Assembly: GCF_003815715.1 (NCBI RefSeq)
Contig: NZ_CP033922.1
Location: 3,396,001 to 3,460,000 of the forward strand
DNA: 64,000 bases
Direction: 5' to 3'
Source of the DNA: Chryseobacterium sp. G0162
GTDB lineage: Bacteria > Bacteroidota > Bacteroidia > Flavobacteriales > Weeksellaceae
The position numbers and the translations under genes were made by a program. Positions 1 to 64,000 of the stretch are shown here, one piece after another. A model generated the notes under the pieces. It did no database searches and was not told where the DNA came from. It saw nothing but the letters and a program-made list of their open reading frames with translations. The stretch's first letter is position 1; each line of letters opens with the position of its first letter.

Positions 1-639
1 GCTTTTAATGGTTTTCTGGAAATCAGCTATTGCTTTTACAATTCTGTCATAAGTTACTTTCTCATCACCATAGGCATTTTTGAAAAGAGGTTTATATCCC
101 TTTATAGCCTGGATTTTTGCAGGTAATGTTTTCACATCCATTGCCATTTCATGATGGGCTCCCAACGGACCGGCCGCCTGCTCTTCAAGCGTTTTTGCTC
201 TTCCATCCCAGAAAAATGACTGTCTTTCTGCTATATTATACAAAGATATTGTATTTCTGTTTCCAAGAAGATGATTGTTCCCTAATGCTACCTGTCTTCG
301 GTCTGACCAACCCATTTCAGGATCGTGACATGAGCTGCACGAAATCTGACTGGATTGGGATAATTTTGGATCAAAGAATAGCATTTTCCCCAGAATAACA
401 CCAGGCTTATCCTGTTCTACAAAAAATGTGGAGTCTCTTTTAATAGGGGAAAATTCTTTCCATTTTACACCATGATCAATATCCGGTTTGGGCCATTCTG
501 AGATTGCTTTTTTATAACTTTTTACAATATCTTCGATGGTAGGGTCCTGAAGTTCCAGTAAATCCCGATTTACCTTAGGTGTAAAGCTTAATAAAGTCAA
601 TACAATACCCCCTAATCCCCAATATATTAATTTTTTCAT
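1..639 (-). CDS. Cytochrome c peroxidase, di-heme type (partial, C-terminus beyond window)
   Basis: The first 213 codons of a minus-strand gene are present and the rest lies off the left edge. The product starts with a signal peptide (MKKLIYWGLGGIVLTLLSF) and carries a c-type heme motif CSSCH inside ISCSSCHDPEMGWSDRR, followed by SLYNIAERQSFFWDGRAKTLEEQAAGP split over the usual bacterial di-heme peroxidase (MauG/CcpA) core. In that family the enzyme reduces hydrogen peroxide in the periplasm with electrons from cytochromes; the second heme motif would lie outside the window. The start codon lies 2 bp after the stop of the DUF6850 gene, so it is the last visible gene of the TonB receptor operon. 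The family call is firm; the physiological substrate is not known. Confidence 0.88.
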   Translation of the reverse strand, partial: MKKLIYWGLGGIVLTLLSFTPKVNRDLLELQDPTIEDIVKSYKKAISEWPKPDIDHGVKWKEFSPIKRDSTFFVEQDKPGVILGKMLFFDPKLSQSSQISCSSCHDPEMGWSDRRQVALGNNHLLGNRNTISLYNIAERQSFFWDGRAKTLEEQAAGPLGAHHEMAMDVKTLPAKIQAIKGYKPLFKNAYGDEKVTYDRIVKAIADFQKTIKS

Positions 640-641
640 GT

Positions 642-2165
642 CTAAAATGTTATCCCTATGCTTGCCGCTGCAAAATTATTGTTTTTTTCCTGGATTTTTT
701 GTGTCTGGTATTGTGCACTTACAAAGAATGCCGGTAGTTTATCTAATTTAAAGTCATATCTCAGAACTGCTCCAAAAGCATTAATATCACTGGCCTGGAA
801 CATGTAGTCCTGTAATACCCATTCATCAACCGCCGGATTTGCTGTTGTGCTTAAAGCATTGATAGATTGGTTGACCATTCTTTTATAAAAATACGGCTGG
901 AATGTAAGCATCTGATTATTATTAATCTGCTGTTTGTAATCAGCATTAAGTCCGAAATAAGAATATACAAATTTCTGTCCTGAATTTGGGTAAAGCCTGC
1001 GTTCCTTGATTTCTTCATATCCAAAAAACGGAACTGCTGTAATGGAGAACCTTTCCTGGTTATATTGGTAAAAACCTTTGACGGTTGCAATGTAATTATC
1101 TCTGCGGTAAGCTTCTCTTTTGAAGATTTGAGTCATTATGGAAGTATTCATTGAATACCCATATTCAGACCCTGTTTTTCGGGAAGAAGTATATCCTGCT
1201 AATAATCCGATACGGTGTTTTTCGTTAATATTAAAAAATTTAGCTCCTTCCAATTTAAATTCCTCATTTTTCAAGTCAGAAATGTCATTGTAGGTATTGG
1301 AGCCATCATTGTAGCTTTTAATGTTGTTCGCTTTTCCTATAACAGCCTGAAGGTAGAAGTCTCTTCCTTGTTTGTTGGAGATCTGGATTCCTCCTTTATA
1401 AGCAAATTCTTCAAAAGTATTGGTAGGACGTGTTCCTCCGTTAAACAGATAGTTAGAAAAACCAAGTCCAGACATGAGGTATACATAAGGTCTTCCCAGA
1501 AGACTTTGAAACTGAATCGAATTATTTTGGGTGTATTTGTTGAATTCACCAAAAACTCCGGCTTCATATTCTCTGAAGATTCTGTAATTCACACCGGCAT
1601 TTATTCTCAGGTCTGAAGTTTTACTTTCCAGTCTGGGATCTTTTGAACGATAGCCCATCTGTGCAGAATAACTTATCTGTCCGGCAACAGTCCATCGGTC
1701 CATTTTCTCAAGGTATCCTCCGGCAAACTGATAACGCTCCAGATTTAATTTCCCTCCAACAGAGTCTGAGGTGATGTAAGGAGCGATACGTTCATAATCT
1801 AATGTTTCGTTCCACTTTACAGAACTCATTTTTAAGTTCTGATAGCTTGCACTTCCCCATACAGATCGGTTAGGTTTCAGCTTTTGAAAAGACTGGGCTT
1901 TTATCATCAGTCCTTTGCTGCCATTTCCTAATTGTTGACGGTAAGCATTTTCTTTATTGTCCTGATAACCGACACTGAATTCTGAAAATGAAGAAGTACT
2001 ATAACCCGACATAGATGCCGGGTTATAGTAAAAGTTATTTTTAAAATCTCTTTCCTGATTGTATTGATTATTGAGCGTTTTGAATAGCCTTATACTATCC
2101 TGAGCTTTTATATTAAAAGAAAAGCCAATCAATAACAGGCAGAAAAATGTTTTTGTATGTAACAT
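642..2165 (-). CDS. DUF6850-type outer-membrane beta-barrel protein
   Basis: This encodes a 507-residue exported protein with signal peptide MLHTKTFFCLLLIGFSFNIKAQ, then alternating aromatic/polar beta-strand sequence to a C-terminus ending in a hydrophobic residue (ASIGITF), as expected for an outer-membrane barrel. I chose the ATG at 2165 because the peptide from there is a clean signal sequence. An in-frame ATG at 2210 would add 15 polar residues and overlap the upstream gene by 17 bp. It sits between the DUF4876 lipoprotein gene and the cytochrome c peroxidase gene in one operon. I recognise the family by its neighbours and general look (DUF6850); its function is not known. A role with the TonB receptor in uptake is inference. 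Confidence 0.75.
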   Translation of the reverse strand: MLHTKTFFCLLLIGFSFNIKAQDSIRLFKTLNNQYNQERDFKNNFYYNPASMSGYSTSSFSEFSVGYQDNKENAYRQQLGNGSKGLMIKAQSFQKLKPNRSVWGSASYQNLKMSSVKWNETLDYERIAPYITSDSVGGKLNLERYQFAGGYLEKMDRWTVAGQISYSAQMGYRSKDPRLESKTSDLRINAGVNYRIFREYEAGVFGEFNKYTQNNSIQFQSLLGRPYVYLMSGLGFSNYLFNGGTRPTNTFEEFAYKGGIQISNKQGRDFYLQAVIGKANNIKSYNDGSNTYNDISDLKNEEFKLEGAKFFNINEKHRIGLLAGYTSSRKTGSEYGYSMNTSIMTQIFKREAYRRDNYIATVKGFYQYNQERFSITAVPFFGYEEIKERRLYPNSGQKFVYSYFGLNADYKQQINNNQMLTFQPYFYKRMVNQSINALSTTANPAVDEWVLQDYMFQASDINAFGAVLRYDFKLDKLPAFFVSAQYQTQKIQEKNNNFAAASIGITF

Positions 2166-2193
2166 AATTTGCTGTTGAATATCGAACTGTATT

Positions 2194-3417
2194 TTAGTGA
2201 ACGATACCATCTTTTAAACTTGGTTGAGCATCTTTTACAAAGTCATTAGATGAGTTGTTGGTATCCAGATAAAGGTTTTTACCATTAGTCATCTGTCCGT
2301 TTACCTTACGTCTTACCGATTTTCCGAAACGGGTAGGATCTTTATCAATAGTTCCTACGGAAGTCCATCCACCATCAATACTTGCAGAAGTCAGGGTATG
2401 AGCAAATTTTGAAGAGATACTGTTGTTGACTCCGTCAATAATCCATGAATTAGGAATGGAATAAGCTTTTTTTGCAGTCACTCCACCAGCACTGTTGATA
2501 TAAGTATATTCATAGGTGTATTTTTGAAGGAAGCTTTCTTCATTTTCTCCGAATGGGAAACGAGCAATTACATAACTTTCAAAACCACGGTCGTGTAAAA
2601 AGAACATGTTAAAGTTCATTTGTGAATAGATCACTTTTGCATTTGGAACAGCTGGGTTGTCTACCTGTCCTAATGCCGGGTTGTTTGAAGGATATTCAAA
2701 GTTGGCATTGTGAAGGTCATATGCTGTACTGGTCTGAGCCTTATGATTGATCGCATTGTCTGCAATAACGATGAAATCTCCTGGCTGTACAGGATATTCG
2801 GTGCCAGCACCTGGTAATACCATTACTGCTTTTACCGGGAATGACAGGTTAGCATTGTATGGAGTAGGGTTTTTGTCTTCTACAGTAAGAAACTCAGACT
2901 GCCCGATGATTAGTTTATCAGCATATAAAACCTCTTTGGTGTTATTGGTCAATTTAAAATAACGCCCAGAGTTATAGTTTTTACCTTCTGCTGTTTTAAT
3001 CCCTGTAAAGAAAACTTCTTCAATGATAAAGTCATCATGGAATTTCTTAATAATAATTGGAATAGTAAGGTTAGTAGCAGATAGAGCAATATCGGTTTGA
3101 GCCATAGCTCCAGCTGATACTTCTTCATTACCGGAGATTACGGCACCGTTTACTGTAATTTTATAAGAGCCATAAGGTAAAGGCAAAGAATAAGTGTTCA
3201 CATTTTTAATGGTTTCTCTTCTTATGGCACCTGTATTTACTTCTCTGATCTCAAGATCCAAACTCTTGTAAGACGAAATATTTTCACCTGAAAAAGTTAA
3301 TGTTAAAACTCCATTTTGCGTAGTTGTTGCTCCGAAATCATCACTTGTACATGATGTTACTGTAAATGTCGTAGCCATCATAGCGGCTAAACTTAGTAGT
3401 AAAACTCTTTTTTTCAT
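2194..3417 (-). CDS. DUF4876 domain lipoprotein
   Basis: The 407-residue protein starts with a lipoprotein signal (MKKRVLLLSLAAMMATTFTVTSC; Cys about residue 23). An N-terminal beta-sandwich-like region (residues 35-125, a prealbumin-type SLPLPYGSYKITVNG segment) comes first, then a larger DUF4876-like region with the phrases DDFIIEEVFFTGIKT and GRYFKLTNNT typical of that family. It is presumably anchored in the outer membrane. The gene starts 19 bp after the TonB receptor stop codon, so it is probably the receptor's surface or periplasmic partner; that pairing is inferred from position. The ligand is unknown. Confidence 0.8.
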   Translation of the reverse strand: MKKRVLLLSLAAMMATTFTVTSCTSDDFGATTTQNGVLTLTFSGENISSYKSLDLEIREVNTGAIRRETIKNVNTYSLPLPYGSYKITVNGAVISGNEEVSAGAMAQTDIALSATNLTIPIIIKKFHDDFIIEEVFFTGIKTAEGKNYNSGRYFKLTNNTKEVLYADKLIIGQSEFLTVEDKNPTPYNANLSFPVKAVMVLPGAGTEYPVQPGDFIVIADNAINHKAQTSTAYDLHNANFEYPSNNPALGQVDNPAVPNAKVIYSQMNFNMFFLHDRGFESYVIARFPFGENEESFLQKYTYEYTYINSAGGVTAKKAYSIPNSWIIDGVNNSISSKFAHTLTSASIDGGWTSVGTIDKDPTRFGKSVRRKVNGQMTNGKNLYLDTNNSSNDFVKDAQPSLKDGIVH

Positions 3418-3436
3418 GTTATTTTTTTGATATATA

Positions 3437-6190
3437 TTAAAAATTGTAGTTTAATTCCATTCCAAAGTAAGGACTGTTACCTCCTTTTCTGTAAACTTTT
3501 ACATTGTTGAAAGTATAAGGGGCACTATAGTTGAAAAGTCTGTTAACAAATAATGAGGTGCGAAGCGCCTTATAAATACTTTTGGTAACTTTAATATTTC
3601 CTGCCATGGTAAAAGTGTAAAGTCTATCCAGATTATCAGAAACTGAAACGCTTCTTACCAGCCACTGCTTATAAGTATCTGTTCTGTCTGCTTCTGTAAA
3701 AGGATGTACCACTCCGTCTACTCCGTAATAAGAAATAGGTTCAGCAATTCTTCTGTCATTTCTGCTATAGTCATATAAGCTTCCTTGTATAGAAGCTGAA
3801 ATAATCATATCCAGACTTGGGAGATAAGTGTCTATAAGCAAATTATAGTTGAGGTTTGAATTCACATAACCATAATCAGATTTATAGATTCCATAATAAG
3901 GATAAGCTTCTGTTCCGATAGAGGCGGTAGGTCTTTTAATAACAGGTGCTGAATTTCTGTATTGGGTTTTGAACCATGCTCCGGTGAAAGTGAATCTTGT
4001 ATTGATGGCCTTGATTCTTGGTGAGGTATATCCAAATTCAATTCCTTGCTTTAACGTTTCGCTTCCGTTTTCTGTAGTGGTGTACTGCCCAAAAACAGTT
4101 TTAACTTCATAGGGAACATTGGTTAAATCCGGTCCGTTAGGGGTCCATTGGGTTAAATCTACCTTTGTGTTATCATATTGTTTATAACTTTGAACAGTAG
4201 TCTGATCCATATTTCGGAAACCATTGTTCATATTTTCTTTAAAGTAAGTCATAAAGAATTCATGATTTCTGTAAGAAAGATCTAAACGAATTTCCTTTTT
4301 AATGCTTTTAGCTGCTTCAAGTTCTTTATTTTCCCTTGGCTGTACATAGGTCATGAAATTTACATATCGATACTGTTCATCATTATGATAGTGATTCAGC
4401 TGAGTGTAATCCCAATATTCTTTGTTTGGATAAAGCATCAGCAGTGTAGGCTGTTTGTAGAAAAGACCATATCCTAAGGTAACATCTGTTTTTAAAGGAT
4501 AGCCATTAATGATGAGGTGGGGCAGACTATACTGGAAATTCAATCTTGGTTCAGCAAAAACTTTTTTACTGATCGCATAAGAATTGTCAATCCCCAGATT
4601 TTTTGATAATCTCAATCCTGCATACAAGGTGAATTTATGTTGATTGAGAGCGTAGCTCATTTGATCGCCTAAAAAAGCAGCTAATAGGCTGGAAGCAGGA
4701 ATATCATTGTAAGGTCTTGGCCTTGCTATTCCTGAGTTGGCAGAAGGAGGCGTTTTCATATCATATTGCATCCCTTTACCATTATTTTTTGAATACCTCC
4801 AATCAATCCCAGCTTCATATTGATGAGTAATTCCAAATGTTTTCTTGGTTCCGTTTGCCTGTAAAAAAGCAGTGATATCCAAAGGTTTTCCTTCTGTAGA
4901 AAATTCAGTGATATAACGCAGATTCGGATAATATCCTACATTCTCGCCTTGTTCTGTAGCCAAAGAAAAAGAGCGGGGACCGGATAGTTGAACCAGTTTT
5001 ACTTGTTCTATTTTTTCAAATCCCTGGCGGATAGCTGTATTTAAAGTTAATTTGTTGAAAAAAGAACTCTTATCCAGCTGATAGATAAAGTTATTGGTTA
5101 TGCTGATTCTTTTATTATTCGATTCATACTTATCTGTTGAAGGGTAGCCATTATCCGGATCATATTTTTTATTATCGATATTAGTGGAAAAATCAATAGT
5201 AGATTTCCACTCCAATGGTCTTGACCATAGCGTTGAAATTTTCTTTGAACGGATAGATGCAGTAATACGCTGGTAAGTTTCAAAATCATCAGTAGGATTA
5301 GCCTTTGAATCTAGGTAATCTGCACTTGCGCTCAGTTGCCACTTATCAGTAATTTTAAAGCCTTTGCTCAGATAATACTGCTTACTAAAACCGTCCGCTT
5401 TAAATCTTGCCTGAAGGGGAGAATCTTTTATTCTACGTTCAATTTTTATCAATCCTGAAGTAAGATCTCCGTAAGCTGCTGAAGGAATACCCCGGATTAC
5501 TTCTACTTTTTCAATATCATTGGTGGATATGGTTCTCATATCAACTCCGGAAGTAGATGTTTCTCTACCTTTTGGGCCTTCTGCAAATTGCCTGTTATCT
5601 ACCGAAATCTGCATATCTGCGTTGGAATTGATGATGTTATCATCAATCATGAATTGTACTCCAAGAGATGAAGTATTGTATTCATTTCCGCTATAGCCTG
5701 CTGTATTTTCTCTAAGAGTCGCTCTATTATTGTAGTTTAAGACGGGAGCTTTCGAAAGGCCGCCGGGAAGAAGTTCCATAAGGTCGGTGAAACTTGAAGG
5801 CTGTAAATGTTGCATAGCCTGTCTGTCAATAACAGACTTGGTGGTTAACCCTTTTCCTTCTTTTGAAAATACAACCACTTCTTCCAGTTTATTAATAGGC
5901 TGAAGCTTAATGGTAATATTTTGAGCGGAAGTAAGCGTAATGTTAAGCTCTTTTTCCTGGAAATCAGGATGAAGAACTTTCAGGTGATATTTTCCATTGG
6001 GAATAGAAATATCTGCATTTCCATTTTTATCAGTAGTCAAAGAGGTTTGATTGACGGTGATGGAAGCCCCCCTTAATTCTTTATTGTTTTCATCAAAAAC
6101 AGTAATGTTCAGTTGCGATTTTTCATTTTGAGCCTGTATAAACTGTAGGCTGAAAATAAAAAAGAAAACAAAAAATAAAGATCTTTTCAT
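3437..6190 (-). CDS. TonB-dependent receptor with carboxypeptidase-regulatory-like N-terminal domain
   Basis: The 917-residue outer-membrane receptor starts with signal peptide MKRSLFFVFFFIFSLQFIQAQ. Residues about 22-95 form a carboxypeptidase-D regulatory-like domain (LNITVFDENNKELRGASITVN, cut here). A plug domain (about 105-250, with VEVIRGIPSAAYGDLTSG) and a 22-strand barrel ending MELNYNF follow. Such receptors import iron complexes, heme, cobalamin or glycans using TonB energy. There is no SusD partner, and the operon ends in a heme peroxidase. Together with Fur-like operators at its promoter, this points to iron or another redox metal rather than glycan uptake; that is inference. It is the first gene of a four-gene operon. 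Confidence 0.9.
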   Translation of the reverse strand: MKRSLFFVFFFIFSLQFIQAQNEKSQLNITVFDENNKELRGASITVNQTSLTTDKNGNADISIPNGKYHLKVLHPDFQEKELNITLTSAQNITIKLQPINKLEEVVVFSKEGKGLTTKSVIDRQAMQHLQPSSFTDLMELLPGGLSKAPVLNYNNRATLRENTAGYSGNEYNTSSLGVQFMIDDNIINSNADMQISVDNRQFAEGPKGRETSTSGVDMRTISTNDIEKVEVIRGIPSAAYGDLTSGLIKIERRIKDSPLQARFKADGFSKQYYLSKGFKITDKWQLSASADYLDSKANPTDDFETYQRITASIRSKKISTLWSRPLEWKSTIDFSTNIDNKKYDPDNGYPSTDKYESNNKRISITNNFIYQLDKSSFFNKLTLNTAIRQGFEKIEQVKLVQLSGPRSFSLATEQGENVGYYPNLRYITEFSTEGKPLDITAFLQANGTKKTFGITHQYEAGIDWRYSKNNGKGMQYDMKTPPSANSGIARPRPYNDIPASSLLAAFLGDQMSYALNQHKFTLYAGLRLSKNLGIDNSYAISKKVFAEPRLNFQYSLPHLIINGYPLKTDVTLGYGLFYKQPTLLMLYPNKEYWDYTQLNHYHNDEQYRYVNFMTYVQPRENKELEAAKSIKKEIRLDLSYRNHEFFMTYFKENMNNGFRNMDQTTVQSYKQYDNTKVDLTQWTPNGPDLTNVPYEVKTVFGQYTTTENGSETLKQGIEFGYTSPRIKAINTRFTFTGAWFKTQYRNSAPVIKRPTASIGTEAYPYYGIYKSDYGYVNSNLNYNLLIDTYLPSLDMIISASIQGSLYDYSRNDRRIAEPISYYGVDGVVHPFTEADRTDTYKQWLVRSVSVSDNLDRLYTFTMAGNIKVTKSIYKALRTSLFVNRLFNYSAPYTFNNVKVYRKGGNSPYFGMELNYNF

Positions 6191-6196
6191 TTTTAT

Positions 6197-6209
6197 TTAT
6201 TCTAAATAA
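6197..6209. promoter_or_regulatory. Operator-like element TTATTCTAAATAA (downstream copy)
   Basis: TTATTCTAAATAA lies just downstream of the expected transcription start of the TonB receptor operon. It is an exact inverse of the element at 6252-6264, and each copy is itself nearly palindromic. The sequence resembles Fur/PerR-type boxes (TTTAGAATAATTcTAAA style). A repressor here would block transcription; the regulator's identity is inference. Confidence 0.5.
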
Positions 6210-6217
6210 GCAGGCTG

Positions 6218-6248
6218 CAAAATTATAAAATATAATGATGCTGACCAA
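6218..6248 (-). promoter_or_regulatory. Promoter of the TonB receptor operon (TTG-N20-TAATTTTG)
   Basis: Read on the minus strand, TTG (6248-6246) is followed after exactly 20 bp by TAATTTTG (6225-6218). This fits the Bacteroidota consensus TTG-N17-23-TAnnTTTG. The expected transcription start is near 6211, leaving a leader of about 20 nt before the ATG at 6190. Confidence 0.7.
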
Positions 6249-6251
6249 TGA

Positions 6252-6270
6252 TTATTTAGAATAATTTAAA
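6252..6270. promoter_or_regulatory. Operator-like element TTATTTAGAATAA (upstream copy)
   Basis: TTATTTAGAATAA (6252-6264) continues into TTTAAAA to give a Fur-like interrupted palindrome. It abuts the -33 TTG of the TonB receptor promoter. The inverse copy at 6197-6209 lies on the other side of the promoter, with centres about 55 bp apart. Confidence 0.5.
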
Positions 6271-6329
6271 ATAAGAAAACAAAATTCTGGAAAATACCCG
6301 GAACTTTGTTATATAATCTGAAGTGAATG

Positions 6330-7343
6330 TTATATAATATTCACTTCCCGTTCCAGCTCTATTCCGAATTTTTCTTGCACAGAGTTGATAATTTCAGTGG
6401 AAAAATCAAAAATTTCCTTTCCGGTTGCTTCTCCGGTTGCATTGATGATAACCAATGATTGAAGTTTGTGTGAAGCAACATTTCCAATTTGTTTGCCTTT
6501 CCATCCGCATTGTTCAATCAGCCATCCGGCAGGTACTTTTACCATATTGCCATTAGGATATCCTTGGATATTTTCAAACTTCTGTTTTAGTTCTTCAAAC
6601 TGGGCTAAAGGAATCGTTGGGTTCTTGAAAAAGCTTCCGGCATTTCCGATTACTTTAGGATCTGGTAATTTACTTTGTCTGATATTAATAACAGCTTTTG
6701 AGACATCCTGAATGGTAGGATTTGTAATTCCCAGGTGCTTCAGTTCAGAAATAATGGCACCATAGGCTGTTTTGATGTGATGGTCTTTTTGGGTAAGCTT
6801 AAAAGTCACTTCCAGAATAATAAATCTTCCTTTTCCTTCCTGCTTGAAGATAGAATCTCTGTACCCAAATCTGCATTTTTCAAGGTCGAAAGTGGTAAGC
6901 TCAAGATTTTCCAAATCCAATACCTGGCAGTTGACAAATACATCTTTTATTTCCGTTCCATAAGCTCCGATATTTTGCATAGGAGAAGTTCCTACATTCC
7001 CGGGAATTAAAGAAAGGTTTTCTAATCCGCCGTAATTTTTGTTCAGGCAGTACATAACGAATTCATGCCAGTTTTCACCTGCTTTGGCTGTAACCAGAAT
7101 TTCATTTTCATTGACTTCTTTTTCAGTAATTCCTTTTAAATTAAGTTTAATAGCAAGGCCGTCAAAATCTTTTGTCAGTAGAATATTACTTCCTCCTCCT
7201 AAAAATAAAAGCGGCAGGGTGTTTTCTTTTGAGAAAGTAAGTGCATCTTTTAATTCTTCGATGCTGTTTATTTCAACAAAGTATTTTGCTTGGGCATTCA
7301 CACCAAATGTATTGTAAGGTTGTAAGGAAAAATTTTCTTGCAT
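6330..7343 (-). CDS. murB: UDP-N-acetylmuramate dehydrogenase
   Basis: The 337-residue protein has the length and layout of type I (E. coli-like) MurB, which uses FAD and NADPH to reduce UDP-GlcNAc-enolpyruvate to UDP-MurNAc in the cytoplasm, the second committed step of peptidoglycan synthesis. Visible motifs are the FAD-binding LFLGGGSNILLT, then NVGTSPMQNIGAYG, the substrate-contacting Arg in GYRDSIFK, the catalytic Ser in GNAGSFFKNP and AGWLIEQCGWKGKQIG. It is the last gene of a tight operon behind a small lipoprotein gene (3-bp gap) and an aminotransferase gene. Confidence 0.96.
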   Translation of the reverse strand: MQENFSLQPYNTFGVNAQAKYFVEINSIEELKDALTFSKENTLPLLFLGGGSNILLTKDFDGLAIKLNLKGITEKEVNENEILVTAKAGENWHEFVMYCLNKNYGGLENLSLIPGNVGTSPMQNIGAYGTEIKDVFVNCQVLDLENLELTTFDLEKCRFGYRDSIFKQEGKGRFIILEVTFKLTQKDHHIKTAYGAIISELKHLGITNPTIQDVSKAVINIRQSKLPDPKVIGNAGSFFKNPTIPLAQFEELKQKFENIQGYPNGNMVKVPAGWLIEQCGWKGKQIGNVASHKLQSLVIINATGEATGKEIFDFSTEIINSVQEKFGIELEREVNII

Positions 7344-7346
7344 GTT

Positions 7347-7835
7347 TTATTTGTATTCTTTGGGAAGAATGTTGTCTAGTTGTTCTTTAAGCAGTTGAAG
7401 TTGTTTGTAATGTTCCGGATCGGCAAAAGAATTGACATAGAAATGAGCTTTCTTAGCAGTGCGTATCTGAAAAGTTTCATCAATACCATCTACAGACTGT
7501 TGGCTCGGTGAACTTTTTATATAGTCAAGATCTTTAACATTGATTGAGGAGATGAGCTGCTTCCAGGTATCAATAGATATTGCTGAAGCCCATTCCTGGT
7601 GAGTTTTGTTGGCCGTAGCTCCTTTTTCTGCAAAAATAGAGTCTTTGGTCACTTTAATAATCCTGTACTCACCCATAGTTCCTCCGATATGAGATAGCCT
7701 GATCAATGTTATTTCATTTGAATTTTTAGAAGTTGCAGGCTGCTCTGGTTTTTTGGTATCACAGGAAAAAAATGCCGACAGCAAAAAGATCGGAAATATG
7801 AGTTTCAGATATACATTTTTTGTTGTCGGCATCAT
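7347..7835 (-). CDS. Small lipoprotein of unknown function
   Basis: This encodes 162 residues with a signal sequence ending LLSAFFSC, a plausible lipobox (Cys about residue 25), followed by a short Pro/Ser/Asn linker and a compact soluble domain (ITLIRLSHIGGTMGEYRIIK, residues about 43-62). I do not recognise the domain. It lies 7 bp after the aminotransferase stop and 3 bp before murB, so the three genes are almost surely co-transcribed. Nothing in the sequence links it directly to cell-wall synthesis beyond position. The start could be Met1 or Met2, which makes no difference to the mature protein. Confidence 0.75.
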   Translation of the reverse strand: MMPTTKNVYLKLIFPIFLLSAFFSCDTKKPEQPATSKNSNEITLIRLSHIGGTMGEYRIIKVTKDSIFAEKGATANKTHQEWASAISIDTWKQLISSINVKDLDYIKSSPSQQSVDGIDETFQIRTAKKAHFYVNSFADPEHYKQLQLLKEQLDNILPKEYK

Positions 7836-7842
7836 GTATAAT

Positions 7843-9048
7843 TTATAGGCTGAATTCTGCTCTATACTGTTTTAAAGCATCTTTCAGAATTTCAACACTT
7901 CTTTTAAGATCTTCTTCTTTCAGGACGTAAGCAATTCTTACCTGTTTTTTACCTAATTCAGGATCACTGTAGAAACCTCCGGCAGGAGCTACCATAATCG
8001 TTTCTTTGTTGTTAGAATAAGATTCAAGCAACCACTGTGCAAATTTTTCAGTATCATCTACCGGAAGCTCAGCAACACAGTAGAAAGCACCTCTTGGCTT
8101 AGGGCAGATTACCCCTGGAATAGCATTTAAAAGGTCTACTAAAACGTTTCTTCTGTGAGTATATTCTTCTCTTACCGCTCTGATATAAGCTCCGTCATTT
8201 TGATGAGCCGCTGTTGCTGCGATCTGTCCCAAAAGAACAGGGCTTAATCTTGCCTGTGCAAAAAGGATCGCTGCATTACGGATTTTTTGAGAACGGGTAA
8301 CCATACATCCGATTCTTACCCCACACATAGAATAACGCTTGGATTCTGAATCAATAACGATGCAGTTTTCTTTCAGTTCAGGGAAATCAAGGATAGATAT
8401 CTGTTGTTTTCCATCATATACATATTCTCTGTATACCTCATCAGAGATGATTACAATGTCATATTTTAAAGCAATCTCAGCAAGTTGCTGAAGTTCTTCA
8501 CGGGTATAAAGGTATCCTGTAGGGTTACCTGGGTTACAAATGATGATTGCTCTTGTTTTTTCTGTAATCTTTTTTTCAAATTCTTCAATTGGAGGAAGGG
8601 CAAAACCTGTATCAATGGTAGATGAAACAGCTACTACATTCACATCAAATGTACTGGTGAATCCATTGTAGTTAGCATAATAAGGTTCAGGAATAATTAC
8701 TTCATCTCCATCATCGCACAACGTTGAAATGGCAAAGTTCAACGCTTCAGAACCCCCATTGGTAACAATAAAATTGTCAGGAGTAAGATCAGAGAAGCCT
8801 AAAGAATGGTAATATTCTGTAAGGGCGTTTCTGTAGTCTAAATTACCTTCAGAAAGTGCATATTCCAATACTTTAAGATCAATATTCTTTAAAGCATTTA
8901 ATGCTGTTTCCGGAGTTTCAATATCAGGTTGTCCGATATTAAGGTGATATACTTTTATTCCTTTCTGTTTTGCTTGTAACGCAAAGGGAACCAGTTTTCT
9001 TACCGGCGATGGCGGCATATGCAGTGCTCTGTTTGAAATATTCGGCAT
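7843..9048 (-). CDS. Pyridoxal-phosphate-dependent aminotransferase (class I/II, aspartate aminotransferase-like)
   Basis: The 401-residue cytoplasmic enzyme has the fold-type I aminotransferase pattern: NIGQPDIETPE near the N-terminus, NGGSEALNFA at the cofactor phosphate site, PEPYYANYNGF, ICNPGNPTGYLYT, SDEVYREYVYDG, and the PLP-binding lysine K237 in SESKRYSMCGVRIG. The C-terminal RIAYVLKEEDL is the carboxylate-binding arginine region. It most resembles the aspartate/aromatic aminotransferases of Bacteroidota, so transfer between aspartate or another amino acid and 2-oxoglutarate is likely; the exact substrate cannot be read off. A -7-like TATTTTTG (minus, 9075-9068) lies 20 bp upstream, without a well-spaced TTG. 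It leads the operon ending in murB. Confidence 0.9.
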   Translation of the reverse strand: MPNISNRALHMPPSPVRKLVPFALQAKQKGIKVYHLNIGQPDIETPETALNALKNIDLKVLEYALSEGNLDYRNALTEYYHSLGFSDLTPDNFIVTNGGSEALNFAISTLCDDGDEVIIPEPYYANYNGFTSTFDVNVVAVSSTIDTGFALPPIEEFEKKITEKTRAIIICNPGNPTGYLYTREELQQLAEIALKYDIVIISDEVYREYVYDGKQQISILDFPELKENCIVIDSESKRYSMCGVRIGCMVTRSQKIRNAAILFAQARLSPVLLGQIAATAAHQNDGAYIRAVREEYTHRRNVLVDLLNAIPGVICPKPRGAFYCVAELPVDDTEKFAQWLLESYSNNKETIMVAPAGGFYSDPELGKKQVRIAYVLKEEDLKRSVEILKDALKQYRAEFSL

Positions 9049-9261
9049 TGTTCAAAAATTTGTATGACAAAAATAGGATTTAATTTCTCAATAATAAAAT
9101 TAAGAATAAGAAGAAACGGCTTATCATCTCCTCTCAGAATTGATAATTTTATTGATTTTACTGTCAATAGTAATGAAATTTTAATTAATTGTTGATTATT
9201 TATTAAAAATAATATTTTTATATTGATATTTTCATTAAATTACCATCCAAATGTGAATAAA

Positions 9262-11055
9262 ATGACAATAAATTTATTTTTTAGAGCTTTTCCTGCTATA
9301 GCTCTTTTTTCAGCAACGGCCATGATGGCTCAAAATTTTCAAACGATGCCCATTGCATCCGGATTTACAGCTGATGTAATTGCTAATGGAATAGGATCGG
9401 CATCGGTTTCTACAACGTCTGATGTAGACGGGGTGTCTTTTGCTTTTGTGGCGAAAGATTTTAAACTGACTTCTACCAGTACTCCTCTCACGTATGGTCT
9501 TCCTGTAGACGGAATCATCAATTCAGTTGTAGCTTCTACTCCCGGACTTTCCTATCAATTGGGAGATTTAAGTGCTAATAACTCTTTAAAGCTAACTTCA
9601 AGCGGGCAGAACGGAACTTTGGTGCTGACTACTCCAAAAGCTGCTGTTAAACTGTATATGCTTGCCACGAGTGGTAGTGGAACATCAGTTGTAAGTGCTA
9701 CAGTGACTTTCACAGATAATACAACTCAAACATTTTCCAATATCAGTCTTTCAGATTGGTACAACGGTTCTAATTTTGCCATTCAGGGAATTGGAAGGAT
9801 TAATAGGGATAACGATAATCTGGACCCTAGCAGTAATAATCCAAGACTGTATCAGTCTGTTTTGAATATTGATGCCGCCAATCAGGCTAAGCCAATACAA
9901 AGTATTACAGTGACTAAAAGTTCAGGAACCGGTATTCCTAATATATTTGCTTTCTCAGCAGATGCTTTTTCAGATTGTATGGCACCTGTTACAGATGCTG
10001 CAACAGGAATAACTTCAAATACTGCACAAATCTCATGGATAGTTCCGGCAAGCAATCAAACCACAAGTTATGATATTTATTATAGCACAAGTTCAACTGC
10101 ACCTGCGAGTAATGCCAATCCTAATCATTCCAATGTTACAGGAACTTCTTATACCCTGAATAACTTATCTCCAAGTTCAACTTATTATTATTGGGTAAGA
10201 GCCAATTGCAGTACAGCAACAAGTAAAAGTGTATGGTCTCTTGCTAAATCATTCACAACACAATGTGGTGCACTAGTGCCTTTCTATACTAATAACTTTA
10301 GTAGTTTTCCTGGATTATGCTGGGCTAATAATTTAGTAGGAGGAGATCCGGCTACTGGGCCATCAGGTACAGGTAGTTCTTATTGGGGATCACGTAGCTT
10401 TTTAAATACTTCAGCTAATGGACCTTCAGCATCTATGAATTTATATTCTTCTGATAGAACAGGGTGGCTGAAAACGGGAGCTTTTAACCTCTCAGCAGGA
10501 GGATATAAAGTGAAATTTAATTACGGAGTCACTACCTATTCAGGGACGGCTTCTTCTTCAATGGATAGTGATGATGTTGTTCATTTCCTGGTTTCCAATG
10601 ATGGTGGAACTACATGGATGATTCTGCAAACCTGGGATGCAAGTAATTCTCCATCTAACACATCAAATGAATATACCTTCGATCTGGCTAACTTTACTAA
10701 TGCAAATACTATATTTGCTTTTTATGGAAGTACAGGATCACAAGATGAAGACTTAGATTATAATTTCTATGTGAAGAATTTCACCATTGAAAATGCTCAA
10801 CTAAGTACCTCGGAAGTAAGCCGTCAGGAGAAAAAAGTATCCGTTCATCCGAACCCGTTTAAGGATATCCTGTATATATCAGACACAAGAGATATTAAGT
10901 CTGTAACCGTAACAGATACTACAGGAAGAACAGTAAAAACGATGGAAGGTTCTGCGAAAGAACTTGATCTAAGCAGATTAAATTCGGGACTGTATTTTGT
11001 AACGATTTACTTTAAAGACGGATCTCATTCTACTGTAAAAGCAATCAAGAAATAA
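9262..11055 (+). CDS. T9SS type A sorting-domain protein with fibronectin type III domain
   Basis: The 597-residue secreted protein starts at the ATG at 9262, which gives signal peptide MTINLFFRAFPAIALFSATAMMAQ. An ATG at 9223 would add 13 unrelated residues. Residues about 25-235 are a beta-rich domain of unknown type. About 240-333 form a fibronectin III repeat (ISWIVPASNQTTSYDIYYS, then SPSSTYYYWVRANC). About 345-505 look like a jelly-roll or carbohydrate-binding-like module (DDVVHFLVSNDGGTTW). From about 526, VHPNPFKDILYIS to TVKAIKK is a type A T9SS sorting domain, so the protein should be exported to the cell surface or medium. No catalytic motif is seen; adhesion or substrate binding is plausible only. 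Confidence 0.88.
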   Translation: MTINLFFRAFPAIALFSATAMMAQNFQTMPIASGFTADVIANGIGSASVSTTSDVDGVSFAFVAKDFKLTSTSTPLTYGLPVDGIINSVVASTPGLSYQLGDLSANNSLKLTSSGQNGTLVLTTPKAAVKLYMLATSGSGTSVVSATVTFTDNTTQTFSNISLSDWYNGSNFAIQGIGRINRDNDNLDPSSNNPRLYQSVLNIDAANQAKPIQSITVTKSSGTGIPNIFAFSADAFSDCMAPVTDAATGITSNTAQISWIVPASNQTTSYDIYYSTSSTAPASNANPNHSNVTGTSYTLNNLSPSSTYYYWVRANCSTATSKSVWSLAKSFTTQCGALVPFYTNNFSSFPGLCWANNLVGGDPATGPSGTGSSYWGSRSFLNTSANGPSASMNLYSSDRTGWLKTGAFNLSAGGYKVKFNYGVTTYSGTASSSMDSDDVVHFLVSNDGGTTWMILQTWDASNSPSNTSNEYTFDLANFTNANTIFAFYGSTGSQDEDLDYNFYVKNFTIENAQLSTSEVSRQEKKVSVHPNPFKDILYISDTRDIKSVTVTDTTGRTVKTMEGSAKELDLSRLNSGLYFVTIYFKDGSHSTVKAIKK

Positions 11056-11077
11056 TTTTTTAGTGTAAATAAAGTTG

Positions 11078-11110
11078 AGCGGCGGTGCATTGTTGTACCG
11101 CTGCTTTTTT
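11078..11110 (+). terminator. Rho-independent terminator
   Basis: AGCGGCGGT and ACCGCTGCT form a 9-bp stem with one mismatch around a 10-nt loop, followed by a run of six T. It lies 22 bp after the T9SS gene stop codon. Confidence 0.8.
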
Positions 11111-11116
11111 ATAATG

Positions 11117-11252
11117 TGAGGAATCGTAATGCTGTAAGAAGGAAGTCATCAAAGTTTTAAAATCATGTAATCCAATTATATTGATTTATGATACTTTCAG
11201 CAATGATATGTTGAATCGTAACTTCCAGCCTCCCTCTTTCAGCTTCTTGCCT
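11117..11252. repeat. Intergenic purine-arm repeat element (family A)
   Basis: This stretch between the terminator and the DUF1801 gene has a purine-rich left arm (GTAAGAAGGAAGTC near 11135-11149) and a pyrimidine-rich right arm (ACTTCCAGCCTCCCTC, 11221-11236). The arms are imperfect inverse matches and GAATCGTAA occurs near both ends. It resembles the elements at 12104, 25722 and 31459. I see no gene in it. Confidence 0.45.
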
Positions 11253-11299
11253 AATAATCAATATTTTTTCTTAATTTAAACCTCTAAAACTCACTGAAA

Positions 11300-11755
11300 A
11301 TGCAAATTATATCAAACTCTCTGGAAGACTATCTTTCAAAGATTCCGGAGGAAAGACAGGAATCCTTTAAAAAACTTTTTGATGTGATTAATGACAATCT
11401 TCCAAAAGGTTTTGAAGAAGCAACCAATTATGGAATGCTAGGCTGGGTTGTTCCTTTGAAAACTTACCCTGCGGGGTATCATTGTACACCAGGAAATCCT
11501 TTACCCTTTATCAATCTGGCTTCACAAAAGAATTTTATAGCATTGTACCACATGGGATTGTATTCCCGTCCCGAACTTTTGGATTGGTTTGTTGCTGAAT
11601 ATCCTAAACATTCCAAGAAAAAGCTGGATATGGGAAAATCCTGTGTACGCTTCAAAAAGCCGGAAGATATTCCTTTTGATTTAATAGCAGAGTTGAGTGG
11701 AAAAATGACGGTAGAAGATTGGATTGGCATTTATGAGTCTCAGTATAAAAAGTAA
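11300..11755 (+). CDS. DUF1801 domain protein (YdhG-like)
   Basis: The 151-residue soluble protein matches the DUF1801 pattern: an N-terminal helix region DYLSKIPEERQESFKKLFDV, then ATNYGMLGWVVPL, FINLASQKNFIALYHMGLYS and a C-terminal KSCVRFKKPEDIPFDLIAEL. Members of this family are small cytoplasmic proteins with a CyaY/frataxin-like fold and no settled function. There is no signal peptide. It stands alone between two repeat-rich intergenic regions. Confidence 0.88.
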   Translation: MQIISNSLEDYLSKIPEERQESFKKLFDVINDNLPKGFEEATNYGMLGWVVPLKTYPAGYHCTPGNPLPFINLASQKNFIALYHMGLYSRPELLDWFVAEYPKHSKKKLDMGKSCVRFKKPEDIPFDLIAELSGKMTVEDWIGIYESQYKK

Positions 11756-12030
11756 AGGAAGAAAGTTGGAATCCGGAGGTAATTGGATCATTACTGACAT
11801 CTTTAAGTCTTTTGATGGAAAATAATCTCAATTTAAGACATTAAAATTGAAACCTCAGTTGTTTGTTAATTGGATAAGGTTCGATGCTCATTTTAAAATT
11901 TGTTATTTGGTAGTGTTATTCTGAATGTAACAAATTAGAAATGAAGAATCTAACTATTTACGGGACTCTTCCTACGTCAGAATGACAAGAGGTATAAATA
12001 AAGGAGATATAATTGTCAAATTTTATTTCA
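11756..12030. other. Non-coding region with repeat fragments
   Basis: This is the first part of a 512-bp gap. It starts with a fragment like the family A arms (GAAAGTTGGAATCCGGAGG, 11761-11779) and contains a complete family D element (11915-11987). No open frame of convincing composition is present. Confidence 0.5.
11915..11987. repeat. Short inverted-end repeat (family D)
   Basis: The element runs from GTTATTCTGA (11915-11924) to TCAGAATGAC (11978-11987), which are inverse repeats with one mismatch. The interior contains GAATGTAACAAATTAGAA and CTTCCTACGTCAGAATGAC. From memory, such GTCATTCTGA-ended elements are common in Flavobacteriia intergenic DNA. It resembles a non-autonomous, MITE-like unit. 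Confidence 0.6.
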
Positions 12031-12067
12031 AAAAGCCCTGAGATCTATAAGATTCAGGGCTTTTTTT
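12031..12067. terminator. Bidirectional terminator hairpin
   Basis: AGCCCTGA and TCAGGGCT form an 8-bp perfect stem around a 12-nt loop, flanked by an A-run on the left and seven T on the right. It could end transcription from either side of the convergent region between 11755 and 12268. Confidence 0.7.
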
Positions 12068-12103
12068 GAATGAGGAAGACTGATGTCATTTGGTTTATTT
12101 GTT

Positions 12104-12267
12104 GAAGACTGGGAGTTAGAGAAAGGAAGTTAGGAAAGTTCTTGTCGTGCTACTGACTTTCTTTCAGCCTTTTAATGGAATCAATTCTCAATTTTGAAAA
12201 GGTTAATTAATAGGAGTTTGAGTTATTTTCCGACTGAATCAACCTCCATCTTCCAACTTCCTTTCTT
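12104..12267. repeat. Intergenic purine-arm repeat element (family A)
   Basis: The left arm contains GAGAAAGGAAGTTAGGAAAG (12119-12138). The right arm, read inversely, contains GAAAGGAAGTTGGAAGATGG (about 12246-12265). The arms share GAAAGGAAGTTrG as inverted repeats about 110 bp apart. The element abuts the stop codon of the efflux outer-membrane gene. No gene is seen inside. Confidence 0.55.
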
Positions 12268-13536
12268 TTAAAAATTAATATCCCAGATTCCAGCTCTGCG
12301 TTCCAGCTCGATCAAAGCTGTTGCATTATCTGCAAGGGCCTGATAATAATCTTTTCTTACTCCATTATAGGTTCTTTGAGCATTCAGTACTTCGAGAATA
12401 GAGCTTTCTCCTCTTTTGTAACTGTAGGTGATGCCATCCAATATACTTTTCGCTTCAGTAAGCATTCCGTTATGAAATTGTTTTACCTGTTTCTGGGTGG
12501 CTATGTATTGTTGATAAGCCTGCATGACTTCAGCCTGTATTCCCTGTTCTATCTGATGGTATTCAAGTTCTGCCTGTGAGTGAGCCATTTCTGCTATTTT
12601 CACGCCTGCATTTCTTCTGTTGGAAAACTTCAAAGGAATACTGAGCCCTAATTTTACTGCATTTACAGTTGGTGAGGGAGCTATTTCATTCGTAGCTTCA
12701 GTGTGACGTTCTGCCCCGGCATTGATGCCAAGATCTATTTTTCGGTTTGCTTTTTCAAGGTTGATCTGGCTTTTGGCTACTTGCGTATTCTGTTTGGCAG
12801 CCAGTAGGTCTGCTCTTGTATTTAATGCCTGAATGATCAGATCATCAATATTAAAATCTCTATTGAAAGCATTAAAGTCCCCGGCAACATCTCTATCTGT
12901 TATTTTGCCATCGCTGAGAAATACAGCTAATCCTGTGATTGCTTGTTGCTCTGCGCTTTCTGCCTGATATATCTCATTGAGAAGGGAAGCAGCCTCCAAT
13001 TTACTCTGTTTTGAAGTGACCAGAGATATTGTTCCCAGGCGATAACGTATGCTGTCAGATTTAGCAAGCTGTAGAATATTTTTATAAGAATCCTGCTGTA
13101 CTTCGAGGATTGCTTTAGATTTTAATGCTTCCAAATAACCTAAAGTAGCATCAGCACGAAGATTTCTGAAAAAATCCTGTAATTGAATTTTGCTTAATTC
13201 AGACTGATCCTTAGCCAGGTTTACTCTTGCTTTTCTTTTGCCTCCCAGTTCAAGGGTCCAGCCAATGGAAGCTCCATATACGTATCCCATATTTTCTTTA
13301 ATCCCATTATTGGTTGTTTCTAGATCCAATTGCGGATCCGGAAACATACTTGCTGTCTGAATGGAAGCTTCTGCCATGCCTATATTGTACTTTTGAGCGG
13401 CATATCCCAGATTTTTCTTTCCGACAAGGCTTAGATATTCTTCAAAATTCAGAACTTCTTTTTCCTGTGCCTGTACCTTATTCGTCATACTGAGTAATAA
13501 GGTCACTCCTATGATAAAGTATACTCTAATTTTCAT
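12268..13536 (-). CDS. TolC-family outer-membrane channel of metal efflux system (CzcC-like)
   Basis: About 422 residues with signal peptide MKIRVYFIIGVTLLLSMTNKVQAQ from the ATG at 13536; an ATG at 13551 would add MKHLH. Two repeats of long coiled-coil helices with QDSYKNILQLAKSD and RRNAGVKIAEMAHSQAELEYHQIEQGIQAEVMQ (shown in part) are typical of OEP/TolC proteins, which form the outer-membrane duct of tripartite RND pumps. The gene overlaps the end of the RND pump gene by 11 bp (26 bp with the longer start), so it is translationally linked as the last gene of the adaptor-pump-channel operon. Confidence 0.9.
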   Translation of the reverse strand: MKIRVYFIIGVTLLLSMTNKVQAQEKEVLNFEEYLSLVGKKNLGYAAQKYNIGMAEASIQTASMFPDPQLDLETTNNGIKENMGYVYGASIGWTLELGGKRKARVNLAKDQSELSKIQLQDFFRNLRADATLGYLEALKSKAILEVQQDSYKNILQLAKSDSIRYRLGTISLVTSKQSKLEAASLLNEIYQAESAEQQAITGLAVFLSDGKITDRDVAGDFNAFNRDFNIDDLIIQALNTRADLLAAKQNTQVAKSQINLEKANRKIDLGINAGAERHTEATNEIAPSPTVNAVKLGLSIPLKFSNRRNAGVKIAEMAHSQAELEYHQIEQGIQAEVMQAYQQYIATQKQVKQFHNGMLTEAKSILDGITYSYKRGESSILEVLNAQRTYNGVRKDYYQALADNATALIELERRAGIWDINF

Positions 13537-16500
13537 ATGTAAGTGCTTCATCTGATTCTAAATTTTGTTTTTCGTTGCGACGTTCTGCCATAAAATAGAT
13601 AGCAGGAAGAACGAATAGTGTTAAAATAGTAGAGAACATTAATCCATACACAATGACAGTAGCCAACGGTCGTTGTACATCCGAACCGATTCCGGTTGCT
13701 AGTGAGGCGGGGAATAATCCGATTACTGCTACTGTTGCGGTCATCAATACCGGTCTGAAACGATCCTTTGCTCCTTTAATGACAGCAAGTTTCAAATCGT
13801 ATCCTTTTTTACGGAGGTCATTGATATGGGAAATCATAATCACACCATTCTGAATGGCGACTCCGAAAAGGGCAATGAATCCTACGGCAGACGATACGTT
13901 CAAAGACATTCCACGTATATTAAGAGCAAGCATTCCTCCAAATAATGCCAGCGGAACAATAGACATCAATACCAATGCCTGTTTGAAATCTCCAAACGCT
14001 CCATACAATAACAGGAACATAATAGCCAATGCCAAAGGAACAATAAAAGCCAATCTGGAATAAGCCCTATTTTGATTTTCAAACTGTCCGCCCCATTTAA
14101 TCTGATACTTTTCATGGTCATATTTGATGTCTTTTTCAATCTTGTCCTGAGCCTTTTTCAGGAAAGAAGAAAGATCTGTTCCTCTTAAATTCAGTTTAAC
14201 GGTAAGATGCCTCTTGTTCATTTCACGGGTGATGGTACTTTCTCCGGTACTTAATTTTACTTCAGCAACCTGAGATAATGGAATTTTTGCCCCTGAAGCT
14301 GAGGTGAGCATCAGGTTTCCTATTTTATCAAGAGTATCACGGCTGTCTTCAGTGTAACGGCAGGAAATATCATACACTTTATTACCGATAAAGATTTGCG
14401 AGATGGCTTTTCCGCCTAAAGCGACTTCAATAAGATCAGCCACATCAGCCACATTTAATCCATATTGAGCAATCTTGTCTCTGTCTGCAATAATCTGCAA
14501 CTGAGGTAGAGGAGGTTCCTGGTCAATAGCAAGGTCAGCAGATCCCGGAATTTTGTTTAAGGTAGATAATACATTTTCAGCAATTCTTCTGGTTTCTTTG
14601 AAATCTTCTCCATATACTTTTACAACAAGTTCACTGTGTGCCCCGGAAATTTTATCCATTACTCCATCAATCATCGGTTGTGAGAATCCTACTGTAAACC
14701 CTGGCATTTCTTTGTAATCAGCAGCTAATTCTTTAATGAGGTCTGCTTTGGTTTTCCCGGATGGCCATTGATCGTAAGGTTTTATTCCTACAGAAACTTC
14801 AAAGTGAGAAGCGGTCCATGGATCGGTTCCGTCATCGTTGCGGCCAGCCTGAACCATCATATAGGTAATTTCAGAATGTTTTAATGTTTTGGCACGTAGG
14901 GTATCGCTCATTTCTTTTGCTTTGGCCAGGGAAATACCCGGAGGTAACTGTACCTGTAGCCAGATAGAACCTTCATCCAGCTCCGGAAGGAAGTCTTTTC
15001 CTACAGTATAAGAAAGCACTCCTGCTGATAATAAGACGATGGTTACCGGGATCATTACTTTTTTAGGGGTTAGCATTATTTTTTCGATTCTTTTCCCATA
15101 GGCTGCACTTATTTTTTCAAGCCATTTGTTGTGATATATTTTTTGTGGTTTCCGATAGATCACATAAGCCAGACCTGGAATAAGGAGCAATGCTACTGCA
15201 AGAGCACCCAGTAAAGCATACCCTACTGTAAATGCCATCGGCGTAAACAGCTTTTTCTCTACTCTTTCGAATGCGAATAGTGGAAGATAGGCAGTGATAA
15301 TAATGATGGTAGAAAAGAAGATAGGTTTTGCTACTTCAATTACTCTTTGGGTAATTGTTTTCTCTTCTAATGCTTCTTCAGGGTTCTCTTCCCTTTTTTT
15401 CAGAATGGTTTCAAGCATTACAATGGCTCCGTCTACAATAATCCCGAAGTCAATAGCTCCCAGCGAAAGAAGGTTAGCAGGAATATTGGTAAAATGCATT
15501 AAAATAAATGCAAATAATAAAGAAAGCGGAATGGTAATAGCGACCAATAAAGCACCTCGCCAGCTTCCCAGGAATACTATCAGGACAATAATAACGAGTA
15601 CAATTCCTTCAGTAAGGGTATGGGAAACCGTGTGAAGGGTAGTACTTACAAGGTCTGTTCTGTCAAGGAAAGGATGAATTTTTACACCGGGAGGAAGCGT
15701 TTCATTGTTTAATTCATCAATCGCCTCATGAACACCTTCCAATACTTGTGATGGGTTTTGACCTCTTAATAAGAGAACAATTCCTTCTACACTTTCAGGA
15801 TAGTTTCGTTTTCTGTCTGTATATCCCAGAATTCCTTTTCGTTCCAGATTTCCGTATTTCAATGTTCCTACATCATTCAGGAATACCGGAACCCCGTTTT
15901 CAGTTTTTACTACAATTTTTCCAAGGTCATTTAAATCTTTTACAAGACCTATTCCCCGAATCACATACGCTAAGTTTCCACGGGGAAGCATACTTCCTCC
16001 GGCGCTCACATTATTTTTTGAAATGGTTTCGGTAACTTCTGATAATGAAAGACCATACTGTTCGAGTTTATGAGGATCTAATTCCACCTGAAATTGGGTA
16101 GTAATTCCTCCAAAATTGGTCACATCTGCAATCCCTGAAACCTGTTTGATGCGCGGAATAATTACAAATTTTTGTAAATCTGTAAGTTCCCGCAAACTAT
16201 GATTATTACTTTCAATAATATAACGGTATACTTCGCCGATAGGAGAGGTGAGAGGATCAAGACCAGGCTGTGCACCATAAGGAAGAGTAACATCTGTAAG
16301 CCTCTCTTGAATACGTTGTCTCGCCCAATAGTCGTCTATCCCATCATCAAAAACCATGGTAATCATGGAGAGTCCAAAGGTACTTTTGCTTCGCATAACA
16401 TGCATTCCAGGAAGACCATTAAGAGCCCTTTCCAAAGGAATGGTAATTTGTTGTTCTACTTCTTCAGCAGCCAGCCCGGGAACCTGGGTAACCACCTGCG

Positions 16501-16636
16501 ACGTTACATCAGCGATGTCAGGATAAGCTTCTACGGATAATTTGGTCCAGGAATAATAACCAAAGAACCCCAGTAAAAGGAAGAGTGCCAACATCAGCCA
16601 CCTCTTCTGTATAGAGATTGTCAAAAGTTTTTTCAT
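13526..16636 (-). CDS. Heavy-metal efflux RND pump, CzcA/CusA family
   Basis: The 1036-residue inner-membrane pump has 12 expected membrane spans and two large periplasmic loops. The first span is near residues 12-30, and SVEAYPDIADVTSQVVTQVPG is the usual pore-domain start. Within TM4 the motif DFGIIVDGAIVMLE (about residues 395-408) carries the Asp-Asp-Glu proton relay seen in pumps for divalent cations (Co/Zn/Cd/Ni). Cu/Ag pumps of the CusA type have a different TM4 motif. Divalent-cation export is therefore the more likely job. It lies 65 bp after the adaptor gene and overlaps the channel gene. Proton-driven antiport is known for the family; metal specificity here is inference. Confidence 0.93.
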   Translation of the reverse strand: MKKLLTISIQKRWLMLALFLLLGFFGYYSWTKLSVEAYPDIADVTSQVVTQVPGLAAEEVEQQITIPLERALNGLPGMHVMRSKSTFGLSMITMVFDDGIDDYWARQRIQERLTDVTLPYGAQPGLDPLTSPIGEVYRYIIESNNHSLRELTDLQKFVIIPRIKQVSGIADVTNFGGITTQFQVELDPHKLEQYGLSLSEVTETISKNNVSAGGSMLPRGNLAYVIRGIGLVKDLNDLGKIVVKTENGVPVFLNDVGTLKYGNLERKGILGYTDRKRNYPESVEGIVLLLRGQNPSQVLEGVHEAIDELNNETLPPGVKIHPFLDRTDLVSTTLHTVSHTLTEGIVLVIIVLIVFLGSWRGALLVAITIPLSLLFAFILMHFTNIPANLLSLGAIDFGIIVDGAIVMLETILKKREENPEEALEEKTITQRVIEVAKPIFFSTIIIITAYLPLFAFERVEKKLFTPMAFTVGYALLGALAVALLLIPGLAYVIYRKPQKIYHNKWLEKISAAYGKRIEKIMLTPKKVMIPVTIVLLSAGVLSYTVGKDFLPELDEGSIWLQVQLPPGISLAKAKEMSDTLRAKTLKHSEITYMMVQAGRNDDGTDPWTASHFEVSVGIKPYDQWPSGKTKADLIKELAADYKEMPGFTVGFSQPMIDGVMDKISGAHSELVVKVYGEDFKETRRIAENVLSTLNKIPGSADLAIDQEPPLPQLQIIADRDKIAQYGLNVADVADLIEVALGGKAISQIFIGNKVYDISCRYTEDSRDTLDKIGNLMLTSASGAKIPLSQVAEVKLSTGESTITREMNKRHLTVKLNLRGTDLSSFLKKAQDKIEKDIKYDHEKYQIKWGGQFENQNRAYSRLAFIVPLALAIMFLLLYGAFGDFKQALVLMSIVPLALFGGMLALNIRGMSLNVSSAVGFIALFGVAIQNGVIMISHINDLRKKGYDLKLAVIKGAKDRFRPVLMTATVAVIGLFPASLATGIGSDVQRPLATVIVYGLMFSTILTLFVLPAIYFMAERRNEKQNLESDEALTYEN

Positions 16637-16701
16637 GTTCTTAATCGATATTATGTACAGTACAGATGTGTATTGTACTTTTTACATCAGTTCATTTTAC
16701 A

Positions 16702-17805
16702 TTATTTCGCATCCAGCATATAAATTCCACCCTCGGTCATGATGGTGTCTCCCACTTTTAATCCGGAAGTGATTCTGATCATTTTCTGATCCGCTTCTCC
16801 GGTGGTTACTGAACGTTTGGCAAATTGATTCTTGCCTGTTTTGATCCACACATATTGAGAACTGTCCTGCTGCATGAGTGCACTGATCGGAATCATAACT
16901 GTTTTTTGAGGAGTCGTAGCAAAATTGACAGTCGCATACATACCGGGTTTGAGTTTTCTGTCCGGATTATCACATTCGATAAGGACTTTTATACTTCGGG
17001 TATTTTCATCTACGACTTCATTGATGTGATACACTTTTCCAGTGATATTTCTGTCCGGATAAGCACTTACTTTTACCGAAACATGATCTCCGATATTGAC
17101 AAAACGGATATCTTTTTCCTTTACATCTCCGGAAATCCAAACTTTGGATAATTCTGCAATGATGATGACAGGGTCTGCATCGCTTTTTAGAAATTGGCCG
17201 TTGACAATTTTATTGGAAATAATTTCTCCGTTAATTGGGGCTCTTACAATAAGGGGACTTCCGATACCTCCGCCTTTGCTGTTATAAACTTTCAATGCAG
17301 AAGAAGCATTGGAAAGGGATGTTTTTTTATTTTTGAAATCGGTTTCTGCCTCGTCAAGTTCTTTCTGAATTCCGACTCCATGTTTTACCAGATCCTGCTG
17401 ACGTCTGTAATTTTTCTCTGCGAGCTGTACATCATTCAAGGCATCTGTATAATCTTTCTGAACTGAAAAATAATCAGAGGAAAGGATTTCAAAGAGAGGG
17501 CTGTTTGCTGAAACATTTTGTCCAAGCTGAATGAATGATTTTGTAATTCTTCCGGAAAAGGGGCTGGCAATTTCAGCATAATGGTTGGGAATAGCCTGAA
17601 TGGTTCCTGCTGAAACGATTCCGTCGCTATGTTCCTGCTCAGAAACGACTTCTGTTTTTATTTTTTTGAATACTGGGTTGTTTTCAGGGACGATTACATT
17701 TTCTCCTTTTACCAGAAGATCCTGATCCTGAGAATCTTCACTTTTGGGATTTTTACAAGAGGTAATAAATGTCAAAAGTACTATTTTGAATACTGCTTTT
17801 CTCAT
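16702..17805 (-). CDS. Periplasmic adaptor lipoprotein of metal efflux RND system (CzcB/CusB-like)
   Basis: The 367-residue membrane-fusion protein starts with a lipoprotein signal ending FITSC (Cys about residue 17). The order is barrel-sandwich half 1 (NHYAEIASPFSGRITKSF, about 75-92), an alpha-hairpin coiled coil (KDYTDALNDVQLAEKNYRRQ), half 2 (IVRAPINGEIISNKIV), a beta-barrel domain (WISGDVKEKDIRFVNIGD) and a membrane-proximal domain (PISALMQQDSSQYVWIKTG). It links the inner-membrane pump to the outer-membrane channel. It is the first gene of the operon, with a leader of about 100 nt and the four-repeat regulatory array upstream. Confidence 0.93.
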   Translation of the reverse strand: MRKAVFKIVLLTFITSCKNPKSEDSQDQDLLVKGENVIVPENNPVFKKIKTEVVSEQEHSDGIVSAGTIQAIPNHYAEIASPFSGRITKSFIQLGQNVSANSPLFEILSSDYFSVQKDYTDALNDVQLAEKNYRRQQDLVKHGVGIQKELDEAETDFKNKKTSLSNASSALKVYNSKGGGIGSPLIVRAPINGEIISNKIVNGQFLKSDADPVIIIAELSKVWISGDVKEKDIRFVNIGDHVSVKVSAYPDRNITGKVYHINEVVDENTRSIKVLIECDNPDRKLKPGMYATVNFATTPQKTVMIPISALMQQDSSQYVWIKTGKNQFAKRSVTTGEADQKMIRITSGLKVGDTIMTEGGIYMLDAK

Positions 17806-17904
17806 ATAAGATGTTTATAACCACTAATTTAATTCTAATTTTCTTTTTATATCAATACAGTGTGATATTTATTTAAAATACCTTAAATGCTTGTTTTTTG
17901 CCGT

Positions 17905-17914
17905 TGCAAAAGTA
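17905..17914 (-). promoter_or_regulatory. -7 box of efflux operon (TACTTTTGCA)
   Basis: Read on the minus strand, TACTTTTGCA fits TAnnTTTG. There is no TTG at the usual -33 distance; instead the four-repeat array starts exactly 22 bp upstream (17937). The same ten bases with the same spacing precede the mgtC-mgtA operon (21497-21506). Confidence 0.7.
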
Positions 17915-17936
17915 TTTCTATCCTTTCTGATAGCCG

Positions 17937-17980
17937 GTTAGAGAACCTTTAGAATGCTATTAGAATACCATTAGAAAGGA
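17937..17980. promoter_or_regulatory. Four 11-bp direct repeats, likely response-regulator binding array (efflux operon)
   Basis: On the plus strand the array reads GTTAGAGAACC, TTTAGAATGCT, ATTAGAATACC, ATTAGAAAGGA: four units of exactly 11 bp sharing TTAGA. An 11-bp period in direct orientation is typical of OmpR/PhoB-family dimers lying along one face of DNA. A matching four-unit array lies upstream of mgtC-mgtA. The two-component system at 22881-24966 is the nearest candidate regulator, which is inference. Confidence 0.7.
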
Positions 17981-17996
17981 TGGTATTTCTGAGAAA

Positions 17997-20669
17997 TTAT
18001 AGCCATTGTCCGAATTTTTTAATGAACCATTGTTTCACAAATTGGGTAAGGATGCAATATCCTGTAAGGATTCCTATCAGATAAGGGAAATAGCTTAAAG
18101 GTAAAGGCTGCATTTTCAGATATCCTGCCAATGGGGTGAAAGGAATAAGGATTCCAATCAACATGATTAAGCTCGTTAGGGCAACAACCGGTGCAGCAGC
18201 CCAGCTTTGGATAAATGGAATCTTTTTGGTTCTGATAATATGAACAATCAAAGTTTGGGACAACAGTCCTTCTACAAACCATCCGGTCTGGAATAGACTC
18301 TGATGCTCTGGTGTATTGGCTTTAAAAATAAAAAACATTACAGCAAACGTCATATAATCAAAAATGGAACTCAAAGGACCAATATAAAGCATGAATTTTT
18401 TAATACTGTCAGCTTCCCATTTTTTGGGTTGTTCCAGAAAATCTTTATCCATCGTATCCCAGGGAATAGAGGATTGTGAAATATCATACAACAGATTTTG
18501 AGTCAGAATTTGCAGCGGCAGCATTGGCAGAAATGGCAGCAATGCACTGGCGCCAATCATGCTGAACATATTTCCAAAATTACTGCTGGCCGTCATTTTT
18601 ATATATTTAATAATATTCCCGAATGTTCTTCTTCCATAAATAACTCCACTTCTGAGTACCATTAAGTCTTTTTCGAGCAAAATGATATCCGCACTTTCTT
18701 TGGCTATATCAGCTCCGGTATCGACAGAAATTCCAACGTCTGCTTCTTTTATAGCTGCTGCATCATTGATTCCGTCACCCATAAATCCTACAGTATGACC
18801 TTTGGATCTTAATATTTTTACAATGCGTTGCTTTTGTAATGGGCTTACCTTGGCAAAAACGGAATATAAATCCATGTCTTTGCTGAGTTCTTCATCACTC
18901 ATATTCTCCAGTTCATCACCAAGCATAATGGTATTGATGGGAATTCCTACATCATGACATATTTTTTTCGCAACAATATCATTATCTCCGGTGATTACTT
19001 TTACTTCAACACCTAATTTATGCAGGGCTTTGATACTTGGCTCTGCAGAAGGTTTAGCGGGATCAAGAAATCCAATAAAACCGGTAAGGATGAGATGATT
19101 TTCATCTGCAACAGAATAATTGAGTGGATGATCTCCTTCAAATTCTCTGATGGCAACCAGTAAGACACGAAGCCCTTCTGCATTGAGCTTTTCAGACATT
19201 CTGATGATTTTTTCCTTCATAAGGTCATCTAACGGAATAATATTGTCATTCTCTATATGAAGGCTGTGGTCATCACCCGGATCTAAAGCATATGTACACA
19301 AAGACAACATTTCCTCTACCGCTCCTTTTGAGATCATAAGGTGTTTTCCTTTTGAAGTATTCAGAATGACAGACATTCTTCTTCTTTCGAAATCAAAAGG
19401 AATTTCGTCTACTTTCAGATAGAGTTCATCAGCCTTCATGAGATTGTGGACTTCTGCATGATCCAGAACAGCTTGATCCAGCAGGTTTTTTAAGCCGGTT
19501 TGATGAAAACTGTTGAGGTAAGCCCATTTCAAAACCTCATCATCATCAAGACCACGCACGTTGAGGTGAGTTTCCAGAACGATTTTATCAAGGGTAAGGG
19601 TTCCGGTTTTATCCGTACAGAGAATATCCATAGCGCCGATATTCTGGATGGCATTCAATCTTTTAACGATTACTTTTTTCTTACTCATATTTACAGCACC
19701 TTTGGCAAGGTTAGCGGTAACAATCATAGGCAGCATTTCAGGAGTAAGTCCTACTGCTACTGCAATGGCGAATAAGAGTGCCTGCATCCAGTCTCCTTTC
19801 ACGAATCCATTGATAAGGAAAATGACAGGAGTCATGACCAGCATAAACCGAATCAGTAAAAAGCTTACTTTGTTGACTCCGATATCAAATGCGGTTTCAG
19901 GCCTTTTGGAAACCAGGCTTCTGCTGATGCTTCCGAAATAAGTGAAAATGCTGGTGTTAACAACCACAACCGTAGCTGATCCACTGACTACATTGGTTCC
20001 CATGAAACAGATGTTTTGAAGGGTAAGTGGATTCCTGTTTTTGGTATCACGGATAGGAAATGCATTTTTTTCAACAGGTAATGCTTCTCCTGTGAGAATA
20101 GATTCACTGATGAATAGATCTTTGCTTTTCAAAATTCTGCAATCGGCAGGAACCATATCTCCGGCAGAAAGAATCACGATATCTCCGGAAACTATTTCAG
20201 TGATTTCTATTTCTTCACTTTCTTTGAATTTCCTTTTGGTAAGACAGCTGGTTTTTACCATTTTTTTCAATGCTTCTGCTGCCTTATTACTCCGAAATTC
20301 CTGAATAAATCTTAAAACAGTACTGAACAATAGCATTACTGAAATAATAATACTTGTACTTAGATCTTTCTCTCCTTCAGGAACGAGAATTACATCGATA
20401 AATAAGGAAATTACAGCAATGCATGCCAATATATAATTAAAGGGATTAAAGAAAGAATGAGCAAACTGCTTCAGCCATGAGGGGGCTTTTTGAGTAGCAA
20501 TTTCATTTTTACCGTAAATTTTCAAACGGTCTTTCACTGTGTTTTCGCTAAGGCCTTCTTCTGAAGTTTCCAGCATAGCGTAAACCATTTTTTCGTTCTC
20601 TGAAGCGGCTTCTTTTAACTTAACAAGAGCGGCTGAATTGAGATTTTTGTTGGAAGTTTTTTTTAACAT
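17997..20669 (-). CDS. mgtA: Magnesium-translocating P-type ATPase
   Basis: The 890-residue P-type ATPase of the P3B (Mg importer) class has N-terminal spans at about residues 75-115. It has the TGEALPVEK actuator loop, the phosphorylation motif DKTGTLTLDK, the nucleotide-binding KGAVEEML, the hinge MGDGINDAAAIKEADVGISVDTG, and a C-terminal six-span region with QILTQNLLYDISQSSIPWD typical of MgtA/MgtB. In the inner membrane it brings Mg2+ into the cell when external Mg2+ is scarce. It starts 11 bp after the mgtC-like gene. No own promoter is visible in that gap, so the two are one transcription unit. Confidence 0.95.
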   Translation of the reverse strand: MLKKTSNKNLNSAALVKLKEAASENEKMVYAMLETSEEGLSENTVKDRLKIYGKNEIATQKAPSWLKQFAHSFFNPFNYILACIAVISLFIDVILVPEGEKDLSTSIIISVMLLFSTVLRFIQEFRSNKAAEALKKMVKTSCLTKRKFKESEEIEITEIVSGDIVILSAGDMVPADCRILKSKDLFISESILTGEALPVEKNAFPIRDTKNRNPLTLQNICFMGTNVVSGSATVVVVNTSIFTYFGSISRSLVSKRPETAFDIGVNKVSFLLIRFMLVMTPVIFLINGFVKGDWMQALLFAIAVAVGLTPEMLPMIVTANLAKGAVNMSKKKVIVKRLNAIQNIGAMDILCTDKTGTLTLDKIVLETHLNVRGLDDDEVLKWAYLNSFHQTGLKNLLDQAVLDHAEVHNLMKADELYLKVDEIPFDFERRRMSVILNTSKGKHLMISKGAVEEMLSLCTYALDPGDDHSLHIENDNIIPLDDLMKEKIIRMSEKLNAEGLRVLLVAIREFEGDHPLNYSVADENHLILTGFIGFLDPAKPSAEPSIKALHKLGVEVKVITGDNDIVAKKICHDVGIPINTIMLGDELENMSDEELSKDMDLYSVFAKVSPLQKQRIVKILRSKGHTVGFMGDGINDAAAIKEADVGISVDTGADIAKESADIILLEKDLMVLRSGVIYGRRTFGNIIKYIKMTASSNFGNMFSMIGASALLPFLPMLPLQILTQNLLYDISQSSIPWDTMDKDFLEQPKKWEADSIKKFMLYIGPLSSIFDYMTFAVMFFIFKANTPEHQSLFQTGWFVEGLLSQTLIVHIIRTKKIPFIQSWAAAPVVALTSLIMLIGILIPFTPLAGYLKMQPLPLSYFPYLIGILTGYCILTQFVKQWFIKKFGQWL

Positions 20670-20680
20670 GGCTTCAATGG

Positions 20681-21379
20681 TTATAAATCATTTTCAGTAC
20701 CTATAATTTCCCAGCTTACCTTGATAACTTTATCTTCAATAGTAAGTCTGCTGGCGGTTTTTTCCATAAAACTGTCTTGTGGTGTAGAAGAATGAACTTC
20801 TGCCGTGATAATGGCATTTTCCGGAACACCGTTATCATCGCTGGTAAGAGATTTCAGTAGTACTTTATCATTTCCACTTAATGATTGCATGAGTTGTACC
20901 CGGAGATGGTTTTCTACCTCACTTTTACATTTGATGCTGAGTAGATATTCGGTGTAGTGATTTCTGCTGCTGATATTGTTCCCTAATTTTACTCCCAATG
21001 GTCGGAGAATAAGATGGGTGAGGATAATAAAACCACTGGTAATAGCAGCTTCCAAAGGAAGTCCTAATGCGGAGAGTGCTCCTACTGATGCAGAGCACCA
21101 GATGGTGGCAGCGGTATTAAGACCTCTTACGGTAAGTCCATCTTTCATGATAACTCCACCTCCTAAAAAGCCAATACCACTGACGATATAAGAAGCTATT
21201 CTGCCTGTGGCATCACCACCGATCCGGATAGAGAGAAGAACAAATGCTGCGGAGCCAAGGCATACCAGAGTATTGGTTCGGAGACCGGCGCTTTTTTGAC
21301 GCCATTGTCTTTCAAAACCTATGCTGGCACCCAAAGCAAATGCCGTGAAAAGACGAAGAGTAAATTCGAATGTATTCAT
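20681..21379 (-). CDS. MgtC/SapB family membrane protein
   Basis: The protein is about 232 residues from the ATG at 21379, which follows an AGGAAAAG stretch. An ATG at 21433 would add 18 residues unlike the family. The MgtC signature is clear: ALGASIGFERQWRQKSAGLRTNTLVCLGSA, then a Gly-rich span GIGFLGGGVIMKDGLTVRGLNTAATIW (shown in parts here), and a cytoplasmic ACT-like C-terminus (from about residue 150). MgtC proteins modulate magnesium homeostasis or the F-type ATPase in other bacteria. This one lies directly upstream of mgtA, as in the Salmonella mgtCB operon. Confidence 0.9.
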   Translation of the reverse strand: MNTFEFTLRLFTAFALGASIGFERQWRQKSAGLRTNTLVCLGSAAFVLLSIRIGGDATGRIASYIVSGIGFLGGGVIMKDGLTVRGLNTAATIWCSASVGALSALGLPLEAAITSGFIILTHLILRPLGVKLGNNISSRNHYTEYLLSIKCKSEVENHLRVQLMQSLSGNDKVLLKSLTSDDNGVPENAIITAEVHSSTPQDSFMEKTASRLTIEDKVIKVSWEIIGTENDL

Positions 21380-21496
21380 AACTTTTCCTTTTTTTATAAA
21401 GCTTGTAAAGCTGTACGGGAAAAGTGAGTACAACTAAAGCTTTTAAGATTGATAATAACTGTAAGGATCTGCGTCCATGTGCTTTATTTTTTACAC

Positions 21497-21506
21497 TGCA
21501 AAAGTA
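21497..21506 (-). promoter_or_regulatory. -7 box of mgtC-mgtA operon (TACTTTTGCA)
   Basis: On the minus strand TACTTTTGCA fits TAnnTTTG, and 22 bp separate it from the repeat array starting at 21529, exactly as at the efflux operon. The leader to the ATG at 21379 is about 110 nt. I looked for a magnesium riboswitch in it and could not support one. Confidence 0.7.
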
Positions 21507-21528
21507 GTAGAACTGGCTTTTTTCACCT

Positions 21529-21572
21529 GTTAGAAAAGCTTTAGAATGTTATTAGAATTATATTAGAGAAAA
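21529..21572. promoter_or_regulatory. Four 11-bp direct repeats, likely response-regulator binding array (mgtC-mgtA)
   Basis: On the plus strand the units are GTTAGAAAAGC, TTTAGAATGTT, ATTAGAATTAT, ATTAGAGAAAA. Unit by unit they match the array at 17937-17980 (G-start, T-start, A-start, A-start), with the same orientation and the same 22-bp distance to the -7 box. This strongly suggests that one regulator controls both operons. Confidence 0.7.
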
Positions 21573-21817
21573 TAATGATGACACTTTTTAAAATAAAAAA
21601 TATAAGCAGAATCATGTTTTTAATGAGCTCTATTTAAGATTGATACTGTTCGTAGATTTATCAATGGTTACAGATTAGAATTAAAGCTCTCATCTGTAAC
21701 CATTTTTTAAGATAAAATTTCAATACATTTGGCAATAATTCAGCTTTATACAATAAAGTTTGTTTTATCTCCCGGTTTCAAACCAAAAGTTGTCTTTATA
21801 AATTATATATTTTAGAA
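21573..21817. other. Intergenic region upstream of EamA transporter gene
   Basis: Together with 21380-21572 this makes a 438-bp gap between divergent genes. Beyond the -7 box and repeat array listed separately, I see only AT-rich sequence and a weak inverted stretch (GGTTACAGATTAG / CTCATCTGTAACC, 21665-21702) that may be a terminator-like or regulatory hairpin. There is no open frame worth calling. Confidence 0.4.
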
Positions 21818-22669
21818 ATGAAAAATTCAAACTTAGCGATTCCTGCCACATTGTTAGCCATTATCTGTGTACAGGGTGGAGCATCTATTGCCAAGCAGCT
21901 TTTTCCGGCAATTGGAGCTATTGGAACCGTTACTTTGAGGATTGTACTTTCTGCTATTTTGCTTACTATCATCAATCGTCCTAAATTTTTACAGTTTACT
22001 CCACAAAAATGGAAGTATTGTGCAATGTATGGAGTGGGATTGGCTGCAATGAATCTTATTTTTTATATGGCGATTCAAAGAATTCCATTAGGATTGGCTG
22101 TAACCGTAGAATTTGCAGGTCCTTTGTTTCTAGCATTGGCATTATCCCGTAAGTTATTGGATGTAGTTTGGGCATTATTAGCCTGTGTAGGAATATTGCT
22201 TATTGTTCCCTGGAAGAGCGATCATATAGATTTGTTAGGGCTGGGATTAGCTTTTCTCGCTGGAATATTCTGGGCTCTTTATATTGTAATGGGCGGGAAA
22301 GTTTCTAAAATAATGGATGGAAAAGATGCCGTAACCACAGGAATGTTATTTGCCAGTCTGGTAATTATACCTTTCACAATATGGGATGGAGCGGTCTTTA
22401 ATATTACACCAACTATTTTTGTCAAAGGATTGGGAGTCGCTATTTTATCAAGTGCTTTACCGTTTTCTTTAGAAATGATGGCTTTAAAAAAGCTTCCTGC
22501 AAAGACATTCAGTATCCTGATGAGCCTGGAGCCTGCATTTGCAGCCCTTTCAGGATTAGTTTTCCTTGCTGAAGAGTTATCTTTTTTACAGTGGATTTCT
22601 ATTAGCTGTGTAATTGCTGCCAGTATAGGAACTACAATGTTCAATAAAACGGCGACCTCTCATAATTAA
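21818..22669 (+). CDS. EamA/DMT-family transporter (RhtA-like exporter)
   Basis: The 283-residue protein has ten hydrophobic spans in two EamA repeats (about residues 5-135 and 145-278). Phrases such as IPLGLAVTVEFAGPLFLALALSRK and FSILMSLEPAFAALSGLVFLAEELS are typical of the RhtA threonine/homoserine exporter branch of the drug/metabolite transporters. It likely exports amino acids or similar small metabolites across the inner membrane; the substrate is not readable. It is transcribed alone, divergently from the mgtC-mgtA operon. Confidence 0.88.
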   Translation: MKNSNLAIPATLLAIICVQGGASIAKQLFPAIGAIGTVTLRIVLSAILLTIINRPKFLQFTPQKWKYCAMYGVGLAAMNLIFYMAIQRIPLGLAVTVEFAGPLFLALALSRKLLDVVWALLACVGILLIVPWKSDHIDLLGLGLAFLAGIFWALYIVMGGKVSKIMDGKDAVTTGMLFASLVIIPFTIWDGAVFNITPTIFVKGLGVAILSSALPFSLEMMALKKLPAKTFSILMSLEPAFAALSGLVFLAEELSFLQWISISCVIAASIGTTMFNKTATSHN

Positions 22670-22691
22670 TTTCTAAGAAGATTAATTTTAT

Positions 22692-22860
22692 TTCCCACAG
22701 ATTACACGGATTTTCACAGATGATTGCATAAAATCTGGTAAAAATATTTTAGTCTCGCAGATTGAACGGATTACACAGATTTCTTGATTATTGTACACAG
22801 ATATTTGCGAACACAAGAAAATCAATAATTTCTAAACTTCTGTGTCTTTTGCGGTTCAAA
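22692..22860. repeat. Intergenic repeat, ACACAGAT family (family B)
   Basis: The segment consists of variants of ATTACACGGATTTTCACAGAT and CTCGCAGATTGAACGGATTA (each shown in part), then TGTACACAGATATTTGCGAACACA and TTCTGTGTCTTTTGCGGTTC. Shorter copies occur at 26432-26463 and 30450-30527. It fills the gap between two convergent genes. I see no coding potential. Confidence 0.55.
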
Positions 22861-22880
22861 ATATTGTCAGATAAAAAAAA

Positions 22881-24248
22881 TTAAGCTGTTTCAATATCAA
22901 ATATCACTGTGAAAACAGTCTCATTATTCTCAGATGTTACTTTGAGGGTTGCGTGATGAAGATGAATAATTTTCTCAGTCAGAAAAAGCCCAATTCCATG
23001 TCCCTTTTCCTGCTTGGAGGCTTCACTTCTGTAAAAAGGTTCAAAAATATGGAGTAAGTCTTCCTGTGAAATGGTAATTCCTGTATTGATAAAGCGGATC
23101 AGAAGGTTTTCGGTATTTACTTTTACATCAATCAGACAGGTATGGAACGGCGAATATTTGCAGGCATTATCGATGAGGTTATTAAAAGCAACCTGTAACA
23201 AATATTCATTTCCCTGCACAACAAGCTGATGTTCTTCTATAGCGTTATCAATATTCAATGAAACTTTATATTCTGTATTTTCCTTTATTATTTTCGAATA
23301 AGATTCTAATAAAATTTCATCCAATCGTACTTCTGAAAAACTGATTTCATTAGGATCATAGCTGGCTTTGGCAAGATCCATCAGGCTATTGGATAACTTT
23401 ACCATATTACGGGCGTCATCCAAAGCGTATTGAATAGTCTGTTGATATTCTTCCTGGGTCTGTTCCTTTTCAGAAGAGAATTCCAGTTCTGTAATAATAG
23501 CAGATAGTGGGGTACGCAGTTCGTGTGAAATATTGGATACAAAATGTTTTTGAGCATCAAACGAATTTTCCAGGCGCTCAAGCATTCCGTTGAAATTTTC
23601 AGCCAGTTCATTAAGCTCATCTTTCTCACCCGTGGCTTTTAAGCGCAGTTGTAATTTCCCGGCAGTGATATTCTTTATTTGATGAACCATTTCACTTAGC
23701 GGGTTCAATGCTTTTTTTGAAAGAAATATTCCGGCTAAATAAATTAATATTAAGATACTAATGAAGGCAATAATACTGATGGTTAGAAGATGATTGATTG
23801 ATTTATAACCATATTGATCGTACCCCGCAGCGGTTACCAAATATTCCTTTCCATTGTGAGAATAGATGGTTCCTATAGCCTGCAGATCATCAATGAAAAA
23901 ACTGATGTCTTTCTTTTTTAGAATACTGGAAAGCATTTTCGGATCTTCCTTAACAAAATCTACCTTTGAATCATCATGATAGACCAGATTGAACTCAGGA
24001 TCATAGATGGCTACCTGAACTTCATTAATTGTTTTTGTGTTATTCTTGTAAACACGGTGCATTTCCTTTTCACTTAATGTACTTTGAAAAAAAAGATTGG
24101 CTTTTGCTACCGCTTCGTTTCTGAGTTGGGCATAAAATGAAACTTCCCTGGCTTCACTCGAAGAATAGTATACTGCAATACCGTAAAATATCATCAACAT
24201 AGCCGTGACAAAGGTAAAAAGTAGGGTAAGCCGGGTTCTTATTTTCAT
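22881..24248 (-). CDS. Sensor histidine kinase with HAMP domain
   Basis: The 455-residue membrane kinase has TM1 at about residues 8-28, a periplasmic sensor of roughly 115 residues and TM2 at about 150-170. A HAMP linker (about 172-225) follows, then HisKA with the phosphorylated H242 in SNISHELRTPLSAI. The HATPase domain has N box NLIDNACKYS and G box GHGIGLFLTEKI. It would sense an envelope or metal signal and phosphorylate the response regulator encoded immediately upstream (16-bp gap). Its proximity to metal efflux and Mg-uptake operons that share a direct-repeat array suggests a metal signal; that is inference. Confidence 0.93.
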   Translation of the reverse strand: MKIRTRLTLLFTFVTAMLMIFYGIAVYYSSSEAREVSFYAQLRNEAVAKANLFFQSTLSEKEMHRVYKNNTKTINEVQVAIYDPEFNLVYHDDSKVDFVKEDPKMLSSILKKKDISFFIDDLQAIGTIYSHNGKEYLVTAAGYDQYGYKSINHLLTISIIAFISILILIYLAGIFLSKKALNPLSEMVHQIKNITAGKLQLRLKATGEKDELNELAENFNGMLERLENSFDAQKHFVSNISHELRTPLSAIITELEFSSEKEQTQEEYQQTIQYALDDARNMVKLSNSLMDLAKASYDPNEISFSEVRLDEILLESYSKIIKENTEYKVSLNIDNAIEEHQLVVQGNEYLLQVAFNNLIDNACKYSPFHTCLIDVKVNTENLLIRFINTGITISQEDLLHIFEPFYRSEASKQEKGHGIGLFLTEKIIHLHHATLKVTSENNETVFTVIFDIETA

Positions 24249-24264
24249 GCCTTATAAGTATAAG

Positions 24265-24966
24265 TTATTGTTGATGTTCTTCATACCCTTTTTTAAGAAT
24301 AAAACCCATTCCTGCTTTGGTATGGATCAGCTTATTCTCAAAATCTTTATCAATTTTTTTACGGATATAGTTGATGTACACATCAATAAAATTAGTGCCG
24401 GTATCAAAATGGGTTTCCCATACTTTTTCTGCAATTTCACTTCTGGAAAGTACTTTCTCTGAGTTTTCCATCATAAATTTGAGAAGGTTGAATTCTTTAG
24501 GGGTCAGTTTGATAGGAACATGATCTCTGCTTACCGTTTTCTGTTCCAGATTCATTTCAATCCCTTCATATTTAAGGACAAAAACTTTTTGCTGTCTCTG
24601 TTGTGAAAAACGCTTTAGAAGGACATTAATTCTCGCCACCAACTCACGCATTTCAAAAGGTTTGGTCATATAATCGTCGGCACCGGCATCAAATCCTTCC
24701 AATTTGTCGTCCGTAGTGCCCAAAGCTGTAAGCATTATGACCGGAAGATTAGGTTTCAGAGCTTTTATTTCATTACAAAACTCCAGACCACTTTTTTTAG
24801 GCAAAACAATATCAGTGACTACAAGGTCATAATTTTTCTGCAATGCCAGTTTTAGTCCTGTTGATCCATCATATGCTGTACTTACTTCAAATTCAGCTTC
24901 CTGAAGTCCTTTTGTGATAAGCTTGGAAAGTCTGTCATCGTCTTCTACTAATAAAATATGAGGCAT
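24265..24966 (-). CDS. OmpR-family response regulator
   Basis: The 233-residue regulator has an N-terminal receiver (residues 1-118) with the acidic pocket VEDDDR, phospho-acceptor D52 in VVTDIVLP and the switch lysine in MTKPFEMRELVAR. A C-terminal winged helix (about 130-228) carries KLTPKEFNLLKFMMENSEKV, in part, and a recognition helix near TNFIDVYINYIRKKID. OmpR-family dimers bind direct repeats with 10-11 bp spacing, which fits the arrays at 17937 and 21529. A minus-strand -7 box TACATTTG (25023-25016) lies upstream; I see no copy of the array there, so autoregulation through it is not supported. Confidence 0.94.
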   Translation of the reverse strand: MPHILLVEDDDRLSKLITKGLQEAEFEVSTAYDGSTGLKLALQKNYDLVVTDIVLPKKSGLEFCNEIKALKPNLPVIMLTALGTTDDKLEGFDAGADDYMTKPFEMRELVARINVLLKRFSQQRQQKVFVLKYEGIEMNLEQKTVSRDHVPIKLTPKEFNLLKFMMENSEKVLSRSEIAEKVWETHFDTGTNFIDVYINYIRKKIDKDFENKLIHTKAGMGFILKKGYEEHQQ

Positions 24967-25067
24967 AAGAATAGGTGAAGTGTTTGTGAGTGAAAAGGTG
25001 AAGTGATATTCTTCACAAATGTAATGAATTCTATTTTGTAATTTTGGCGGAATAGAGATATAATTGA

Positions 25068-25721
25068 ATGTTAGAATTTAAGAAAAGAATGAGTAGAATT
25101 GCGGGCATTTTATGTTTATTAGTGTTGTTTTTGACTCAATGTACTACCCAGCAAAATACTATCCAGCTTCAAAACGGAGATTTACTTTTTGTTACAGCTA
25201 AAGAAACAGGACTTTCCGGAGCCATTAATAATGTTACCCAAAAGCAGAAAATAGCTTCTTTCGATCACATCGGTATTCTTGAAAAAGAAGGAAAGAAGTT
25301 ATTTGTTTTGCATGCTGCTCCAAAAGGGGGGTCCCAAAAGCAAACTCTCAAGGATTTTGTTAAAGATCAAAAAAGGGATCAGCAGAATGTTGTAGTCTAT
25401 CGTCTGAAACCCGAATATCAGAAATCAATTCCTGTTGCTATTGAAAAGGCTCATTCTATGTTGGGAAAGCCTTATAATTTCAACTATATTTTGGATGAAG
25501 ATTCTTATTACTGTTCAGATTTTGTAGAAAGAGCTTTTCGGAATGATCACATTTTTAAATTAGAACCTATGACATTTATTGATCCTAAGACAGGAAAAAC
25601 AAATGCATTCTGGGAAGGATTCTATACTAAGAAGAACCTTAAAGTTCCTGAAGGAGAGCCTGGTTGTAATCCGAACGGATTGGCCGGATCTGAAAAAATA
25701 GAAAGAGTAGGAGACCTTTAA
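25068..25721 (+). CDS. YiiX/YebB-like NlpC/P60-family cysteine hydrolase, lipoprotein
   Basis: The 217-residue protein has a lipoprotein signal ending LFLTQC (Cys about residue 25); translation may start at 25068 or at the ATG at 25089. The papain-like hydrolase pattern is present: the N-terminal QNGDLLFVTAKETG, the catalytic His in SFDHIGIL, and the catalytic Cys in SYYCSDFVERAF. In the permuted YiiX/YebB-type group the His precedes the Cys, as here. Such enzymes cut amide or ester bonds, often in peptidoglycan peptides or lipids; the substrate here is unknown. It is likely anchored in the outer membrane. A plus-strand -7-like TAATTTTG lies at 25039-25046. Confidence 0.82.
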   Translation: MLEFKKRMSRIAGILCLLVLFLTQCTTQQNTIQLQNGDLLFVTAKETGLSGAINNVTQKQKIASFDHIGILEKEGKKLFVLHAAPKGGSQKQTLKDFVKDQKRDQQNVVVYRLKPEYQKSIPVAIEKAHSMLGKPYNFNYILDEDSYYCSDFVERAFRNDHIFKLEPMTFIDPKTGKTNAFWEGFYTKKNLKVPEGEPGCNPNGLAGSEKIERVGDL

Positions 25722-25866
25722 GGCTGGATGCTGGAGGAGAGATGCCGGAAGCTATTATTGTTGATATTACTTATGAAGGCCGGAATTAGGTCGTGTTAGG
25801 AATGATAGAAAAGAGTGTTATTGATGTTTGTCATTTCATGACTTCCAGTCTCCGAATTCCTTGCAT
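25722..25866. repeat. Intergenic purine-arm repeat element (family A)
   Basis: The left arm GGCTGGATGCTGGAGGAGAG starts right after the stop codon of the cysteine hydrolase gene. The right arm GACTTCCAGTCTCCGAATTC (25840-25859) is a loose inverse. The arrangement and arm style match the elements at 12104 and 31459. No open frame is seen. Confidence 0.45.
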
Positions 25867-25888
25867 ACCGAATCTGACTAAAATATAG

Positions 25889-25913
25889 AGAAGCTTAATA
25901 GCTTCTTTTTTTT
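25889..25913 (+). terminator. Rho-independent terminator
   Basis: AGAAGCT and AGCTTCT form a perfect 7-bp stem around TAAT, followed by seven T. It would end the transcript of the cysteine hydrolase gene. Confidence 0.75.
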
Positions 25914-25933
25914 ATGTTAATTTTTAAAAAACA

Positions 25934-25958
25934 TTAGTCTACTAATTTGGTGGACTAA
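25934..25958. promoter_or_regulatory. Palindromic operator upstream of NIL-domain gene
   Basis: TTAGTCTACTAA and TTGGTGGACTAA are 12-bp inverted arms around one T, matching at 10 of 12 positions. The right arm contains the -33 TTG, so a bound protein would compete with RNA polymerase. The half-site style resembles operators of Rrf2-type sulfur-metabolism regulators in Flavobacteriia; that resemblance is from memory. Confidence 0.65.
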
Positions 25959-25976
25959 TATTTTTTTATATTTTTG
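25947..25976 (+). promoter_or_regulatory. Promoter of NIL-domain gene (TTG-N19-TATTTTTG)
   Basis: TTG at 25947-25949 and TATTTTTG at 25969-25976 are spaced by 19 bp, an excellent fit to the Bacteroidota consensus. The leader to the ATG at 26035 is about 50 nt. Confidence 0.75.
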
Positions 25977-26034
25977 TGACAGATTTAAATGCAGAGCGCA
26001 ATATGATCTGAGTACTAACCCAAAATGTTTAGCA

Positions 26035-26346
26035 ATGATTACACCTAACCCAAGCCTGCAGGTTTTTCAAAATAAACTGAACCTGCCTAAAAAAGAATTA
26101 TTATTGGAAATAGAATTGAATGGCAAAATGAAATTTGAGCATTTAATGAATACCATCTATAATCAAATGGGGATATGTCATAGAGTGTTATCAGCGAATG
26201 TGGAGTATGTGAACGGATATAGTTTTGGTTCGGTACAGTTGTATATTAATGTCAATTCAGAAGACTATCAAAAACTGGAAGTCTATCTGAATAAAAATAA
26301 ACTTTTGAATACAACGGTAGAATATCTCTGCCGAAAGTATTTTTAA
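26035..26346 (+). CDS. Stand-alone NIL-domain protein (MetN C-terminal regulatory domain-like)
   Basis: The 103-residue protein has the ferredoxin-like NIL pattern: LLLEIELNGKMKFEHLMNTI, ICHRVLSANVEYVNGYSFGSV and LYINVNSEDYQKLEVYLNKN, ending in strand NTTVEYL. In MetN-type importers the NIL domain binds methionine and shuts the transporter. Here it occurs without an ATPase. A free methionine or sulfur sensor is one possibility, which is inference. It has its own strong promoter overlapped by a palindromic operator, so it is probably induced when sulfur amino acids are scarce. There is no adjacent transporter gene. Confidence 0.75.
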   Translation: MITPNPSLQVFQNKLNLPKKELLLEIELNGKMKFEHLMNTIYNQMGICHRVLSANVEYVNGYSFGSVQLYINVNSEDYQKLEVYLNKNKLLNTTVEYLCRKYF

Positions 26347-26431
26347 GGGAGATTCATATAGTTTTAATTACTCAAAGTGTCTGGTTCTTTTACCGGGCAC
26401 TTTTTATTTTATTCTGAATAATTTTTTATTA

Positions 26432-26463
26432 TCTCGCAGATCAAACAGATTACACAGATATTT
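26432..26463. repeat. Intergenic repeat, ACACAGAT family (family B, short copy)
   Basis: CTCGCAGATCAAACAGATTA followed by CACAGATATTT repeats the core of the longer family B element at 22750-22802 with few differences. Confidence 0.55.
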
Positions 26464-26547
26464 TAATATGAAAAAAGATGAAATAAAGAATAAATTTTCC
26501 AGGGTAAATTTTCAATGTTGTCAAAGATTACAATTGAAGGAGCGAAA

Positions 26548-26602
26548 ATTCCCCTCCGAAGGAGGGGTGTCAAAAATTCAAAGAATTTTTGACGGGGTGG
26601 TT
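26548..26602. repeat. Double-hairpin intergenic repeat (family C)
   Basis: CCCCTCCGAAGGAGGGG (26551-26567) is a near-perfect 17-nt hairpin. It is followed at once by GTCAAAAATTC-AAA-GAATTTTTGAC (26569-26592) as a second hairpin, then GGGGTGG. From memory, similar units are scattered in Flavobacteriia. Each hairpin is stable, but the second lacks a T-run, so this is not a plain terminator. Confidence 0.65.
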
Positions 26603-26732
26603 CTAAAAAGAACTTGTATTATTTTGTAAACGCAAATTTTTATTTCCAAACCTTATATTCTAAGGAAGCAAAGTAATAATCAATTAAAATTGATTTAACG
26701 AAGCTTATGTTAGAATGGTGAGATATAGTCAT

Positions 26733-26762
26733 AAAAAAGCGCTCAGACTTTTCTGAACGCTC
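26733..26762 (-). terminator. Rho-independent terminator of DUF4290-murA operon
   Basis: On the minus strand AGCGTTCAGA and TCTGAGCGCT pair with one wobble around four bases and are followed by six T. The hairpin starts 19 bp after the murA stop codon. Confidence 0.85.
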
Positions 26763-26780
26763 TATGTAATAAAAATAAGT

Positions 26781-28088
26781 TTAGATTCTTTCGATATCGG
26801 CACCAAGTGCTTTTAGTCTTCCATCGATGTTTTCATATCCTCTGTCGATTTGCTCGATGTTGTGGATAATAGATTTTCCTTCTGCAGAAAGAGCAGCGAT
26901 AAGAAGGGCATTTCCGGCTCTGATATCCGGGGAAACCATTGTTGTTCCTCTTAACGGAGCTTCCTGGTTTAATCCGATTACGGTCGCTCTGTGTGGATCA
27001 CATAATATGATCTGAGCTCCCATATCAATTAATTTATCTACGAAGAATAATCTGGATTCAAACATTTTCTGGTGAACCAGGATACTTCCTTTTGCCTGTG
27101 TAGCTACAACTAAGATGATGGATAATAAATCCGGGGTGAATCCAGGCCATGGAGCATCAGAAATGGTAAGAATAGATCCGTCAATAAATTTCTGAATTTT
27201 ATAATGTTCCTGAGCAGGAATATAAATATCATCACCACTTTGCTCAAGCTCAATTCCCAGTTTTCTGAAGGTGTTAGGAATAACTCCTAATTGGTTCCAG
27301 TTTACATTTTTGATGGTGATTTCAGATTTCGTCATGGCAGCAAGACCAATCCATGATCCGATTTCCACCATATCAGGAAGCATGGTATGTTCCGTACCTC
27401 TTAAATAATCTACTCCTTCAATGGTAAGAAGGTTAGATCCGATTCCTGAAATATTAGCTCCCATTCTGTTCAGCATTTTACATAATTGCTGAAGATAAGG
27501 TTCGCAGGCAGCGTTATAAATTCTTGTTTTGCCTTTTGCTAAAGCGGCAGCCATTACAATATTAGCTGTTCCGGTCACAGAAGCTTCTTCTAATAAGATG
27601 AATTTTCCTGTAAGTTCTTTCGCTTTTAAAGAATAGAAATATTCTTCTTCGTCGTAATGGAATTCAGCACCAAGTTCAACCAATCCCTGGAAATGGGTAT
27701 CCAGTCTTCTTCTTCCGATTTTGTCACCTCCGGGAGTTGGCATATAAGCTTCTCCATAACGTGCCAACATAGGACCCATCAACATAATTGATCCACGAAG
27801 TTTGGCTCCGTCTTTTTTAAATTCATTGGATTTTATATAGTCGAAGTTTACCTTATCAGCCTGGAAAGTGTAGTCTCCATGACCATTTTTAGTAACCTTT
27901 ACACCGAAGTCTCCAAGAATTTCAATCAATCTGTTTACATCGTGGATATCCGGAATATTTTTAATCCTTACTTCCTCATCAGTCAACAGCACTGCACATA
28001 AAATTTGTAGAGCCTCATTTTTGGCTCCTTGTGGAGTTATTTCACCCTGCAGTCTTTTCCCTCCTCTTATTTGAAATGTTCCACTCAT
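26781..28088 (-). CDS. murA: UDP-N-acetylglucosamine 1-carboxyvinyltransferase, Asp-type
   Basis: The 435-residue enzyme transfers enolpyruvate from PEP to UDP-GlcNAc, the first committed step of peptidoglycan synthesis. The EPT fold is clear: GGKRLQGEITPQGAKNEAL with the catalytic Lys at the start, SWIGLAAMTKSEITI, PGFTPDLLS and DIRAGNALLIAAL. The active-site loop reads TPGGDKIGRRRLD, so residue 122 is Asp (codon GAC at 27725-27723) where E. coli MurA has Cys115, the target of fosfomycin. Asp at this site is known from other lineages, keeps activity and gives fosfomycin resistance. The start overlaps the DUF4290 stop by one base, so the genes are translationally coupled. Confidence 0.96.
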   Translation of the reverse strand: MSGTFQIRGGKRLQGEITPQGAKNEALQILCAVLLTDEEVRIKNIPDIHDVNRLIEILGDFGVKVTKNGHGDYTFQADKVNFDYIKSNEFKKDGAKLRGSIMLMGPMLARYGEAYMPTPGGDKIGRRRLDTHFQGLVELGAEFHYDEEEYFYSLKAKELTGKFILLEEASVTGTANIVMAAALAKGKTRIYNAACEPYLQQLCKMLNRMGANISGIGSNLLTIEGVDYLRGTEHTMLPDMVEIGSWIGLAAMTKSEITIKNVNWNQLGVIPNTFRKLGIELEQSGDDIYIPAQEHYKIQKFIDGSILTISDAPWPGFTPDLLSIILVVATQAKGSILVHQKMFESRLFFVDKLIDMGAQIILCDPHRATVIGLNQEAPLRGTTMVSPDIRAGNALLIAALSAEGKSIIHNIEQIDRGYENIDGRLKALGADIERI

Positions 28089-28756
28089 TATTTTCTGTTT
28101 TTATGATTGTTATTATGCCTTCTTTTATTAGGTTGGTTGTTATTATTCTTATTGTTACTGTTCCTATTGTTGTTATTGTTATTATTTCGGTTGTTGTTAT
28201 TGCTGGTGTAGTAAATCTTACTTTTTTCAAGAGAGTCAATTCCTGTAAGATCCAACCTGTTTTCAGACAATTCTTTCAGGTGTCTGAAGATAACATCATC
28301 CGTTACGTGTTCTTTATTGTAAACATTATAGGATTTCTTCATATTGTTGGCAATAACCTCGATAAGGGCTTCTTTTTCATCACCTGTTTCCAGTTCTATT
28401 GCTTTTTCTATCAATTGAAGAATACTTTTTCCATAAAACTTAAAGTCACCTTGAAGTTTTGGATATTCCATTCTTTTAGGTTTTTCTGCCAATTGTTCCG
28501 GGGTAGGGAACGGATAAGGAGATTCTACGTCCAGATCATGATTAGCAAGAATAAAAAGATGGTCCCAAAGTTTATGTTTATAATTTTCCTCGTCGCGAAG
28601 TTGTGGGTTTCTCTGACCCATAAAATCGATGATTGCCATAGCCATTTCGTTCCTTTCCTCTTTGGTAGGAAGTTCTTTGCAGCGCTCAACCAACTGTTGT
28701 ATAATTCTGCCGTATTCCGGCATATGAAGCTGAGTTTTTTGGGTATTGTATTCCAT
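28088..28756 (-). CDS. DUF4290 protein with Asn-rich tail
   Basis: The protein is about 222 residues, starting MEYNTQKTQLHMPEYGRII. An ATG at 28765 is in frame but would lie inside the -7 box TATATTTG (28770-28763), so 28756 is the likely start with an almost leaderless mRNA. The conserved DUF4290 region (about 1-180) is soluble and mostly helical, with LRDEENYKHKLWDHLFILA. The last 40 residues are a low-complexity Asn-rich run with basic residues (KRRHNNNHKNRK). The function is unknown; its fixed place before murA in Bacteroidota suggests a cell-wall or division link, which is inference. Confidence 0.88.
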   Translation of the reverse strand: MEYNTQKTQLHMPEYGRIIQQLVERCKELPTKEERNEMAMAIIDFMGQRNPQLRDEENYKHKLWDHLFILANHDLDVESPYPFPTPEQLAEKPKRMEYPKLQGDFKFYGKSILQLIEKAIELETGDEKEALIEVIANNMKKSYNVYNKEHVTDDVIFRHLKELSENRLDLTGIDSLEKSKIYYTSNNNNRNNNNNNNRNSNNKNNNNQPNKRRHNNNHKNRK

Positions 28757-28762
28757 AGTATG

Positions 28763-28770
28763 CAAATATA
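28763..28770 (-). promoter_or_regulatory. -7 box of DUF4290-murA operon (TATATTTG)
   Basis: On the minus strand TATATTTG matches TAnnTTTG and ends 6 bp before the ATG at 28756. Transcription would start within about 0-3 nt of the start codon. I see no TTG at a suitable -33 distance. Confidence 0.5.
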
Positions 28771-28943
28771 TGGATTAAAAGAAAAATTGTTTCGAGAATC
28801 TTAAAAATTTATGATTTTTTAATGAAAATTTCAGATCCAATTCTCTTTGAATTATTATTTAAAACAAAAATATTTCTCCTTATTTTGAATTTGTTTTTAA
28901 TAAAACTGTAAATTGGCTGTCATATTGATAATTAAATATTCCA

Positions 28944-30383
28944 ATGAAAAAAACACATTTTATTCTTTCCCTACTGGCTTTAGCGCTTGTTGGCTCCTGC
29001 CAGAATAACGATGAATTAAGTACAAAATCCGTGAAGAAGGAAGAGGTACATGATAAAATAGTAAATGTAACCCATCATGACGGAAGACCATTCAGTACGG
29101 GAACTGGATCTGGATCAGCGCAGGCAAAGTTTGTGGCAGGTCCTGGTGGCAGCGTTCTCATGCAGGGATTCTATTGGGATGTTCCCGATGGAGGAAATTG
29201 GTGGAATACTGTTAAAGATAAATTAACGGCATGGTCCAATGCCGGAGTTGGCGCTGTGTGGCTTCCTCCGGCTTCAAAAGCCCAAAACGGAGCCTATTCC
29301 ATGGGATATGACCCTACAGATTATTATGATTTCGGAAACTTTAATCAGAACGGAAGTACAGAAACCCGGTTTGGATCAAGAACCGAACTGGAAGCATTGA
29401 TTACAAAGGCCCATGCAGAAAATATGCAGGTCTATGCTGATATTGTTATCAATCACAACAGTGGCGGTCAGTCTGAAGCTAATCCATTTACCGGAACTAA
29501 TACCTGGACTAATTTCTCAGGAGTTGCTTCCGGAAAATTTCAAAGAAACTACAATGACTTTTATAAAAATGCTTATGGAAATAATGATGAAGGTTCCTTT
29601 GGTGGATTCCCGGATTTGTGCCATGCCAATCCACATGTACAGGATTGGTTATGGGGAAGAGATGATTCTGTCGCAAAATATTATAAAAATGTAATGAAGT
29701 TTGATGGCTGGAGATTCGATTATGTGAAAGGATTCGGACCTTGGGTTGTGAATACCTGGAACTCTAAAGTGGGAGGCTTCTCTGTTGGTGAATTATGGGA
29801 CTCTAATGTGAATACCTTAGAATGGTGGGCTAATAATGCCAACAGTTCCGTATTTGATTTCGCTGCTTATTATAAAATGGATGAAGCTTTCGATAACGGA
29901 AATCTGAATGTACTTAATGATGATATGATGTGGAAAAGAAACCCGTACAAAGCGGTGACCTTCGTTGCCAATCATGATACGGATATCATTTATAATAAAA
30001 TGCCTGCTTATGCTTACATTCTAACCCATGAAGGATATCCTACTATTTTTTACAGAGACTATGAAGAATGGCTGAATAAAGAAAGGCTGAACAACCTGAT
30101 CTGGATTCACAACAATAAAGCTACAGGAACCACTTCTATTTTATATACAGATAATGATGAATATATCGCAAGACGTAACGGTTACAATGGGAATCCGGGA
30201 CTTGTGGTTTATATTAACACCTCATCAAGCTGGCAGGAAAGATGGATCGATACGAATTGGAGTAATCAGCAGATTAAGGATTTTACCGGAAATTCAAGCT
30301 GGTATCCTACAACACAAGGAGATAAACGGGTGAAAATTCAGTGCCCTCCGAATAGCTATTCTGTGTGGTCGCTTAATTTATAA
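28944..30383 (+). CDS. Alpha-amylase lipoprotein, GH13 (archaeal-type, GH13_7-like)
   Basis: The 479-residue protein has a lipoprotein signal ending ALVGSC (Cys about residue 19). The GH13 barrel has region I DIVINH, region II GWRFDYVKG with nucleophile D259, region III GELWD with acid/base E283, and region IV VANHDTD with D345. Phrases such as YYKMDEAFDNGN, AVTFVANHDTDIIYNK, YEEWLNKERLNNLIWIH and PGLVVYINTSSSWQERW closely recall Thermococcales alpha-amylases as I remember them, which points to subfamily GH13_7. A lipid-anchored surface endo-amylase for starch or glycogen is likely. It is transcribed alone, outside any Sus-type locus. Confidence 0.92.
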   Translation: MKKTHFILSLLALALVGSCQNNDELSTKSVKKEEVHDKIVNVTHHDGRPFSTGTGSGSAQAKFVAGPGGSVLMQGFYWDVPDGGNWWNTVKDKLTAWSNAGVGAVWLPPASKAQNGAYSMGYDPTDYYDFGNFNQNGSTETRFGSRTELEALITKAHAENMQVYADIVINHNSGGQSEANPFTGTNTWTNFSGVASGKFQRNYNDFYKNAYGNNDEGSFGGFPDLCHANPHVQDWLWGRDDSVAKYYKNVMKFDGWRFDYVKGFGPWVVNTWNSKVGGFSVGELWDSNVNTLEWWANNANSSVFDFAAYYKMDEAFDNGNLNVLNDDMMWKRNPYKAVTFVANHDTDIIYNKMPAYAYILTHEGYPTIFYRDYEEWLNKERLNNLIWIHNNKATGTTSILYTDNDEYIARRNGYNGNPGLVVYINTSSSWQERWIDTNWSNQQIKDFTGNSSWYPTTQGDKRVKIQCPPNSYSVWSLNL

Positions 30384-30420
30384 GTAATGAGTAATGAGTA
30401 ATGAGTAATGAGTAATGAGT
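30383..30420. repeat. Tandem heptamer repeat (AGTAATG x5)
   Basis: Five perfect copies of AGTAATG run from 30383 to 30417, plus three further bases, starting in the stop codon of the amylase gene. Such arrays expand or contract by slippage; being outside the reading frame, changes would affect only the 3' end of the mRNA. Confidence 0.9.
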
Positions 30421-30449
30421 GTCGGATTCTGAACTCAAAATAATATAAT

Positions 30450-30527
30450 CTCTCGCAGATTTTGCTGATTAAACAGATTCTTTATGAATAATATAAATAT
30501 CTGTGTAGATGTGAAATCTGTGGGAAA
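30450..30527. repeat. Intergenic repeat, ACACAGAT family (family B, with inverted ends)
   Basis: CTCGCAGATTTTGCTGATTA at the left and ATCTGTGTAGATGTGAAATC at the right resemble family B units in opposite directions, as if two copies faced each other. It fills the gap between the amylase and the DCC-family gene. Confidence 0.5.
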
Positions 30528-30938
30528 TTATACCTGAATAAACTTTTTCTTCTGATGCTGATCCGGAAGAAAACATTTCTGATTAGCCAGTTTCATTCTG
30601 TTTCTAGAAATAACATCATAAGCCTTGTCACTCAGAAAGGCTGGCATTATTTTACCAATAGCTGAAAGTTTATAAATTCCGCCTAAGATATTGGCAATTT
30701 GGAGGACCGCTCTGGATTTTATGAAATAATACTGTTTGGGCTTCCAAAGGTATAAAGTGTTGAAAACTTTTGATTCTAAACCTCTTTCTGATAAGAACTG
30801 CTGTCCGAATTCGGATTGAAGTGAAGCAAACATAAATTGGTCTTTGGTATCTCTTTCCAGAATCCATTGCACCCAGAAATTGCAGACGCCACAATCTCCG
30901 TCAAAAAATACAATATGTTTGTTTTCCCAGTTTTCCAC
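30528..30938 (-). CDS. DCC-family thiol-disulfide oxidoreductase-like protein (DUF393)
   Basis: The 136-residue protein carries the family signature near the N-terminus: VFFDGDCGVCNFWVQWILERD, with the CGVC pair within DGDCGVC. The family (DUF393/DCC) is predicted to be thioredoxin-fold oxidoreductases; the true reaction is not established. It follows the heme-binding protein gene by 5 bp, and the pair suggests a role in cytochrome or heme-protein maturation, which is inference. No signal peptide is present. Confidence 0.88.
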   Translation of the reverse strand: MENWENKHIVFFDGDCGVCNFWVQWILERDTKDQFMFASLQSEFGQQFLSERGLESKVFNTLYLWKPKQYYFIKSRAVLQIANILGGIYKLSAIGKIMPAFLSDKAYDVISRNRMKLANQKCFLPDQHQKKKFIQV

Positions 30939-30943
30939 AACTT

Positions 30944-31411
30944 TTATTTATTAAACATGATCCTTCTTTCTGTGTCTTCTTTGGCTTGTTTGAAATACTT
31001 CACAAGATCTGCACGCTGTTCATCGGTTAGCTTGGCATCCTGATGTCCGATATAATAGGATTCAAGCGGCATTTCTTTTTTCTCCACCATTTCCATACAC
31101 TCTTCAAGCTTACGAAGCTGTCTTTGAGGTTCATATACTGCAAAGGTAGAAAAATTAAGATGCTTTCTGCCTTCATTAATATGATTTTTTACATACCATG
31201 AGACGGGTGAAATATCAGCATACCACGGATATTTAGTTTCATTGGAATGACAGTCATAGCAGGATGTCCTGATGATCTTGGCTACTTTTTCAGGAGTATT
31301 TTTTATTTTCAAAAAGTCCATGCCGGGTGTAGGGCGTGGATTGGTTTTATCGATAGGAAAAAACTGAATGATAATAAAGGCTACAAGGAGAATAATGAGT
31401 ACTTTTTTCAT
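30944..31411 (-). CDS. Heme-binding domain protein (Haem_bd family)
   Basis: The 155-residue protein has an N-terminal signal or anchor segment (MKKVLIILLVAFIIIQFF), then a c-type heme motif CYDCH in TSCYDCHSNETKYPWYADISP, with the following W/Y-rich region typical of the Haem_bd family. The heme would sit on the periplasmic side. It is the first gene of a two-gene operon with the DCC-family gene. The electron partner is not known. Confidence 0.88.
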   Translation of the reverse strand: MKKVLIILLVAFIIIQFFPIDKTNPRPTPGMDFLKIKNTPEKVAKIIRTSCYDCHSNETKYPWYADISPVSWYVKNHINEGRKHLNFSTFAVYEPQRQLRKLEECMEMVEKKEMPLESYYIGHQDAKLTDEQRADLVKYFKQAKEDTERRIMFNK

Positions 31412-31817
31412 AGAAATTTATGTTTGTGGATTATAAAGATAGTTAATTTTTTAATGGTGAGACTGAAAGTTGGAAGATGGGATCGGGAGGTACTTGAAGA
31501 CTAAGTTTAGATGTTCTTTTATGAAAAGGTTTTAGGTTGATGCCAGAGCTGAACAAGTGAAGTTTTTGTTACTGGAAAAAAAGCGAATCAACAAAATGAA
31601 TTTGTAAAGTTGTTTTCTTACTACAAGAAACTTTCAATTTTTCAGCCTCCCCCTTCCTGCTTTTTTCTCTTACGTTGAGTTATTCTAAATAGAGCAGAGG
31701 TAACCCAATGGATTTAAAAAATGACTAACTTAATACCACAATTGTGTCTATAGTTCAGATGCTGTCGGAGCTGTTTTGTTATAGTTTTTAACTATCATTG
31801 AAATAATTATTAATAGA
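31412..31817. other. Intergenic region upstream of katG
   Basis: This is most of a 503-bp gap. It contains a family A repeat element (31459-31660) and a 12-bp copy, TTATTCTAAATA (31680-31691), of the operator-like sequence flanking the TonB receptor promoter. No convincing gene is present. Confidence 0.5.
31459..31660. repeat. Intergenic purine-arm repeat element (family A)
   Basis: The left arm reads GACTGAAAGTTGGAAGATGG (31461-31480) followed by GATCGGGAGG. The right arm, read inversely, is GCAGGAAGGGGGAGGCTGAA. The arms are imperfect inverse repeats about 150 bp apart. Confidence 0.5.
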
Positions 31818-31848
31818 TTGTATTTATTGAATGAACGTTGTAAGTTTG
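31818..31848 (+). promoter_or_regulatory. katG promoter (TTG-N20-TAAGTTTG)
   Basis: TTG at 31818-31820 and TAAGTTTG at 31841-31848 are separated by 20 bp, a full match to the Bacteroidota consensus. The leader to the ATG at 31915 is about 60 nt. Confidence 0.75.
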
Positions 31849-31908
31849 TCATGTCCTTACAATAAAGAAGTTACTTAAGCTGTATTAATCAATATAAAAA
31901 ATAAATAA

Positions 31909-34191
<2,283 letters not shown>

Positions 34192-34210
34192 TTTTTTTAA
34201 TATTAATAAT

Positions 34211-34247
34211 AAACAGGCTGCCTTGGAAAGGCAGCCTGTTGCTTTTG
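34211..34247. terminator. Terminator between convergent katG and lipoprotein gene
   Basis: AACAGGCTGCC and GGCAGCCTGTT form a perfect 11-bp stem around seven bases, followed by GCTTTTG on the plus strand. It lies 20 bp after katG and 4 bp before the stop of the convergent lipoprotein gene, and may serve both. Confidence 0.8.
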
Positions 34248-34250
34248 TTA

Positions 34251-34931
34251 TTATTTTAATGTATCCAGAACATAAATTTCATTCTGACCGGGATTCTTAT
34301 TATTATCTTCAAATAATTCAGTAAATAATCCTTTTATAATAATCTTCTGATTTGATTTTGGGGCCTCGACATTCACAAAGAAATGAGAATCTTCCTGTAT
34401 GCAATCCAAATCTGAGTGTTTCACTTCCTTATTGTCAATATAAAGAAAATATTCAAACTTTTTTAATAAGTTTTTTTTGGGGTATTCACTAGGCGTGTAA
34501 AAGCTATACTTAAAAGTATTTTCTCCTTTGCTTAATTTTTCTTTGCTAAAAAACTTACTGTTTTTATTATAGTTTCCTTGATTATTAAAAAGAATAAATT
34601 GATTTACCTTTTCTTTATTATCAATAATCCGATATTCTACTTTAGCATTGTATTCATTATTGTCTCTAGTATTTATGATTTTCCACCAATTTATTTTTTG
34701 CCCTGTATTATTGATATACCCATCAACCCGATACTGATTAAAAACACCACTAACTTTTGTTAGAGAATCGTTGATTTTGATTCTGTTGACATTTTTTAAA
34801 GTATTCAAATTAGTTGCAGTTGAAAAATAATCAGTTGTGATTATGTCTTTATTTGTTGCAACCTTGTTGACTGATTTCTCACAGGAAACCAATGAAAAAA
34901 TAATTATAAAAATGAAAAAAATACCTCTCAT
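34251..34931 (-). CDS. Lipoprotein of unknown function, candidate immunity partner of the upstream RHS protein
   Basis: The 226-residue lipoprotein has signal MRGIFFIFIIIFSLVSC (Cys about 17), then a mostly beta-strand soluble domain rich in Asn and Lys. I do not recognise the family. Its ATG follows the RHS stop codon with no gap (34931 against 34932), the tightest spacing in the operon. A small gene directly after the variable C-terminus of an RHS protein is the classic place for an immunity gene, and a lipid-anchored form would suit a toxin acting in the periplasm or at the surface. That role is inference. Confidence 0.75.
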   Translation of the reverse strand: MRGIFFIFIIIFSLVSCEKSVNKVATNKDIITTDYFSTATNLNTLKNVNRIKINDSLTKVSGVFNQYRVDGYINNTGQKINWWKIINTRDNNEYNAKVEYRIIDNKEKVNQFILFNNQGNYNKNSKFFSKEKLSKGENTFKYSFYTPSEYPKKNLLKKFEYFLYIDNKEVKHSDLDCIQEDSHFFVNVEAPKSNQKIIIKGLFTELFEDNNKNPGQNEIYVLDTLK

Positions 34932-37900
34932 TTATTTAAAGTTTTTAATTTTTATATGTCTCGATGAATCAGTTCTATCTATTAAACGCGGATAGGCTAA
35001 TGTATCATCTCTTCTGTGCCAAATTCCAGGAATCGTATCTTTAAAGCTACCTTTTTGATCAATTGTCCAGGTTGGGTATGAAGAGTAAACTGTATCACTT
35101 CCCTTTTGACTGCGAAAAAGATCAGAGAATTCTCTCATTCTGTCTCCACCCCATACTGCTGCATAGATTCTACCTGCCCATGTTGCCATTTTTTTAGAAC
35201 CATCTGCAGGGAAAGTACTAGGAGCAACAAAACTTCCCCAATCTAAGTTAGTGACTTTGTCCCCAGGTCTGAATTTATCCCAAGTACTTGCATCAAAATC
35301 TGTTCTTGCAAGACCTCCTGTATTGGTGATTTGAGGGAAATCTTCATGTGTCCATGTTGTCCATTTTCCACCTAAAGACATTGGTAAAGCATGAAAGATT
35401 GCTTTCATAGACCCTAGTTCGTCTGTGTCAAGCCAATCTGCTGTACCTCCTTTGTTCAACTGTACGAAACCTCTTTTACCTCCATCAATACTTGCATTGG
35501 CTAGAACTGTACCATTTTCAGCAAAACCATCTACACCGGGTAATTTTTGTGCTTGTTGTGCTGTTGTAATATTTTCATTATACTGCCAAACTCCATCTTT
35601 TCTGATCCAGTCTAGTTCACTTCTGCCATCTGGATCTGTAAAGCGGATAGGATTGTTTAGAGCATATGAATAAGGTGAAAATCTACGTGACTTTTCTGCC
35701 TGTGGATCCAAGACACCCCAACGCCCGATGTCTGGCATATACATTCTAGCTCCATAGTCATACATACCACTCTCCTGAAGTTCCTTACCGTTGTATTTGT
35801 AATTCGAATAGCCACCTAAAAGGCCTTTACTTCCTCCTCCTATATGATTAAGCCCAAAAGGATAATAATTATTGGTGTCAACTATTTCAAGGATTCCACT
35901 GCTGTTTTTAGCATAATTTACTCTAGCATTTCCTAAATGATCTACATATTGGTAAATATAGCGGTTTTCTGTAAAACTGTAAAAACCTCCAGAAATTGGA
36001 ACAAAATCAAGAATCCATTTTGGTTTAATTGGTTTGATAGGACCAATAATACCTCCTTTTAAATTTTCTTGATCAAAAGTGATACTGGTTTTGCACCATG
36101 GACACGGTCCTGAATTTTCATAATAGGTGTATTGAAACCCATCCAGATAATCAGTGATTTGAGTGGTTGAGTCCTGTCCTTTTCCTCCTCCCGAAGAATA
36201 CGTCTTACTTATTTTCGTTCCATCGGCTCTATAGAAGTAAAATAAATTGTAGTTTTTGGCTCCGAAAAAAGGATCACTTTGAGTAATTCCATAGTAATTG
36301 GGTAAGTTGAGGTAATTATATGTTATTTGATAAATCCCTTTATCTGGATGACTGGTCATATTTCCATTCCCTTCACTATTATCATTATCATAAGTAATGG
36401 TTGCCGGAGTAGGAATATAGGGATAACCGGTAGGGTTTTGCTGCTGATCCGTAATTTTTGTTAACTTATTACCTATATAATCATATTTCAAGTTATCAAT
36501 GGCAAATGCAGTAGTATTTCCTATAGTCATTTCACCTGATCGTCTCAGTCTTGAAATATTTCCATTGAAATCATAATCAATTTTTTCGTAGAATTCTTTG
36601 GCACTTTCATTTCCTGCTTTTTGATAAAATCCTGCTGAAAGTCTATTGAGGGGATCATAGACATATCCATATGTTTTTAGAGGTTCATTATCTTCAGCAA
36701 GAGTTTTCCAGGATACTTCAGCAATATTTCCGTTGAATCTGGGTTTTACCTTTAAATCTGTAAAATCCTGATTAGGAACTTCAAGTCCATCTACCTGATT
36801 ATAGTTAATTTTATATCCAAATAAATCATTTCCTAAACTATTGGGATTGTTGATATAGGTCATCCAGCCTCTGATATTGTAACGGTAATCCATAGTTTGA
36901 AGAGGCTGGGAAGGATCCGTTCCTCCAACCTTCTTGCTTTCCAGTTGAGAAATTTCATTGTATTTATTTTGAGCCAGGATTTCTATAGGATTATTATCTA
37001 CCTGGTGGGTATGTACAACCAGTCTGTCCTGATGATCATAATCGAAATTTTCAGTAATCACTCTTTCAATATCAGTAGAGACTCTCTTATGAAGAGTAAC
37101 TTTCTTTTTTTCCAATCCAGTGAAACTTAATTCTTTTTCAATCTTTGTGTACCCACCTAAATGATTAAGAGTGTAAGTGCTTATATTTCTTGCTCTTCTA
37201 TCGTAGAATGTAAACCCTTTGGTCCAATTATCATCTTCTACATTTTTTGTATAAGATGCTAGCTGGAGCCCTCTTGTGCTTATAGAAGCAGCAGAGTTAT
37301 CAGTGATTACCGATTGATTCATAATGGAAGCAGGAATTGTTATTTCGGGTGGTAAAGAAGGATAAGTATCATAATAATTTATAGTCAATACCGTTTCGAT
37401 ATCTACAAACATATTATTACTATAAAATATTTGCATTCCATTACGGGTGAATCCATTTGAATCACGGGTTTCAACAATATATTTGTCTCCTGCTTGATTT
37501 TGCATCTCAGATCTGCTGCCTCCGGGAATAATTCCCGTATAGACTACTCTTCCTATTTTATCATATTTATTAATAAACCATTTTCCTGATTTGCGCAGAT
37601 TAGCGTCCTGGGTCATGATGACACGATCACTCTTGTCATATACTATAAAATCCCATCCTTTTCCAGGGAGCTTCTTTTCTATAACTCTGTTTTTTCTGTC
37701 ATATATAAGCTGATAACAAAGAAGGTTGACAATGTTATCATCTAAAGTTCCTGCTGAAGCCAGAGGAGGAATGATATAAGCAAGTTGACTGTATTCATTA
37801 TACACATAATAGGTATCGGCATTTTCCGTAGCACTAATTACTTTTCTGAGAAGAAGCACCTGATCTTCTGAGTTTTTATATTCAATCGTTTGGTTGCCAT

Positions 37901-38510
37901 CTTCATCTGTTGTTATTTTTTTAATTAGTGTATTAGCAGTATGGTTGTTCGATTGTATAATTTTGGCTTTGTTTGTGGTATAGTCAAAAGTGGCAACGTA
38001 CTTTTTTACTTCATCCCCATTATTAAAGTCATAATTAAACTGTAAAGGATGAGTATCCCATTGTGCACCCGCTGTTTTTTGCTGCAAAACTCTGTCAATA
38101 GGAGAATTCTCAAAAGTTTTTTCTGTGAATATTTTCTCACCATTGTAAAAGTTGGTAGCATCCGGTACAGGGAAGGGGATGCTTCCCGCTGCTTGCTGAT
38201 AAATTTCACCATTACTGGTTGATGATTGTGGAATCGGTAAATATTCTCTACTTTGTCTACCTGCTGAGTCGTATATGGTAGGGATGACAAGGTCATTCCC
38301 CAATGGAGAGGCCTTTACATTAATTTTCTGTTTCTCTTTACCCAGCCCGTTATAATATTGTACGGTTTCAATTTTACTGGCATTTGGGCTCGAAGTCGCT
38401 ATGGAATCCCGATAGACTCTTGTTTGTATATAATTTTCCGTATTGGTTTGAGCGGAAATTGCATTCGCTAAAAACAAAGGAAATATAAATATTGTATTGT
38501 TTTTTTTCAT
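34932..38510 (-). CDS. RHS repeat-associated core domain protein (DUF6443 N-terminus)
   Basis: The 1192-residue protein has a Sec signal (about 1-20, ANAISAQ), an N-terminal DUF6443-like region (ENYIQTRVYRDSIATSS, ETVQYYNGLGKEKQK) and a long YD-repeat body. The RHS core is at about 855-960 (YVDHLGNARVNYAKNS, YYPFGLNHIGGG, YDYGARMYMPDIGRWGVLDP, PYSYALNNPIRFTDPDG). The last 230 residues are unlike the core, are Trp/Asp-rich and form the polymorphic tip, of no family I recognise. RHS shells encapsulate their own C-terminal toxins. It lies 5 bp after the other RHS gene and touches the downstream lipoprotein gene. Confidence 0.9.
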   Translation of the reverse strand: MKKNNTIFIFPLFLANAISAQTNTENYIQTRVYRDSIATSSPNASKIETVQYYNGLGKEKQKINVKASPLGNDLVIPTIYDSAGRQSREYLPIPQSSTSNGEIYQQAAGSIPFPVPDATNFYNGEKIFTEKTFENSPIDRVLQQKTAGAQWDTHPLQFNYDFNNGDEVKKYVATFDYTTNKAKIIQSNNHTANTLIKKITTDEDGNQTIEYKNSEDQVLLLRKVISATENADTYYVYNEYSQLAYIIPPLASAGTLDDNIVNLLCYQLIYDRKNRVIEKKLPGKGWDFIVYDKSDRVIMTQDANLRKSGKWFINKYDKIGRVVYTGIIPGGSRSEMQNQAGDKYIVETRDSNGFTRNGMQIFYSNNMFVDIETVLTINYYDTYPSLPPEITIPASIMNQSVITDNSAASISTRGLQLASYTKNVEDDNWTKGFTFYDRRARNISTYTLNHLGGYTKIEKELSFTGLEKKKVTLHKRVSTDIERVITENFDYDHQDRLVVHTHQVDNNPIEILAQNKYNEISQLESKKVGGTDPSQPLQTMDYRYNIRGWMTYINNPNSLGNDLFGYKINYNQVDGLEVPNQDFTDLKVKPRFNGNIAEVSWKTLAEDNEPLKTYGYVYDPLNRLSAGFYQKAGNESAKEFYEKIDYDFNGNISRLRRSGEMTIGNTTAFAIDNLKYDYIGNKLTKITDQQQNPTGYPYIPTPATITYDNDNSEGNGNMTSHPDKGIYQITYNYLNLPNYYGITQSDPFFGAKNYNLFYFYRADGTKISKTYSSGGGKGQDSTTQITDYLDGFQYTYYENSGPCPWCKTSITFDQENLKGGIIGPIKPIKPKWILDFVPISGGFYSFTENRYIYQYVDHLGNARVNYAKNSSGILEIVDTNNYYPFGLNHIGGGSKGLLGGYSNYKYNGKELQESGMYDYGARMYMPDIGRWGVLDPQAEKSRRFSPYSYALNNPIRFTDPDGRSELDWIRKDGVWQYNENITTAQQAQKLPGVDGFAENGTVLANASIDGGKRGFVQLNKGGTADWLDTDELGSMKAIFHALPMSLGGKWTTWTHEDFPQITNTGGLARTDFDASTWDKFRPGDKVTNLDWGSFVAPSTFPADGSKKMATWAGRIYAAVWGGDRMREFSDLFRSQKGSDTVYSSYPTWTIDQKGSFKDTIPGIWHRRDDTLAYPRLIDRTDSSRHIKIKNFK

Positions 38511-38515
38511 GATTA

Positions 38516-41500
38516 TTAGTTAATAGGAAGAGCAAAACTTAGAATAATATCTGAATTGGGGTTATAAGAAGTAGTAGCTGAAAAAAGACTGGCATATACG
38601 TCTCCATTACTATTTACATCAATACTCCATGGATGAGCAAATATATGTTTGGAAAATTGTGGGCGACACATTCCATTGATCTTTCCGATTTTAACTCTTG
38701 TTCCTGCATTTCCCCAATTATAGTTTTTGGTGTTAAAAGCTATAGTAACAAGATAGTTTCCATAATAATTATTATTGGCTACACGATTGAAAAAGGTTGA
38801 TGAATTGTTCCATACATTAAAGTCTGTAGTTACAGTGCAATCGAATGGCTTGGGTTCACATGTAGCATTTGCATTAGCGAGATTTTGACCATTAAGGTTT
38901 AATTCATTCTGTGCCATTTGATCAGCATCACCTTGATTGAAGAAGGATACAAAGGCTCCTTGGGGCAGGCTATAGGTATAATTTCCTGGGTTTTCTATAT
39001 AGGCACAATTATTTCTGGTAAAAGTCTTACTCGCTGCAGCGCTTTTGTGAGCAGTAACCTTGTTGCTATAATTATAAGAATATTCCTTAATAATTTTATT
39101 GTTGATATCAACAATTCGTTCCAGTCTATTGGCTGTATCGTAAATATAATACTCCCTTACTCCTGAAGGAGGGGTTATACTTGTAATTCCTACTAATGGA
39201 TCATAAGAATACGTTGAAATCTGATAGTCTTTTAAAGCAGGATTTTTTCTGAAGTTATCCAGTTCCGGAATGAAAGTTTGTTTTTCATAATTCGCGCTGG
39301 TATCAGAATCTGAACTGCTCACAATAGGTAAGGTAGTGTAACCTGAATTGGTATTTTGAAAGCCTAATTTTGTTGCAAGTTCAGCATAGGTAATCCCTTC
39401 AATTTTGGCAATAGGCTGTGTTTGTCCATAGCCCCAGATTATCGTTACTGGAATATTATCTTTTAGGGTGTATTGCAAAAGATTCCCCTTATCATCATAT
39501 TTATCGTATGTAATTTCTGAATTGGCAAACTCAGGAGAAGGTAGTCCTAGAGTAGGGTGAGCCGCTATTGTTCCATCTTCCGTATAAGACGAAATATTTT
39601 TAGGTAATACTAAAAGACTAGTATCAGGGCTGACCTCAAAGAAGGTTTGATCTTTTTTCTGGAAGATATTATTCTTATAACTGGCAGTAATCATGGGAAT
39701 TCCTATCATATTATAGGCAACCATGTAAGGAATTGCACGATAAGGGGGAAGGTGTTGTCCTGGCTGATTTCCCTGCCTTAAATCCATAGCATATTTATAG
39801 GTTGTCTTTATTGTTGAATTATCTGGTAGAACTGCTTCTTCACTAGTTAGTTGATTATGATAGGCTCCTGTATAAAAATATTTTCTTGTAGTAGAAGACT
39901 CTTTATTTCCACTGTATGTTGTAGTGGTCTCGGATTTTAAATAATGATTGTAAAAATATACTCTGTAGGCTGATACTTCTGCTAAAGAGGTCATGTATCT
40001 TTCAGTTGCCTGAGGTGTGCCAGCCGGAGCAAGTGAACTAAATATCCCATAATCTCCGATTTCAAGACTTAAAAATCTACCATATTTTTCAAACCTTTGA
40101 GGGTCATTGGAATACTCATAAGTATGTTTTGTAAGCTTTTTACCTAAATGATCATATTCTGTTTTCGATAATATTTTGGCTCTTTCATTTTCTAGAGAAT
40201 TGTATTCCTTATAGAATGTTGAAGCTGGATTGTAATATTCTGTCTGGCTGCCTCCCCAGCTGATAGAGCTTGATGGCGGAGGACCCGCAAATCCTAACAT
40301 AAACCTGCATCCTGTTAAAAAATTACTTGCTTTAAGATCCATATATCCATTATCCTGATTGGAAAAAATATACTCTGTAACCCCTCCATTAGAAAGCTTT
40401 TCATATACTTTAGTATACACAATATGAGAATTATTGGTAGCATTAAATATATTGGAGGATGACATTTCCTGCATGATAACATTTCCTGAAGCATAGCTTT
40501 GTATCTTTGATGTTACCCCGGTAGATAATGGATTATTCCCATAATAATCATTAACATAAAAGTATTGCTTCTTCTTTTCCAGACTTCCATCGAAATCGAT
40601 AATTTCTTTAATTCTAAACCCACCTGTTGTCTTATCAGGACCATAACTTGGATAAAAACCATTATTATAAGCAAGAGTTCCGGAATAGGTATGAGGCTCA
40701 TAAATGAATTTAGAGTAACCGCTTGTAGGATAGGTAATCTTTTCTAAAATCTCATTAAGCTGGAAATTAGGTTCGCGAGATTGATAATAGTTATCACTTA
40801 CCTGGGCAAAGTTATCCAGATTTACAGAATAGGGATTAAAGTATCTATTATTAAAATATCCCCAGTGGTCTGTATTGGTACTGTGGAAATCAGGAAATAG
40901 ATTAGGGTTGTATTCAAATCCATATTTTTTAGCTGTTGGAGCATCTTTTCCTATTATAACAGCTTGAAGTTTCAAACGTCTGGATGGATTTTCGTCGTAT
41001 CCAAATGAAATCTTATCCACCATAGTGTTCTTGTGGTTGATGACAATGCTTTCAAGTTTGTATCTATGTTTATAATTATAATAGTTATTGTCCGGTCTAA
41101 TATCATTTCTGTCAATGGTTGCTCCACTCATTTTAAACTCCAGACTATTGGCAATTGATCTGTTAAATATAAGTTCACCAGCATCAAACGTAATTTTATT
41201 GAGATAAGAAAGATCTCCTTCTTCAAAAGTGGCAAGTCTGAAACAATCAGCTTTGTTGATATTGAAGGAACAACCAATAGAGCCAGTCCAGTTTTTAAAG
41301 GAATGCAGCTTGTAGTTGGCAAACATTTGTTTGTTATAAACTCTACCTACCTGACTATAACTGAAATCAATTTTTTTATTGGTGTTGTATTTTATACTTG
41401 TTAAATGCCAGTTTTTAACATAATTGTAGAACTCAACATCTATAATATATTTTTTTCTTAATTTATATCTTTCAATAGACTCAGGGCTACCTCCAAAAGT

Positions 41501-42160
41501 GTAAATATTTCCTTTACTGTCTGTAATGGTAAATGAATAAATGAAGCTTGGCATACCTAAGTCATTATTTCTTAAAACATCAGTAACAATAACGTCTTGT
41601 TCATTACAGTTAACAATCCATTTACCCTGATGGTTTTTAAAAAAGCTTCCATGAAGATTGCCAGCAGAAAAATAAAATATATCAGGTGATGCTGCTTTTT
41701 CTATATTCTTGCTATTGGCTACATAGGTTTGCATTTTACCATAAGAATCCCAATCATCGGCCCCCAAAAAGTTTCCCGGATTAAAGTAATAGGCATTTCC
41801 ATCTACCTCATCCACTTCACCTCTTAAGCTTCTTGTGACAGAACCTGCACTTGTAAGATTCCATCCTAAGCCTGTCCATGAGGGTAAATTATCAGGTTTA
41901 TTGCCTGCTGTATCATAATATAGCCCTATATCAAATGAATTTTGAGAATCAACATGAATGGTATATAGATTAATATTGATGTTAGGTTTCCCTTCAGATA
42001 TATTAACGTCAGTATCACCATATACTCCTAAAGAAGCAATATCAGGTTTTTTAAATAAATCTGGAGCATGATATCTTTGCCCTTCTGAAAACGGACCAAA
42101 TTGGGCTTCAATGAGTATTGTCTTTAAAAGGAGCAATAGTATTAAAACTTTATATTTCAT
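38516..42160 (-). CDS. Large RHS/YD-repeat-like secreted protein with DUF5977 domain
   Basis: The 1214-residue protein has a Sec signal (MKYKVLILLLLLKTILIEAQ). The N-terminus SLGVYGDTDVNISEGKPNIN and GLYYDTAGNKPDNLPSWTGLGWNL (shown in part) resembles the SpvB/RHS entry region, and YD-type motifs recur (EYSNDPQRFEKYG, YDKYDDKGNLLQYT, YDTANRLERIVD). Residues about 1030-1098 match DUF5977: TFTRNNCAYIENPGNYTYSL and ADQMAQNELNLNGQ. A beta-rich tail of about 115 residues follows. It lacks an RHS core with the DPxG boundary, so it is not itself a toxin carrier. It is co-transcribed with the T9SS protein (3-bp gap) and the RHS protein (5-bp gap). Confidence 0.82.
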   Translation of the reverse strand: MKYKVLILLLLLKTILIEAQFGPFSEGQRYHAPDLFKKPDIASLGVYGDTDVNISEGKPNININLYTIHVDSQNSFDIGLYYDTAGNKPDNLPSWTGLGWNLTSAGSVTRSLRGEVDEVDGNAYYFNPGNFLGADDWDSYGKMQTYVANSKNIEKAASPDIFYFSAGNLHGSFFKNHQGKWIVNCNEQDVIVTDVLRNNDLGMPSFIYSFTITDSKGNIYTFGGSPESIERYKLRKKYIIDVEFYNYVKNWHLTSIKYNTNKKIDFSYSQVGRVYNKQMFANYKLHSFKNWTGSIGCSFNINKADCFRLATFEEGDLSYLNKITFDAGELIFNRSIANSLEFKMSGATIDRNDIRPDNNYYNYKHRYKLESIVINHKNTMVDKISFGYDENPSRRLKLQAVIIGKDAPTAKKYGFEYNPNLFPDFHSTNTDHWGYFNNRYFNPYSVNLDNFAQVSDNYYQSREPNFQLNEILEKITYPTSGYSKFIYEPHTYSGTLAYNNGFYPSYGPDKTTGGFRIKEIIDFDGSLEKKKQYFYVNDYYGNNPLSTGVTSKIQSYASGNVIMQEMSSSNIFNATNNSHIVYTKVYEKLSNGGVTEYIFSNQDNGYMDLKASNFLTGCRFMLGFAGPPPSSSISWGGSQTEYYNPASTFYKEYNSLENERAKILSKTEYDHLGKKLTKHTYEYSNDPQRFEKYGRFLSLEIGDYGIFSSLAPAGTPQATERYMTSLAEVSAYRVYFYNHYLKSETTTTYSGNKESSTTRKYFYTGAYHNQLTSEEAVLPDNSTIKTTYKYAMDLRQGNQPGQHLPPYRAIPYMVAYNMIGIPMITASYKNNIFQKKDQTFFEVSPDTSLLVLPKNISSYTEDGTIAAHPTLGLPSPEFANSEITYDKYDDKGNLLQYTLKDNIPVTIIWGYGQTQPIAKIEGITYAELATKLGFQNTNSGYTTLPIVSSSDSDTSANYEKQTFIPELDNFRKNPALKDYQISTYSYDPLVGITSITPPSGVREYYIYDTANRLERIVDINNKIIKEYSYNYSNKVTAHKSAAASKTFTRNNCAYIENPGNYTYSLPQGAFVSFFNQGDADQMAQNELNLNGQNLANANATCEPKPFDCTVTTDFNVWNNSSTFFNRVANNNYYGNYLVTIAFNTKNYNWGNAGTRVKIGKINGMCRPQFSKHIFAHPWSIDVNSNGDVYASLFSATTSYNPNSDIILSFALPIN

Positions 42161-42163
42161 AAT

Positions 42164-43765
42164 TTATTTCTTGATTAATTTTGCGTTGGCGGTTTTATTA
42201 TTATCCGTTTTTATAGTGATTAAATAAGCTCCCTGGACCAGATTCTGAGTATCAATCTTAGTCACTTTATTTTTTGTCTTTAAATTCTGAAGCTGTCTTC
42301 CGCTCATATCGTAGAGTATGATATCAGCTTCTTTAAAATCAAATCCAATCTCTACATAGGCGTACTCTGATACAGGATTCGGATAAATCTTAATATCATA
42401 TTTAGGAATTAATTGATTGATTTGCTTGTCACCGAGTTTTACAATTTTCCAGTTTTCTCTGCCCAGTTCCTCAGCAGTAGTTCCTGCTATGATAATAGAA
42501 CCATCCTTGTTCAGTTTCACATCCGACAGTCTTTCTTCTTTTTGTTTATTACCTGCTACTACATGTTTTCTCCATTGCTCATCACCGTTGTGATCAAGGT
42601 AAAGTATCCAAAATGTTTCATCTTCTTTTTCCCTTTTCCCTTCAGTCTGAGTATAACCTCCAAGCAGAATACCTTTTGAAGATTTATCATCCGCTGAATG
42701 AACGACACTCATTCCTTTAAGAATATCTCGGTTCTTGAAATTATAAGACTTTTGCCATTGTTCATCACCGCTCTCATTAAGAGCAATCAGCCAAAGGTCA
42801 GTTCCTTCCTCAATACCTACAGTCTTGTTTCCTGATCTTTCTGATCTCGATTCACCACCAATAATATATCCATTTGATGTTAAGGCCAAGGTTCTGATAT
42901 GATCATCTCCTTTACCTCCAAAGTTTTTTTCCCATTCTACTTTTCCGGTTTTGTCTAACTTAACGATCCAATAGTCTCCCTCGCCAAAATTACTGCTGGC
43001 TTTTGCGGTTCGGGATGCGGGATTTGTGGTACGAGGTTCTGGATTTTGGCTTTTTGGGGAGTCCCCGGAACCCGGAATTCGAATCTCGGAACTCCTTGAA
43101 TAAATTCCTAGCAATGCTCCTCCATCTTTCGTAGGAATCATTTTTTCAATTTCATCAAGTCCTCTTCCGCCTAGAATAAGCTGAGATAGCTCGTTACCCT
43201 CCTTGTCCAGACGAATTACCCAAACATCTTTTGAACCATAGCTATCAAAAGCATTTCGAATATTACCAGCCACAAAAAAGCCTTGGTCATTAGTTTGAAT
43301 GACAGCTCCTGCTTCTTCATTGGATGACATCCCCAAGGTTTTCTGCCAAAGCTCATCTCCGAATTCATTAATTCTGATGAGCCAAATGTCTGAACCTCCT
43401 TTGGATTCTTCTTTTTTATCTAATCCTTTTCCTGACCAGGAAGTTCCGGCCAACAGAAATCCACCATCCTGTGTGGTTACTGTAGCAGATAAATAATCAT
43501 GGCCCGTTCCTGAAAAGTATTTTTCCCAAGACTCTTCTCCTTGTTGGTTTAGTTTTATCACATGGAAATCGTAACCGTTGTTCAGTCTTTGATCCTTAGT
43601 TTGAATACTGCTTCCGGTGATAAGGTATTGCTGATCGATGGTGGTTGTGATCTGGCTCAGGAAATCCTGTGTAGAGGATTTTATATCTTTTTGCCATAAT
43701 ACTTCCTGGGCAGATATGCCTCCTGCAATGCATAAAGTAAATGCACTGAGATAGAGTTTTCTCAT
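42164..43765 (-). CDS. T9SS type A sorting-domain protein with repeated beta-propeller-like units
   Basis: The 533-residue secreted protein has signal MRKLYLSAFTLCIAGGISAQ, then about seven repeats of the form GGFLLAGTSWSG / DIWLIRINEFGDELWQKTLG, as in propeller-type proteins. From about residue 455 a linker leads to the sorting domain (YPNPVSEYAYVEIG to AKLIKK). Residues about 224-254 are an odd Pro/Ser/Arg-rich insert, PGSGDSPKSQNPEPRTTNPA, encoded by a copy of an intergenic repeat (see findings). It is the first gene of the minus-strand RHS operon, and a minus-strand TACTTTTG -7 box lies at 43916-43909. A role in display or export of the RHS partners is inference. Confidence 0.87.
   Translation of the reverse strand: MRKLYLSAFTLCIAGGISAQEVLWQKDIKSSTQDFLSQITTTIDQQYLITGSSIQTKDQRLNNGYDFHVIKLNQQGEESWEKYFSGTGHDYLSATVTTQDGGFLLAGTSWSGKGLDKKEESKGGSDIWLIRINEFGDELWQKTLGMSSNEEAGAVIQTNDQGFFVAGNIRNAFDSYGSKDVWVIRLDKEGNELSQLILGGRGLDEIEKMIPTKDGGALLGIYSRSSEIRIPGSGDSPKSQNPEPRTTNPASRTAKASSNFGEGDYWIVKLDKTGKVEWEKNFGGKGDDHIRTLALTSNGYIIGGESRSERSGNKTVGIEEGTDLWLIALNESGDEQWQKSYNFKNRDILKGMSVVHSADDKSSKGILLGGYTQTEGKREKEDETFWILYLDHNGDEQWRKHVVAGNKQKEERLSDVKLNKDGSIIIAGTTAEELGRENWKIVKLGDKQINQLIPKYDIKIYPNPVSEYAYVEIGFDFKEADIILYDMSGRQLQNLKTKNKVTKIDTQNLVQGAYLITIKTDNNKTANAKLIKK
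43003..43095. repeat. Repeat element (family E) inserted in frame inside a coding sequence
   Basis: On the plus strand GGTTCGGGATGCGGGAT (43007-43023) and ACGAGG (43031-43036) match, inversely, the intergenic copy at 63606-63629. A central GGGGAGTCCCC (43057-43067) gives a small hairpin. The segment encodes a Pro/Ser/Arg-rich run that interrupts a propeller repeat at a loop without breaking the frame. Its boundaries are approximate. Confidence 0.55.
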
Positions 43766-44323
43766 TCTCTGTTGTTTTTGAGTTAGTATTAGTTTTAATT
43801 TTTACAAACTTAACACTTTTTAACATGTTTATTGTTTCATTATAAAGGGATTTAATGTGATTTTTATCACTATTGAGTAGAATTAAATTTTATTACTTCT
43901 CTTTGGTACAAAAGTATTTTTATAGAACACCAAATTATATCGTGATAAAATTTAGTTTTGATTACTAAGAAAATTTCTAAAATTATTGAATTGATTGAAG
44001 TAGAAATTACCTATTAGAAATGAAAATGATACAGAGGTATAATATTGAATTATTTTAGAATAAAAAGGGATTGATGGTTTAAGAGTATAACGAGGTGATT
44101 TTTAAGATAGTAGGTAAAACAAAAAAGCAACGCCAAAATAAATTAAACCCCTGTAAATATCAATGTTTACAGCGGTTTTTATTTTTTATAATAGTATCAA
44201 AAAACTAAAAAAATACATCACTAAAAACTAAGCAAAACCTAACCAACAGCTAGTTTAAAAAATAAACATCTTGCAAAAAGTGGTAACAAAACTGAATTAT
44301 TAAACAATTAAAGTTACTATACA
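43766..44323. other. Non-coding region between divergent RHS operons
   Basis: This is the larger part of an 849-bp AT-rich gap. It holds a minus-strand -7-like box TACTTTTG (43916-43909), a hairpin at 44145-44180 and no convincing intact gene. The integrase remnant at 44324 follows. Confidence 0.5.
44145..44180 (+). terminator. Terminator-like hairpin in RHS island gap
   Basis: AAACCCCTGTAAA and TTTACAGCGGTTT pair with one internal mismatch around about eight bases and are followed by TTTATTTTTT. No intact gene precedes it, so it may be a relic of a lost upstream gene or mobile element. Confidence 0.55.
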
Positions 44324-44455
44324 ATGAACAAGACATTCAATCTGTTATTTTTTATAAAAAAGAATACATCCAACCAGGCGGAACCGTTTCAATTTATTTA
44401 CGAATCAATCATGAAATCCAGTTTCTTCCAGCAAGCTGAGTCGTTGCTTTCTTAG
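44324..44455 (+). pseudogene. Frameshifted N-terminal fragment of a tyrosine recombinase (integrase)
   Basis: The ATG at 44324 opens MNKTFNLLFFIKKNTSNQ, which has the look of the N-terminal arm-binding domain of Bacteroidota tyrosine integrases (MxxTFNLLFFIKKNK..., then GExPIYLRI). The frame then runs off into unrelated residues and stops at 44455. In the frame shifted by two bases the same DNA gives PGGTVSIYLRINHEIQFLPAS, including the expected IYLRI strand, before a stop. So a frameshift lies near 44378, and the catalytic domain is absent. It marks a past mobile-element event between the two RHS operons. Confidence 0.5.
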
Positions 44456-44560
44456 TGTTGAAGCCTTTTATATATTTTTACATATTCTGTTTCATTTCAT
44501 TATTAAAGTGAGGAATCATTATGAAAACGCAGGTTAATGTTAAAGAATATTAATAAAATA

Positions 44561-44590
44561 TTGTTTGATTCATAATATTTGTTAATTTTG
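44561..44590 (+). promoter_or_regulatory. Promoter of plus-strand RHS operon (TTG-N19-TAATTTTG)
   Basis: TTG at 44561-44563 and TAATTTTG at 44583-44590 are 19 bp apart, a full consensus match. The leader to the ATG at 44615 is only about 18 nt, which also supports that start over the upstream ATG at 44579. Confidence 0.75.
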
Positions 44591-44614
44591 GGATTAACCA
44601 TAATACTAATAATC

Positions 44615-45052
44615 ATGAAAAAAACTAAATTTTTGATCAGTTTTACTTTTCTGGCATTTCAGTTTTCCCATTCTCAAACTTTAACATTCAAATATGATTC
44701 AGGAGGGAATCAGGTCGTCAGAAAATACTGTGATGGATGTACTCACGTAGCAAAGTCCTCGGCAATTAAAAACAGTTCTATTGCAGAAGTTCCTAAAAAG
44801 CCATCAGAAATTAAAATATATCCCAATCCTACGAGGGATAAAGTAACGCTTATTTGGTCTGAAGAGACAGATCTGTTAATTCAAAAGATAGAATATGTTG
44901 CGTATAATTTTACACAAATCAGACCTTTAGAATTTAAAAGGGGTGAGATGAAGGCTATGATTGATTTGTCAAAAGAGCCTATAGGAATGTATGTTGTCGT
45001 ATTTCATCTGACGAACGGAGAAAAGTTAACTTATAAAATATTAAAAAACTAA
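44615..45052 (+). CDS. Small T9SS type A sorting-domain protein with a single YD-like motif
   Basis: The 145-residue protein starts at 44615 with signal MKKTKFLISFTFLAFQFSHSQ; the in-frame ATG at 44579 lies before the predicted transcription start. The mature part begins TLTFKYDSGGNQVVRKYCDGC, whose YDSGGN recalls the YD motif of RHS repeats. After a short linker it goes straight into a sorting domain (EIKIYPNPTRDKVTLIWS to LTYKILKN). There is no room for another domain. It is the first gene of the plus-strand RHS operon, 6 bp before the giant RHS gene. An anchor or adaptor for the RHS protein is a reasonable guess, not shown. Confidence 0.85.
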   Translation: MKKTKFLISFTFLAFQFSHSQTLTFKYDSGGNQVVRKYCDGCTHVAKSSAIKNSSIAEVPKKPSEIKIYPNPTRDKVTLIWSEETDLLIQKIEYVAYNFTQIRPLEFKRGEMKAMIDLSKEPIGMYVVVFHLTNGEKLTYKILKN

Positions 45053-45058
45053 TACAAT

Positions 45059-48000
45059 ATGAAAAAAAGATTTGTTTTCTTAATATTTTTATTTCTTACT
45101 TCGCTTCTGAGATCACAAAGCGTTGGAAAAACAGATGGCAACTTTTCAGTTTCGTTGGCCGGTGGGGCAAGCTATTCTGTCCCTATTAAAAATTTACCGG
45201 GCATAAAGGACATGGTGCCAAGCATCTCATTGGATTATTCAAATCAGTCGGGCAACGGGGTTGCAGGCTGGGGCTGGAATATTCAAGGTATATCTTCTAT
45301 TACAAGAGTATCCTCAACAAAATTTCATGACGGAGTTATTGATCCTATTGACTATGATAGCAGTGATAGATTTGCTTTGGATGGTCAAAGACTTATTTTG
45401 AAGACTGGAACTTATGGAGGAGATAATGCTGAATATCAAACAGAAAATTATTCAAATTTGAAAATTGTTTCCAAAGGCACTACTCCTGATGGACCTTCCT
45501 ATTTTATTGTTTATTATCCAAACGGAAATGTTGCTATTTATGGAAATGATGCGAATTCCAAAAATTCATTCGAATGGAAGATCAGCCAGATTGATGATGT
45601 TAAATATAACAGAATTGAATATGGTTATAGCAAGGAAGGAGCAAATACCATTTATTTATCAACTGTTAAATATGGAGGGAATCCGTCTGTAGGACAATAT
45701 ACTCCGGTTAACGAGATCAATTTTTATTATCAGAATAGTTCCCGCAATGAGCAGAATTATGTATATGATTCGAAATTTGTCTACTTAACCAAAAAATTGG
45801 AAAGAATTGAGGTTAAGGGTAACGGTCAATTATACAGAAAATATGGATTGACTTATGATGTAACCTCTCTAAATTACGAAAGGCTAACACAGATTAAAGA
45901 ATTTAATTCAGCAGGGGAATCTGTTGTTCCTATTATTTTTGAATATGATACAACAGTTAATGGGCTTACTAATAATTCCAGAACAGTGACAAATGTATCT
46001 CCTGCTTTTGACAATTCAAGCTGGAACTATGTTTCTGGCTATTTTGATAAAGATGGTGCCCTTGATTTTATGACCTATCCGGGTTCTAAAGATAAATTGT
46101 ATCGATTTAATTCGAGTACTTTATTAAATTCTTCGTCAAACATTTCGGGTAGTTTAATAAATGTTGAAAAATTCACTGATATTTTCTCAACAAAACTTGT
46201 TTTGGCTAATAATAAATTCTACGGTCTTGATGCATTGTCAACTGTTAGCAGCAATGGATCTATGATGTTACCTGATGAGATTGTTAAGGTTAATAACTAT
46301 ATTTCTAATACAACATATAATTCTTTAGATTTAACATTCTCAAATTCTTATACTTTTCCGACTGCGGAAAATTATGGATGCTTCATGGATAATCCTACCT
46401 ATTCGCGAATTCCGAAAAAATATATTTCAGGAGATTTTGATGGCGATGGGGTATCTGATATCTTAGCGATATCTTTTCCTTATTATACTTCTTATACAAC
46501 GAGTAACTGTGGCAACGGACCGGTTATTGATCCCGGAGATGGAAGCAATCCGTGTTGTACACAGAATAATTATAATAATATTTCTAATTTTTATTTCCTT
46601 AAATCTGATGCTAATAATACAGGCACTCAAGATCCATTATTTATCGGATCAAATAATATAATTACTTCTTCATCTAGGTTGTATGTTGCTGATTTTAATG
46701 GGGATGGGAAATCTGATCTTTATGTAGTGAACAATTTGAAAATTTCTGTTTTCAGTTTTGAAAACAATAGTTTTACTTTGCTGCATGAAACCAGTAATTC
46801 TTTCTATACACTAAGTAAGCCTATTTACTTAACTGATTTTAATGGTGATGGTAAAACGGACTTAATTACTCCTGATGCTAACGGAAGCTCAAATTGGATC
46901 ATTTTGGTTTCCAACGGAAAAACTTTCCAGCCTGGATATATTAATACAGGAATTACCTACTATGCTCCTCAGGTTATCAATACATGTTATCCAAATGGAT
47001 CCGGAGGTCAGTTATGTGGTTATATGCAGCAGGCATTTTATTATATATTTTCAGATATTAATGGCGATGGTAAAGCAGATGCTATTGTACATGATGTGCT
47101 TACTCCTTATAATTATCCACAGGGAGGACAATGGAATTATCCTTACAATCAGTATGGAGATAATTTTACCGTGAGAGATAAAGGAAGTATCAGATATAAT
47201 ATGGGTAATGATGCAAACGGGTTTCCTGCATTCTCCGCTTATATTGATAACTGGCAAAATAACTTTACAAATGGAGGAGCTACCAATAAAGGAACTCCGA
47301 TCTTTTTAAATAATCCGACTGCTACCAATCAGAACTTAGATTATGCTTTCTTTGGAGGAGATAAAATTAAATATGTGTCTTTCAAAAAAGATAACAGGGT
47401 AGATGTTGCTTTAAAGAGGATAAAAGAAAATGATATCCTAACGACAATAAACTACAGTCCCCTTCTGGATAATGGAAACGGAGTATATGCAGAAGATCAG
47501 GAAGAACTTTATCCTTATGCCAACATCAATAACTCCCTTTCTACCCAATTGGTAGCACAGGTTACGAAAAGTTTCAATGGGGAAAGCAAAATTCAGGATT
47601 ATAAGTACAAAGGAGCGGTTGTAAATTTTGAAGGAATTGGCTTTTTAGGATTTAAAGGAGTTGCTACTTCATCTGTGTATGGAGGAACGGTAACTCAGAA
47701 ATTGTGGACCGTGTCAAAACAAAGCCCTCAAAAACGTGGAGCTAATATTGAATCTTATCTTATTAATGGAAGTCCTAATTTTGATTCTCCAGCAAGTTTT
47801 GTAACAAAAACACGGAAGACATTTTCTTCAACATTGCTATCTAACAAAGTATTTGTCAATTTACCAACAGAGATACAGCAGATTGACAATCTGACAGGAG
47901 TTACAAAATATACATATTTTGATGTCTATGATGTTTATAATAACGCCACAAAGACCAGAGATGTCGCTGCAGGTGGCGAAAAAACAACCCTTCTTGAATT

Positions 48001-51000
48001 TGATAACAACCCTTCAGGAATCTCAAACCAGTATTTTATTGGAAGACAAACTAAAAAGACAGAAACTCAAACGTTAGGTTCCGAAACATTTTCAACCGAA
48101 CAATTGCTTTCTTATGCTAATAATCTGGTTTCTCAATTCAAGAAAAAAGGAAATGCTACAGATTTTATAACAGAAGATTATCAATATGATAATTATGGAA
48201 ATTTAATTCAGAAAACAATGTCTGCACCTAATATGACTGCGAGAGTTGAAAAAATGCAGTATGATGCCTCTGGACGATTCATCGTAAAGTCTACCAATAT
48301 TTTAGGTTTTGAAGATAAATTCAACTATAATTCTGCTTTCGGATTTTTACTATCGAAAACCAATCATCTTAATCAGACAGTATCTTATGAGCATGATGGT
48401 TGGCAAAAGAAAATAAAAGAAAGAGATATTTATAATAACGAAACCAACTTTACTTATGACTGGATCACATCCGGGGATTTTACTAATGGAATAAAAATTA
48501 AAGTTACTGAACCTACTGGTGCAACTAGTGAAACCTATAATGATGTATGGGGAAGAAAACGAGTGGAAAGAAAGTTGAGTTTAAATAATAAGTGGATTGA
48601 CATACGGACAGACTATAACATTTTTGATAAACCATATAGAGTTAGTAATCCATATTTTTCTACCGTAACACCATCTCAATGGATGGTGAGTGAATTTGAT
48701 GAATATAATAGAATCAAAAAAATGATTTTCCCAACAGGGAAGATAATAACCACTAGCTATAATGGCTTAAATGTTACAGTAGTTGAAGGAACAAAAACAC
48801 AGACCACAACAAGTGACGCCTGGGGAAATAAGATCAAATCCAGTGATAATGGCGGAACGGTTAATTATTCATATTTTGCCAATGGAGCATTAAAAAATTC
48901 AGATTATGGCGGATATGTCATAAAATTTGAACAGGATGGATGGGGAAGAAAAACAAAAATGTATGATCCGGCTGTAGGGGGATATTATACTTATGAATAT
49001 GATATTTTAGGACAACTTTTAAAAGAAGAAAATCCTAAAGGAAAAACATTTTTCACTTATGATCAGTTTGGAAGGCTTGTTCATAAGAAAATTGAAGGGG
49101 ATGCTACAGATATAGAAACAGATTATAATTACAATTCGCTAGGGCTTTTAGAGTCCGAGCTGGGAACTTCAAATGGTATTCCAAACACATTCAATTACCA
49201 ATATGATAATTACTATAGGTTTGCAGAAAAAGAAGAAGACAACGGTTTTGCGACATTTAAGAAAAATTATTCATATGATAATTTTGGAAGAATAAGCGAA
49301 GAATTTACTCAGACCCTGGTTAATTCTGTATCCAGCGAATTTAAGCATAAGAATTTTTATGCATCTTGTGGAGTTTTATATAGAATTACAGATGATGGAG
49401 ATAAATTAATATGGCAGCTTAACAAAACAAATGAAAAAGAAGACGCTTTAAATGCTCAGTTGGGTAATGGAACAGAAATAAATAATGAATATGATGGTAA
49501 TTTTTATCTTCATTCTATAAAACACTATAATAGCACCAGTGCAAATATTATTGAGAATATTTATAATTTTTCTGCTATGACCGGTACTTTGCAAAACAGA
49601 AACAGTACAGTGATTCAGGGAGGATGGTTAGAAAATTTCGAATATGATAATCAACAAAGACTTGTAGCTTGGACTAATCCCAACGGATCGCAATCACAGA
49701 CCTATGATGCCTACGGAAGAATAGACAACAATAGCAATGTGGGCGACTACAAATACGATGGCGTTAACAGATATAAAAAAGAAACCATTAATCTGAATCC
49801 TGTTGGTGATTCATATTACAGTGTAAACACTCTGCAGGAGGTCGAATATAATTCGTACAGAATGCCGACTGTAATAAAACAGGAAGGATACGAAATGGCT
49901 CACTTTAATTATAATATTCATCAAAAGAGATCGGCTGCAGATCAAGATTTTTATACTGATTTTTCTGTATATGGAAAAGGAAAAATCTATTCTGATGATA
50001 GCTCTGTTGAGATCATTAATTATAATTATTTAGGAAAGCCAAATGTTAATGCATTGGGGACCCGGATTATCACTTATATAGCTTATGATCCTTACACTGC
50101 TCCAGCTGTTTATATCAAAGATTTTAATGTTAATATGGATGTATTGAGTGAAGGAATACATTATCTTCATAGAGATTACCAGTCGACCATTTTAGCAATT
50201 TCAGATCAAAAGGGTAATGTTGAAGAACGAAGACATTTTGATCCATGGGGAAATCTTGTGTATTTAGAAAAGAACGGAAAGATAATTAATTTAAACAAAG
50301 TAGCTCCTGATTTAATGATTGAGCGTGGTTATACAGGACATGAGCATTTCTTTCAGGTTGGGTTGATACATATGAATGGAAGAATGTACGATCCTAGACT
50401 GCACACTTTCCTTTCTGTAGATAACTATATTCAGGATCCTTTTAATACCCAGAATTATAATCGATATGGATATGTACTGAATAATCCGTTAGCATATACA
50501 GATCCAAGTGGAGAACTGTTTTCATTTATTACTGCTATTTTTGATACATTTAAAAATATTTTCACTCATGGTGTCAATTTTAGTGATTATGACTATAGTA
50601 GAACTTCAAAAGCCTGGAAAATTGATATGGGCCTATTTAAAGGTAATTTCGGACAGATCCTGAGCAGATTTACATGGGAGTCTGATCAGTCAATGTTGGG
50701 ATACCTTTCCTCAGGATTCTATAATCTCTTCGGAGGAGTAAAAAGTGTTACTTACTATGATGGTGCAACAGCAGTAGAATCTTATAAACCAAATTGGGGT
50801 GGGTTTACACTTGGAAACTTTATAATTGGTGATAGAGGTTTACAGGCAGATCCCAACAATAGTTTATTCCAGCATGAGTATGGTCATTATTTACAAAGCC
50901 AGAAATTTGGTCTGTTCTATATGCAAAAGTTTGCGATACCAAGTTTCTTTGATACATTAAGCAAAAATAATCATACTTTACACTTTGCAGAACAGGATGC

Positions 51001-51226
51001 GAATTCAAGGGCTTTTACCTATTTTAATAAGCATGTTGAGAATTATAACGGCTGGGATAGAAGAAATGTAATCGTAGGATATGATTGGTCTAAATCGTAT
51101 AACGATATTGCAAATCAAATGGCCCTGTCCAATAATCTTACTCATCTGAAGTGGTATGATGCTGTATTATTTGCAACTTCAGGGTATGCGATTTCAGGAA
51201 TTTCTAATTATTTTATTAATAAATAA
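45059..51226 (+). CDS. Giant SpvB/FG-GAP/RHS protein with C-terminal HEYGH metallopeptidase-like domain
   Basis: The 2055-residue Sec-exported protein (signal MKKRFVFLIFLFLTSLLRSQ) has a SpvB-like N-terminus (about 25-300; VPSISLDYSNQSGNGVAGWG). FG-GAP calcium-type repeats follow (DFDGDGVSDIL about 458, DFNGDGKSDLY about 544, DFNGDGKTDL about 594, DINGDGKADA about 666), then a YD-repeat body. The RHS core lies at about 1700-1820 (DPWGNLVYLE, RGYTGHEHF, MNGRMYDPRLHTFLSVD, NPLAYTDPSGE). The roughly 235-residue tip has HEYGH at 1939-1943 and a later Glu in FAEQDANSRAF, the ligand pattern of a zinc metallopeptidase. This is the layout of Tc-like and polymorphic RHS toxins. A lipoprotein gene follows after 8 bp. 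Confidence 0.9.
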   Translation: MKKRFVFLIFLFLTSLLRSQSVGKTDGNFSVSLAGGASYSVPIKNLPGIKDMVPSISLDYSNQSGNGVAGWGWNIQGISSITRVSSTKFHDGVIDPIDYDSSDRFALDGQRLILKTGTYGGDNAEYQTENYSNLKIVSKGTTPDGPSYFIVYYPNGNVAIYGNDANSKNSFEWKISQIDDVKYNRIEYGYSKEGANTIYLSTVKYGGNPSVGQYTPVNEINFYYQNSSRNEQNYVYDSKFVYLTKKLERIEVKGNGQLYRKYGLTYDVTSLNYERLTQIKEFNSAGESVVPIIFEYDTTVNGLTNNSRTVTNVSPAFDNSSWNYVSGYFDKDGALDFMTYPGSKDKLYRFNSSTLLNSSSNISGSLINVEKFTDIFSTKLVLANNKFYGLDALSTVSSNGSMMLPDEIVKVNNYISNTTYNSLDLTFSNSYTFPTAENYGCFMDNPTYSRIPKKYISGDFDGDGVSDILAISFPYYTSYTTSNCGNGPVIDPGDGSNPCCTQNNYNNISNFYFLKSDANNTGTQDPLFIGSNNIITSSSRLYVADFNGDGKSDLYVVNNLKISVFSFENNSFTLLHETSNSFYTLSKPIYLTDFNGDGKTDLITPDANGSSNWIILVSNGKTFQPGYINTGITYYAPQVINTCYPNGSGGQLCGYMQQAFYYIFSDINGDGKADAIVHDVLTPYNYPQGGQWNYPYNQYGDNFTVRDKGSIRYNMGNDANGFPAFSAYIDNWQNNFTNGGATNKGTPIFLNNPTATNQNLDYAFFGGDKIKYVSFKKDNRVDVALKRIKENDILTTINYSPLLDNGNGVYAEDQEELYPYANINNSLSTQLVAQVTKSFNGESKIQDYKYKGAVVNFEGIGFLGFKGVATSSVYGGTVTQKLWTVSKQSPQKRGANIESYLINGSPNFDSPASFVTKTRKTFSSTLLSNKVFVNLPTEIQQIDNLTGVTKYTYFDVYDVYNNATKTRDVAAGGEKTTLLEFDNNPSGISNQYFIGRQTKKTETQTLGSETFSTEQLLSYANNLVSQFKKKGNATDFITEDYQYDNYGNLIQKTMSAPNMTARVEKMQYDASGRFIVKSTNILGFEDKFNYNSAFGFLLSKTNHLNQTVSYEHDGWQKKIKERDIYNNETNFTYDWITSGDFTNGIKIKVTEPTGATSETYNDVWGRKRVERKLSLNNKWIDIRTDYNIFDKPYRVSNPYFSTVTPSQWMVSEFDEYNRIKKMIFPTGKIITTSYNGLNVTVVEGTKTQTTTSDAWGNKIKSSDNGGTVNYSYFANGALKNSDYGGYVIKFEQDGWGRKTKMYDPAVGGYYTYEYDILGQLLKEENPKGKTFFTYDQFGRLVHKKIEGDATDIETDYNYNSLGLLESELGTSNGIPNTFNYQYDNYYRFAEKEEDNGFATFKKNYSYDNFGRISEEFTQTLVNSVSSEFKHKNFYASCGVLYRITDDGDKLIWQLNKTNEKEDALNAQLGNGTEINNEYDGNFYLHSIKHYNSTSANIIENIYNFSAMTGTLQNRNSTVIQGGWLENFEYDNQQRLVAWTNPNGSQSQTYDAYGRIDNNSNVGDYKYDGVNRYKKETINLNPVGDSYYSVNTLQEVEYNSYRMPTVIKQEGYEMAHFNYNIHQKRSAADQDFYTDFSVYGKGKIYSDDSSVEIINYNYLGKPNVNALGTRIITYIAYDPYTAPAVYIKDFNVNMDVLSEGIHYLHRDYQSTILAISDQKGNVEERRHFDPWGNLVYLEKNGKIINLNKVAPDLMIERGYTGHEHFFQVGLIHMNGRMYDPRLHTFLSVDNYIQDPFNTQNYNRYGYVLNNPLAYTDPSGELFSFITAIFDTFKNIFTHGVNFSDYDYSRTSKAWKIDMGLFKGNFGQILSRFTWESDQSMLGYLSSGFYNLFGGVKSVTYYDGATAVESYKPNWGGFTLGNFIIGDRGLQADPNNSLFQHEYGHYLQSQKFGLFYMQKFAIPSFFDTLSKNNHTLHFAEQDANSRAFTYFNKHVENYNGWDRRNVIVGYDWSKSYNDIANQMALSNNLTHLKWYDAVLFATSGYAISGISNYFINK

Positions 51227-51234
51227 TAAACTTT

Positions 51235-51666
51235 ATGAAAAATGTTATTCTTCTGCTAAGTACAATGATGATGCTTGTTTCTTGTGCATACAGCAACACT
51301 GAAAATAGCCACCAGGTAATAACGTTTGTAAACAAAACTCATAAAACTTTGTATGTGTTAAGTTCCTATGAATATCCTGATACAGGCGTTTATAAGCAAA
51401 GTCCCGATCCTAAACTGGGAGGATATAATAAGGTTGAAGCAGATCAGGCCACCCAAAATGTATTATCATCTAAAACATCGTATGAAAATCTGTATCATTC
51501 TTTAATACCATCCGGTGTTATGATGGTCTACGTTTTTGATGGATCTATTTTAGAGACGAAGGGATGGGATTATGTTAAAGCAAATAATCTCGTTTTGAAA
51601 CGATACGATCTTACATTACAGGATTTGAAAAATATGAATTGGGTAATAACCTATGATGGAAATTAG
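51235..51666 (+). CDS. Small lipoprotein, candidate immunity partner of the metallopeptidase RHS protein
   Basis: The 143-residue protein has lipoprotein signal MKNVILLLSTMMMLVSC (Cys about 17). The mature domain (VITFVNKTHKTLYVLSSYEY, then SLIPSGVMMVYVFD and a C-terminal NWVITYDG) is beta-rich; I do not recognise the family. It starts 8 bp after the RHS stop and is followed by a good terminator, so it is the last gene of a three-gene operon. Its position mirrors the lipoprotein at the end of the divergent RHS operon. Immunity to the metallopeptidase tip is inferred from position. Confidence 0.78.
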   Translation: MKNVILLLSTMMMLVSCAYSNTENSHQVITFVNKTHKTLYVLSSYEYPDTGVYKQSPDPKLGGYNKVEADQATQNVLSSKTSYENLYHSLIPSGVMMVYVFDGSILETKGWDYVKANNLVLKRYDLTLQDLKNMNWVITYDGN

Positions 51667-51697
51667 CATTTAATATTTTAGTAAAATAATAGTAACG

Positions 51698-51727
51698 AAG
51701 CACTTACAGAAATGTAGGTGCTTTTTT
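51698..51727 (+). terminator. Terminator of plus-strand RHS operon
   Basis: AGCACTTAC and GTAGGTGCT pair (one G-T wobble) around a six-base loop and are followed by six T. Confidence 0.8.
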
Positions 51728-51809
51728 ATTCATTTTTCAATTTAGAAACAACACTAATATAAAAATTAATATAACCAGATTGGGCTTTGTAATTTTTTTA
51801 AATCTATAA

Positions 51810-51842
51810 AAAACAAAAACCATCCTTAAAAAAGGATGGTTT
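51810..51842 (-). terminator. Terminator after tRNA-Gln
   Basis: On the minus strand ACCATCCTT and AAGGATGGT form a 9-bp perfect stem around four T and are followed by a T-rich tail. It starts 2 bp after the tRNA 3' end. Confidence 0.8.
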
Positions 51843-51843
51843 G

Positions 51844-51914
51844 TAGACCCACAGGGATTCGAACCCCGACTGACGGTACCAAAAACCGGAGTGCTACCGT
51901 TACACTATAGGTCT
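51844..51914 (-). tRNA. tRNA-Gln (anticodon UUG)
   Basis: The minus-strand sequence folds as a 71-nt cloverleaf. The acceptor is AGACCTA with TGGGTCT (one wobble), the D stem GTGT with GCAC, the anticodon stem CCGGT with ACCGT (outer C-U pair unpaired), the anticodon loop TTTTGGT giving UUG, and the T arm CGGGG-TTCGAAT-CCCTG. CCA is not encoded. It lies just downstream of the RHS island. Confidence 0.9.
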
Positions 51915-52082
51915 GTTTCGATGGTGCGAAATTATAGAATTTATTTTAAATACGAAAATCAAAATTAAAAAATTATGAACATAATAGGGGAGTAGCAGGC
52001 TTATTCGTTGATAGCCAAAGAATTATTTTTTGTGGAAATTTTCCAGAATCAGGAAGGTTTCTAATACTAAATAATAAAATCT

Positions 52083-52090
52083 TATCTTTG
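52083..52090 (+). promoter_or_regulatory. -7 box of der (TATCTTTG)
   Basis: TATCTTTG matches TAnnTTTG; no TTG lies at the best upstream distance. The roughly 75-nt leader contains a small hairpin (CTCCAAAAGTTGGAG, 52103-52117). Confidence 0.5.
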
Positions 52091-52171
52091 CAAAAAATTG
52101 GGCTCCAAAAGTTGGAGTAACCCATTAATAACTTATCCTTAGCACAGCAAAAGGATTATTAAACATTTTTT

Positions 52172-53482
52172 ATGTCAAATATTGTCGCAATCGTTGGACG
52201 TCCCAATGTAGGGAAATCCACGCTTTTTAACCGTTTATTAGAGAGAAGAGAGGCTATTGTAGATTCTACAGCCGGTGTAACCAGAGACCGTCACTACGGA
52301 AAATCTGACTGGAATGGAGTAGACTTTACGGTAATTGATACCGGAGGATATGATGTAGGCACCGATGATATCTTCGAAGAAGAGATCCGTAAACAGGTAC
52401 AATTAGCAGTAGATGAAGCTACTTCTATTATCTTTATGATGAATGTGGAAGAAGGGCTTACAGATACTGATCACGAAATTTACAGACTACTTAGAAGATC
52501 CAACAAGCCAATTTATATCGTTATCAATAAAGTAGATTCATCGAAAGAAGAACTTCCTGCAACAGAATTCTACCAATTAGGAATTGATAAATACTATACG
52601 CTTTCTTCTGCTACAGGTTCAGGAACAGGAGATCTATTGGATGATATTGTAAAGGATTTCCCAACTACAGAATATAAAGATCCTTTTGAAGGATTACCTA
52701 AAATCACGATCGCAGGTCGTCCAAATGTAGGAAAGTCTACAATGACCAATGCTTTATTGGATGTTGAAAGAAATATTGTAACCGATATTGCAGGAACTAC
52801 AAGAGACAGTATTCAAACTTTATATAATAAATTCGGTCACGAGTTTGTATTGGTAGATACAGCCGGAATGAGAAGGAAGTCTAAAGTAAATGAAGACTTG
52901 GAATTCTATTCCGTAATGAGATCAATCCGTTCTATTGAATATTCTGATGTTGTTATCATCATGGTAGATGCTACTCAGGGATGGGAATCTCAGGATATGA
53001 ATATCTTCGGATTAGCACAGAAAAACAGAAAAGGAATTGTTATTCTTGTGAACAAGTGGGATTTGATCGAAGACAAGCAAACCAATACAATGCGTGATTT
53101 CGAAAAATCAATCAAAGATAAAATTGGTCAGTTCCAGGATATTCCAATTCTATTCGTATCAGCTTTAACGAAGCAAAGAATCTTAAAAGCTGTAGAATTA
53201 GCAATGGAGGTTTATGAAGACCGTAAGAAGAAGATTAAAACTTCAAAATTGAATGAAGTGATGCTTCCTATTTTCGAAAATACACCACCACCTGCATTGA
53301 AAGGAAAATATATTAAAATTAAATATTGCGTTCAGCTTCCTACACCATCACCACAGTTTGTATTCTTCTGTAACCTGCCACAGTATGTGAAGGAACCATA
53401 CAAGAGATTTACTGAAAACCAGTTGAGAAAAGAATTCGGGTTTACCGGAGTTCCGATTGAAGTATATTTCAGACAAAAATAA
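52172..53482 (+). CDS. der: GTPase Der (EngA), ribosome biogenesis
   Basis: The 436-residue protein has two tandem GTPase domains. The first has P-loop GRPNVGKSTLFN (from residue 8), switch DTGG and NKVD. The second (from about 178) has GRPNVGKSTMTN, DTAGMRRKSK and NKWD. A C-terminal KH-like domain (about 355-436) follows. Der is needed for assembly of the 50S ribosomal subunit. It is a single gene with its own -7 box and a terminator. Confidence 0.98.
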   Translation: MSNIVAIVGRPNVGKSTLFNRLLERREAIVDSTAGVTRDRHYGKSDWNGVDFTVIDTGGYDVGTDDIFEEEIRKQVQLAVDEATSIIFMMNVEEGLTDTDHEIYRLLRRSNKPIYIVINKVDSSKEELPATEFYQLGIDKYYTLSSATGSGTGDLLDDIVKDFPTTEYKDPFEGLPKITIAGRPNVGKSTMTNALLDVERNIVTDIAGTTRDSIQTLYNKFGHEFVLVDTAGMRRKSKVNEDLEFYSVMRSIRSIEYSDVVIIMVDATQGWESQDMNIFGLAQKNRKGIVILVNKWDLIEDKQTNTMRDFEKSIKDKIGQFQDIPILFVSALTKQRILKAVELAMEVYEDRKKKIKTSKLNEVMLPIFENTPPPALKGKYIKIKYCVQLPTPSPQFVFFCNLPQYVKEPYKRFTENQLRKEFGFTGVPIEVYFRQK

Positions 53483-53503
53483 AAGAACAGTGTTTATCAT
53501 AAA

Positions 53504-53535
53504 AAAATCTGGTAGGTTTTCCTACTAGATTTTTA
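53504..53535 (+). terminator. Rho-independent terminator of der
   Basis: ATCTGGTAGG and CCTACTAGAT pair with one wobble around four T and are followed by TTTTATTTT. A-rich sequence on the left could let it work on the other strand too. Confidence 0.8.
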
Positions 53536-53601
53536 TTTTAAATGATACTTTAATATGATTGTTTACAATACTTTCCACAAAACAGAACTTTCTGCCTTTC
53601 A

Positions 53602-54084
53602 TTATAGCCATTTTTCATAAACGATTCTTACCGGACGATAACCCTGCGAAGCCAGCCAACGCTGCATCGTATCATTATTACAAAGTGTAAAGCGATATAT
53701 TTTTCGGATGGTATGATCAGAATATATCTCTTCAAATGCTTTATTAAGAGCTGAATAAATACCTTGCTTTCTGTATTCCTTTTTTACATATCCTTCAGAA
53801 ACATAGAGATCATCGCCTTCTCCCAGTTCAAAATTACTGTCATCTTTTTCATCAACATATCCAAACAGGAAACCTATGGCCTTTCCATCAGTTTCTGCAA
53901 TGAGAAAAGTACCCTTATTTTCTTCCTCACATTCTGCCATAAACCGGAGATAATTGTCCCGGATCTGACTCCAGTCGGCAGTGTTATTATTCATCTCTTT
54001 TTCAGAAATGTGAAGTTCTCCTACCAGTTCATCTACGATAGGCAAATTTTCAGTGATTTTAATTTTTTTGATGGAATAGTTCAT
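53602..54084 (-). CDS. GNAT-family N-acetyltransferase
   Basis: The 160-residue acetyltransferase of the GNAT fold has strand LIAETDGKAIGFLFGYVD, the acetyl-CoA loop YVKKEYRKQGIYSAL (R/Q-x-x-G type) and the C-terminal NNDTMQRWLASQGYRPVRIVYEK. The acceptor is unknown. It starts 31 bp after the stop codon of the Pls-type synthetase on the same strand, so it may acetylate the synthetase product for self-protection or tailoring; that is inference. Confidence 0.85.
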   Translation of the reverse strand: MNYSIKKIKITENLPIVDELVGELHISEKEMNNNTADWSQIRDNYLRFMAECEEENKGTFLIAETDGKAIGFLFGYVDEKDDSNFELGEGDDLYVSEGYVKKEYRKQGIYSALNKAFEEIYSDHTIRKIYRFTLCNNDTMQRWLASQGYRPVRIVYEKWL

Positions 54085-54115
54085 AATGATATTTTTTTAC
54101 CAAATTCCGGCTTAA

Positions 54116-57100
54116 TTATTTCCCTCTCAATGGGCTTCCATACCACGAAGTATTATCTGAAAGAACTTCTCCTTTCATGACTAATGAAAGAGCATCGATG
54201 TTTACATTATTTCCAATTTCAGTATCATATAGAATAATTGTTCTGGAGTTGATGGTTGTCTGACTTCCGATTTTTACCCCGCCCACTTTCATAATTCTGT
54301 CTTCAAAAAGATGGGTTTGAGGTCCGCAGTCTTCATTCAGCATAGATTCGTCACCAATGGATACCATATCAAACTCTGTAATATCAGTGGTGTTTAGCCA
54401 TACTCTTTTACCTATTTTAACTCCCAGAAAACGCATGAAGAAAGGGAGCCACCATGTACCACGAAGAAAGTCAAGGAAAAACTGTACAGGAAGTGCTTCA
54501 TAGATGGTCGTAATTCCTTCACTCAGCCATACTTTCAGACTGTACATCGGCATTTCGGTTTTCTTGTACTTTCCTACGAATATCCATTTCAGTAATACTG
54601 TAAAGAAAAAAGAAGGTAAGGCAACGATTCCCAAATAATAAAAAGGAGCAAATAACAACAGATAAAAGATTTTCCCTTCTAAATAAGTACTGGTATAGGC
54701 AATAAATAATACACTGCATATAATAACTACCGTTTGTGGAAGAATAATTCTGATTCCCTCTACAATAGCTCTGGCCAGTTTAAGACCGAAAGAAGGGTTG
54801 TAGGTGAGGTTATCCTGGAACCCGTCAGATTTCTGTCTCGAAGGAAGTCCTATTGGTGGAGATCCGAACCAGTCTCTTTCAGATGAGTTTTGAAGCTGTT
54901 CTTCAGAAGGAGCTTTACTCAATACACCAATCAGCATGTTGTCTCCTAATTCATATCCTTGCGGGATAAGTCCGCTGTTTCCTACAAAGCTGTTACTTCC
55001 GATAGTTGTTTTAGATAAAATTAATTTTTCATTTCTTACATCATGTTCTCCCAAAATAACTGCATCTGCAATAAAGGAGCCTTCACCAATCTCCAGAAGA
55101 TGGTGTGAAACATCGCTGGCTGTTGATATTTCGGCATTTTTCCCCACTTTTGCACCCATCATTCTATAAAATTTACTGATATAGATTGAAGCAAAAAGCG
55201 GGTGAACAATAATAAGCGACAGATTAAAGATCTGATCCTTGATCCATTTTCTGTAATAGGTAAAACTGTATACAGGATAGATTCCCGGTTTCATTTTGTA
55301 TTGTAAAATCCTTGTAAGAATACTTACAACAGCGATAAACAGTAAAATATATACAGTGGAAAGTATCGGAGCCTGCCATAGATAATAAAAACTATAGTCA
55401 GAAGAACGGTCATCCAGATAATACAAGGTGTAAAGTGTAGGAGCCAATGGTAAAACAATCAGAAGCGGAAAGAAAAATAAAGAACATGAATATAACAAAG
55501 CATACCGGTTTCTTTTAGCCGCCGAAGAAAGCTTAGGGACTTCAACTTCTTCTCCTGTTTTTACCCTTACTTTTTCAGCAGGACTCCCATTCCATACTTC
55601 ACCAAATCCGATTTTTCCTCCTTCATTCAGACAGCTCAAGTCCTGAAGTTCTCCAAATTCTTCAATCACTGTATCTCCACATACAATGACAGAAGATCCA
55701 AGATAAGAATGAGCCTTAATATGTACTTTTCTTATTCTTAAAATACCATTTTCAACAGAAGCGTTATCGATACTGCAACCTGAACTTGTATTTACATTTT
55801 CATCAATGGTAACAAGGTCTTCAGCAGCAATAGGTAATAAGCTTAGCTGGGCGCTTGGATGCACTTTTACTCCCAGTAATCTTAAATATTTTGGATATAA
55901 TGGTGTTTCTACGATAAATTCAGAAGGCATTAATCTTTTGATGGTTTTCCATAACCACCACCTGAAATAATACCAACCCCAAAGCGGATAATCTCCTTCC
56001 TTAATTTTTCCGATCACCAGCCATTTGGTTAAGACAATAATGAGGGAATATACTGGTGGAATTAAAGTGTACAGCAAAAATGCACTTAATAATGCATAGT
56101 GCAATCCATATCCGTTAAGCTGAAAATAATAATAGCTTAAATAAGGAAAAAATATCTGGATACTCAACAGGGCAAATACAACCAGAAGACTTATAGTCTG
56201 GGCAATATTACAGGCGATATACTGCAAAGTTGAAACCCTGTGAAAAGGTTCCTGATGGGATGCTTTTTGTGTTTGTTTATTTTTAAGGCATTCCGAATAG
56301 GCCGATAGTGGACGGTTTTCATAGATTTCCTTTAATGAGGCAGTCGGAATTCCTGCTTTCTGACGTAAATGTGATACTAAAGTAGCCGCAAGCAGAGAAT
56401 GCCCTCCCAAATCGGTGAAAAAATCCTGATTCAGATTAATATCCTTTCCCGGAAATACCCATTTTAGGGTTTGCAATAGTCTTTCCTCTACAGATGCTTC
56501 AATATCAATGTTAATATCATCATTTTTTTGATGAACGGTAAAGCTTTCCGGAAGAGGAAGACGTTTTCTGTCAATTTTACCACTCGGCATCCTTGGCATT
56601 TCCTTCATCTGAACAATGGAAATAGGAACCATGTAGGGAGCTAAAAATTTAGCCAGTTCCTTTCTCATTTCATTCTCATCAAATGAAGCTTCATTACCCA
56701 TAACAGCATATCCAACAAGTTGACCTTGTCCATTAGAATCTTCTTTTACTGCTACGGCAGCGGAGGAAACATCCTTAAGTTGGTTCAGATGGGTTTCTAT
56801 CTCGCCAAGTTCAATTCTGTACCCTCGGAGTTTAATTTGGTCATCTATTCTTCCCTGGAAATCAATAAATCCATCTTCCCTTATGATAACAGCATCTCCC
56901 GTTTTATAGATCTTGTCTCCGGGAAGCTCCGGAAAAGGATTGGGCAGGAATTTTTGTTCAGTGAGTTCCGGAAGATTAAAATAACCATTGCTTACTCCTG
57001 GTCCTGAAATAATCATTTCACCACGTTCTCCTCTTGGAAGAATATTCATATTTTCATCAATAATAGCAATGTGATAATTGGGAAGCGGAGGGCCAATTGT

Positions 57101-58036
57101 AAGATCTTCCTGACTGTTCAGCCTTACCATATTAGATGAAACAGTGGTTTCTGTTGGGCCGTAGCTGTTAATAAATACTCTGTAGGGTTTGGCCCACTTC
57201 TCCTGAACCTGCTTAGTGCAGGCCTCACCACCGGTATTAATAAACCTGATGGCAGGGACCTCATCTATAATGGCCAGAATACTTGGCACCGCATGAAGTA
57301 CCGTGATATTGTTTTCTGTTAAAACGTGGCTGAGTTCATCGATCGCTTTTACCGTTGTAGCATCGGCAATCCAAATGGTGGCTCCGGCAAAAAGGCTGAT
57401 CCATACCTCTTCACACCACATGTCAAAAGAAACGGAAAACCCCTGATAAACAATGTCCGTATCTCTTATCTCTATAAAATCCTGCTCGGAACGTACCAGG
57501 TGGCATATGTTTCGGTGGGAAATGGGAATTCCTTTAGGGTTTCCAGTACTTCCGGAAGTAAATAATACATACGCCCAGCTATCCGGATTAGAACGGATTG
57601 CAGGAGGTGGAACGATCTCTTGCGGTTGAGAAGCAATTGACAATGGCCGACAGTGGATGTGTGCATCCGTATCTGAAAAATAAGTTTTAACATGAATATC
57701 AGTAAAAACTTTCTTGATTCTGTCTTCAGGCATTTCCCGGTCTAGAGGAATGTAAGAAGCACCTGCTTTTAAAATTCCAAGTATCGCTACTGGAAGTTCT
57801 AGGCTTCTTGGATACCAGACCCCTACACAGTCACCGGGTTGTACACCCTGGCTTTGCAATTGTAGAGCAATAGCATTACTCCAACTATCCAGTTCGGCAT
57901 AAGATATTTTTTTATCTTTAAATATAAAGGCCGTTTTTCCTTCATATTTTTCAAAAGTGGGAACCAGTAATTCAGGCAGAGTTTCGTCTTTTATAAACTC
58001 TGGACTGATTTTTCCTAAAATCAGACTTTTCATCAT
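54116..58036 (-). CDS. Pls/PosA-family single-module non-ribosomal peptide synthetase
   Basis: The 1306-residue membrane enzyme begins with an adenylation domain (about 1-490) carrying YVLFTSGSTGNPKGIPISH, SFDMWCEEVW, NSYGPTETT and the A10 lysine in SGKIDRKRLPLP. A carrier domain (about 515-580) has the phosphopantetheine Ser in DLGGHSLLAAT. The remaining 700 residues alternate membrane spans with three left-handed beta-helix/tandem domains (about 720-800, 955-1060, 1200-1300). This is the layout of epsilon-poly-lysine synthetase and relatives, which make homopolymers of a basic amino acid. By eye the pocket reads D-M-E-H-N-G-S-V-S-K, whose acidic third position suits a cationic substrate. 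Substrate and product are inference. Confidence 0.9.
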   Translation of the reverse strand: MMKSLILGKISPEFIKDETLPELLVPTFEKYEGKTAFIFKDKKISYAELDSWSNAIALQLQSQGVQPGDCVGVWYPRSLELPVAILGILKAGASYIPLDREMPEDRIKKVFTDIHVKTYFSDTDAHIHCRPLSIASQPQEIVPPPAIRSNPDSWAYVLFTSGSTGNPKGIPISHRNICHLVRSEQDFIEIRDTDIVYQGFSVSFDMWCEEVWISLFAGATIWIADATTVKAIDELSHVLTENNITVLHAVPSILAIIDEVPAIRFINTGGEACTKQVQEKWAKPYRVFINSYGPTETTVSSNMVRLNSQEDLTIGPPLPNYHIAIIDENMNILPRGERGEMIISGPGVSNGYFNLPELTEQKFLPNPFPELPGDKIYKTGDAVIIREDGFIDFQGRIDDQIKLRGYRIELGEIETHLNQLKDVSSAAVAVKEDSNGQGQLVGYAVMGNEASFDENEMRKELAKFLAPYMVPISIVQMKEMPRMPSGKIDRKRLPLPESFTVHQKNDDINIDIEASVEERLLQTLKWVFPGKDINLNQDFFTDLGGHSLLAATLVSHLRQKAGIPTASLKEIYENRPLSAYSECLKNKQTQKASHQEPFHRVSTLQYIACNIAQTISLLVVFALLSIQIFFPYLSYYYFQLNGYGLHYALLSAFLLYTLIPPVYSLIIVLTKWLVIGKIKEGDYPLWGWYYFRWWLWKTIKRLMPSEFIVETPLYPKYLRLLGVKVHPSAQLSLLPIAAEDLVTIDENVNTSSGCSIDNASVENGILRIRKVHIKAHSYLGSSVIVCGDTVIEEFGELQDLSCLNEGGKIGFGEVWNGSPAEKVRVKTGEEVEVPKLSSAAKRNRYALLYSCSLFFFPLLIVLPLAPTLYTLYYLDDRSSDYSFYYLWQAPILSTVYILLFIAVVSILTRILQYKMKPGIYPVYSFTYYRKWIKDQIFNLSLIIVHPLFASIYISKFYRMMGAKVGKNAEISTASDVSHHLLEIGEGSFIADAVILGEHDVRNEKLILSKTTIGSNSFVGNSGLIPQGYELGDNMLIGVLSKAPSEEQLQNSSERDWFGSPPIGLPSRQKSDGFQDNLTYNPSFGLKLARAIVEGIRIILPQTVVIICSVLFIAYTSTYLEGKIFYLLLFAPFYYLGIVALPSFFFTVLLKWIFVGKYKKTEMPMYSLKVWLSEGITTIYEALPVQFFLDFLRGTWWLPFFMRFLGVKIGKRVWLNTTDITEFDMVSIGDESMLNEDCGPQTHLFEDRIMKVGGVKIGSQTTINSRTIILYDTEIGNNVNIDALSLVMKGEVLSDNTSWYGSPLRGK

Positions 58037-58124
58037 TAAAAATATAATATATATGTGTTGGGAAAATTACATAAATGTAGTTTATTTCTACTCATATCCA
58101 ATCTGCAAATTCGTTTTTTAGTTG

Positions 58125-58132
58125 TAATTTTG
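58125..58132 (+). promoter_or_regulatory. -7 box of upp (TAATTTTG)
   Basis: TAATTTTG fits TAnnTTTG and lies 45 bp before the upp ATG; no TTG is found at the usual -33 distance. Confidence 0.45.
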
Positions 58133-58177
58133 CAGCAATTAATGTTTTACTAACTGTAATTAAAACCTAAAATCTTC

Positions 58178-58828
58178 ATGCTTACTATTTTATCGCAAAA
58201 TTTTTCCCTTGTTAATGAATGGATTAATGAACTTCGAAACGTTCAAGTTCAGCATGACCGAATGAGATTCCGAAGAAATATGGAAAGAATCGGAGAAATT
58301 GCGGCATTTGAAATCAGTAAAGGATTAGAAGTAAGAGATGTTGAAATCCAAACTCCTTTAGATACCATTAAAACTAGGGAAATTGCAGTACAACCAGTGA
58401 TTACAACCATTTTAAGAGCGGGTGTTCCATTATTCGAAGGGATTCTTAACTATCTTGACAGAGCAGATTGTGGTTTCGTAGCAGCTTATAGAAAGCACGA
58501 TGCCAATGATTATTTCTCTATCAAGCAGGATTATCTGACTTGTCCAAGTATTGAGGGCAGACCTTTAATCGTAGCAGACCCTATGTTGGCAACTGGAGCT
58601 TCTCTGATTGAAGCCATCAAAGATCTATTGACTAACGGAAGTCCAACTCAACTTCATATCGTAGCAGCTATTGCTTCAAGGCAAGGTGTTGAAACGGTCC
58701 AAAATGCTTATCCTGAAGCTCATATTTGGGTAGGAGCTATTGATGAAGAATTGACATCCAAAGGCTATATTACACCAGGATTGGGCGATGCCGGAGATTT
58801 AAGCTACGGAGAAAAACTTCAAAGGTAA
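58178..58828 (+). CDS. upp: Uracil phosphoribosyltransferase
   Basis: The 216-residue enzyme converts uracil and PRPP into UMP (pyrimidine salvage). The PRPP loop is VADPMLATGASLIEAI, with upstream TTILRAGVPLFEGIL and a C-terminal uracil-binding region ITPGLGDAGDLSYG. Length and motifs match the family. It is transcribed alone, divergently from the Pls-type gene. Confidence 0.97.
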   Translation: MLTILSQNFSLVNEWINELRNVQVQHDRMRFRRNMERIGEIAAFEISKGLEVRDVEIQTPLDTIKTREIAVQPVITTILRAGVPLFEGILNYLDRADCGFVAAYRKHDANDYFSIKQDYLTCPSIEGRPLIVADPMLATGASLIEAIKDLLTNGSPTQLHIVAAIASRQGVETVQNAYPEAHIWVGAIDEELTSKGYITPGLGDAGDLSYGEKLQR

Positions 58829-58830
58829 TG

Positions 58831-59517
58831 TTAGGAAAGATTCCAGAAATCTTTTATTAAATTCAACAATAAATTGGGTCGTACTTTATCCATGGGATGC
58901 TTTGTCTCAGGAAGTACGGCCAATTTTGCATTGGGAAGTTCTCTGTAAACGGTTGTACTTTCGTCAATAGTGACCATATTGTCTTTATCTCCTACCATAA
59001 TCTGAACCGGAATATTAATGGCAGAAAGATTATTTTTCAATGGTGGATTTTTACCCAGATCAATCATTAAATCAGCAATAGCAGGAAGTAAGTGTTTCCA
59101 TTTTGAACCATGTTGCTTCTCTAAAGTCTGAGCATAGTGAGGGATTTTTTCAAGAATAGCATCCGGATTAAGCATTTTACTTTCTTTTAAAGCTTGCTCC
59201 TCAGTCCAATCGAATTTTGTCCCCAAAGTCATAATCGAATGTACATTTTCAGGATGTTTCATGGCGTAGCAAAGAGCAGTATAACCACCCATGCTGTGTC
59301 CCAGGATATGCACATCCGTTAGATTGTTTTCTGTACAATATTCTGCTAACTCCTGGGTATATTTCTCTATATTAATTCCATCTGAAGGAAGTTCACTATT
59401 TCCATGTCCTGAAAATAAAGGGGTATGAATCGTAAAATAGGATGAAAGGTCATCCAGATAAGGGTTGAATATTTCGGAGTGACCTAAAGCTCCATGCAAT
59501 AAAACCAAATTCGGCAT
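58831..59517 (-). CDS. Alpha/beta-fold hydrolase
   Basis: The 228-residue protein has the hydrolase fold: oxyanion region LLHGALGHSEIF at the start, nucleophile elbow GHSMGG (about residues 88-93), a likely Asp in VGDKDNMV (about 185) and a catalytic His in ETKHPMD (about 208). The substrate is unknown. It has no signal peptide and converges on upp, the two stop codons being 2 bp apart. Confidence 0.88.
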   Translation of the reverse strand: MPNLVLLHGALGHSEIFNPYLDDLSSYFTIHTPLFSGHGNSELPSDGINIEKYTQELAEYCTENNLTDVHILGHSMGGYTALCYAMKHPENVHSIMTLGTKFDWTEEQALKESKMLNPDAILEKIPHYAQTLEKQHGSKWKHLLPAIADLMIDLGKNPPLKNNLSAINIPVQIMVGDKDNMVTIDESTTVYRELPNAKLAVLPETKHPMDKVRPNLLLNLIKDFWNLS

Positions 59518-59653
59518 GATTATTTGTTTTCCGGAAAATTAAGCAAAAGATTCGGAACACGAAAACGAAGGAATCATACCAGAATTTAGCCTTAAAGGGT
59601 TGGTAGATGTACAATAGAAACCTATAAGCTTTAAACTTTGATTCTTCACTTTT

Positions 59654-60307
59654 CTATACATCCATTGCTATCACCAGGACACTCACCGTATTATCTCCGG
59701 CATTTAAAATCTCCCAGGCAATAGAGGAAATCGTAGTTCCTGTTGTAAAAACATCATCAATGAGCAGAATATGCTTTCCCGTTATAGATTGGGTAATCGA
59801 AAAGGTATTGATCGTTTCCAATCTAAGCTTCTTATTCTTTAGCGCTTGGGCTTTGGAATAGTAGTTTCTCTTGATGATTTGATGATTAAACGGGATTTCA
59901 TAATATTTTGAAAGGGTTTCTGTATACAAATGAAGCTGATTATAACCTCTTTCTCTCTGTTTTTTAGGGTGAAGAGGAACGCTGACCAGAAGATCCGGTT
60001 TTTGATCTTTAAAATCCAATCGCTCGGTAGTCCATTCTGCAATAATTTTTCCTGTAATTTCTCTGTTTCTGTATTTTAATTCATGAATAATTTTTCGGCT
60101 TAAGCTATCTTCCTCAAACTGAATAAGGGCATAAGTGTTTTCAACAGGAAAAAGAAGTTTGCATTTTTCCTTTACTGGATTATTTTCGAAATAATTGTAG
60201 TGTGTAAAATGAACTTGACCAAAACATAGATCACATATTAAGAGATCACTCTCAATAATTCTATTACAATGAAGGCACCGGTTGGGAAAGAGCAGATCTA
60301 ATATCAT
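59654..60307 (-). CDS. ComF-family phosphoribosyltransferase-like protein
   Basis: The 217-residue ComF-type protein has an N-terminal four-Cys zinc knuckle (CLHCNRIIESDLLICDLC) and a PRTase domain with VSVPLHPKKQRERGYNQ and the PRPP loop LLIDDVFTTGTTISS. ComF proteins are linked to DNA uptake during transformation; the enzymatic role is unproven. It follows the XRE-type regulator gene by 58 bp on the same strand and may be read through from it. Confidence 0.92.
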   Translation of the reverse strand: MILDLLFPNRCLHCNRIIESDLLICDLCFGQVHFTHYNYFENNPVKEKCKLLFPVENTYALIQFEEDSLSRKIIHELKYRNREITGKIIAEWTTERLDFKDQKPDLLVSVPLHPKKQRERGYNQLHLYTETLSKYYEIPFNHQIIKRNYYSKAQALKNKKLRLETINTFSITQSITGKHILLIDDVFTTGTTISSIAWEILNAGDNTVSVLVIAMDV

Positions 60308-60365
60308 AAGTGTGTTTTTACTAAGATATAAAATAGTTTTGAGTCTTTATACCCAAACCTTCAAC

Positions 60366-61838
60366 TTAAAAATCCTTCTTTATCTTCTCAATGGCATTCT
60401 TCATGCTAAGGTTAAAATGTTCTTTTTCTAATCTAACCGGTGGCGCTTGTCTTACTTCACAGTCTGGGATACTGCAGGCTTCACAGGTAACTCCTACATT
60501 AATGGTCTTTAATGATGGAGATTTTATGAAGCTGATTTTTTTGATCGTTTGTGAGTTTAGTAAAATCCCAAGGCAATAACTTCTGTTGCTTCCATCAGAA
60601 AAAGGATTTTTCTGAGAGGTAGAAATAACCAGATAGCTTATTCCCTGATCTTTATAATGAGAAATCTGAGCATCCGTAAGAGTTTCATTTTCCTTTAAAT
60701 GATGTAGGTTTTTTACAGCAATCCATCTTCTGCAATAATGTTCATTCATTGCATTGGCATGAGGAGCCTGTTGATGATTTAGATGAAGTTCTTTAAGAAT
60801 TTGAATCTTTTCAGAGCCTTTCTTTTTAACCAGACATAAATAAAACAGATCCTTAATTCCCATTTCCGCAGAAAGAATATTGGTGAGTCGGTAATAAAAA
60901 GTTTCAGGTGAATGGGTAAAACTGTTAATGAGATTGGCAAAGTTCTCCGGTTCCCAGGTATTTTGCTGGAAAAATTCAGAGGCTTTTTCAATGGCTGGTT
61001 CTTTAGAAATTAATAAGGCGCCTGCAAAGTAAGAAGCATAAAAATTATTAAGGATTTCTTCAAAACTCCCAAAATCAAGCCATGAATAAGTGGTAGGACG
61101 AACTTTCAATTCCAAAACATTAAACCCTATTTCCTTTGCCAGGATAAATGTTTTCTGATCCTTTTCAAGCTTTTTATTCAGAAGTAATAATTTTTTTTCC
61201 GGAAAAAATAAGGATCGTAAATTATCCAGTGTTCCATATTTTTCAAAATCTTCCCATTGAATTGTATAACTAAATTTTTCAGTAAGAATGGTTTCCAGAA
61301 TATCAGACTTTAAATCTTTATCAATTTGAAGATGATTTTCTTCCGTGAATAAACTTACTTTATCTTCAATTTCCGGAAAATAATTATCATACAATTCCTG
61401 AAAAGATCTCAAAACAGCAAAATAAAACCTTTCCTTTCCAAGATTGTAATTTTGGGAAATTTCTATCAGAGCATTGATAAAAGCGGTGACTTTTTTAGGG
61501 GCATCACTAATGATACTGATGAGATTATTTTTGTTGATCCCAAATAATTCCAAAGGAACTTCCTTGAAGAAATCAGATTGTAGAATTTCATTAAAAGGAG
61601 CAAGGCTTTTATCCAGTTTTGTAGAAACTAAATCATCAAAAGTACAGTTCAGTGCATCAGAAAGCTGGATGATCTTATCATGTTTTGGGTATTTCTTCCC
61701 GTTTTCAATCTCATTAAGGTAAGATTTTGATAATCCCGTCTTTACTGCAAGATCCTGTAGAGACCAGTTTTTCTTTTGTCTCTGTTGTTTCAGTTTTAGT
61801 CCGAAGACTGTTTTGATAAAGTCGCTTTCTGAATTCAT
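60366..61838 (-). CDS. RamB/ScfR-like XRE-family transcriptional regulator of the glyoxylate shunt
   Basis: The 490-residue regulator has an N-terminal helix-turn-helix (about 13-68: LKLKQQRQKKNWSLQDLAVK, GLSKSYLNEIENGKKYP). A long middle region with an ImmA/IrrE-like segment (about 235-280, KTFILAKEIGFNVLEL; no intact HExxH) follows. The C-terminal domain has CEACSIPDCEVRQAPP, a Cys cluster typical of the short-chain acyl-CoA regulator family. RamB-type proteins sense acetate or propionate-derived acyl-CoA and control aceA/aceB. It diverges from aceB with two palindromic sites between them. A -7 box abuts its start codon, so its mRNA may be leaderless. Confidence 0.9.
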   Translation of the reverse strand: MNSESDFIKTVFGLKLKQQRQKKNWSLQDLAVKTGLSKSYLNEIENGKKYPKHDKIIQLSDALNCTFDDLVSTKLDKSLAPFNEILQSDFFKEVPLELFGINKNNLISIISDAPKKVTAFINALIEISQNYNLGKERFYFAVLRSFQELYDNYFPEIEDKVSLFTEENHLQIDKDLKSDILETILTEKFSYTIQWEDFEKYGTLDNLRSLFFPEKKLLLLNKKLEKDQKTFILAKEIGFNVLELKVRPTTYSWLDFGSFEEILNNFYASYFAGALLISKEPAIEKASEFFQQNTWEPENFANLINSFTHSPETFYYRLTNILSAEMGIKDLFYLCLVKKKGSEKIQILKELHLNHQQAPHANAMNEHYCRRWIAVKNLHHLKENETLTDAQISHYKDQGISYLVISTSQKNPFSDGSNRSYCLGILLNSQTIKKISFIKSPSLKTINVGVTCEACSIPDCEVRQAPPVRLEKEHFNLSMKNAIEKIKKDF

Positions 61839-61842
61839 TACT

Positions 61843-61850
61843 CAAATATA
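61843..61850 (-). promoter_or_regulatory. -7 box of the RamB/ScfR-like gene (TATATTTG)
   Basis: On the minus strand TATATTTG ends 4 bp before the ATG at 61838, so transcription should start at or within the start codon. The palindrome at 61860-61875 covers the region between this box and -33. Confidence 0.55.
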
Positions 61851-61859
61851 AATAATTAG

Positions 61860-61875
61860 ATGCGATTATTCGCAT
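61860..61875. promoter_or_regulatory. Palindromic operator 1 (GCGA-N4-TCGC)
   Basis: ATGCGATTATTCGCAT is a 16-bp sequence with perfect 6-bp arms. Its core GCGA-N4-TCGC is shared with the second site at 61896-61909, 35 bp away centre to centre. It lies in the promoter of the regulator gene, consistent with autorepression. Confidence 0.7.
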
Positions 61876-61895
61876 AATAATTTTTAAATAAATTT

Positions 61896-61909
61896 AGCGA
61901 ACGTTCGCT
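61896..61909. promoter_or_regulatory. Palindromic operator 2 (GCGA-N4-TCGC)
   Basis: AGCGAACGTTCGCT is a perfect 14-bp palindrome with the same core as operator 1. It ends 20 bp before the aceB -7 box, that is, in the -33 position of aceB. Confidence 0.7.
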
Positions 61910-61929
61910 GTTTTATAAAAGTTTTTGTT

Positions 61930-61937
61930 TATGTTTG
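61930..61937 (+). promoter_or_regulatory. -7 box of aceB (TATGTTTG)
   Basis: TATGTTTG fits TAnnTTTG. There is no TTG at -33; operator 2 occupies that place, so the bound protein may act as activator or as repressor. The leader to the ATG at 61966 is about 20 nt. Confidence 0.6.
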
Positions 61938-61965
61938 TAATATCAAATCACAAAATCAACATGTT

Positions 61966-63540
61966 ATGGAAACTAAGACTCAATTAAAAATTACGGCTCA
62001 AGAGCAGTTTGAAGAAATTTTCACTCCCGATTTGATAGATTTCTTAATCGCATTACACCAGAATTTCAATCATACAAGAATAGCACTTCTGGAAGAACGA
62101 AAAAAAACGCAGAAAGAATTCGATCAGGGAATTCTTCCGAAATTTTTGAAGGAAACAGAAGAGATCAGAAATGGAAATTGGGTTTGCGCACCATTGCCGG
62201 AAGATTTATTAGACCGAAGAGTAGAAATTACAGGTCCGGTTGACCGTAAAATGATTATTAATGCGCTGAATTCCGGAGCCTTTACCTTCATGGCAGATTT
62301 TGAAGATAGTAGCTCGCCGACTTGGGAAAATGGTATGGAGGGACAAATTAATCTTTCCGATGCTATTAATAGAACCATTGATTTTACCAACGAAGCAGGA
62401 AAAGCTTATCAGCTGAATGAAAAGACAGCCGTTTTGTTAGTCCGTCCGAGAGGATTACATCTTCCTGAAAAACATATTAAGATTAATGATGAAGAAACAT
62501 CAGGATCCCTGATAGATTTTGGAATTTACTTCTTCAAAAATGCAAAAAAGCTTCTGGAAAAGGGAAGTGGTCCATACTTTTATCTTCCGAAATTGGAACA
62601 TTATAAAGAAGCAAGGTGGTGGAATGAAGTATTTGTCTTTGCTCAGGAATATTTGGGAATTCCACAAGGAACTATCAAAGCAACGGTTTTAATTGAAACC
62701 ATTACAGCCTCATTTCAGATTGATGAAATTTTATATGAATTAAAAGAACACAGTTCCGGTTTGAACTGCGGAAGATGGGACTACATTTTCTCATATATCA
62801 AAAAGTTTAGAAACCTTCCGGAATTTATTGTTCCGGACAGAGATCAGGTAACAATGACCTCGCCTTTTATGAGTGCGTATTCAAAAAGAGTGATTGAAGG
62901 CTGCCACAAAAGAAATGTTCATGCGATGGGTGGGATGGCAGCGCAAATTCCTGTAAAAAATGATGATGAAGCCAATAATATTGCGTTCGAAAAAGTAAGA
63001 AGCGATAAAGAAAGGGAAGTAAAGAATGGCCATGATGGAACCTGGGTAGCACATCCTGCATTAGTTTCAGTAGCTAAAGATATTTTTGATGAATATATGC
63101 CTTCCAAAAATCAGATCGATAAAAAATTTGAATACAACATACAGGAAAGTAATCTGCTGGAAATCCCGAAAGGTGAAATTACAGAGAAAGGAGTAAGAAA
63201 GAATATCAATGTAGGAATCCTCTATCTCGAAAGCTGGTTGATGGGAACAGGAGCAGCAGCAATTTATAACCTGATGGAAGATGCCGCTACTGCTGAAATT
63301 TCAAGAACACAAATCTGGCAATGGCTGAAAAATGAAGCGGTATTAAGCGACGACAGAACATTAACCAGAAATATGGTTCTTCAATGGGAATCCGAAGAAA
63401 TGGACAATATTGAAAAATATGTGGGAGAAGCCCGTTTTAAAAACGGAAAATTCAACCTTGCCAAAGAATTATTTAATGAATTGATCTTCTCAGAAAATTT
63501 TGAAGAATTTTTAACCCTGAAAGCATATCCTTTTATTTAG
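61966..63540 (+). CDS. aceB: Malate synthase A
   Basis: The 524-residue enzyme condenses glyoxylate with acetyl-CoA to give malate, the second step of the glyoxylate shunt. Typical segments are VEITGPVDRKMIINALNSGA, FMADFEDSSSPTWENGMEGQ, LLVRPRGLHLPEKH, TVLIETITASFQIDEI (Mg-binding Glu), LNCGRWDYIFSYIK and HAMGGMAAQIP. The length fits isoform A. It lies 118 bp before aceA on the same strand and is likely co-transcribed with it under the adjacent RamB/ScfR-like regulator. Confidence 0.98.
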   Translation: METKTQLKITAQEQFEEIFTPDLIDFLIALHQNFNHTRIALLEERKKTQKEFDQGILPKFLKETEEIRNGNWVCAPLPEDLLDRRVEITGPVDRKMIINALNSGAFTFMADFEDSSSPTWENGMEGQINLSDAINRTIDFTNEAGKAYQLNEKTAVLLVRPRGLHLPEKHIKINDEETSGSLIDFGIYFFKNAKKLLEKGSGPYFYLPKLEHYKEARWWNEVFVFAQEYLGIPQGTIKATVLIETITASFQIDEILYELKEHSSGLNCGRWDYIFSYIKKFRNLPEFIVPDRDQVTMTSPFMSAYSKRVIEGCHKRNVHAMGGMAAQIPVKNDDEANNIAFEKVRSDKEREVKNGHDGTWVAHPALVSVAKDIFDEYMPSKNQIDKKFEYNIQESNLLEIPKGEITEKGVRKNINVGILYLESWLMGTGAAAIYNLMEDAATAEISRTQIWQWLKNEAVLSDDRTLTRNMVLQWESEEMDNIEKYVGEARFKNGKFNLAKELFNELIFSENFEEFLTLKAYPFI

Positions 63541-63605
63541 TTTGAGAGTAGAAGACTTGAGTGTTTAAGAGTTTTAATCTTACATCTGTTGATAATCACT
63601 CTAAA

Positions 63606-63629
63606 CCTCGTATCCCGAATCTCGAACCC
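63606..63629. repeat. Intergenic repeat fragment (family E)
   Basis: Read inversely, GGTTCGAGATTCGGGAT followed by ACGAGG matches, with two differences and one small gap, the element inside the T9SS gene at 43007-43036. It lies between aceB and aceA. Confidence 0.5.
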
Positions 63630-63658
63630 TATAACTCAACAAACAAAATCCAAATATT

Positions 63659-64000
63659 ATGAAAACAAGACAAGAACAAATCCAGGCTCTAGAGCAAGAT
63701 TGGCTGACAAACCCACGCTGGAATGGTGTAAAAAGACCTTATACCGCAGAAGAAGTTTTAAAACTTCGTGGCTCTTATACTATTGATTATACGATTGCAA
63801 CAGAAATGTCTAAGAAATTCTGGGAGAAATTAAATACTCAGGATTATGTGGCAGGATTGGGAGCATTAACAGGTAATCAGGCTGTGCAGGAAGTGGATGC
63901 CGGTTTAGAAGCAATTTATCTTTCAGGATGGCAGGTAGCAGCAGATGCAAATCTCTCTGGGGAAATGTATCCCGATCAGTCTTTGTATCCAGCGAATTCA
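63659..64000 (+). CDS. aceA: Isocitrate lyase (partial, C-terminus beyond window)
   Basis: The first 114 codons are present, starting [20 protein letters not shown] and including [39 protein letters not shown] and [20 protein letters not shown], all typical of isocitrate lyase. The enzyme splits isocitrate into succinate and glyoxylate, the first step of the shunt. The catalytic KKCGH region lies off the right edge. It follows aceB by 118 bp. Confidence 0.97.

Follow-up and report, generated by a model that had tools for sequence, protein, structure and literature searches.

The window analyzed here, a 64,000-nucleotide stretch of DNA from Chryseobacterium sp. G0162, carries two operons on its minus strand together with the genes of a two-component system (Table 1). 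The czcBAC operon probably exports zinc-like metals and the mgtC-mgtA operon probably imports magnesium. The CzcA-like pump scores 1322 bits against ZneA, its nearest solved chain, versus 532 bits against CusA, and the nearest solved chains to the mgtA product are Mg2+ P-type ATPases. The exporter gene lying between the kinase gene and mgtC is not regarded as a regulon member. In an RNA-seq study of a Chryseobacterium under Cd, a gene named czcC is listed in a primer table under "down regulated gene", and mgtA is mentioned only where work on another strain is cited (PMC13209784); the czcC entry would count against the shared-control model only if it belonged to this operon.

Table 1. Genes, promoter elements and predicted leader features in the window.
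Feature	Coordinates	Strand	Basis
czcC-type outer-membrane factor	12268..13551	-	Pfam OEP
CzcA/ZneA-like heavy-metal RND pump	13526..16636	-	TIGR00914, 941.4 bits (cut-off 701.45)
czcB-type periplasmic adaptor	16702..17805	-	TIGR01730
-7 box TACTTTTGCA, czcB	17905..17914	-	sequence
Four-unit array, czcBAC promoter	17937..17980	-	sequence, repeat spacing, genome pattern scan
mgtA, Mg2+ P-type ATPase	17997..20669	-	TIGR01524, 1240.4 bits (cut-off 610.75)
mgtC (MgtC/SapB family)	20681..21379	-	Pfam PF02308, PF21770
Start-region segment AGGAAAAGT, mgtC	21381..21389	-	pairs with 21417-21425
Hairpin directly after leader ORF stop (anti-sequestor)	21398..21442	-	predicted in own leader; covariation of its homologue in another clade (15 relatives)
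Anti-RBS segment ACTTTTCCC	21417..21425	-	complementary to 21381-21389, 8/9 pairs
Leader ORF MDADPYSYYQS (acidic residues 2 and 4, Pro 5)	21443..21478	-	M[DE] conservation, wobble pattern
-7 box TACTTTTGCA, mgtC	21497..21506	-	sequence
Four-unit array, mgtC-mgtA promoter	21529..21572	-	sequence, repeat spacing, genome pattern scan; kept in 78/80 loci
EamA/RhtA-like exporter	21818..22669	+	domain/family matches
Sensor histidine kinase, heavy-metal-sensor-like	22881..24248	-	Pfam HAMP/HisKA/HATPase
OmpR/PhoB-family response regulator (candidate activator at both arrays)	24265..24966	-	Pfam Response_reg and Trans_reg_C

Four-unit arrays and their conservation

Each operon is preceded by four direct repeats in steps of exactly 11 bp, with TTAGA starting at 17938, 17949, 17960 and 17971 in the czcB array and at 21530, 21541, 21552 and 21563 in the mgtC array. 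An initial annotation of this DNA had described these units correctly, including their first letters (G, T, A, A in both arrays), and its distance of 22 bp to the same box agrees if counting starts at the N of the unit, the interval from the box to the first TTAGA being 23 bp in both promoters. Its description of the arrays as identical holds for the layout and the TTAGA core, but not for the six spacer bases of each unit, which differ between the two. That annotation gave plus-strand letters, and the genes concerned lie on the minus strand, where the functional reading is (TCTAA-N6)x4 - N23 - TACTTTTG; the plus-strand counterpart of the last element, CAAAAGTA, is found at positions 17907 (czcB) and 21499 (mgtC). 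The -33 position holds CGG in the czcB promoter and AGG in that of mgtC, bearing out the claim that both lack a TTG there, and a TTG 17-20 bp before the box was found in only 1 of 91 promoters (78 of mgtC, 11 of czcB, and the window's two). The genome scan proposed in the initial annotation placed the exact four-unit pattern at these two arrays and nowhere else in 5,276,141 bp, with no occurrence of the same pattern read backwards. Allowing up to three mismatches, the array followed by 23 bp and TAnnTTTG occurs at three sites genome-wide, and the control at none.

Conservation in relatives, also called for at the outset, was surveyed in 80 MgtC-selected loci, the best 80 of 418 MgtC relatives. 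In 78 loci the array precedes mgtC, and in the remaining 2 it precedes the first gene of the operon (together 80/80); TTTG stands exactly 23 bp from it in 77 of the 78 mgtC promoters. The site is retained across many Bacteroidota, and the refuting outcome named in the initial annotation, arrays missing from relatives, was not borne out. As an internal control, the same scan at a threshold of at least 17/20 found no array upstream of 67 response regulator, 68 histidine kinase, 63 mgtA or 60 czcA genes; autoregulation of the response regulator through this array was rejected on the same count, which covers 450 bp upstream of each regulator gene. A close CzcA pump gene on the same strand accompanies 58/80 loci, and 17/80 have no mgtA in view. 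Conservation is narrower on the efflux side: a separate czcB array was found in only 11/80 loci, with one further case at the end of a contig, and where it is missing czcB mostly follows close behind mgtA, after the single mgtC array. In the loci with arrays at both genes, the class of the third unit agrees in 11/11 (TCTAA at both in 7, TCTRT at both in 4), which can count for shared control, although common descent could produce it as well. Finally, a second sample covered 10 loci of two further families; an array (at least 16/20) was present in 8, with TTTG at 23 bp in 7 of these and at 22 bp in L142.

The neighbouring two-component system

The response regulator possesses both a receiver domain and a winged-helix Trans_reg_C domain (Pfam). 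Its best-scoring model, TIGR01387 (cztR_silR_copR), gives 217.7 bits, below the cut-off of 279.2, such that it is not a member of that family; likewise, the kinase scores 211 bits against cztS_silS_copS, its nearest NCBIfam model, below the cut-off of 293. Regulator and kinase genes lie within 10 kb of mgtC in 69/80 loci, with the pair not in view in the remaining 11/80, and the recognition helix is nearly invariant among 68 regulator sequences, the window's included. In addition, the genome's only other array of 23-bp geometry lies beside the gene of a paralogous regulator (51% identity). The arrays are assigned to the neighbouring regulator because of this adjacency, the near-invariant helix and the pairing of the paralogue with the other array.

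Regulators of the OmpR/PhoB family bind direct repeats of 10-11 bp that reach the -33/-35 position, at promoters whose own element in that place is poor. Both traits are seen in the window, where 11-bp direct repeats precede promoters without a good -33 element. The present arrays differ in having four units, a TTCTAA core and a constant 23-bp interval to a Bacteroidota -7 box, and no operator of this composition was found among the literature matches listed, which cover open-licence papers only.

It is possible to imagine that the arrays instead serve another regulator, or several that cross-talk (for example, the paralogue beside L114), with the neighbouring system as one user among them. 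The paralogue does have a near-identical recognition helix and an adjoining array of 23-bp geometry, and in a third system an array of six TCTAA units stands 11 bp from the box. Nevertheless, such sharing is quite improbable, given the linkage of the neighbouring regulator to mgtC arrays in the large majority of loci, the presence of an adjoining array at every paralogous system and the differing geometry of the third. Putative activation of both operons by the neighbouring regulator, which the initial annotation had put forward as a possibility, is partly supported: it draws on the same three lines of evidence by which the arrays were assigned, with the scarcity of separate czcB arrays weighing on the other side. 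Control of ZneA-like export and MgtC/MgtA together by this one regulator is a reading that conservation supports well.

A leader ORF and predicted hairpins before mgtC

Between the -7 box and mgtC lies a conserved leader ORF of 9-18 codons. The first ATG encodes M[DE] in 53/58 long leaders (GA frequency 0.045), and codons 2, 4 and 5 in 35 leaders vary mostly at the third position, synonymously, with 5 non-synonymous cells. On this sequence evidence the ORF is under coding constraint. In the two-family sample, an M[DE] ORF begins some 20 nt behind the box in 7 of the 8 array-bearing loci. It is absent from 20 short-leader loci that have both array and mgtC, and no leader ORF was found in 12 czcB leaders beside mgtC. 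Translation-abort ORFs of the MgtL/mgtQ type are short, belong to the leader or an intergenic region of a Mg2+ gene, and carry acidic and proline residues at their N terminus. The window's ORF shares these traits and by this analogy looks like a candidate Mg2+ sensor. Among the literature matches listed, again from open-licence papers only, there was no report of an MgtL-like leader in Bacteroidota. Together with a possible RNA switch at mgtC, the ORF may constitute a second layer of control that is absent from the initial annotation.

The ORF might instead sense a cue other than Mg2+, for example the availability of proline, the activity of EF-P or damage to ribosomes from surplus transition metals. 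Several lineages encode PP or PPP (MDLPPP, MENIPP, MDKPP), a polyproline stall signal, and enterobacterial mgtP is reported to respond to charged tRNA-Pro (PMC8092293). The constant feature of the peptides, however, is the acidic residue 2 (41/46 distinct first-ATG peptides) and not proline at residues 3-6, which is present in 31/41 distinct M[DE] peptides and absent in 10/41, and a non-Mg2+ cue appears unlikely. A Mg2+ riboswitch (M-box and others) was also considered and rejected, with no Rfam covariance model matching up to E = 1 between 17500 and 25000.

Modeling predicts two mutually exclusive hairpins behind the ORF, one of which would hide the mgtC start region. For the post-ORF hairpin, alignment of 15 relatives of another clade gave 86% paired cells and 12 cells with two-sided change, neither value being reached in 500 shuffles, and 4 pairs with two-sided change, a number reached by 64/500; this hairpin shows covariation within that one clade. 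Within the same clade, no covariation above shuffles was found for the sequestor. The anti-RBS:RBS pairing, for which the anti-RBS segment was chosen for best complementarity, displays two-sided changes at pairs 2, 3, 7, 8 and 9 over 14 distinct pairs. In a permutation of anti-RBS against RBS the observed mean was -9.6 and the permuted mean -7.6 (0/5000 as low), a result that mostly mirrors clade membership since the ranks of the own RBS among 9 RBS classes are scattered (2, 3, 1, 1, 5, 4, 8, 6, 5) and the preference is weak. RNAalifold recovered only 3 trivial pairs common to 33 leaders of three clades, and in one clade of 15 mainly the anti-RBS:RBS helix and a 3-pair inner stem, with a covariation term of about zero. 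Predicted openness of the start region, averaged over 31 leaders, was 0.47 upon early drop-off versus 0.30 with the ribosome at the stop; the window's own leader showed no difference (0.36 vs 0.40), 12/31 leaders showed none, and 2/31 went in the opposite direction.

These findings bear on whether the transcriptional layer alone is real, with one regulator for both operons and a leader ORF that is incidental or purely structural and senses no Mg2+. No leader structure comes near the conservation of the array, its spacing and the gene linkage, the short-leader loci do without an M[DE] ORF, and the window's own leader has no predicted switch. Against this, the prevalence of M[DE] and the wobble-type variation in codons 2-5 would be unexpected for non-coding RNA, and the ORF recurs in the second sample, making a purely transcriptional arrangement rather doubtful.

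A proposed joint model and its relation to known systems

A model that combines a shared regulator for both operons with a Mg2+-gated leader switch on mgtC is somewhat favored. In this model, the two-component system, presumably responding to a metal signal, would drive both czcBAC and mgtC-mgtA. The OmpR/PhoB-type regulator would occupy the four-unit array, which ends where a -33 element should be, and, once bound, would substitute for that element by bringing in RNA polymerase at the -7 box, 23 bp from the array, and at its presumed start site. The shared array would thereby couple Zn-type efflux with MgtC/MgtA. When Mg2+ is plentiful, the leader ORF, with its acidic/proline start, would be translated to its stop, and the ribosome would cover the hairpin behind it, freeing the anti-RBS to close the mgtC start region. 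Under Mg2+ scarcity, early ribosome drop-off would allow the hairpin to form and mgtC to be translated.

Components of this model have precedents. In E. coli and Salmonella, MgtL of mgtA reportedly undergoes ribosome drop-off at low Mg2+ through intrinsic ribosome destabilization (PMC11282234). Both are short leader ORFs of Mg2+ genes, and both have acidic residues 2 and 4 and Pro 5: MgtL reads EPDP, the window's ORF reads DADP, and relatives have DTDP and others. Whereas MgtL controls Rho-dependent termination ahead of mgtA, the ORF in these Bacteroidota precedes mgtC, and its predicted switch appears to hide a start region. The mgtQ ORF of the Salmonella mgtCBRU operon is a translation-aborting ORF of 8 codons with Asp2 and Glu5, and alternative hairpins involve an anti-RBS and the RBS of the transporter gene (PMC8092293). 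The window's mgtC leader is similar in its short acidic ORF and its alternative, here predicted, anti-RBS/RBS hairpins of a Mg2+ gene. The mgtQ ORF differs in lying between mgtC and mgtB, with a hairpin logic (1:2, 2:3, 3:4) in another order, the window's ORF being 5' of mgtC. PhoPQ control of mgtA and mgtCBR likewise combines transcription under a two-component system with a leader-based control on those Mg2+ genes (PMC8092293), but the window's regulator is nearest to CopR/SilR/CzcR heavy-metal models, and its proposed array also precedes metal efflux.

The initial annotation went too far in regarding joint control of metal export and Mg2+ import as an unusual pairing, since an mgtC (czcM), as a separate operon, is already present in the czc determinant of Cupriavidus metallidurans (PMC9045368, available text). 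There, too, an MgtC-family gene accompanies a Zn/Co/Cd RND pump and a two-component system (CzcRS). That system belongs to another phylum and czcM forms its own operon, and the same text of PMC9045368 mentions no mgtA, shared array or leader ORF. Under combined Zn/Mg starvation, the Zn import rate of C. metallidurans rose sevenfold, which its authors attribute to low Mg2+ and up-regulated Mg2+ importers (PMC11112998); cells raising Mg2+ uptake would therefore need an exit for Zn.

More broadly, and tentatively, the locus may represent a Zn/Mg regulon widespread among Bacteroidota, with a two-component system switching on metal efflux and Mg2+ acquisition jointly and an MgtL-like, Mg2+-sensing leader ORF, ancient or independently evolved, limiting the Mg2+ branch to true Mg2+ shortage. 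Some lineages without the ORF would carry a strong Shine-Dalgarno sequence before mgtC, ignored by normal Bacteroidota ribosomes, with the ribosome still acting as sensor. If true, this would provide a regulator-operator-promoter rule for Bacteroidota (four TTCTAA units, 23 bp and a -7 box) for which genomes can be scanned, would explain the joint switching of Zn export and Mg2+ import, and would extend ribosome drop-off as a Mg2+ sensor beyond the enterobacteria.

A probable common operator before mgtC and czcB

The initial annotation had proposed that a single response regulator drives metal export and Mg2+ import through identical four-repeat arrays, and its placement of both arrays is borne out by the TTAGA starts and box positions at the two sites. 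Because mgtC and czcB run on the minus strand, the arrays are read functionally on that strand, where the layout is (TCTAA-N6)x4, 23 bp, the -7 box TACTTTTG, and then mgtC or czcB; box and first TTAGA are 23 bp apart at both arrays. In the genome-wide scan that the same annotation had suggested, the exact four-unit pattern was found solely at these 2 sites of the 5,276,141-bp genome (control, 0), while the array followed at 23 bp by TAnnTTTG, with at most 3 mismatches, gave 3 sites (control, 0). The remark that these promoters lack a TTG at -33 also holds more widely, with TTG at that distance in 1 of 91 promoters. Genes on the minus strand follow the order regulator, kinase, mgtC, mgtA, czcB, czcA, czcC, and among solved structures the czcA pump matches the zinc pump ZneA at 1322 bits, far above CusA at 532 bits.

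Features of the mgtC-czc locus (window coordinates)
Feature	Position	Strand	Remarks
Response regulator	24265-24966	-	nearest to heavy-metal CopR/SilR models, below cut-offs
Kinase	22881-24248	-	nearest to heavy-metal CopS/SilS models, below cut-offs
EamA exporter	between kinase and mgtC in gene order	+ (opposite)	
Four-unit array, mgtC promoter	TTAGA starts 21530, 21541, 21552, 21563	- (functional)	
-7 box, mgtC	21499		CAAAAGTA, reverse complement of TACTTTTG
Leader ORF	21443-21478	-	MDADPYSYYQS
mgtC	20681-21379	-	
mgtA	17997-20669	-	exceeds curated cut-off; closest solved structures are Mg2+ P-type ATPases
Four-unit array, czcB promoter	TTAGA starts 17938, 17949, 17960, 17971	- (functional)	
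-7 box, czcB	17907		CAAAAGTA, reverse complement of TACTTTTG
czcB	16702-17805	-	
czcA pump	13526-16636	-	exceeds CusA/CzcA cut-off
czcC	12268-13551	-	

Conservation was surveyed in the best 80 of 418 MgtC relatives in GTDB genomes, chosen on MgtC similarity alone. An array scoring at least 18/20 lies within 700 bp 5' of mgtC in 78 of the 80 loci, and in the other two (L084 and L104) a 19/20 array stands upstream of a TolC-type gene that precedes mgtC. The expectation that relatives would keep the arrays at both operons is therefore sustained for mgtC, but a separate czcB array is present in only 11 of these 80 loci, with one more at a contig end (L049) and that of the window. TTTG occupies the exact 23-bp-spacer position in 77 of the 78 mgtC arrays (TTTA in L033), and the box opens with TA in 58, GA in 19 and CA in one. 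An identical scan of the same loci for arrays of at least 17/20 upstream of other genes returned none (0/67 regulator, 0/68 kinase, 0/63 mgtA and 0/60 czcA genes). Across 74 distinct arrays there are four TCTAA units, the third with R at one position, usually followed by A or T, and a C follows the fourth in 67.

The 80 loci span the orders Cytophagales, Chitinophagales and Sphingobacteriales, plus Chryseobacterium-like relatives of the window, and their genera include Chryseobacterium, Elizabethkingia, Flavobacterium, Empedobacter, Pedobacter, Sphingobacterium, Mucilaginibacter, Chitinophaga, Sediminibacterium, Dyadobacter and Pseudarcicella. With one mismatch allowed, the four-unit array occurs in 107 of 296 genomes of the window's family, Weeksellaceae (control match in 7). 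The pattern is by no means general across the phylum, since its full form with four degenerate positions matches 11 of 395 genomes sampled across it (control, 0). As a separate observation, the 91 promoters have 85 distinct spacers (one example being window 17915-17937), of which 25 contain a perfect 4-8 bp inverted repeat whose letters are specific to the lineage and 60 contain none; the mean longest stem is 1.44 vs 0.77 in shuffled spacers, and 0 of 300 shuffles reach 1.44. In Pedobacter chinensis, the interval that separates the kinase gene from the mgtC array holds a third array (L088:8355).

Linkage to the regulator and the efflux genes

Among the same best 80 of 418 loci, regulator and kinase are in view (within 10 kb) in 69, and tblastn places CzcA in 61; in 58 of these the match shares the strand and reaches 60% identity or more. 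Regulator, kinase and such a CzcA coincide in 54 of the 80, joined by mgtA in 37, and mgtA is absent from view in 17; these are lower bounds, because 11 of the loci fall short of 20.6 kb. In 41 loci mgtA and czcB share a strand, with an estimated gap of 5-257 bp in 36, and czcB lacks its own array in 30 of the 41, where the czcBAC pump most likely uses the mgtC promoter. The unit-3 class agrees between mgtC and czcB arrays in 11 of 11 loci (TCTAA/TCTAA in 7, TCTRT/TCTRT in 4), as expected of one regulator, and common descent could also produce this agreement.

Across 68 regulators (the window's and 67 relatives'), the recognition helix shows little or no variation from N-F-I-D-V-Y-I-N-Y-L/I-R-K-K. 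Beyond czcB and mgtC, the genome has only one further array of 23-bp geometry (2242721-2242789; L114/L146), flanked on one side by a regulator paralogue that is 51% identical and has a near-identical helix, and on the other by a divergent operon encoding a protein without a Pfam match and a Dabb protein; similar sequences also recur in relatives. At 1999000-2006000 (L113), a third two-component system and a second RND operon of heavy-metal type flank a six-unit TCTAA-like array; the repeat is the same but the geometry differs, with 11 rather than 23 bp to the array's TAGCTTTG box. An OmpR-type regulator thus adjoins such an array three times in one genome. Read from sequence, this putative regulator-array pairing is an association by adjacency, not binding. 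A three-unit TCTAA array also occurs at 4204000-4213000 (L115), 11 bp from TAACTTTG and upstream of a TauE/SafE permease.

The mgtC leader

When the first ATG downstream of the box is taken as the start, 53 of 58 long mgtC leaders (57 loci and the window) encode M[DE], against a mean leader GA frequency of 0.045. These starts yield 46 distinct peptides, 41 of them M[DE] peptides of 9-18 residues beginning 16-47 nt behind the box (the five others being from L067, L073, L077, L080 and L111); among the 41, proline occurs at residues 3-6 in 31 and a further acidic residue at 3-5 in 29. In 35 Chryseobacterium/Elizabethkingia-type leaders, the window's included and many of them close relatives, codon 2 is GAC or GAT, codon 4 GAT or GAC (one GGT) and codon 5 CCN in 31 and serine in 4, while codon 3 varies in its third base and encodes T, S, A or P.

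MgtC searches in two further families, matching 1 of 9 genomes in one and 9 of 98 in the other, supplied a second sample of 10 loci. Arrays of at least 16/20 occur in 8, with TTTG at 23 bp in 7 and at 22 in L142, and an M[DE] ORF follows the box by 18-25 nt in 7 of these 8, with peptides such as MENIPPDSLKSF, MELGPIFALKR and MEKPPSGIRKQ; it is preceded by two one-codon ATGs in L137 and by an in-frame ATG in L139. The ORF is absent from the short leader of L136, from the inspected stretch of the array-less L144 and L145, which has no true anchor, and from 20 short-leader mgtC loci. None follows the box in 12 czcB leaders (11 loci and the window; in L093 one starts before the box), the exception being L126, a czcB operon with no mgtC in view that carries MDLPPLPGKQKL. 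Five loci (L076, L083, L087, L106 and L111) have very long mgtC leaders, ~350-380 nt after the array, and 4 of them retain an M[DE] ORF close to the box.

Behind the ORF stop a hairpin is predicted, with an apex complementary to the sequence immediately 5' of the mgtC start. Among 15 relatives from one clade, 86% of its cells are paired and 12 cells show two-sided change, neither value being reached by any of 500 shuffles; 4 pairs have two-sided change, a count that 64 of 500 shuffles reach, in a control that leaves relatedness in. Sliding the partner breaks pairing. For the competing helix of the mgtC start with its complementary segment (anti-RBS), covariation in this clade was not above shuffles. 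Over 14 distinct pairs of the two segments from 35 leaders, however, the two sides vary jointly at pairs 2, 3, 7, 8 and 9, the anti-RBS segment having been chosen for best complementarity. RNAalifold over all clades found nothing useful. In a simulation of 31 distinct leaders, with bases under a stop-codon ribosome barred from pairing, mean openness of the start region was 0.30 with the ribosome at the stop vs 0.47 with early drop-off; 17 leaders opened more on drop-off, 2 did the opposite and 12, the window's own leader among them, showed no difference.

GGAGG precedes mgtC in 10 of the best 80 of 418 loci (L073, L077, L080, L091, L095, L100, L103, L106, L111 and L112), whereas across 378 genes of other types at the same loci (regulator, kinase, mgtA, czcA, czcB and czcC) it occurs before 1, with starts estimated; three Flavobacterium loci have it as AGAAAAGGAGG, and the M[DE] ORF is missing in 9 of the 10, L106 being the exception. 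Excerpts of PMC9976891 state that Bacteroidia ribosomes do not use Shine-Dalgarno sequences and that F. johnsoniae ribosomes without bS21 do. They also give rpsU as the single Shine-Dalgarno match beyond chance in that species, which counts against such a reading of GGAGG, as does the origin of the ten loci in few lineages. The motif is a lead only.

A two-layer model and its parallels

On balance, and with moderate confidence, the model favored here combines a shared regulator with a Mg2+-gated leader of mgtC. The regulator would occupy the array and, with the -33 element absent, activate both operons. In ample Mg2+, the ribosome would reach the leader stop and block the first hairpin, so that the anti-RBS closes the mgtC start; in low Mg2+, it would be lost at the acidic/proline beginning of the ORF, the hairpin would form and mgtC would open. 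This translation-level gate would apply to mgtC alone.

Operators made of tandem repeats are a known kind, as are Mg2+ leader ORFs. For example, drop-off at EPDP (residues 2-5) of E. coli MgtL permits mgtA transcription (PMC11282234, in excerpt), and Asp2 and Glu5 of Salmonella mgtQ favor mgtB translation by freeing the RBS (PMC8092293, likewise in excerpt); compared with these, the window's ORF has D2, D4 and P5. MgtC beside Czc is likewise known from C. metallidurans, judging from partial text. As far as the open-licence literature matches listed reach, the new elements are the operator rule itself, a putative joint regulon and a Bacteroidota leader ORF. Finally, extracts of PMC11112998 report that Zn import rises sevenfold in C. 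metallidurans under combined Zn/Mg starvation and ascribe this to low Mg2+ and Mg2+ importers; on that account, placing Zn exit beside Mg2+ import is reasonable, and transition-metal excess could also imitate Mg2+ shortage at the ribosome.
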